Positions 1 to 22,825 of a stretch of DNA of 22,825 nucleotides are shown in pieces. How positions within the stretch are numbered: position 1 is the first letter of the stretch; each line of letters begins with the position of its first letter. Source of the stretch: a virus; IMG/VR virus record IMGVR_UViG_3300013233_000173, positions 1 to 22,825 of that record; one strand, written 5' to 3'. The position numbers and the translations under genes were made by a program. The notes under the pieces were generated by a model, which worked only from the letters and a program-made list of their open reading frames with translations, did not search any database and was not told where the DNA came from.

Positions 1-459
1 GACAAATATAAGGGTGACATCCTAAAAATCGTGTATCGATCGTCCTGGGAACTTATGGTTCTCCAGTGGTGCGACAAATCAAAAGATGTGAAGACTTATT
101 CGTCTGAAGAGACTATCATACCCTATATTTACGACGTCGACAACAGGCAACACAGATATTTTGTCGATTTCAAGATAACGTTCGCGGACGGCAAAACGAT
201 ATTGGTTGAGGTCAAGCCAAAAAAGGAAACGGTTCCGCCAAAAAAATCTAAGAACAAGAACCGGTATCTGACGGAAAGTCTGACATTCGTGAAAAACCAA
301 AACAAGTGGGAGGCGGCAAAGAAATTCACCAAGACGAAAAAGTGGGAATTTCAAATCTGGACCGAAGATACGCTCAAAAGCATGGGAATAATGAAAGCAA
401 AGAACCCTTATCCGAAGATGAAACCCCTAAAGAAAAAACCACTAAAATCTAATAAATAG
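1..459 (+). CDS. 4: Head completion nuclease, T4 gp4-like (5' end outside window)
   Basis: The frame is open from base 1. The GTG at 31 looks like an internal Val codon, because the upstream residues DKYKGDILKIVYRSSWE match the usual gp4 pattern (KYKGD, then I-YRSSWE). The gene is therefore cut by the window edge. In T4, gp4 acts at the end of head assembly, and family members carry a TnsA/restriction-nuclease-like fold. Supporting residues are YRSSWEL, a WCD step, the SEE..IPY segment, the FVDF acidic position and the EVKPK stretch, which together fit a D...E-x-K nuclease core. The C-terminal 40 residues are very Lys-rich, as expected for a protein acting on packaged DNA. It is the first visible gene of a + strand late gene run. 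The family call is confident; nuclease activity is inferred from the family. Confidence 0.85.
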   Translation, partial: DKYKGDILKIVYRSSWELMVLQWCDKSKDVKTYSSEETIIPYIYDVDNRQHRYFVDFKITFADGKTILVEVKPKKETVPPKKSKNKNRYLTESLTFVKNQNKWEAAKKFTKTKKWEFQIWTEDTLKSMGIMKAKNPYPKMKPLKKKPLKSNK

Positions 460-486
460 AATTAACGTAAAGAACAAAGAAGATAC

Positions 487-1071
487 ATGTCAAATTATTT
501 CGAGAGACTTGCCGCAGAAGCTTTCAGAGCTGGCGTTACTCCTAGGACAAAAGAATCATTAGCTTGGTTCAGGCGGCGTTCCCACAAGATGAACTCCCTA
601 AACCGAGAATCCTTGCTTATGGAAAAACCTTTGATTCGTACAAAAAATGAAATCGTAGGTACGATGAATTTTTTCTGGTACGACCCGAAGCATAAAGATA
701 CACTCCCATACTATGACCGGTTTCCTTTGATTATCGTCGTTGGACCTGCCACAGATGGGTTCTATGGAATAAACATGCACTATTTGCCGCCTCTTCTCAG
801 AGCAAAACTATTCGACGGGCTAATGCGCATAACGAACAATAAACGATTCGATGAAACTACCAGATTTAAGGCAACCTATGGCTTCCTAAAAGGGATGAAG
901 TCCTTACGATATTTCAAACCCGCCTTCAAGCACTACTTAACGGCCCACGTTCGGTCGCAGTTTTCCACGGTTTCGGCAACGGAATGGGAAATCGCAATAA
1001 TGCTTCCAGTCGCAGATTTCAAGAAATCAAGCAGATCGAACGTATACAGAGATTCAAGAAAGAACATCTGA
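487..1071 (+). CDS. Conserved T4-superfamily virion assembly protein (possibly gp2-type)
   Basis: A 194-residue protein. Its centre (about residues 58-110) has a conserved block I associate with T4-superfamily phages of marine and alphaproteobacterial hosts: NFFWYDPK, LPYYDRFPL and GINMHYLPP. The rest is basic, with an Arg/Lys-rich C-terminus. From memory, homologues are sometimes labelled DNA end protector (gp2), and T4 has gene 2 next to gene 4, but I do not see enough to fix that name. A baseplate gp53 assignment does not fit, because the T4 gp53 N-terminal pattern is absent. The ATG at 487 follows an AAAGAAGA Shine-Dalgarno-like stretch. The stop at 1069-1071 is two bases before the next ATG. 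Lacking a clear role, it is best described as a conserved late structural or assembly gene. Confidence 0.6.
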   Translation: MSNYFERLAAEAFRAGVTPRTKESLAWFRRRSHKMNSLNRESLLMEKPLIRTKNEIVGTMNFFWYDPKHKDTLPYYDRFPLIIVVGPATDGFYGINMHYLPPLLRAKLFDGLMRITNNKRFDETTRFKATYGFLKGMKSLRYFKPAFKHYLTAHVRSQFSTVSATEWEIAIMLPVADFKKSSRSNVYRDSRKNI

Positions 1072-1073
1072 AA

Positions 1074-1625
1074 ATGACATACAGAATAGAAGACCTAAAG
1101 GGAGAAATATCCAAGGGACAGGGTATAGCAAAAGCTAATATCTATCGGGTCTTTCTTCCGCCCATAACAGGGATATCAACGAAAAGTCTTGACGCCCTAT
1201 GCAGAAGTGTAAACATGCCGGGAAAACAAATTCTGACATCTGAAAAGGTCATAGGAACGATATCTCAAAAGATTCCTTGGGGGTTCGCGAACGATGATGT
1301 TAATATGTCGTTTATTGGTCTTAATGACTTCGGGGTAAGACGTTATTTCGAGGCCTGGCACCGGATGATCATAAATCATAACGCGGGTCACACGGTAAAT
1401 TACAAAAACACGTTCGAAAGAGACGTGACAATAGAACATGTTGACTCTCTCAATAACGTCCAATACTCGATCACGCTTCTTGGGGCTTATCCAGTTCAAT
1501 TATTGGATATCGGGTATTCTGCAGAACCCGGATCTCAGGTTAATATTGGAGTGTCGTTAACGTATACACGATGGATATGGAATCCCTCAAAATCTAAACA
1601 TACCCGGTTTGAATCCGCGGATTAA
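1074..1625 (+). CDS. Tail-tube-fold protein (gp19/gp54-like)
   Basis: A 183-residue protein. I chose the ATG at 1074, giving MTYRIEDLKGEIS, rather than the in-frame ATG at 984, which would overlap the upstream gene by 88 bases and adds a basic N-terminus resembling nothing. The start lies two bases after the preceding stop. The pattern of an N-terminal ANIYRVFLPP strand, a RSVNMPGKQ loop, IPWGFANDD, W.....NH, a VTIEH strand, YPVQLLDIGYS and a final SLTYTRW strand is typical of the contractile-tail tube fold shared by T4 gp19, gp48 and gp54 (including the common N..P.G..I and Y....W signatures). Its place next to gp4, gp26 and gp51 relatives suggests a tube or tube-initiator role in the baseplate. 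The tube fold is likely; which of the three T4 proteins it corresponds to is uncertain. Confidence 0.7.
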   Translation: MTYRIEDLKGEISKGQGIAKANIYRVFLPPITGISTKSLDALCRSVNMPGKQILTSEKVIGTISQKIPWGFANDDVNMSFIGLNDFGVRRYFEAWHRMIINHNAGHTVNYKNTFERDVTIEHVDSLNNVQYSITLLGAYPVQLLDIGYSAEPGSQVNIGVSLTYTRWIWNPSKSKHTRFESAD

Positions 1626-1637
1626 CAAGGAATTATT

Positions 1638-2348
1638 ATGCTTTTACCCATACTGAATGCTACACCAAAATATGAAATGAGAGTGCCGTCGACGCAGCTG
1701 ACGGTAAAATTTAGACCATATCTTGTCAAAGAAGATAAAATAATTCTTCTTGCAGGAGAGAGCAATGATCACAAGGCGATCATGGACGCTGTTGTTTCTA
1801 CCCTAGCAGCGTGTATTGACGGAGATTTTGATACAAAAACGCTAACAACGTTCGATGTTGAATATCTATTTGCGAAAATTAGAGCAAAATCGGTCGGCGA
1901 AACGGCGGATGTCCTTATGCGGTGCTCTGAGTGTTCAGAATACACTGAAGTCAAAGTCAATATCGACGAAATATCCGTGAACATTCCAGAAGGTACGAAT
2001 AAAATACAAATAACGGATCAGGTCGCCGTTCAATTGAAATGGCCGACGTACTCTAGTATATCAGACGATTCCGAGCTGTTGAACGATAAAAAATCCGAAA
2101 CGTCGACCATAAAGCTGCTCGCACATTGTATTGATAATATATCAACTGAAGAAGAGATATGGAAAGCATCTGATATCTCGAAGGACGAAATTTCCGAATT
2201 CATAGATTCCATGACTGCAATACAGTTTGAAAAGGTTAAGGCGTTTGTCGACAGCATACCAGAAATCGAAAAGGACATAGAATTCAAATGCGAAAAATGC
2301 GGAAAAGATAACAAGACAACTCTCAAGGGATCATCTGATTTTTTTTAA
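1638..2348 (+). CDS. 26: Baseplate hub subunit, T4 gp26-like (T4_baseplate family)
   Basis: A 236-residue protein of the T4_baseplate family (PF12322). The N-terminus LPILNATPKYEMRVPST and the block RPYLVKEDKIILLA are the usual opening; TFDVEYLFAKIRAKSVGE (about residues 71-88) is the most conserved part. Two CxxC pairs are present, C96/C99 and C218/C221, which could together bind a zinc ion. In T4, gp26 belongs to the baseplate hub assembly pathway. The start has a good AAGGA Shine-Dalgarno six bases upstream. The zero-frame stop at 2346-2348 follows directly after an eight-T run, and the -1 frame continues into a gp51-like segment. The gene may therefore make a short and a frameshifted long product, like tail assembly chaperones. 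The family call is firm. Confidence 0.88.
   Translation: MLLPILNATPKYEMRVPSTQLTVKFRPYLVKEDKIILLAGESNDHKAIMDAVVSTLAACIDGDFDTKTLTTFDVEYLFAKIRAKSVGETADVLMRCSECSEYTEVKVNIDEISVNIPEGTNKIQITDQVAVQLKWPTYSSISDDSELLNDKKSETSTIKLLAHCIDNISTEEEIWKASDISKDEISEFIDSMTAIQFEKVKAFVDSIPEIEKDIEFKCEKCGKDNKTTLKGSSDFF
2339..2346 (+). promoter_or_regulatory. Slippery sequence for -1 ribosomal frameshifting
   Basis: Eight consecutive T residues end the gp26-like gene. The zero-frame codons are GAT TTT TTT TAA, so the heptamer T TTT TTT (2339-2345) allows both tRNAs to slip back one base and keep full pairing, after which TTA (2345-2347) is read. This is the X XXY YYZ form of a bacterial/phage -1 site, set directly before the stop. 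A five-pair stem is possible downstream (TCGTC 2370-2374 with GACGA 2386-2390), but it is weak. A sequencing error in the homopolymer is the main alternative. Confidence 0.72.
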
Positions 2349-2530
2349 TATGTCTTTCTCATGATAGCATCGTCGAACACTACAAGACGAATTTTCAATT
2401 GATGCAATTCCAACACTATTCATTGTACGATATTGAAAATATGATACCATGGGAAAGAGAAATTTATCTTAGTATGTTATTAGATCATCTCAAACAAAAA
2501 GAACTAGAAAATAATGACAGACAACACTAA
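2345..2530 (+). CDS. 51: gp51-like baseplate hub assembly segment, made by -1 frameshift
   Basis: In the -1 frame relative to the gp26-like gene, 61 codons run open from the T tract to a TAA at 2528-2530. The segment contains HYKTNFQLMQFQHYSL then YDIENMIPWEREIYLSMLL, which matches the short gp51-type protein that follows gp26 in T4-superfamily phages (typical core: ENMIPWER-IY). There is no ATG, GTG or TTG with a Shine-Dalgarno at its beginning; the first in-frame ATG, at 2402, falls inside the conserved block. Production as a gp26-gp51 fusion of 297 residues is therefore the simplest reading. It overlaps the start of the next gene (2514) by 17 bases. T4 gp51 is described as a catalyst of hub assembly. 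The match is clear to the eye; the fusion is inferred. Confidence 0.78.
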   Translation, partial: LICLSHDSIVEHYKTNFQLMQFQHYSLYDIENMIPWEREIYLSMLLDHLKQKELENNDRQH

Positions 2531-4700
2531 ACAGCTTCGGCAAATAGAAGAGACCTTAAAGCAAAGTGTCTCAATATCGAAACGAACAGGAAACGATATT
2601 TCGTCTCTTAATAGGAGTCTGCAAACTTTTATAAAAAATCAGAAAACGATTTCTGATCGAGAGGCGCTTAACGCCAAAGAAGCGAGAATCGAGAGAAAGC
2701 CCTCAGGGACAAGTTCAAATAAATCGTACAGCGCTTCAGGATCTTCGGGTGGGTCTAGAGTAAAAACAACGGCAAAACTAGGGCTGGGAGCGTTCGTTGT
2801 TCCATATGCTCTTGACGCGGCTGGTAAGGCATATCAAGGAACAGTTGGGCTTCTTGAGAGAATTCACCAAAATACGTATCAACGATCGCTCAAACGGGAT
2901 CTAGGCGCCTATGGTCAAGGAAAATTAGACTCAAAATCTATTGCCAAGCACAAGGAAAAGGTAGACCAAGAACGGATAGACGGATATAAGTTTAGAACGC
3001 CTCGAGTTACACACGTTCCAGGAAATGCTTTTAATCCTAAGGGATACGATCGTGAACGTTACCCCGACAGACCAATGTATATGCAGAATCCAAATCCGGT
3101 TTCTCCTATGGACTATGGACCACAGCTGCAAAAACAATCATTTCAGATAAATAATGGATTTAGCGGCGCGGGATATTCTATAACCTTGGCGGGGCTATCA
3201 GGAAAAACCGCCGATCAACTTGAATCCTACAGAGACCGGATAGCGTCAACTGGAAAAACGCTCAGATTTACCCGTAGAAGTATAATGAAACAGTTCTCGG
3301 AAAAATACGATACTCTAAATAGACTCATTGAACTCGAAAATGATCCAACAATTAAAGCCAATATAGAGGCTGAGTTGTCCCAACTGGCATCCGACGAGAA
3401 GAGATTCATTCTTGGAAAATATTCTGACGTGGATATGCAAACTATAGCAAAAAGCATGGCTAAGGATAATGTGAGCTTGTCGGACCGGCTTCGATCAGCG
3501 TCTGAGTCCCTAAAAAAGCATGGATTAAAAATAAGCTCTAGGGTTAACGGAAAAGCAAGAAATCTCGCCAACAGAGCGATAATGGAAACAGATCCGGTAA
3601 AACGGAATGCTCTGTTCGATGAAGCAAATGCGCTTCTGGCATCAGACAATGATAGAATACATGGTAGAATTTCACCGAAAACAATGGGTTCAGTTGATCC
3701 GTTGCTAGAGGATGCCAATCCTATAAAAAACGTTAGAACATCTGTACCAGTCCAAAATTCAACGCACCTGACTAACGCCGTTCCCGAGGGTAATGCTCCT
3801 GTATCCTCGGTGAAAACCCAAAAACGTTTTAATACCTCTAAGCCCTTGTCGGTTTTTCCGGAAAAACCGCTGATACTTACGGACTCCCAGAGAATAAAAC
3901 CAAAGAGAGCGCCAAAAAGATCGGCGGCGCATTATCGAAAAAATCTAGGTAATGCAAAAACCGAAAGTTCCGCGATAAGCAGATTTACGACAAAGTTTCT
4001 ATCCAATCCAATTACAAGAACGATAATCAAAGGCATAGCTATCCTTGGGACGGTTGGAGATGCCTATATGGTATCGTCATTTGGATGGGATAAATTATCG
4101 AACACCCTAATGATGGGAAACGGCGAATTCCATCCCGATGAATTATTCTTTAAGTACGAAAATGAAGCTTTCGCTGCCGCGTACAGGTTCGACTACAAGA
4201 GGGCGGCCGAATTAGGCGGAAAGGCGGTTTTCTATTGGGACCAGATTCCAGAGAAGTATAGAGATGGGCTGTTCGAAAAAGGATTCAAATTGGACACATC
4301 TCTATATACGGATCCGTCTGTGTGGGAATATATGGTGACTAATGATAAAAGCTTTTTCCTTCCGAGCAGGGATAACAGAAAAGAGTTTGAATTTAAACAA
4401 TATGGAAAATCTAACTCAGATGGATCAATATCTAGGCCAAATCCGAATCCAGTAAAAATGTCGCATAATCCATATATCATTCCGCCCAAAGCGCAGAATT
4501 ACGGAAGTTCGCCTAGAATGATGCGATCCAATTCTAATACCGGAAAGTTACAAACTCTTGATGCCTTAAACTCTAATCTGGAACAAAGTAACTCTACAAT
4601 TGTCATCGCTCCTCAGAATAACATGTCAACATCGACGAATTCTAACAGCCTGAATATGAACGCAAATCCTGTACCATCTACGATGGATATCGCGAGATGA
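2514..4700 (+). CDS. Large tail/baseplate structural protein, possible tape-measure role
   Basis: A 728-residue protein I do not recognise by family. The first 60 residues are helical and charged (MTDNTKQLRQIEETLKQ), followed by a Ser/Gly-rich linker (residues 63-80) and a hydrophobic stretch at about 86-114. The middle (230-350) is rich in charged helices. A second hydrophobic stretch lies near 497-523. The C-terminal 60 residues are Asn/Ser-rich with IVIAPQNN. In T4, the genes after 26 and 51 encode hub proteins and the gp29 tape measure, so position and composition allow a tape-measure or hub-associated role, but no motif proves this. The start overlaps the gp51-like frame, and the stop overlaps the next ATG (ATGA). 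Its C-terminal part resembles that of the following gene. Confidence 0.55.
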   Translation: MTDNTKQLRQIEETLKQSVSISKRTGNDISSLNRSLQTFIKNQKTISDREALNAKEARIERKPSGTSSNKSYSASGSSGGSRVKTTAKLGLGAFVVPYALDAAGKAYQGTVGLLERIHQNTYQRSLKRDLGAYGQGKLDSKSIAKHKEKVDQERIDGYKFRTPRVTHVPGNAFNPKGYDRERYPDRPMYMQNPNPVSPMDYGPQLQKQSFQINNGFSGAGYSITLAGLSGKTADQLESYRDRIASTGKTLRFTRRSIMKQFSEKYDTLNRLIELENDPTIKANIEAELSQLASDEKRFILGKYSDVDMQTIAKSMAKDNVSLSDRLRSASESLKKHGLKISSRVNGKARNLANRAIMETDPVKRNALFDEANALLASDNDRIHGRISPKTMGSVDPLLEDANPIKNVRTSVPVQNSTHLTNAVPEGNAPVSSVKTQKRFNTSKPLSVFPEKPLILTDSQRIKPKRAPKRSAAHYRKNLGNAKTESSAISRFTTKFLSNPITRTIIKGIAILGTVGDAYMVSSFGWDKLSNTLMMGNGEFHPDELFFKYENEAFAAAYRFDYKRAAELGGKAVFYWDQIPEKYRDGLFEKGFKLDTSLYTDPSVWEYMVTNDKSFFLPSRDNRKEFEFKQYGKSNSDGSISRPNPNPVKMSHNPYIIPPKAQNYGSSPRMMRSNSNTGKLQTLDALNSNLEQSNSTIVIAPQNNMSTSTNSNSLNMNANPVPSTMDIAR

Positions 4701-5800
4701 AAACATTCAGAGACGTACTAGATCATCTGAAGGTCTTCATCGCCGAGCAGGTAAAGGTTCAAATTCTTATACAGGAATTGGTGACGACCCTGAAGAAATT
4801 CCTGGAAACCTTTTTTAGGAAATATAAAGCAAAAGCGCTAACCCAAGTAAAGGTAAAAGATCGAGGAGTGGTCGATTATAAAACAAAAACAATCCGGAAA
4901 AGACGTAAAAACGCAAAATCTAAACCCTATATAAAAAAGCGGTCAAGCAAAGTCGCATCAATAATTAAGTATGGAATAGCCTTATTTCCAAAACGGGCTC
5001 TAGGTATTGCAATGTTTGCCCTGAGAAAATTATCTCTACCGATTACAACCGCGATCGCAGCAACTGAAATATACAGAGGAATAATGAGTCGCCGCCATGA
5101 GATGATGAGTTTAGAGAAAAAGGGATTAACGAAAAAGGAAGCGTATCTCATTGTATCTAAACGGCACGACGCCAAAATAGTAAAACGAGCAGAACAAATA
5201 CCGTTTCTGAAGTCGCTAACGTCCACCCTTCAGGGACTATCGGATTCCGTAAGAAAAAAATTCGGAATTAGAAGCGATCGAGCCATTATGTCCGATTCAG
5301 TAAATAAAAGGATGCACAAGAAATACGAATTCAAAGATGGGATCCCGGTAATAACAAAGGGATCTCTGTCTGATACCCTTCTTGAAGCTACTCGTATTGC
5401 GGAGGAATACGCAAAGGTTGGTAACTACGCAAAGGCCGCTAAGATCATGAAAACCTACGATGTATTCGGACCGTCGATATCGACTGGAATGACCAGACCG
5501 GAAATGTCGAGCCCTGGGTATTGGGAAAAAATGTATCCACCCGATTTTAGGACAAAAACAAAAAGACCGGTTCCAAACAAAATTCGGTACACCGTTCCAG
5601 CAAAAAAAGAGAGACCAAAGTTTTTAATCAATGGTCCCTCTAATGCTACAAATATCAAGTCTATAAACTATGATAATAGCATATTCTCTAAGTCTAAAAA
5701 CCTAATCATCGTGCCGCGTAACAACATCAGAAAATCGGTAACTTCGACGACAGAGAATATATTCTATCCTAATGAACAGACCTCGAACGTGATGATCTAA
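4697..5800 (+). CDS. Basic tail/baseplate structural protein, related to preceding gene
   Basis: A 367-residue protein with no recognised family. Residues 1-45 are helical, 46-90 extremely Lys/Arg-rich, and about 97-130 form a hydrophobic to amphipathic stretch (PKRALGIAMFALRKLSLPIT). The C-terminal half repeats features of the upstream protein in the same order: an amphipathic AKAAKIMKTY-type helix, a P-G-Y-W-E-K-M step (S-V-W-E-Y-M upstream) and a terminal strand IIVPRNN (IVIAPQNN upstream) followed by a Ser/Thr/Asn tail. Translation is probably coupled through the ATGA overlap at 4697-4700, as there is little Shine-Dalgarno. The stop TAA (5798-5800) overlaps the stop of convergent gp32. 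It is likely a late virion component; the exact role is unknown. Confidence 0.5.
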   Translation: MKTFRDVLDHLKVFIAEQVKVQILIQELVTTLKKFLETFFRKYKAKALTQVKVKDRGVVDYKTKTIRKRRKNAKSKPYIKKRSSKVASIIKYGIALFPKRALGIAMFALRKLSLPITTAIAATEIYRGIMSRRHEMMSLEKKGLTKKEAYLIVSKRHDAKIVKRAEQIPFLKSLTSTLQGLSDSVRKKFGIRSDRAIMSDSVNKRMHKKYEFKDGIPVITKGSLSDTLLEATRIAEEYAKVGNYAKAAKIMKTYDVFGPSISTGMTRPEMSSPGYWEKMYPPDFRTKTKRPVPNKIRYTVPAKKERPKFLINGPSNATNIKSINYDNSIFSKSKNLIIVPRNNIRKSVTSTTENIFYPNEQTSNVMI

Positions 5801-6672
5801 GAAGCAAGGCTTTCTCTAAAGAATGCCATCTCATCATCCATGTCTGTTGAAACATCCGATGCTTCTGAGGTCATTTCGTTACTTTCTTCCTCATTTCCGA
5901 AATTTTCTGTTTCGGATTCAGGATCTATTTTCCTGGTGTTATTTAAACCAAGAACTCGATTAAATCGTTCTTTCAACTGTTCATAAGTCTTAAACGATTT
6001 AGGATCAACAAATTCAGAAATATCGTAAAGTTTATTGTAAACATTCTCAATTTCTTCATCTGTATCAAATAGGGCTTCGACTGATCCGAACGATGATTTA
6101 TCGTATTTAGGCCAGCCATCCACCTTTCTAATTTTCAGTTTAAAGTTTGCTCCATTCCAAAAATGAAACGGATCAATGGGTTTTTCATCCTGAAACTCCG
6201 GTTCCATGGCATCATCGATAATATCTTTTACAGACTTACCATAGCTATACAGCATAACTTTGCCGTTATTTTCAGGATTTCCTTGGTCGTCTACGATATA
6301 AACGTTAGAAACGTAATGCAGACGGCGCTTTCTTTTACGGGCGATTTCTTTGTTATCATCAACACCAGTGTTCCAGAGACGGGAGTTTTCTTCCCCTACT
6401 GGGTCGTCTTTACCTAGAGTAGATAGAGACTTTTCAATATACCATTGTCCAAGCGGACCCTTGAAGAAGTGATCCCAGTATTTTACCCAGGGAAGACCAT
6501 CATCTGATTTGTTTGGTAGAAATCTAATGGTAGCAAAGGCGTTTCCAGCATCATCTCGTGTTGGAGACCAAAATCTAACGTCTGTGTAATTCTTATCCTC
6601 AGACTTAGAGGCCTTTTTTAGTTCTTCGATTTTGTTTGAGTTTTTTCGTTTTTTTAGTTCTGCGAAAGACAT
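5797..6672 (-). CDS. 32: Single-stranded DNA-binding protein, T4 gp32-like
   Basis: A 291-residue gp32 homologue. It binds single-stranded DNA cooperatively and coordinates phage replication, recombination and repair. The N-terminal KKRKNS (residues 7-12) corresponds to the T4 LAST-type basic motif for cooperativity. The OB-fold core includes RFWSPTRD, ATIRFLP, KGPLGQWYIEKSLST, RKRKRRLHYVSN and FKLKIRKVDGWPKYD. The acidic tail (about 252-290) is the protein-interaction arm. The zinc ligands of T4 (His plus three Cys) are not kept: His68 is present, but the CPVC position reads DPVG (residues 90-93), and the protein has no cysteine at all. From memory, cyanophage-type gp32 proteins look similar here. 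A TATAAATA late promoter lies 66 bases upstream. Its stop interlocks with that of the opposing gene. Confidence 0.95.
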   Translation of the reverse strand: MSFAELKKRKNSNKIEELKKASKSEDKNYTDVRFWSPTRDDAGNAFATIRFLPNKSDDGLPWVKYWDHFFKGPLGQWYIEKSLSTLGKDDPVGEENSRLWNTGVDDNKEIARKRKRRLHYVSNVYIVDDQGNPENNGKVMLYSYGKSVKDIIDDAMEPEFQDEKPIDPFHFWNGANFKLKIRKVDGWPKYDKSSFGSVEALFDTDEEIENVYNKLYDISEFVDPKSFKTYEQLKERFNRVLGLNNTRKIDPESETENFGNEEESNEMTSEASDVSTDMDDEMAFFRESLAS

Positions 6673-6737
6673 TCTTATTTCCCGTTTATGTTTGTATGTT
6701 TGGATTTCTTCGTATCATAATAATCAGTATCACAAAC

Positions 6738-6745
6738 GTATTTAT
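6738..6745 (-). promoter_or_regulatory. T4-type late promoter box TATAAATA
   Basis: Read on the - strand, the eight bases are TATAAATA, an exact match to the T4 late promoter -10 element recognised by the gp55 sigma with gp33 and the sliding clamp. It lies between the gp33 stop (6747) and the gp32 start (6672), leaving room for a leader of about 60 bases. T4 gene 32 is also served by a late promoter. The box is short, so chance cannot be excluded, but its intergenic position is right. Confidence 0.7.
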
Positions 6746-6746
6746 A

Positions 6747-6989
6747 CTAAAGTTCTAGCATATTTTTGTCATTTTCGTGTTTTAGCATATTTAATTTGAC
6801 TGCCTCCGACTCCAATCTAAGCTTCACGGTCTTGTTGATAAATTTTCGTATGTCAAGAGGATCTATAGAGAACTCGACGCACAAATTCAGAACTGAGTCC
6901 ATGGTGTTCAACTTTGATATTTTACACTTTTTTATAACCAGTTTACTGAATTTTGCCTTTGTTAGAAATTCGGTTTTATCTGTCGTCAT
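6747..6989 (-). CDS. 33: Late transcription co-activator, T4 gp33-like
   Basis: An 80-residue protein. The block KLNTMDSVLNLCVEFSIDP then FINKTVKLRLESEAVKLNML resembles the short gp33 proteins of T4-superfamily phages (pattern: S-MDAV...CE...I......I-K-LK-KIE.EA..LN.L). In T4, gp33 bridges host RNA polymerase, the gp55 sigma and the gp45 clamp to activate late promoters. Its place directly upstream of gp32 also agrees with T4, where genes 33, 59 and 32 sit together. It is shorter than T4 gp33 (112 residues) and has a hydrophilic C-terminal end. The ATG overlaps the upstream stop (ATGA, 6986-6989), indicating coupled translation. The assignment rests on pattern and synteny. Confidence 0.75.
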   Translation of the reverse strand: MTTDKTEFLTKAKFSKLVIKKCKISKLNTMDSVLNLCVEFSIDPLDIRKFINKTVKLRLESEAVKLNMLKHENDKNMLEL

Positions 6990-8080
6990 TTTGATAGTAC
7001 TCTCAATATAAGGGTGTTAGAGTTCAGTCTACCGTTGGTTGATCCTGTTTTCGTCGTCAGTTCTTTCCATCGATTGTTGATAAAGGACGGCATTTTCGAC
7101 AATACTATCGGAAGAAATTCTTCAGGTTTTCTAAGTTTTACCTCTCTAGAAATCGTCTTATCGTAATTCAGAATTTGCATACCTTTTATCTCGAAACCAG
7201 AAGAAGATACCAATTCTGTCAGCTTCGAATATTTCGTGTTGAATAAAAATAGACGATTGGCTCCAATTATCTTTATCGGATCAATTGATTTTATTCGCAA
7301 TGAATTAGACTCAGACATGTATTTCAGGTTCTTTATCTGGGATTGTGCTGTTTTTATCTTAGGTTTCCTGGTTTTTCTGGAATTCTTCGAAGCATTTATA
7401 TAGGAATCAGCATCAGAGATAATGGATGACAGAAATTTATGAAATCGTTTTATCTGGGATTTTGTCCTATGAGAATAGGCCTCTATTAAATCTCTGGGCT
7501 TCTTGGTTATCAGCTCGCTGATCTCTTCTAGTTGTCTAGAGTAATATCCAATGATGTACTTTGCTGACGATACCGGCACTCCTAAGGACACCAGTTCTCC
7601 GTATAGATTATACTCAGTTTTGGTATCATAGAATTCATCAATTACGTTTTCTATCTTGCACATCAGAGAGTCTAGAACTTTATCGTTTTTCGAAATACCA
7701 GAACTCGTCTCTCTTTTGAGCTCGGCTGGCTTTTTATATTTTAAGACGCCGGTCTTAAAAGACGACAAAGCAGTAGTATCATTCCATCCATCAGGAAATG
7801 TTTTTCCTAGATTTTTCCATTCAATCGTTGCGCATATGTGAGGAGCATAGAAGGCAGATTCTGGTGCGTACGAAGATAGTTTTATATCCCTCTTTGAATA
7901 CGTCGTTTTGACGAATCCCTTTATCGATTCGATTATCTCTTTTTTATCTACCTCGCACCGGATGTAATCGTTAAAGGCCCCAAATGATTTTTGTGGGGCG
8001 GCAAGTATCCCGGTCTGAGCTCTTCGAGAAAAGACCTTTTTTACTTTTTTTCTTTTAGCCAATTTCGCAATACTTGCCAT
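6986..8080 (-). CDS. Conserved T4-superfamily protein of unknown function
   Basis: A 364-residue protein. I recognise the overall pattern from cyanophage and pelagiphage relatives, where it is conserved but uncharacterised. Residues 1-25 are very basic. The middle contains a DSLMCKIENVIDEFYD helix and IEAYSHRTKSQIKRFHKFLSSIISDADSY. The C-terminal third carries the best-conserved run: SIDPIKIIGANRLFLFNTKYSKLTELV, FEIKG, YDKTISREVKLRKPEEFLPIVL and LTTKTGSTNGRLNSNTLILRVL. The mixture of basic N-terminus and beta-rich C-terminus would suit nucleic-acid binding, but that is a guess. It sits between DNA-metabolism or transcription genes (gp33 and gp32 downstream, GapR upstream) and is joined to gp33 by an ATGA overlap. 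T4 gp59 lies in this neighbourhood in T4, but length and sequence do not suggest gp59. Confidence 0.65.
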   Translation of the reverse strand: MASIAKLAKRKKVKKVFSRRAQTGILAAPQKSFGAFNDYIRCEVDKKEIIESIKGFVKTTYSKRDIKLSSYAPESAFYAPHICATIEWKNLGKTFPDGWNDTTALSSFKTGVLKYKKPAELKRETSSGISKNDKVLDSLMCKIENVIDEFYDTKTEYNLYGELVSLGVPVSSAKYIIGYYSRQLEEISELITKKPRDLIEAYSHRTKSQIKRFHKFLSSIISDADSYINASKNSRKTRKPKIKTAQSQIKNLKYMSESNSLRIKSIDPIKIIGANRLFLFNTKYSKLTELVSSSGFEIKGMQILNYDKTISREVKLRKPEEFLPIVLSKMPSFINNRWKELTTKTGSTNGRLNSNTLILRVLSK

Positions 8081-8086
8081 GTTGTC

Positions 8087-8320
8087 TCACAATGCTTTTG
8101 ATTTATGCACTATAGCGGCTGGGAAAAAACTTCTCCAGGCGCTCTTCTCAATATCCCAAACGGTGACGGTTTTTCCGTCGTTGATGCCATCCGCGAGCGG
8201 TGTCACCAAATACTTTTCGTCTAAAGTGCAGCGCATTTCCCGCGTACTTCCATCGATCCTCTTAAAGGACACCAGGGATATTCCATCTTTTAGAAATTCT
8301 AATAGTTCTGTTCTGTCCAT
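8087..8320 (-). CDS. Small WYL_2/Sm-like SH3-fold protein (DUF2693-like)
   Basis: A 77-residue protein starting at the ATG at 8320 (MDRTELLEFLKDG). A TTG at 8332 in frame is less likely because GGAG stands six bases before the ATG. The pattern VSFKRIDGSTREMRCTLDEKYL followed by VTVWDIEKSAWRSFFPAAI is that of the WYL_2/DUF2693 family, a small beta-barrel resembling Sm and SH3 folds, common in phages. The function is not known; nucleic-acid or protein binding is plausible for the fold. It lies one base beyond the GapR-like stop, so the two are translated together, and it is followed closely by the 364-residue conserved gene. Confidence 0.7.
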   Translation of the reverse strand: MDRTELLEFLKDGISLVSFKRIDGSTREMRCTLDEKYLVTPLADGINDGKTVTVWDIEKSAWRSFFPAAIVHKSKAL

Positions 8321-8321
8321 T

Positions 8322-8555
8322 TTAAACTCCAATAGTTTCTCTGTATAATTCGATAATGGCTTCCTGATTTTCGAGATCGTCTGGATCCATTTTCCTCAGT
8401 TTTACCAAGTGCTTGAGAGCCTTGGTATCGTAGCCAGTAGATTTAGCTTCCGCCATAACCTCTTTTTGCTGATCGTTTATGTCTGTTTTTTCGGCTTCCA
8501 GTCGTTCATAACGTTCGATGAAAGTCTTAAGTTCAGATTCCGTAACTCTAGTCAT
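8322..8555 (-). CDS. gapR: GapR-like nucleoid-associated protein (DUF2312)
   Basis: A 77-residue protein, full length for the GapR/UPF0335 family (PF10073). It shows the family pattern closely: ELKTFIERYERLEAEKTDIN, then VMAEAKSTGYDTKALKHLVKLRK, then an acidic D-P-D-D step and EAIIELYRETIG. GapR is an alphaproteobacterial DNA clamp; in Caulobacter it binds AT-rich, overtwisted DNA ahead of replication and transcription machinery. Phage copies are known in alphaproteobacterial viruses. Here it may help organise or protect phage DNA, or interfere with the host chromosome; this is inference. It belongs to a three-gene early unit starting from the promoter at 8782-8810, with ATGA coupling to the upstream 61-residue gene. 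Confidence 0.88.
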   Translation of the reverse strand: MTRVTESELKTFIERYERLEAEKTDINDQQKEVMAEAKSTGYDTKALKHLVKLRKMDPDDLENQEAIIELYRETIGV

Positions 8556-8737
8556 TCTTGTATTTTCCTTAATACTCTGTCATATTCAGATTTCCAAATT
8601 CGGGCGGCGAGAAGTTGGTCTTTTTCGTTTAAGCCAAAATCTCTGCCGAAAGTTCGGCCGGTTTCATCCTTACAGGCAAATTCTAATGCAGCCGCGAATT
8701 TGCCTCTGATGAACTTTTTCATTTCATTTTTATTCAT
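8552..8737 (-). CDS. Small protein of unknown function, first gene of GapR unit
   Basis: A 61-residue charged protein (MNKNEMKKFIRGKFAAALEF) that I do not recognise. It has one Cys, no membrane segment and mostly helical composition; the middle reads ACKDETGRTFGRDFG and the end is basic. Three ATGs occur in the first six codons (8737, 8725 and a following one). An AGGAG lies only two bases before the first and about 14 before the second, so the start is uncertain by a few residues. It is the first gene after the early-type promoter and overlaps gapR by ATGA, so the two are probably made together. Confidence 0.6.
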   Translation of the reverse strand: MNKNEMKKFIRGKFAAALEFACKDETGRTFGRDFGLNEKDQLLAARIWKSEYDRVLRKIQE

Positions 8738-8781
8738 TTCTCCTGTAATCCTTAAATTTATGTTTTCGGACCCTTTGAAGA

Positions 8782-8810
8782 ATTATAAACCAAAGAGTCC
8801 TAAAAGTAAA
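8782..8810 (-). promoter_or_regulatory. Early-type promoter for the 61-aa/GapR/WYL_2 unit
   Basis: Read on the - strand: TTTACT (8810-8805), a 17-base spacer, TATAAT (8787-8782). It matches the repeated TTTAC[A/T]-N17-TATAAT pattern seen seven times in this window and the GTTTAC-type -35 of T4 early promoters. It begins just after the SPFH gene stop. The spacer contains a GAGTC, a GANTC-type CcrM methylation site (8795-8799). Confidence 0.8.
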
Positions 8811-8813
8811 CAC

Positions 8814-9683
8814 TTATTTTGATATATTAATCAGAGGAGTGCCGGCGCCCGTATAGACTGGAAGCTTCCCGTCCCAACGTTTTACGGTCTCGTAATCAAT
8901 GATGGTCTGGTTGAGACTTTGGGCCAATAGACTATTGGCCTGCGCTTGAGCCGTGGCGACGGATAAGATCGCATCAGCTTTACCTTGGGCTTTTGCCCTG
9001 GCCTTATTAGCCTCGGCCTTGGCGGCTTCAACTTCGTTTTGGCGCTGTCGAGACTTAGCGGTTGCCGCGATCTCGTCATTAACCGATTGTACAACAGACT
9101 TCGGTAACCGGAGGCCGCCGATCCAATAAATACGTTCGATATTAATACCATACTTAGACACTTGAGTTCGAACTCTGGACTCAACTGAGGCCATTAGATC
9201 GTTCTTCCCTTGGCCGTATATTTGTCGGATTTTCATCTGAGATGCAGAAGAAACTAAAGAATCTCTGACTGCGTTTCGAAGATAGACATCAGTAATTTCG
9301 TTGATACCTTTACGATATCGCTGAAACAGATCCGAGACCATTTTAGGATCTACGCTGTATGTAATACCAATATCCGCAGAAACGTTCATGCCTTCGATCG
9401 ATTGAAATGTAACCGATTCGTCGTTTTTTGATCCTTCTGCTGGATCCTTTGTCCAAACGTAGTTAACCGCGAATGTTGGAAAGATATACAAATCCTCGTT
9501 AATGCCGATGAAATACCTTCCAGGTCCAACCTCTACACTAGATACTCCCTTTGCAGAGCCCAGCAAATCGACCTTGATTCCGACGTATCCCGCCTCTACG
9601 CGTTTCATATTTGCCCAGTAATACGTTCCGATAGCCAGAACGAAAACCATAACCGCTATAAGGCCTGCGCCAATTTTACCCAT
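8814..9683 (-). CDS. SPFH/band 7 (prohibitin-like) membrane protein
   Basis: A 289-residue protein with one N-terminal membrane span (about residues 5-24) and the rest predicted outside the membrane. The SPFH core is evident: RVEAGYVGIKVDLLG, VEVGPGRYFIGINEDLYIFPT, MNVSADIGITYSVDP, YLRNAVRDSLVS, YGINIERIYWIGGLRLPKSV. It ends with an Ala/Glu/Lys-rich coiled coil (about 205-260), typical of prohibitin, HflK/C and flotillin relatives that form large ring-shaped membrane scaffolds. In bacteria such proteins organise membrane domains and restrain the FtsH protease. A phage copy could protect early proteins from FtsH, shape the envelope or tune lysis; the sequence does not decide. It is the last gene of a unit that also encodes a two-span membrane protein and a cell-wall hydrolase. 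The family call is firm. Confidence 0.88.
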   Translation of the reverse strand: MGKIGAGLIAVMVFVLAIGTYYWANMKRVEAGYVGIKVDLLGSAKGVSSVEVGPGRYFIGINEDLYIFPTFAVNYVWTKDPAEGSKNDESVTFQSIEGMNVSADIGITYSVDPKMVSDLFQRYRKGINEITDVYLRNAVRDSLVSSASQMKIRQIYGQGKNDLMASVESRVRTQVSKYGINIERIYWIGGLRLPKSVVQSVNDEIAATAKSRQRQNEVEAAKAEANKARAKAQGKADAILSVATAQAQANSLLAQSLNQTIIDYETVKRWDGKLPVYTGAGTPLINISK

Positions 9684-9709
9684 AAAATTTTCCCTTTGTT
9701 TAAGAAATG

Positions 9710-9922
9710 TTAATTTAGAATTTTGTTTAGAAATTTATTGAATTTCTTTCCAGATACGACGATAATAAACAGAATTGCGTTTGATATAATCATAGAGATT
9801 CCCAAGACGACGTTGGAATCTGAGGCTGAGTTTAAGTACTCCGGGGGTACGGAAACCGTCAATAATAGAAGGACGATAATTAGCACAGCCCTTACGATAT
9901 TCTTTTTCATTGCTAAGTCCAT
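9710..9922 (-). CDS. Two-span small membrane protein, holin candidate
   Basis: A 70-residue protein with two hydrophobic segments (about 9-26 and 38-57), a short polar loop between them (PPEYLNSASDSN) and a basic C-terminus (KKFNKFLNKILN). The start ATG at 9922 has an AGGA five bases upstream. It lies 10 bases after the stop of a SleB-type cell-wall hydrolase and 26 bases before the SPFH gene. Size, topology and place beside the hydrolase are what one expects of a holin, but these are general features and no holin family is recognised. A partner of the SPFH protein is an equally reasonable idea. Confidence 0.6.
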   Translation of the reverse strand: MDLAMKKNIVRAVLIIVLLLLTVSVPPEYLNSASDSNVVLGISMIISNAILFIIVVSGKKFNKFLNKILN

Positions 9923-9932
9923 GATATTCCTT

Positions 9933-10541
9933 TCATTTGTATAAAGAGTAAAAACGGTGCCGACCTATTGACGCCACCATTTTCGATTTATTTGCCCATC
10001 TAGGGTAAACCGATGTCGCGTGATAATGATCTGCGCCATTGGTTGGGTCTGGGTTATGAATATATCCATCCATAACGATACGAGACAGAAATTCTGCGCG
10101 CCTGTAAGAAACCAGATCTGTTGGCCGGTATTTTTTCCCTTTTGAATACCAAGAGAACTGATTTTTCTGAAAAACAACACCGCAAACTGAAGACGGAAAA
10201 TGTCTAGAAGCGACTCTATTCATGGTTACCCAAGCTATGGCAGATTGTCCTAATTCTGATTCTCCGCGAGCTTCATAGTACAAATTCAAGGTCATGCATT
10301 TCAATTGACGCTTCCAACTGGGTATTCTAATAGGTCCAGTCGAGACTCTAAATTCATCCTGAAAGTATGCGACCGGTCGATGCTTCGGTCTAAGATGCAT
10401 TATTTTAAAATTCTTTGGCCTAGGTTTGGGTCGGAGTTTGGTCAAAGAAGATTGAGTCTCGACAGGATTCTGCTGTTCGTAGAATGATCCCACAAAAAAT
10501 ATCGGAACGAAGAATATTAGAAATCCAAGAAATCGCTTCAT
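9933..10541 (-). CDS. Cell wall hydrolase, SleB/Hydrolase_2 type (endolysin)
   Basis: A 202-residue protein. Residues 1-20 are a hydrophobic signal or signal-anchor segment (KRFLGFLIFFVPIFFVGSF). Residues 35-58 form a basic, Pro-rich tether (RPKPRPKN, RPKHRP). From about 80 to the end is a Hydrolase_2 (PF07486) domain: CMTLNLYYEARGE (residues 82-94, with the expected catalytic Glu), AIAWVTMNRV, FQKNQFSW, GADHYHA and the terminal IGRHRFY. Family members cleave peptidoglycan and serve as spore-cortex enzymes or phage endolysins. The N-terminal anchor suggests export by the host secretion machinery, as in SAR-type endolysins, rather than release by a large-hole holin. It follows the macro-like gene by three bases and is followed by a two-span membrane protein. 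Confidence 0.85.
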   Translation of the reverse strand: MKRFLGFLIFFVPIFFVGSFYEQQNPVETQSSLTKLRPKPRPKNFKIMHLRPKHRPVAYFQDEFRVSTGPIRIPSWKRQLKCMTLNLYYEARGESELGQSAIAWVTMNRVASRHFPSSVCGVVFQKNQFSWYSKGKKYRPTDLVSYRRAEFLSRIVMDGYIHNPDPTNGADHYHATSVYPRWANKSKMVASIGRHRFYSLYK

Positions 10542-10544
10542 GGT

Positions 10545-10928
10545 TTACTCTTGAAACCATTGACGATAGAAGAACGCGTTATCAGGAATGGCGTATTTCA
10601 TAAAGAGCCGGATGATTTGACCTTTCGAATATCCAGCCAGCCCAGTGCCAACTGGCGTTATTCCGAAATGCTTATCCGGGCTCTTTGAGACGCAAATTAG
10701 AAATTTTTCTATAGACTCCTCAATATCGTCAAGTGAACGGGTTTTGATATTTTCGTCCTTCGTAGGAAGGGCATACGAATTTCCTGTTAATCCTTCTCCT
10801 ACGTTCTTCTTTGCTCCGTAAAATTTTTCTGCATACAGAGCGGCTCCCGCGCCGTGGATTCCCGCGAGGTTTGATCCAAACACAAATACGAATTCTGGAT
10901 GGTTGTAGGCATGCGAATTATTATTCAT
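10545..10928 (-). CDS. Macro-domain-like phage protein (A1S_2505-type)
   Basis: A 127-residue protein starting at the ATG at 10928; a longer TTG start at 10955 would lie inside the upstream gene. The opening EFVFVFGSNLAGIHGAGAAL, then GEGLTGNSYALPTKD, DDIEESIEKFL and FGITPVGTGLAGYSKGQII is a pattern I know from many phage and bacterial proteins, and it resembles ADP-ribose-binding macro domains in its glycine loops. Ligand and reaction are not known for this branch; NAD-derived or nucleotide ligands are plausible. It overlaps the end of the 68-residue gene by 8 bases and is followed after 3 bases by the cell-wall hydrolase. The family pattern is good; the function is tentative. Confidence 0.7.
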   Translation of the reverse strand: MNNNSHAYNHPEFVFVFGSNLAGIHGAGAALYAEKFYGAKKNVGEGLTGNSYALPTKDENIKTRSLDDIEESIEKFLICVSKSPDKHFGITPVGTGLAGYSKGQIIRLFMKYAIPDNAFFYRQWFQE

Positions 10929-11127
10929 TGTCTTGTCTTTCGAGTTCGTGGGCAAGGCGGCCCAATCGGTTTGAAAGCACTTCTATTTCTTGGGCGGAGC
11001 AAAGACTCACGACATAAAAAATGGAATCGCATAGAGCATCTGCAGCGCCATGAGCGTAGACGGAAAATGCAGCGTCGATAAACATACCCCTTGAGTTAGT
11101 CAAATTACCTTTATTCGGTTTTTTCAT
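10921..11127 (-). CDS. Stand-alone paralogue of the GcrA-fusion N-terminal domain
   Basis: A 68-residue protein. Its core (MFIDAAFSVYAHGAADALCD, SIFYVVSLCSAQEIEVLSNR, LGRLAHEL) aligns without gaps to residues 15-62 of the neighbouring GcrA fusion (EFADAALSIFGLGGATALSD, SIITEAAHLSPLEMKKLSAK, LECLTRKL). The two are clearly duplicates, but this one stops before any DNA-binding part. The predicted helices could pair the two proteins, so this short form may modulate the fusion as a dominant partner. The ATG at 11127 is preceded by GGAG seven bases upstream, within the last codons of the fusion gene; that junction is a 19-base repeat of the one before the fusion gene. The domain is otherwise unknown to me. 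Confidence 0.7.
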   Translation of the reverse strand: MKKPNKGNLTNSRGMFIDAAFSVYAHGAADALCDSIFYVVSLCSAQEIEVLSNRLGRLAHELERQDNE

Positions 11128-11539
11128 TATTATACTCCGGTTCGTCAGAATGTGAGTTTTCTAAGAATGTCGCCTGGCTGGGTAAACCCAAACGATGAAT
11201 CTTTCCGATCACACCGTTGATCGTAACACCACCGAGTTTTTTGGTTATCTGCTGGTGATTTTTGCCAGCGGCCCACATAAATTTAAGCGCTGTTACGCGT
11301 TTGTCTGTCCATGCGGTCTGTTCTTGTTCTGCTGAGTACGAATTCAGGATGGACAACTTACGAGTAAGACACTCTAGTTTGGCCGATAGTTTTTTCATCT
11401 CCAGCGGACTTAGATGCGCCGCCTCAGTGATAATCGAATCCGATAGAGCGGTGGCACCGCCTAGTCCAAAAATGGAAAGTGCGGCGTCAGCAAATTCTTG
11501 TTTGGATTCGCGGAGCAATATCTCTTTAGAGTTTTTCAT
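11111..11539 (-). CDS. gcrA-like: GcrA-domain protein with extra N-terminal domain
   Basis: A 142-residue protein from the ATG at 11539 (MKNSKEILLRESK). A longer frame reaching 11743 is ignored because the Shine-Dalgarno GGAG lies seven bases before 11539. Residues about 76-122 are a GcrA domain (PF07750): AWTDKRVTALKFMWAAGK, QQITKKLGGVTINGVIGKIHRLGLPS. GcrA is an alphaproteobacterial cell-cycle regulator that binds sigma-70 RNA polymerase and promoters with methylated GANTC sites. In cellular GcrA this domain is at the very N-terminus; here about 70 residues precede it, forming a helical domain also found alone in the next gene. The phage may use it to steer host or phage promoters; this is inference. 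A tail of acidic and Asn residues (EPEYNNEKTE) ends it. Confidence 0.85.
   Translation of the reverse strand: MKNSKEILLRESKQEFADAALSIFGLGGATALSDSIITEAAHLSPLEMKKLSAKLECLTRKLSILNSYSAEQEQTAWTDKRVTALKFMWAAGKNHQQITKKLGGVTINGVIGKIHRLGLPSQATFLENSHSDEPEYNNEKTE
11120..11138 (-). repeat. Gene-junction repeat, copy 2
   Basis: On the - strand this reads GGAGTATAATAATGAAAAA, identical over 19 bases to 11532-11550. It holds the Shine-Dalgarno and start of the 68-residue gene and at the same time the codons for EYNNEK at the end of the GcrA fusion. Confidence 0.85.
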
Positions 11540-11759
11540 TATTATACTCCAATTCGTTGCCATATTCCGTTGAAAGAATTCCTCGTTCGTAGAGGAATTC
11601 TGAAAAGAAGAGGCACCCAGACGCATCAAACATCCAAGTAATAGCCTCTGTGATACTAGAGGCGCCGTGTCGGATACAACGTTTGATTTCCGACTTAAAT
11701 TCGATCTCTGAGAGATCAGCAAGCTGGTCGTTATACGAATCATAAAGTGAAGTAGACAT
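11526..11759 (-). CDS. Small protein of unknown function, first gene of GcrA unit
   Basis: A 77-residue protein (MSTSLYDSYNDQLADLSEIE). I do not recognise a family. The middle, FKSEIKRCIRHGASSITEAITWMFDASGCLFF, is helical with hydrophobic patches, though not a clear membrane span. The C-terminal EYNNEK matches the end of the following GcrA fusion because both overlap the same duplicated start region. A good Shine-Dalgarno (AAGGAGAACAAG before ATG) supports the start at 11759. It is the first gene after the promoter at 11786-11814 and overlaps the GcrA fusion by 14 bases, so the two should be made in step. Confidence 0.65.
   Translation of the reverse strand: MSTSLYDSYNDQLADLSEIEFKSEIKRCIRHGASSITEAITWMFDASGCLFFSEFLYERGILSTEYGNELEYNNEKL
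11532..11550 (-). repeat. Gene-junction repeat, copy 1
   Basis: Same 19 bases as 11120-11138 on the - strand. It carries the Shine-Dalgarno and ATG of the GcrA fusion while encoding EYNNEK at the end of the 77-residue protein. Confidence 0.85.
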
Positions 11760-11785
11760 CTTGTTCTCCTTTTGTCTGCTATTAC

Positions 11786-11814
11786 AGTATAATCTAATAT
11801 GGAGCTAATGTAAA
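11786..11814 (-). promoter_or_regulatory. Early-type promoter for the GcrA/macro/lysis/SPFH unit
   Basis: On the - strand: TTTACA (11814-11809), a 17-base spacer, TATACT (11791-11786). Transcription would start near 11780, about 20 bases before the ATG at 11759. No other promoter of this kind is seen until 8810, so the seven genes down to the SPFH gene probably form one unit. Confidence 0.8.
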
Positions 11815-11832
11815 CCCTTTCATTTCAGAAGT

Positions 11833-12162
11833 TTACGGCGCATTCGTTTGCATATAAAGAGATCTTACGCTGAGAATGTATTCCACAGACCTTTTGGCGT
11901 CCATAAGATCGCAGCCGTTCATCCTTCGCAGATATTTGATGGCATCAATCTTCTCGCCCAGCAAAATCAATTTGACGAAACTCTCGATCGTGTTTATATG
12001 AACGTCAGAATATTCATTAAATTCGAAAAAATTAGAAAGGGCGAATTTAAGTTCCGTTTTAGACTTTGATACTCCAACTATTTTTGAACGATTATCAGCA
12101 TCGGCGATAACATATCCGCCGTCTTCAGCGGATAAGATTGCTATATTGGCGGGATTATCCAT
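11833..12162 (-). CDS. Protein with ribosomal L7/L12 C-terminal-like domain
   Basis: A 109-residue protein. The C-terminal part (about 68-97, LGEKIDAIKYLRRMNGCDLMDAKRSVEYI) follows the helix-loop-helix pattern of the L7/L12 C-terminal domain (G.KI.AIK..RE..G..L.EAK..VE), a module that also occurs outside ribosomes. The N-terminal part begins NIAILSAEDGGYVIADADN and may be a small beta unit. The role is unknown; in ribosomes the domain recruits translation GTPases. The start has AAGGA seven bases upstream. It is the second gene of the unit led by the DNA ligase, 15 bases after the ligase stop. Confidence 0.55.
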   Translation of the reverse strand: MDNPANIAILSAEDGGYVIADADNRSKIVGVSKSKTELKFALSNFFEFNEYSDVHINTIESFVKLILLGEKIDAIKYLRRMNGCDLMDAKRSVEYILSVRSLYMQTNAP

Positions 12163-12177
12163 TTTGCATTCCTTAAA

Positions 12178-13515
12178 TTAGAGAGACATCGCCATCCGTT
12201 TAGAATCTTCGATCCTTTCGAGCGTATCGGTATCATCCCGATCTAGGCGAATCTCGATAAACCGAGGATGAGACAGGGCCCAGTAATCATTATCTCGGGC
12301 CTTTGTCAAATCGTTGAATTGCACTGTCATGATTTGTCCAGTAAGTTCCTCACGCCGAGAGTTAAAGTCTTTCAGTTGAGCATCAGTAAAGCCTGATGTT
12401 CGGCCTTTCACTTTACCATCATCGGTTTGGAACTCAATTGCCCCAAAAGTCTTTTCTCTGGCAGTGCCTGGGGTCCCTTCGGTGAAACCCATGATCCTGA
12501 CCTCCGCGTCAATCTCAAGTTTGAGTTTGAGCTGTTGAGGAGAAGTTCCATCCCTGAAAATAGCATCTCGATCTTTTAGAATCCCACCTTCGTAACCATC
12601 CGCCATCCATTCTGATACGGTTTTAAGGGCCTCAGAAATAGAATTTACCTCGTGGGACTGAATCAAAGAGACGTGCCGGGCGGAACGCTTTTTAATCTCC
12701 TCGGTAAGGCGATTAAAACGAACAAGATACCGAGTAACTCCCTTTTCTTTGTTCATCACCCTGGCGTATTCTTCTTCGGTAACAAAGTCCCACACCGAGA
12801 ATCGAATTCCTGGAATTCGAGTAATATCGGAGTTGATGATTCCATTTCCAACAGCTCGATTAAGAGTTTTTCCGTGTTCGTCCTCTACGGTGAATTCCCC
12901 AAAATAATATCCAGGGCGGAAGGAACTCATTTCCTCGGCGATGATATCGTTCGTATCCATTTCGCCAGAACGAGACATAATTGAGACTGAGCCTCTTTGG
13001 ACCCGGACCTCTCGATAAGTTCCGTCAGCTTTCAACTGAATGAAAGCGCCTACTGGATTAATCTTGTTTTTCGTCTTTTCATTGAATGTTCCGCACCGCA
13101 TATAGATCGGCTTGATGATGAGATTCTTGAAGACCTTATTGATATTCGACCGACCCATGTTAATCTTCAGGTCTCGACCGATGAGTTTTTTCAGAACCTC
13201 AGCGTCCTTTTCGTTCAGAGACGCGAGCATATCTGACATGACCTCTAGAGCATTGTTTCCTGAGTATTCTCGGTTAACGAAGAACCGCAACATATCAAGA
13301 ACCTCTGGGAGTGAACGCCTAAAATTCGGATACGGTCTCGGCGGAATATCGACGTTTTTCATCGTTACCCCGTACGAAAACCGCACTTTATCGTAGGTCA
13401 TTCCAAGAACTCGTATCAGAAGTTTGTTATCTGAATACTTTTTGAGAACGCCCATCTTATAGTTCGAGCCATTTTCGAGATTTAATTCTTCGAGGATTTC
13501 ATAAATTCCGCTCAT
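12178..13515 (-). CDS. 30: ATP-dependent DNA ligase (T4 gp30 type)
   Basis: A 445-residue ligase that seals nicks in duplex DNA using ATP, needed for lagging-strand joining and repair. The nucleotidyltransferase motifs are intact: motif I LKADG with the AMP-accepting Lys at about 162, followed by the Arg of TYREVR; motif III YYFGEF (Glu about 207); motif IV DGYEGGILK (about 307-314); motif V LKLKLEIDAEV (about 329-338). The N-terminal helical domain carries GRDLKINMG (113-121), a T4-type signature (the region before KxDG in gp30). The C-terminal OB part has GAIEFQTDDGKVKGRTSGFTD. Length is close to T4 gp30 (487). The promoter at 13543-13570 lies directly upstream, and a Shine-Dalgarno AAAGGA precedes the ATG. 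Confidence 0.96.
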   Translation of the reverse strand: MSGIYEILEELNLENGSNYKMGVLKKYSDNKLLIRVLGMTYDKVRFSYGVTMKNVDIPPRPYPNFRRSLPEVLDMLRFFVNREYSGNNALEVMSDMLASLNEKDAEVLKKLIGRDLKINMGRSNINKVFKNLIIKPIYMRCGTFNEKTKNKINPVGAFIQLKADGTYREVRVQRGSVSIMSRSGEMDTNDIIAEEMSSFRPGYYFGEFTVEDEHGKTLNRAVGNGIINSDITRIPGIRFSVWDFVTEEEYARVMNKEKGVTRYLVRFNRLTEEIKKRSARHVSLIQSHEVNSISEALKTVSEWMADGYEGGILKDRDAIFRDGTSPQQLKLKLEIDAEVRIMGFTEGTPGTAREKTFGAIEFQTDDGKVKGRTSGFTDAQLKDFNSRREELTGQIMTVQFNDLTKARDNDYWALSHPRFIEIRLDRDDTDTLERIEDSKRMAMSL

Positions 13516-13542
13516 ATCGTATCCTTTTTCTGATCTGATTAG

Positions 13543-13570
13543 CTTATAACATACCGGACCCAGATGTAAA
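13543..13570 (-). promoter_or_regulatory. Early-type promoter for the DNA ligase
   Basis: On the - strand: TTTACA (13570-13565), a 16-base spacer, TATAAG (13548-13543). It is slightly weaker than the others (16-base spacing). It sits immediately after the stop of the 131-residue gene and 28 bases before the ligase ATG. Confidence 0.65.
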
Positions 13571-13574
13571 TAAG

Positions 13575-13970
13575 TTAATGCAACTTTTTCACATATAATT
13601 CGTTTTTGGTGATATCAATGATTGCGTAACCCGTGTCGCCATATTCTGCGCACCATAAGGGTGCATCACGGTTCATCGTATAACTTCCGCCCTTGTATCC
13701 ATCAAATGTCTTTCCGAGACAGTTTTTCAGCAAACAAATGGTGTCATCAATACTAAGTGGGTTATCCGAAAGCGCAAAAGCGAGGTCAGTGTAGTATCCG
13801 CGATAACTATGAGGATTACACAAAGACGGAATGAGTTTTTCCTCTTTACACTCCAATTTTTCCAAATGGTCGAGGAGTTCACCAAGAGTCAGATGATATT
13901 CTTTTCGAACACATTCGTTTGCCTCTGATATCTTATCCATAAAGTCTTGAATGTTTAGAGTAATATTCAT
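13575..13970 (-). CDS. Phage protein of unknown function with NPHSYRGYY motif
   Basis: A 131-residue protein. It shows a pattern seen in many unrelated phages: TLGELLDHLE (28-36), then CNPHSYRGYYTDLAFAL (51-67), CLLKNCLGKTFDGYKGGSYTMNRDAPLW (79-106) and a closing AEYGDTGYAIIDI. Function has not been established to my knowledge. The NPHSYRG step, with His and Arg, together with the GYKGG loop, could form an active or binding site. Four Cys are scattered without a metal-site spacing. It overlaps the end of the 296-residue gene by ATGA (13967-13970) and has AGGAA upstream, so the two are co-translated. Confidence 0.7.
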   Translation of the reverse strand: MNITLNIQDFMDKISEANECVRKEYHLTLGELLDHLEKLECKEEKLIPSLCNPHSYRGYYTDLAFALSDNPLSIDDTICLLKNCLGKTFDGYKGGSYTMNRDAPLWCAEYGDTGYAIIDITKNELYVKKLH

Positions 13971-14857
13971 TGGATTTTTCCTAACTTTCTGAATACCCGT
14001 TCAGCATCTTCTGATGTCATTACGTCGTTCAGCAAATCTTTTGTGTTATCGTATAATTTAACTAGATAGGTATCCGCCCGGTACCGGTCTATCGGTAACG
14101 TAAATGTCGACCATTCATCCGGTGTCGCGTCGAGTGTTTCAGTTGTATCGAAAAATTTTCGCATTGGTGTTTTTCGAATATAATAAAAGTGATATGGGGA
14201 CGAGGACTGATAGATGTATCTAATTTTTGCATCGCCATCAACAGAATGCTCGTATTCGCGAGGGGCGGATAATCGATATGGATATGGACGAGGTAGCATC
14301 CGGGAACTTATGGTTTTGACGTACTTTTTACCGATAAACTTATAAACCAAACCAACTTTGTTGATAAATGTTTCTCCAACCTTTGGCAGAGTTCCGATAC
14401 CTGGTTTTTGTCCAGATAGAAATCGAGCGTAAGATTCGTCGGAGGCAGTGGATAAAAATATGTTACCGTTGTGCCGCCCCCACACAAGGTCTTCCATAAT
14501 ATTTCCACGTTTTATCGTGCAATTTGAGATCAGATATTCGAGATTTTTTGCGTAAATTTCCAGATAAAAGCCGCGCGGGTCGCGTATTCTGAATAATTTG
14601 TTGCTCGTTGAGTATCTGGATACGACGTTTCTAATCTCAAATCCGGATAACGGTTCGTTATCCAAAACTGTTGTTGTAGGGGTCCTCGGATTTTTAACAT
14701 CGAATGACGAACTGTAATTCAGATTCGTCCAAGTTATAACCCGTTGCTCTTTATCTTTGAACGCTTGGGTTTCGGTTTTTTCATACGGAATTAAATACCC
14801 AAGCGAATTTTTATTCACTCCGACGAAAATCTTTGAACTGTAATTTATCGTTTCCAT
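13967..14857 (-). CDS. Conserved phage protein with IRDPRGFYLEI motif
   Basis: A 296-residue protein. I recognise the segment FRIRDPRGFYLEIYAKNLEYLISNCTI then MEDLVWGRHNGNIFLSTASDESY (about 89-145) as a signature found in several large phages, without known function. The N-terminus opens with IFVGVNKNSLGYLIPYEK and VITWTNL. The C-terminal half is rich in Tyr, Arg and Pro (MLPRPYPYRLSAPREYEH) and ends with an acidic helix (TSEDAERVFRKLG). There is no signal, membrane span or recognised catalytic motif. It is read as the second gene of the unit from the promoter at 15208-15236, 22 bases after the preceding stop; its Shine-Dalgarno is AGAAAG. Confidence 0.6.
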   Translation of the reverse strand: METINYSSKIFVGVNKNSLGYLIPYEKTETQAFKDKEQRVITWTNLNYSSSFDVKNPRTPTTTVLDNEPLSGFEIRNVVSRYSTSNKLFRIRDPRGFYLEIYAKNLEYLISNCTIKRGNIMEDLVWGRHNGNIFLSTASDESYARFLSGQKPGIGTLPKVGETFINKVGLVYKFIGKKYVKTISSRMLPRPYPYRLSAPREYEHSVDGDAKIRYIYQSSSPYHFYYIRKTPMRKFFDTTETLDATPDEWSTFTLPIDRYRADTYLVKLYDNTKDLLNDVMTSEDAERVFRKLGKIQ

Positions 14858-14879
14858 TTATCAACTTTCTAATGTAAGT

Positions 14880-15176
14880 TCAGCAAGAAGCAGTTCCAAA
14901 GAAGTGCCATTCGTCGTTTGGGAGCTTAACGCAGGCACATGGACCCCATTTATCATGAACTATTGAACGACTATCATCCCAGAGTTTGTCCATCTCTTTG
15001 AGAATTGTCCGTTTCTGCTTCTTCGATGTGGGGACTATTTTGAATTCGTATTTTTCTGCAATGGTTCCAGTATAACCGCCGTGTCCATGCATATACTTAG
15101 CTTCTTCTGTTGCGATATGGAAAGCTTCTTTTGCTGTTTTAGCTTTAACTGTTACTGAAAAATCTGCGGCGCCCAT
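14880..15176 (-). CDS. Small phage protein with HGHGGYTGTIAEK motif
   Basis: A 98-residue protein. The motif AKYMHGHGGYTGTIAEKYEF (26-45) is a widespread and well-conserved phage signature, preceded by an SVTVKAKTAKEAFHIA strand-helix unit. The His-Gly-His-Gly-Gly pattern suggests a metal or phosphate site, but no activity is known to me. The C-terminal half is basic, then GPCACVKL with two Cys. The start is well supported by GGAG eight bases before the ATG and by the promoter directly upstream. Confidence 0.7.
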   Translation of the reverse strand: MGAADFSVTVKAKTAKEAFHIATEEAKYMHGHGGYTGTIAEKYEFKIVPTSKKQKRTILKEMDKLWDDSRSIVHDKWGPCACVKLPNDEWHFFGTASC

Positions 15177-15207
15177 TTTATTATCTCCTTTGTATTTCGT
15201 TAAGAAG

Positions 15208-15236
15208 ATAATATATTATGCGAGCGCGAATGTAAA
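15208..15236 (-). promoter_or_regulatory. Early-type promoter for the 98-aa/296-aa/131-aa unit
   Basis: On the - strand: TTTACA (15236-15231), a 17-base spacer, TATTAT (15213-15208). It begins five bases after the stop of the 288-residue gene and leads into the HGHGG gene. Confidence 0.78.
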
Positions 15237-15241
15237 CAGCG

Positions 15242-16108
15242 TTATGCGATTTCTTGCATTTTTCCGCAAGAAATTCGATACCATGTATCGGGTTCTATTC
15301 CACCGAACCCAACTTGAGCGGTCACCAAACCGATAATTTTATTATTCGCGTATTCAGCAAGACTTATATGAGTGCCAAAAACGCCTTTAACTTTTGTACG
15401 TTGACCAGAAGAAACGATTGCACTTCTGGATCCAATAACTTGAATTGAATCATCATCACCAAAGCAAGTGATGAAAGATTCGCTTCCGCTACTAAATATT
15501 TCAGTGCCAAATCCCGCACTTGTTATAGACACAGAATCGCCGATATTTAGAATTTGTGCGAGCTTACTGGAATTTGCTATGTTGGTATGGTAGCCGCTAT
15601 TAAAGATTCTTGCGGCCCATCCGCTATTGGATATGTTACTTCGATCACCGGTTGTAGTAATTTGTATTCTAGGAAAATTGGAGCATATTAGTGCCCCTCT
15701 ATGAGTTCCGAGAATATAATTGAAACCCGCCGATGAAGTTAATTTGTCATAATCTACAACAGATACGTTACTATCTTCTTTATCTCTATATTCTGAAGTT
15801 GCCTGGTTGATGCTTTCAGTCGTTAACTCTAATAAGGTTAATTCAGAGTCGATAGAAATAACGCCAGAAACAATTTTACTATCGAACTCTGTGCTTCTTT
15901 GAGCATCGCCGATGATAGAAACCTTTGCGAATTTATTGTTTAACCCGTAATACGAAATAATATCAGCAGGGTTTTCACAAGCGTGAAATCCTCTTTTACA
16001 AATCTCAGTACTGCCGAAGTGCTCGTATTGTTTTCCGACTTCATACTGGAATCCTTTACAGGTCCAGTCGTCGTTGAATCCTTTATAAGCCTTTATTTTC
16101 TGTTTCAT
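15242..16108 (-). CDS. KGF/GFHAC-domain protein with C-terminal beta-helix-like repeats
   Basis: A 288-residue protein. The N-terminal domain has YKGFNDDWTCKGFQYEVGK (8-26) and ICKRGFHACENPADIISYY (36-54), a common phage module (DUF7666-like by my memory). From about residue 130 the chain has short repeated turns such as STTGDRSNISNSGWAARIFNSGYHTNIANSS and SITSAGFGTEIFSSGSES, spaced by about eight residues, as in parallel beta-helices. The role is unknown. The 345-residue protein at 21346 combines similar parts in the opposite order. The Shine-Dalgarno AAGGA is 12 bases before the ATG, longer than usual, and a 43-base inverted repeat stands just upstream, which may regulate it. Confidence 0.65.
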   Translation of the reverse strand: MKQKIKAYKGFNDDWTCKGFQYEVGKQYEHFGSTEICKRGFHACENPADIISYYGLNNKFAKVSIIGDAQRSTEFDSKIVSGVISIDSELTLLELTTESINQATSEYRDKEDSNVSVVDYDKLTSSAGFNYILGTHRGALICSNFPRIQITTTGDRSNISNSGWAARIFNSGYHTNIANSSKLAQILNIGDSVSITSAGFGTEIFSSGSESFITCFGDDDSIQVIGSRSAIVSSGQRTKVKGVFGTHISLAEYANNKIIGLVTAQVGFGGIEPDTWYRISCGKMQEIA

Positions 16109-16130
16109 AGTTTTATGATATCCTTTTTAG

Positions 16131-16173
16131 GTTTCGTTAATAATATCAAACCGTTTGATATTATTAACGAAAC
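16131..16173. repeat. Perfect 20-bp inverted repeat with 3-base loop
   Basis: Arms 16131-16150 and 16154-16173 are exact reverse complements (each begins or ends with GTTTCGTTAATAATATC), separated by CCG. It fills the gap between the 127-residue gene stop (16178) and the 288-residue gene start (16108). As RNA it would form a long, AT-rich hairpin ending just before the Shine-Dalgarno. There is no clear U tract on the - strand, so a standard terminator is doubtful. It could be an attenuator, mRNA end stabiliser or operator. Confidence 0.85.
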
Positions 16174-16177
16174 AACT

Positions 16178-16561
16178 TTATTTAGTTCTTCGAGATTTCT
16201 CTTTCTCTTCGATGACTCTAAATAGACCAGAGAGAGGATATTTATGAACAGAATCACCAACCAAGACGCAGTACATATTTCCCTTTGTATACGAGTTCAA
16301 AGCGTCTTCATATACAATTGGAAGACTGGTTTCGTTTCTATGAATTTCAATCCTAATAGCACTCGCTAACTCCCGTACTGGGTCTTTGGGTTCGAGGGCG
16401 TAGGCGATTATGTTGGACCATTCGACTAGCTTAGAAAAGTCTTTGAACTCAATCCCCACGTCTACCTCCCCATTTCTAGTCCGCCAAATCCGCTTCCCCA
16501 TCGTCCCATCAGGCAGGTCAGGTTTTACGCCATTGCAGGCGATCCAAGTTAGGTTTTTCAT
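16178..16561 (-). CDS. MKNL-WIA family protein, copy 1
   Basis: A 127-residue protein. Its first half matches the 92-residue protein at 18211: MKNLTWIACNGVKP against MKNLFWIAVNGVNP, DGTMGKRIW against RGTMGYRIF, and WSNIIAYALEPKDPV against WTNVIAYALEPKEPA. Small phage proteins with a W-I-.W-NGG opening and an IIAY segment are common and their function is unknown. The C-terminal half differs from copy 2 and carries MYCVLVGDSVHKYPLSGLFRVIEE. The start overlaps the preceding small frame by ATGA, with GGAG eight bases upstream. Both copies are placed two cistrons after a VDAPG-family gene, so the pair was probably duplicated as a block. Confidence 0.65.
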   Translation of the reverse strand: MKNLTWIACNGVKPDLPDGTMGKRIWRTRNGEVDVGIEFKDFSKLVEWSNIIAYALEPKDPVRELASAIRIEIHRNETSLPIVYEDALNSYTKGNMYCVLVGDSVHKYPLSGLFRVIEEKEKSRRTK

Positions 16562-16743
16562 GACTCATTCTCCATAGATTTGATGACTTGGCGCAGGCGG
16601 ATCCAACTAAGTTTATTTGCGACTTGGGTAGGTTTCCCCACATCTCGGGGAAACCTACCATCCGAATTACAGAAGATACTCCGGCGCTTTTTGACTTTTT
16701 CCGACAAGGGTTTTAACCCTACCGAATCGGGACCGGACCTCAC
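16558..16743 (-). CDS. Doubtful small frame between VDAPG and MKNL genes
   Basis: A 61-residue frame starting at a GTG (16743) that overlaps the VDAPG gene stop (GTGA). A GAAGAG stretch stands before it at the same relative place as the GAGGAG used by the 40-residue gene of the second block. An upstream in-frame TTG at 16773 is possible. The sequence (VRSGPDSVGLKPLSEKVKKR) is basic, without a membrane span, and contains a strong hairpin at 16627-16659. It ends with ATGA overlap onto the MKNL gene, which supports translation, but nothing in the protein is recognisable. It may be a decayed relative of the 40-residue membrane protein or mostly untranslated leader. Confidence 0.35.
   Translation of the reverse strand: MRSGPDSVGLKPLSEKVKKRRSIFCNSDGRFPRDVGKPTQVANKLSWIRLRQVIKSMENES
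16627..16659. repeat. Perfect 13-bp inverted repeat (hairpin)
   Basis: Arms GGTAGGTTTCCCC (16627-16639) and GGGGAAACCTACC (16647-16659), loop of 7 bases. It lies inside the doubtful 61-residue frame, about 66 bases before the MKNL copy 1 start. A second small stem (AGGGTT 16707-16712 with AACCCT 16715-16720) lies close by. No U tract follows on the - strand. Confidence 0.85.
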
Positions 16744-17147
16744 GTCGGTCTCTTCACCAGACTGCCACTCCAATCACAAGTACCAGGGTCTAGACTGGCT
16801 AGAGCATCAGCGTAGGTAAACGCCCCACCATCGAACCACATCGCGCGACCAGCTACGGGCGGGTGTTCGTAAAGCCTTACCGAACCACCCTTATCCTTCG
16901 CCATAGCGTTCCATTTATCGGCAATATGGTCCCAATTAACGGACGGTTGCGTGAGTGGCTTGGCTTGCAGGGGGAATAGGTCAAAGTCGATTGCAAGCGC
17001 ACAAGTACCATTACTATCCCATCCGCACTGCAACTCCCCAATCCTCCCATGCACAGGGTAATCCCCCGGCGCATCCACACAGTAGATCGTCACGCGCTCG
17101 TCAGGGTGTTCCCGCGTCCCGTAGTCTCCCTTGAGTTCAATCTTCAT
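16740..17147 (-). CDS. VDAPG-family protein, copy closest to 18605
   Basis: A 135-residue protein. YGTREHPDERVTIYCVDAPG then YPVHGRIG (about 9-37) is nearly repeated by the 18605 gene (YGTREYPENRVVLYCIDAPG, FPIHGRVG). The two also share FPLQ/VPLQ, PSVNWD....DKWN and the end GTCDW..SLV.RP. They are full-length paralogues. Related short phage proteins with a TRDGR...CTDAPG...V.G opening are frequent; the function is unknown. Composition is unusual: the two rows I counted here (16921-16980, 17041-17100) have 55 and 62 percent G+C. The start follows GGGGA by seven bases. It belongs to the unit from the promoter at 18175-18203. Confidence 0.7.
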   Translation of the reverse strand: MKIELKGDYGTREHPDERVTIYCVDAPGDYPVHGRIGELQCGWDSNGTCALAIDFDLFPLQAKPLTQPSVNWDHIADKWNAMAKDKGGSVRLYEHPPVAGRAMWFDGGAFTYADALASLDPGTCDWSGSLVKRPT

Positions 17148-17171
17148 CGAATTATCCCCATAATATTATCG

Positions 17172-17270
17172 TCAACCGCGATAGTTCCTATAATGTAAAA
17201 AAACAGCTAGAAACGCTCCAACTAAGACGCCAAGAGTAAAACTGTAGACACATTTATGTTTAATCTCCAT
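17172..17270 (-). CDS. Very small single-span membrane protein
   Basis: A 32-residue frame: MEIKHKCVYSFTLG, then VLVGAFLAVFLHY and a basic end YRNYRG. One membrane span (about 8-26) is flanked by positive residues. The ATG at 17270 has GGGGAG ten bases upstream, inside the preceding gene, which it overlaps by 11 bases. A longer frame from 17366 would overlap that gene heavily. The arrangement (VDAPG-type gene followed by a tiny membrane protein) recurs at 18486-18608. The function is unknown; small toxins, regulators of membrane enzymes or lysis helpers are possible. Confidence 0.55.
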   Translation of the reverse strand: MEIKHKCVYSFTLGVLVGAFLAVFLHYRNYRG

Positions 17271-17643
17271 TGTGGAAAAACTCCCCATTTCGTTGAGCTG
17301 TGAAGTGCCAAGGCTTAACCGCGACTCCACACTTCCATTGACACAGCGCGATCGTGGCCCGAACAATCATCCGCAAATCATCTTGCTGCGCGATGGTGAT
17401 ATGATCCAAATTCCCATCTGGGTTTTCCCATCGACAAATCTCCCTCAGCTGGCGCTTCTGTTTGGCGATGGGGTGTTCGCCGTCGTATGTTCCGTTCTTC
17501 CGGCGGCGAAAAAGACCACCCTTAGACGACGCCGCAATCACGGGTAAGGGGCCGGGAGCATCAACACAGATTACCCGAACTGGTCCCCCGTTTACTTCGT
17601 ACTCGTCAAAGCCTTCTGTTGGGCGTATATCAACCATCTTCAT
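17260..17643 (-). CDS. Divergent VDAPG-family protein
   Basis: A 127-residue protein. The N-terminal part YEVNGGPVRVICVDAPGPLPVIAAS (15-39) has the same core as the 16740 and 18605 proteins; after it GLFRRRKNGTYDGEHPIAKQKRQL differs. The C-terminal half is helical and Arg/Trp-containing (IVRATIALCQWKCGVAV) and not shared. The function is unknown. The start has GGAGGG eight bases upstream and overlaps the preceding gene by 14 bases; its own end overlaps the 32-residue membrane gene. It is likely an older duplicate of the same phage family. Confidence 0.6.
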   Translation of the reverse strand: MKMVDIRPTEGFDEYEVNGGPVRVICVDAPGPLPVIAASSKGGLFRRRKNGTYDGEHPIAKQKRQLREICRWENPDGNLDHITIAQQDDLRMIVRATIALCQWKCGVAVKPWHFTAQRNGEFFHNGD

Positions 17644-17977
17644 CGAACTGGCCCTCCGCGATTGTTAGGGTGTGTTTTGTGCGTGAGGTAGGGCTGCCCT
17701 TTAGTAACGTAGGCTTATACCCACAGATATGCCGTGACCCGTCTGCGTACATAGTCACCCATACCGTAACATCGCGGATCTTGGGTTTGTCAAATAGTCT
17801 TACACCCACGTCGGGCGCGAAAACATAAGCCCCGTCCTTAGTCCACTTCATCATGCACCCCTGCATATCCCCGTAGAGGAGGCCGTTGTGGAGATAAGCC
17901 CTTGCGAGCCGTCCGTCACGCGTGACGTATTCCCGGACTTCGCCATCGCCTGGCGGCGTGAATTTGCGATCAACCAT
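17630..17977 (-). CDS. TRDGR-type divergent member of the VDAPG array
   Basis: A 115-residue protein. VREYVTRDGRLARAYLHN then GDMQGCMMKWTKDGAYVFAPDVGVRLF (14-62) resembles the general phage pattern (Y.TRDGR.ARI....  ..G.I.G....W..DG.......  DL) of which the VDAPG genes are variants. A second half, IRDVTVWVTMYADGSRHICGYKP, adds further strands. It is therefore probably the fourth, most divergent homologue in the cluster, though the pairwise match is weak. The start has a clear GGAG in GGAGTATAGTAAAATG. It follows the 54-residue gene by four bases and overlaps the next gene by 14. Confidence 0.55.
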   Translation of the reverse strand: MVDRKFTPPGDGEVREYVTRDGRLARAYLHNGLLYGDMQGCMMKWTKDGAYVFAPDVGVRLFDKPKIRDVTVWVTMYADGSRHICGYKPTLLKGSPTSRTKHTLTIAEGQFDEDG

Positions 17978-17981
17978 TTTA

Positions 17982-18146
17982 CTATACTCCTATATCTTGA
18001 CACGATAAGCACATATCAGCAATCTCTTGGACTGAGGCGTACTCTCCATCGGCTATGGAATCTTTAACAAGCGCGAATGCTTTATCTGTTACTCTAACGC
18101 CGAGACGTTTAAGCTCTTTGAGTTCTTGAATTACATCGTTTTCCAT
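17982..18146 (-). CDS. Small helical protein of unknown function
   Basis: A 54-residue protein from the ATG at 18146 (MENDVIQELKELKRLGVRVT), with AAGGA nine bases upstream. An upstream in-frame ATG (18206) would lie across the promoter. It has the pattern of a two- or three-helix protein: VTDKAFALVKDSIADGEYASVQEIADMCLSCQ, with a CLSC pair near the end. The second part resembles a small DNA- or protein-binding helix set but cannot be named. It is the first gene after the promoter at 18175-18203. Confidence 0.6.
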   Translation of the reverse strand: MENDVIQELKELKRLGVRVTDKAFALVKDSIADGEYASVQEIADMCLSCQDIGV

Positions 18147-18174
18147 TTGATCATATCCTTTGTTTCTTTCATAC

Positions 18175-18203
18175 AGTCTATCACAAATAAAAACTAAAGT
18201 AAA
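18175..18203 (-). promoter_or_regulatory. Early-type promoter for the GC-rich VDAPG unit
   Basis: On the - strand: TTTACT (18203-18198), a 17-base spacer, TAGACT (18180-18175). It is a weaker -10 than the others. It starts eight bases after the stop of the 92-residue gene and leads to the 54-residue gene. Confidence 0.65.
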
Positions 18204-18210
18204 CAAGTTT

Positions 18211-18489
18211 TTACACTGAGTCCTCTACGGCTCTGATGGCGCTAAGTAAATTCGCCCGGGCAATTGCGTTAGTTTCATATCGATTCTCTAAGGCTAGCTT
18301 CACGACCTCGACCAAAGCGAGGGCTGGCTCTTTGGGCTCAAGGGCGTAGGCGATTACATTTGTCCAGCCGTCTCGGCCCGACAAGTCAGTCAGATGGCCC
18401 ACTCCGTGTTCGAAAATTCTATACCCCATAGTTCCTCTTGATAATTTAGGATTCACCCCATTCACGGCAATCCAAAATAGGTTTTTCAT
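18211..18489 (-). CDS. MKNL-WIA family protein, copy 2
   Basis: A 92-residue protein, a paralogue of 16178-16561 over the N-terminal 55 residues (see MKNLFWIAVNGVNP, RGTMGYRIF, WTNVIAYALEPKEPA). It is shorter than copy 1 and ends with helices ALALVEVVKLALENRYETNAIARANLLSAIRAVED. GGAG lies eight bases before the ATG; it overlaps the 40-residue membrane gene by ATGA. It is the last gene of the unit that begins at 21059-21087. The function is unknown. Confidence 0.65.
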   Translation of the reverse strand: MKNLFWIAVNGVNPKLSRGTMGYRIFEHGVGHLTDLSGRDGWTNVIAYALEPKEPALALVEVVKLALENRYETNAIARANLLSAIRAVEDSV

Positions 18490-18608
18490 TTGTTCATCTC
18501 CGTCGCATATCCTGTGTGTATTTTTGCTGCGAATTTGCCTAGGTTTGCGGGGGATATTAGGAACCCCACTAAGGCGAGAAACAACACAAAGCCGATTATA
18601 TCTTTCAT
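18486..18608 (-). CDS. Small single-span membrane protein (40 residues)
   Basis: A 40-residue frame too short for usual gene callers: MKDIIGFVLFLALVGFLIS, then PANLGKFAAKIHTGYATEMNK. One membrane span (about 4-19) and a basic tail. GAGGAG stands six bases before the ATG. It overlaps both neighbours by ATGA (start with the VDAPG gene stop, end with the MKNL gene start), a strong sign of real translation. The position matches the 61-residue doubtful frame of the other block and recalls the 32-residue membrane gene at 17172. The function is unknown. Confidence 0.6.
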   Translation of the reverse strand: MKDIIGFVLFLALVGFLISPANLGKFAAKIHTGYATEMNK

Positions 18609-19012
18609 GCTGGTCTCCTCACCAGACTATCTTTCCAATCGCATGTTCCCTCTTTTATGCCGCGTATGATTTCTCCTCTAACGCAATGTTTACCAGTCCA
18701 GAATTGTGTGTAGGAAGTAGGGCAGTCGGAATAGAAAAATAACATCCCCAGTGCGTTCTTTACCAGATAGTTCCATTTATCGTCAACATAGTCCCAATTA
18801 ACCGACGGCCGAGTTTTCGGTGGGACCTGCAGGGGAACTAGTTCCAACGCGGTGCCGTATACTCGTGGCACGCCATCCGAACGCCAAGACCGTAATTCCA
18901 AGCCAACACGTCCATGTATAGGGAACGCGCCTGGCGCGTCGATACAATAGAGCACGACACGGTTTTCTGGGTATTCCCGGGTTCCGTAGTTTCCGTCTAG
19001 TTTAATCAACAT
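18605..19012 (-). CDS. VDAPG-family protein, copy 2
   Basis: A 135-residue protein, the same length as its paralogue at 16740-17147. Shared blocks: N-terminal YGTREYPENRVVLYCIDAPG, HGRVG, PSVNWDYVDDKWN and EGTCDWKDSLVRRP. Between these the two differ freely (about 105-122), so they diverged some time ago. The function is unknown. GGGAGAG seven bases upstream supports the ATG at 19012, four bases after the metallophosphoesterase stop. It starts a block of VDAPG gene, small membrane gene and MKNL gene. Confidence 0.7.
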   Translation of the reverse strand: MLIKLDGNYGTREYPENRVVLYCIDAPGAFPIHGRVGLELRSWRSDGVPRVYGTALELVPLQVPPKTRPSVNWDYVDDKWNYLVKNALGMLFFYSDCPTSYTQFWTGKHCVRGEIIRGIKEGTCDWKDSLVRRPA

Positions 19013-19015
19013 ATT

Positions 19016-19522
19016 TTATCTCTCCCTCATTACGCGTTTTATTTCCGACAAGGTGATAGGAGTATACTTTATCTGCTCTACAGATGCGTTGAAATATCTC
19101 TTGTCTGGAAGAATGTTGCCGTGCATATGACCGTGAATATTTCCAGAGCACCAATGTGGAATAGAATCAGGGTGAATGGGAATATGTGACATAATGAAGA
19201 CGTCTAGCTTTTGGGTCGCCCGAATATCATCGAAATACTGAGAATAATCCTTCAACTTGAAGATGTCGTGGTTTCCCTTAATGAGTATTTTACGACCGTT
19301 GAGACGATTAAGAATTGGAAGAAATCGTCGATTAATGACAACGTCGCCTAGGTGGTAAACCCTGTCGAATTTTCCGACAACATCATTCCAGCGCTCTACC
19401 ATATATTCATCGGCTTCTTCGTAGTTATCCCAGCGTCTCGCTGGTTTGCCATTTTTGTCGACGAATTTGTACATATTGGCATGGCCAAAGTGGGTATCTG
19501 ACACAATCCAGGGGTCGTTCAT
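19016..19522 (-). CDS. Calcineurin-like metallophosphoesterase
   Basis: A 168-residue protein starting at the ATG at 19522, which has AGGA seven bases upstream; an ATG at 19549 in frame lacks one. All metal-binding motifs are present: SDTHFGH (8-14), HLGDV (57-61), KGNHD (82-86), SHIPIHP (112-118) and HGHMHG (130-135). The enzyme uses two metal ions to hydrolyse phosphoesters; small phage and bacterial members act on nucleotides, DNA ends or unknown substrates. No extra domain or signal is seen, so it should be cytoplasmic. It lies in a unit with unknown small genes, so its substrate cannot be read from context. Confidence 0.9.
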   Translation of the reverse strand: MNDPWIVSDTHFGHANMYKFVDKNGKPARRWDNYEEADEYMVERWNDVVGKFDRVYHLGDVVINRRFLPILNRLNGRKILIKGNHDIFKLKDYSQYFDDIRATQKLDVFIMSHIPIHPDSIPHWCSGNIHGHMHGNILPDKRYFNASVEQIKYTPITLSEIKRVMRER

Positions 19523-19535
19523 ACGGGTTTCCTCA

Positions 19536-19889
19536 TTAAATAACGTCATCTTCTTCTACAACATATCCGAGATTTTCGTTAAATTCCGGATGGTGGGACA
19601 TAAGAGCTGTTATGTTCTTCATCGTGAGGCACATAAAAGCATCAGAAATACTATGATCTATGAAATCGTGTTCACGGCCAATTTTAGCAATCAATTTATT
19701 AATTTTTTCTTTAACATGATCTGATTTATCAATGAGTTCTCGGTATAATTCAATATCATGCCCCAGAGAATACGTATTAGAAATACTCCTTTTTTCTAGA
19801 TACGACACCATCGAATCTAGAGATCTCGCATAAAATTTAACCATTGCATGATTATCTTCATCGTACTTCACCATTGAATATATTTTCAT
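19536..19889 (-). CDS. Tandem-duplicated small protein, copy 1
   Basis: A 117-residue protein I do not recognise. It aligns along its length with the next upstream gene: MKIYSM, the SLDSMV.YL..RS step, a LYR/LYS helix with NKSD/DKSD, L.AKI..E..FI, AF...TMKNI..LM..HP..NEN.GY. Charged and helical, no membrane span. The start shares a repeated leader with copy 2 (AAGGACTAATTCTGATG against AAGGATTAATTCCGATG). The position within the unit suggests both are expressed together from the promoter at 21059-21087. The function is unknown. Confidence 0.7.
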   Translation of the reverse strand: MKIYSMVKYDEDNHAMVKFYARSLDSMVSYLEKRSISNTYSLGHDIELYRELIDKSDHVKEKINKLIAKIGREHDFIDHSISDAFMCLTMKNITALMSHHPEFNENLGYVVEEDDVI

Positions 19890-19894
19890 CAGAA

Positions 19895-20260
19895 TTAGTC
19901 CTTTCCTTGCACTAATTGAATCTCATTGACTGAATATCCGATGTTTTCGTTGTATTTTGGATGAAAATACATAAGATTGTTTATATTTTTCATGGTGATA
20001 TCGATGAATGCTGAAGAATTTGTACGCTCAATAAAATATGACTCTTTGCGAATTTTGGCGTTCAGTTGACGGATTATAGAATATTCATTGTCGGATTTGT
20101 TCATGATAGCGCTATATAGTTTAACGTTATGCGTTAAAACGATCAATTCTTCGTTACTTCTATTTTTTAGATACTTCACCATCGAGTCTAAAGACTCCGA
20201 GTAAAACTCTGGGGGTAGTTGACGCTTTCCGTCGTGACGAGACATTGAATATATTTTCAT
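19895..20260 (-). CDS. Tandem-duplicated small protein, copy 2
   Basis: A 121-residue paralogue of 19536-19889 (MKIYSM at the start, YSESLDSMVKYLKNRS, HPKYNENIGY near the end). The two keep the same order of helices, but about half the residues differ, whereas the DNA around the two starts is almost identical (30 of 32 bases; 19872-19903 against 20243-20274). That conserved strip covers the start region and may itself be under selection. The function is unknown. Confidence 0.7.
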   Translation of the reverse strand: MKIYSMSRHDGKRQLPPEFYSESLDSMVKYLKNRSNEELIVLTHNVKLYSAIMNKSDNEYSIIRQLNAKIRKESYFIERTNSSAFIDITMKNINNLMYFHPKYNENIGYSVNEIQLVQGKD

Positions 20261-20265
20261 CGGAA

Positions 20266-20514
20266 TTAATCCTTCTCAAAATCTGCGATTTGCATGCTTA
20301 GGTCGAAAAGATCTTCAGAAGCTATCGATACACAAGAATCCATAAATATTAGATGCGACATGCGCGGAAATTTTCTACTTATCGCACGCTTGACGTCCAT
20401 CGGTTTTCCAGAAACCCCGCCTACTGATTTATAATCTTTATCGTCGATCTTTTCAAAAACTTCAGCCTCGACGAAATCGTCTTCGTGGCGGACGATCTTA
20501 AGCGCTTGTATCAT
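20266..20514 (-). CDS. Small protein of unknown function
   Basis: An 82-residue protein (MIQALKIVRHEDDFVEAEVF). It looks like a beta-strand pair followed by VGGVSGKPMDVKRAISRKFPRM and an acidic helical end. No family is recognised. The start lies inside the end of the 176-residue gene (17-base overlap) and uses its AAAGGA codons as Shine-Dalgarno, showing coupled translation. It precedes the tandem pair by five bases. Confidence 0.6.
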   Translation of the reverse strand: MIQALKIVRHEDDFVEAEVFEKIDDKDYKSVGGVSGKPMDVKRAISRKFPRMSHLIFMDSCVSIASEDLFDLSMQIADFEKD

Positions 20515-21028
20515 TCTCGTATCCTTTTAGAACTTTTTGGGCGGCATCTCGGTAATTTAATCCGAGAGAATACTCTTTCTCGACTTCCGCGATTATAGCT
20601 TTAACCCTGGTGATTGGGGGAAACGACATTTTTCTGGAAATAATAACATCCCGCAAAGCCTCTCTTGCGTCCGAAGAACGGTTGGTCTTATAGACCCCTT
20701 CCTCAAGTTCTTTGAATGTTACATTCTCAGAAGGATATCGCCACTCGGGAATAGAGATATTTTTGATGAAATCCTTTGCAATCTCGCGGAAGCTGCCCGA
20801 CAGTGTGAAGTCGTCAATTTGATCATTTGAATAGGTTAATCCGAATTGTTCGGCGACATAGGCAGCATCTCTGGCGTCCGCGAAGGATCCAATCGTTATC
20901 GTGCTTTTAGGTTTCGAGGTCCAGGCCCGAGCTCTAAAATCTTTTGTTCTCAAATGCATATGAGACTTGTAATATGCATTTGGTGTCTCAGATACAGAAC
21001 TAAGTTTTAATCCGTTTCGGTCTTCCAT
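20498..21028 (-). CDS. Protein with a possible AP2-like DNA-binding segment
   Basis: A 176-residue protein. Residues about 26-65 (FRARAWTSKPKSTITIGSFA, then DARDAAYVAEQFGL) resemble the three-strand/helix layout of AP2-type DNA-binding domains of phage proteins (RARV....K...LG.F....EAA.A...A...G), though the match is short and I hold it loosely. The C-terminal half is helical and charged with no recognised motif. It is the first gene of a long early-type unit, 31 bases after the -10 box, with AAGGA six bases before the ATG. A regulator would suit that position; otherwise the role is unknown. Confidence 0.5.
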   Translation of the reverse strand: MEDRNGLKLSSVSETPNAYYKSHMHLRTKDFRARAWTSKPKSTITIGSFADARDAAYVAEQFGLTYSNDQIDDFTLSGSFREIAKDFIKNISIPEWRYPSENVTFKELEEGVYKTNRSSDAREALRDVIISRKMSFPPITRVKAIIAEVEKEYSLGLNYRDAAQKVLKGYENDTSA

Positions 21029-21058
21029 CGTGTTTCCTTATGTTTTTACCTTAGAATT

Positions 21059-21087
21059 ACTATATCATAAATGTGGTTCATTGTAAA
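21059..21087 (-). promoter_or_regulatory. Early-type promoter for the 176-aa to MKNL copy 2 unit
   Basis: On the - strand: TTTACA (21087-21082), a 17-base spacer, TATAGT (21064-21059). It directly follows the hairpin at 21093-21124 and precedes the 176-residue gene by about 30 bases. Confidence 0.8.
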
Positions 21088-21092
21088 CACAC

Positions 21093-21124
21093 GAATGGCC
21101 CCAATCCTAGGAAAGGGGCCATTC
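21093..21124 (-). terminator. Hairpin, probable terminator after the 52-aa gene
   Basis: Perfect 10-bp arms GAATGGCCCC (21093-21102) and GGGGCCATTC (21115-21124) with a 12-base loop that holds CCTAGG. It lies eight bases after the 52-residue gene stop and just before the next promoter, the expected place for a terminator. The following - strand bases (GTGTGTTTAC) are only moderately T-rich; the + strand side (ATTTCTATT) is more so, and it may work in both directions. Confidence 0.65.
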
Positions 21125-21131
21125 ATTTCTA

Positions 21132-21290
21132 TTATGTTATTTCGATTCCGGTTATAAACGTGTCAGTTATTTTTCGGGCATCGGAATCTGACATGCAGGT
21201 GATTACAACGGTTTTGCCGCATTCGAGTTTAATTACGACATAAATGCTGTCTTGTTTTACGGAACAAACGTTATGGAATGGTTTCATCAT
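21132..21290 (-). CDS. Isolated 52-residue protein with its own promoter
   Basis: A 52-residue frame (MMKPFHNVCSVKQDSIYVVI, then KLECGKTVVITCMSDSDARK) not reported as a long reading frame because of its size. It is flanked by a strong promoter (21310-21338) and a hairpin (21093-21124), the best argument that it is real. AGAGGAG precedes the ATG pair at 21290 and 21287; the second gives better spacing. The protein looks like a small beta-sheet with three Cys and a C-terminal helix (SDSDARKITDTF), somewhat like a small beta-beta-alpha fold. No family is recognised. Confidence 0.65.
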   Translation of the reverse strand: MMKPFHNVCSVKQDSIYVVIKLECGKTVVITCMSDSDARKITDTFITGIEIT

Positions 21291-21309
21291 TTTCTCCTCT
21301 GATGGTTGC

Positions 21310-21338
21310 ATTATATACTATTGAGAAGCAAATGTAAA
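21310..21338 (-). promoter_or_regulatory. Strong early-type promoter for the 52-aa gene
   Basis: On the - strand: TTTACA (21338-21333), a 17-base spacer, TATAAT (21315-21310), the best match in the window. It begins eight bases after the stop of the beta-helix gene. Confidence 0.85.
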
Positions 21339-21345
21339 CATCAAA

Positions 21346-22383
21346 TTAATCACAAATTCCCTCTACAAAGAGTCTTTTGCATCGGATCTTTCCCTCCTGA
21401 ACCGCTATAATATCTTCAACATTCACTTTACATTGAATGATTCTATCGCCACCTGGCCAATGATTTGCATGAGAGACATGCAGGCCAGAAGAACACGAAG
21501 ACTGAGCGCATCCATCATAGTATTTAACCGAAGCCCATTCGCCTACCTTGTAGACAAAAGTCTTATCATACACGCTAGTTAAATCTGACCTTACCCGTTT
21601 CCAGCATGTTAGAACTCCGTTCAGGGGTGACAGGCCAGTCTGTAACAAAATAGAAGCGATCAGATCCTTTGAAAGGTCAACCGTTATAGGGTTCGGACAA
21701 CTTGAAACGTGTTGTCGCTCAGACACAACTCCATGTTCTGAAATAGTGCAACCGACAATCACCGCGGAATTCATAACCCTTCCGTGATCTTCTATTACGC
21801 AATCTTTTATGCTGCTATAATTTTGCAAATATGGATCGGATCCAACAATTGCGCGATCTCTGATACGACAGCTATCCAGAACAATGGTACCCTTTACTAC
21901 TCCCCAGTCGCCGATCTGAGAATTTCCAAAAACGGTGGCGTTTTCACATACCCATCCATGACCACAGACAATGCTACTTCCGCGAACGACGGCCCAGTCT
22001 GAAATCCGACCGTGTCCGTATATCCAAGACGTACCCCGAACACTTACAGAGTCTTCAAGTATCGAGTCCCCGAAAACTTTGGCGCGGTCTAACACGCGGG
22101 CCTTATCGAAAATTTCAGCATCGCCGTAAACCTTAGCATCGCCATAAATTTCGCAACAATCGTAAACGTTCGCGCTGTCATAGACTTTGGCGTTGTCGTA
22201 TACTCGGGCTTCGCCGTAGACCCAACAGTTTCCGTCGTGGGAAAGATTTTCTCCCGACTGGATCCAGCCTCCAATGTCCCCACTTCTGACTCCACCAAAA
22301 TCTCTTACCGCTTTAATTCTGCAAAGCTCCAACTTTCTCAGCGGATCGTACACCTTATCGCATATCTCATACTTTTTCATCAT
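21346..22383 (-). CDS. Hexapeptide beta-helix protein with C-terminal GLHVS domain
   Basis: A 345-residue protein. The start MMKKYEICDK, then IKAVRDFGGVRSGDIGGWI is a known phage opening before a left-handed beta-helix. From about 48 to 235 short repeats follow, such as VYGEARVYDNAKVYDSANVY and IFDKARVLDRAKVFGDS, with one aliphatic residue in each six. The C-terminal 80 residues hold TFVYKVGEW, SSGLHVSHANHW and a VNVEDIIAVQEGKIRCKR run, which recalls the C-terminal domain of phage rIIB-like proteins. The role is unknown; beta-helices often serve as rigid spacers or binding surfaces. GAGG precedes the ATG pair at 22383/22380. It may be read through from the 78-residue gene upstream. Confidence 0.7.
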   Translation of the reverse strand: MMKKYEICDKVYDPLRKLELCRIKAVRDFGGVRSGDIGGWIQSGENLSHDGNCWVYGEARVYDNAKVYDSANVYDCCEIYGDAKVYGDAEIFDKARVLDRAKVFGDSILEDSVSVRGTSWIYGHGRISDWAVVRGSSIVCGHGWVCENATVFGNSQIGDWGVVKGTIVLDSCRIRDRAIVGSDPYLQNYSSIKDCVIEDHGRVMNSAVIVGCTISEHGVVSERQHVSSCPNPITVDLSKDLIASILLQTGLSPLNGVLTCWKRVRSDLTSVYDKTFVYKVGEWASVKYYDGCAQSSCSSGLHVSHANHWPGGDRIIQCKVNVEDIIAVQEGKIRCKRLFVEGICD

Positions 22384-22406
22384 ATACCTCGTACGTCTAA
22401 TTCAAA

Positions 22407-22447
22407 GGATCTACCGGACAGAAGGAGAAGAAAAATCCGGTAGATCC
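22407..22447. repeat. 12-bp inverted repeat between genes
   Basis: Arms GGATCTACCGGA (22407-22418) and TCCGGTAGATCC (22436-22447), loop 17 bases. It stands between the 78-residue gene stop (22473) and the beta-helix gene start (22383). On the - strand the stem is followed by TTTGAATTAG, a poor U tract, so it is a possible weak terminator or attenuator. The loop reads as a pyrimidine-rich run (TTTTTCTTCTCCTTCTG) that could pair with purine-rich Shine-Dalgarno sequences. Confidence 0.75.
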
Positions 22448-22472
22448 CGAGCTCTGCTGAATTTGAGAATCC

Positions 22473-22709
22473 CTATTCAGCTAGAACAAACTCTGACCAA
22501 TCAATCTCGATAGGAGAAAGTTTTCCGGTTTTATGATAAGTGAAAACGTGAAAAACTTTCATCGGATGATTGGTCAATTGATTTCGAACAAAATCATTGG
22601 CTGACGACTCATTCACGAAAGTGTATGGCGTATTAGTATTCGCGCAGATAACAATAAATTTTGGAACGACGTCTGAGACATTATTATCGGTCTCAGATAA
22701 TATCGTCAA
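22473..22709 (-). CDS. Small protein of unknown function, start uncertain
   Basis: A 78-residue frame from a TTG at 22709 (MTILSETDNNVSDVVPKFIV). No in-frame ATG occurs before residue 50, the Shine-Dalgarno is poor, and the frame stays open back to the right window edge (22825). The true start may therefore lie upstream or outside. The visible part has strands KFIVICANTNTPYTFVN and a helix ANDFVRNQLTNHP, then KVFHVFTYHKTGKLSPI, a compact alpha/beta pattern seen in small phage proteins. The function is unknown. Confidence 0.45.
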   Translation of the reverse strand: MTILSETDNNVSDVVPKFIVICANTNTPYTFVNESSANDFVRNQLTNHPMKVFHVFTYHKTGKLSPIEIDWSEFVLAE

Positions 22710-22774
22710 AGCACCGCTTTTTAGCAGATCAAAATTACAACATCGGAGCGGCTGGGAGATTTCTCCTACCGCTA

Positions 22775-22799
22775 GCGAGCAATAACCAGGCTTGCTCGC
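22775..22799. repeat. 8-bp inverted repeat near window end
   Basis: Arms GCGAGCAA (22775-22782) and TTGCTCGC (22792-22799), loop 9 bases, GC-rich. It could end an upstream - strand transcript or lie within the 5' part of the 78-residue gene. The bases 22710-22825 hold no other recognised feature and no early-type promoter. Confidence 0.65.
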
Positions 22800-22825
22800 C
22801 GATTCAACTTTAACCCGTATAAGCG

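Follow-up and report, generated by a model that had tools for sequence, protein, structure and literature searches.

Architecture of the gp26-like locus

The window analysed here is the whole stretch of 22,825 bases of the uncultured, metagenomic virus record IMGVR_UViG_3300013233_000173, the first 5.8 kb of which form a T4-type tail block coding for head closure, a DNA end protector, a tail-tube-like protein, a gp26-like protein, a C-segment and two large ORFs. The gp26-like gene is located 3' of the tail-tube-like ORF (phrog_45) and 5' of a candidate tape measure ORF, and the relevant features are listed below.

984..1625, + strand: tail-tube-like protein, upstream context (phrog_45, E 1.6e-22)
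1638..2348, + strand: gp26-like gene, the short chaperone form (TAC-N), 236 aa (PF12322, phrog_150, model residues 5-96 matching solved tail chaperones)
2325..2330, + strand: Shine-Dalgarno-like AAGGGA, candidate upstream stimulator (anti-SD duplex about -4.4 kcal/mol; conserved position)
2336..2338, + strand: -1-frame TGA bounding the shift window (sequence)
2339..2345, + strand: slippery heptamer T TTT TTT, inside the T8 run 2339-2346 (conserved T TTT TTN)
2346..2348, + strand: gp26 zero-frame stop TAA, immediately 3' of the heptamer (sequence)
2345..2530, + strand: -1 extension, predicted long-form C-part (gp51-type), 61 codons plus stop (phrog_634; alignment to the T4 gp51 C-terminus)
2514..4700, + strand: next ORF, 728 aa, candidate tape measure (position)

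The upstream ORF belongs to PF12322 (T4_baseplate, E 1.8e-59) and its 3' end reads GAT TTT TTT TAA, the T8 run at 2339-2346 being the sole 8-base run of T or A in the window. A -1 slip at 2339-2345 leads to 61 extra codons (2345-2527) closed by a stop at 2528-2530, and since the T run is immediately preceded by a -1-frame TGA (2336-2338), such a slip is possible solely within the run. An earlier note on this DNA had described the T8 run, the gene end and the 61-codon extension exactly as they stand in the sequence, and the fusion that it put at about 297 residues is computed at 297. PHROG hits to the -1 segment are phrog_634 ('baseplate hub assembly catalyst', E 2.3e-22) and columns 231-281 of phrog_150, gp26 itself matching columns 6-232 directly before them; a Pfam search with the C-part of the window gave no match. 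The gp26-like protein (1638-2348) carries two CxxC pairs, CSEC and CEKC, which may bind zinc and are absent in several relatives, e.g. P-HM2.

The large tail gene said to follow the junction is present as a large 3' ORF, and its designation as tape measure is positional: neither Pfam nor PHROG gave a match for the 728-aa ORF (2514-4700), no similarity to T4 gp29 was found, and the genes occupying its place in some relatives display weak tape-measure similarity. The ORFs at 2514-4700 and 4697-5800 both lack a family match; in relatives their place is taken by genes that are peptidase-like or weakly similar to tape measures. Elsewhere in the window, at 16178-19012 and 19536-20260 on the - strand, several small ORFs resemble duplicated pairs:

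16178-16561 with 18211-18489, - strand: look-alike ORF pair
16740-17147 with 18605-19012, - strand: look-alike ORF pair
19536-19889 with 19895-20260, - strand: look-alike ORF pair

Relationship to T4 gp26 and gp51 and predicted fold

T4 gp26 aligns with the N-part alone, while T4 gp51 (249 aa, a single ORF) aligns with the N-part and the C-part straight across the junction. The two T4 proteins are themselves homologous, gp26 corresponding to the N-part and gp51 to N plus C, and the homology of the N-part to gp26 and of the C-part to the gp51 C-terminus is the arrangement that marks a T4-type chaperone. On these alignments T4 gp51 is the natural one-frame counterpart of the predicted fusion. 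The segment previously called a gp51-type core is indeed homologous to gp51, but its 61 codons represent just the C-part of the T4 protein and not the whole. T4 possesses two separate genes, whereas the phage of the window has one gene and a predicted -1 shift; with a one-frame gp51 beside a separate short gene 26, T4 does not need a frameshift. T4 gp51 is needed for assembly, yet the finished particle does not contain it (PMC3004832).

The AlphaFold2 model of the gp26-like protein (pLDDT 92.5) superposes on 3FGX with a Z of 7.9 (86 aligned residues, rmsd 3.9) and on HK97 gp13, 2OB9, with a Z of 7.4 (85 aligned, rmsd 3.3), values which alone are middling, the next structural match having a Z of 2.4. 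Both structures have been described as tail assembly chaperones (PMC9603447). Taken alone, a Foldseek search of the PDB with gp26 fell short of significance, with HK97 gp13 at rank 13 (E 3.2), and it was the re-alignment that singled out both chaperones; PDB sequence searches with the N-part and C-part profiles returned nothing significant. The fold common to HK97 gp13 (2OB9) and Rbstp2171 (3FGX) covers about 86 N-terminal residues of the gp26-like protein, which differs from them in being longer (236 aa) and in having an additional domain as well as the two CxxC pairs. The C-part is modelled as a small helical unit (pLDDT 85), for which no significant match among PDB folds was obtained when it was searched alone. 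The best explanation of these models and alignments is that the gp26-like protein and the fusion would constitute the short and long members of a tail assembly chaperone pair comparable to lambda G/GT. The suggestion that gp26/gp51 is the T4-superfamily counterpart of G/GT is thereby upheld by the fold match to solved chaperones, and by published work discussed below.

Conservation of the slippery heptamer

We collected loci from viral contigs and annotated phages and analysed 108 nonredundant junctions, a comparison that the earlier note had proposed. The patterns that yielded the largest locus set (80) lie in the N-terminal half of gp26 and carry no bias toward the junction. A zero-frame T TTT TTN is found near the gp26 stop in 102 of the 108 loci, with the C-segment in the -1 frame in every one of them (102/102) and the last base N being T in 51, C in 41, A in 8 and G in 2. 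The heptamer lies 0 or 1 codon before the gp26 stop in 99/102 loci. In two others (L046, Pelagibacter phage Mosig, and L085) it lies 8-9 codons 5' of the stop, so that the zero frame continues into the region where the C-part begins. Beyond the stop, variability tracks the codon positions of the -1 frame, which is the sole open frame in all 102 loci.

Codon bias was evaluated on the 98 loci that had not been found by the T-run pattern, with the expectation calculated from the codon use of each locus. The first slippery codon is TTT in all 98 (64.8 expected) and the third base of the preceding codon is T in all 98 (57.4 expected); the combined log10 P is about -20 for the TTT codon and -25 for the preceding T if the loci are assumed to be independent, which they are only in part. 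These figures indicate that the slippery heptamer is kept by selection, and kept in the zero-frame register.

A 19-base junction pattern run against all viral contigs gave 13 matches, 11 of which coincide with a relative of gp26 that shares just 30-44% identity with gp26 of the window. The best gp26 identity among phage records is 41%, placing the phage of the window far from its sequenced relatives, and the identical T8 has independent occurrences in other assemblies as well as in C48C1, a sequenced phage. The exceptions are Ackermannviridae and their relatives (L031, L050, L053, L137-L154), in which the -1 C-part is kept with no canonical heptamer, gp26 ending for instance in GAG ATT TTC ATT TAA or CTT TTT CAA TAA; these junctions weigh against the frameshift explanation.

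Sequences flanking the predicted slip site

A Shine-Dalgarno-like purine block is located about 9 nt upstream of the heptamer, with GG at -11/-10 in 99/102 loci, where the anti-SD pairing energy peaks at a mean of -5.7 kcal/mol. The best upstream anti-SD pairing averages -5.84 against -4.80 (sd of the mean 0.12) in synonymous recodings. No -1-frame start codon was found at a fitting distance from the block, which consequently resembles the internal Shine-Dalgarno stimulator of dnaX. Conservation of the block exceeds the synonymous expectation, but the glycine encoded by GG is itself conserved, and for this reason we regard its assignment as a dnaX-like stimulator with moderate confidence. Among IS elements an upstream stimulator of this kind has been estimated for 56% (PMC5009743).

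A conserved downstream pseudoknot or hairpin was sought across the loci and not found. There is a modest average excess of downstream structure (mean z about -1.3 versus -0.2 to -0.4 in controls), with values between -1.14 and +0.49 for the window itself, and a recurrent stem at +28..35/+42..49 has a mean pairing probability of about 0.15.

Alternative explanations for the junction

Most phage records annotate the C-part as a separate small gp51, whose translation would then depend on re-initiation or on coupling close to where gp26 stops. Relatives in which gp51 has its own start and Shine-Dalgarno were sought, and in a few of them, phi-ST2 and Moby, an ATG does occur 4 codons beyond where the heptamer starts, yet both retain the heptamer. 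On the other side, ATG, GTG and TTG are all absent from the first 12 codons in 46/102 C-segments, the first ATGs of the C-segments lack a Shine-Dalgarno (mean anti-SD energy 0.05 versus -4.16 kcal/mol at gp26 starts) and conserved C-part residues lie upstream of the candidate internal starts. The window itself behaves as claimed in the earlier note, with no start signal and with conservation that begins before the first in-frame ATG: this ATG (2402, with a TTG at 2399) is 3' of the onset of the conserved segment and no Shine-Dalgarno was found there. A separate gp51 also leaves the heptamer and the fixed -1 frame unexplained, and we consider it quite improbable. The C-part has been annotated from an internal ATG in P-HM2 and C48C1 and left unannotated in S-CAM4; in the phage records L023, L024 and L025 it is given as a gene of 30-35 codons from an internal ATG or is lacking; annotations of this type are probably wrong, on a wide scale.

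Two other explanations concern the T run itself. RNA polymerase might slip on it and produce mRNA with bases gained or lost, for which a T8 is available in 36/102 loci, including the window; however, 51/102 loci have six T's only, bacterial polymerase slippage has been described on runs of nine (PMC5009743), and the selection fits codon re-pairing, with T TTT TTN in register, and not run length. With just six T's at half of the loci, tandem tRNA re-pairing is the better explanation, and transcriptional slippage, which we judge very unlikely, was rejected. Homopolymers are moreover error-prone and the window derives from a metagenomic virus record, so that a misread run could in principle hide a gene of one frame; against this, the same frame change recurs at more than 100 diverged loci, the junction is common to independent contigs and no gathered locus has both parts in one ORF. 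Comparison of so many independent loci refutes a sequencing error, to which we assign a practically negligible probability.

Discussion

The conserved heptamer, the codon bias, the absent starts and the constant -1 frame all support the programmed -1 frameshift that the earlier note had put forward, and we hold it highly probable that a short and a long version of a tail assembly chaperone are made from this locus by -1 ribosomal frameshifting. Comparison across loci and proteins brings out the heptamer signal, the selection acting on it and the correspondence of the domains with T4 gp26/gp51 and with the solved chaperones. Against a frameshift we count the weak and unconserved downstream structure and the report that E. 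coli shifts less readily on U_UUU_UUU than on A_AAA_AAG (PMC5009743).

The course of events that we infer in vivo, from the slippage and its efficiency to the part played by the upstream block and the partners bound by the products, would be as follows. The majority of ribosomes would translate gp26 and stop at the TAA at 2346, leading to the short form. Some would slip by -1 on U UUU UUU (2339-2345), where both Phe-tRNAs can re-pair, aided by the upstream Shine-Dalgarno-like block and perhaps also by the stop codon right after the site, and would then read 61 more codons to give a long form of 297 aa with the additional helical C-part. If the pair works as lambda gpG/gpGT does, its N-part would cover the tape measure protein, and tail tube subunits would be brought in by the minor C-part. 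The lambda scheme, with a 30:1 ratio, the N-part on the tape measure and the C-part recruiting tube subunits (PMC5009743), may serve by analogy as a working model for the phage of the window.

The comparison with lambda gpG/gpGT is made without demonstrated sequence similarity; the shift sequence differs, and the Shine-Dalgarno-like block and the stop 0-1 codon past the site belong to loci of the window type. The slip had been called exactly lambda-like, of which the -1 slip stands, while the layout, a Shine-Dalgarno-like block ahead of U UUU UUN, is closer to E. coli dnaX, where the heptamer of the -1 shift is likewise homopolymeric and likewise preceded by an internal Shine-Dalgarno. The heptamer of dnaX is however A AAA AAG, in place of a U run with no conserved hairpin, and its shift yields a short product whereas that of the window would yield the long one.

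The abstract of the 2022 study of Vladimirov et al. reportedly says that several T4-like groups share a conserved frameshift and that in T4 itself genes 26 and 51 are separate. The study is reported to have identified the T4-like chaperone genes (Vladimirov, Gautam, Davidson 2022, Virology 566:9-15, doi 10.1016/j.virol.2021.11.003). It is cited in PMC10885494 for T4-like phages with a short gene and a separate fused gene, and PMC12846349 attributes to it the polyT slippery sites of TAC-N genes in T4-like phages. The idea of a chaperone pair with a frameshift is thus already published for T4-like phages, and our finding is an independent rediscovery. The Vandenendeviridae TAC locus (phage Adele, PMC12846349) likewise has a conserved -1 shift, in which the end of TAC-N carries the T-rich motif GTTTTT; the phage family and the motif both differ from those of the window.

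Whether a dnaX-like cassette, with a Shine-Dalgarno about 9 nt before U UUU UUN, extends broadly across T4-like phages, together with three routes of the superfamily to the protein pair, seems to us evenly balanced. If true, these routes would be the -1 shift, gene duplication as in T4, and the noncanonical junction of Ackermannviridae. Very probably, many pairs recorded as 'baseplate hub gp26' and 'gp51 catalyst' are one frameshifted chaperone gene, split or shortened in annotation, and the loci gathered here make up a large collection in which the way phages control the short:long ratio of their tail chaperones can be studied by comparison.
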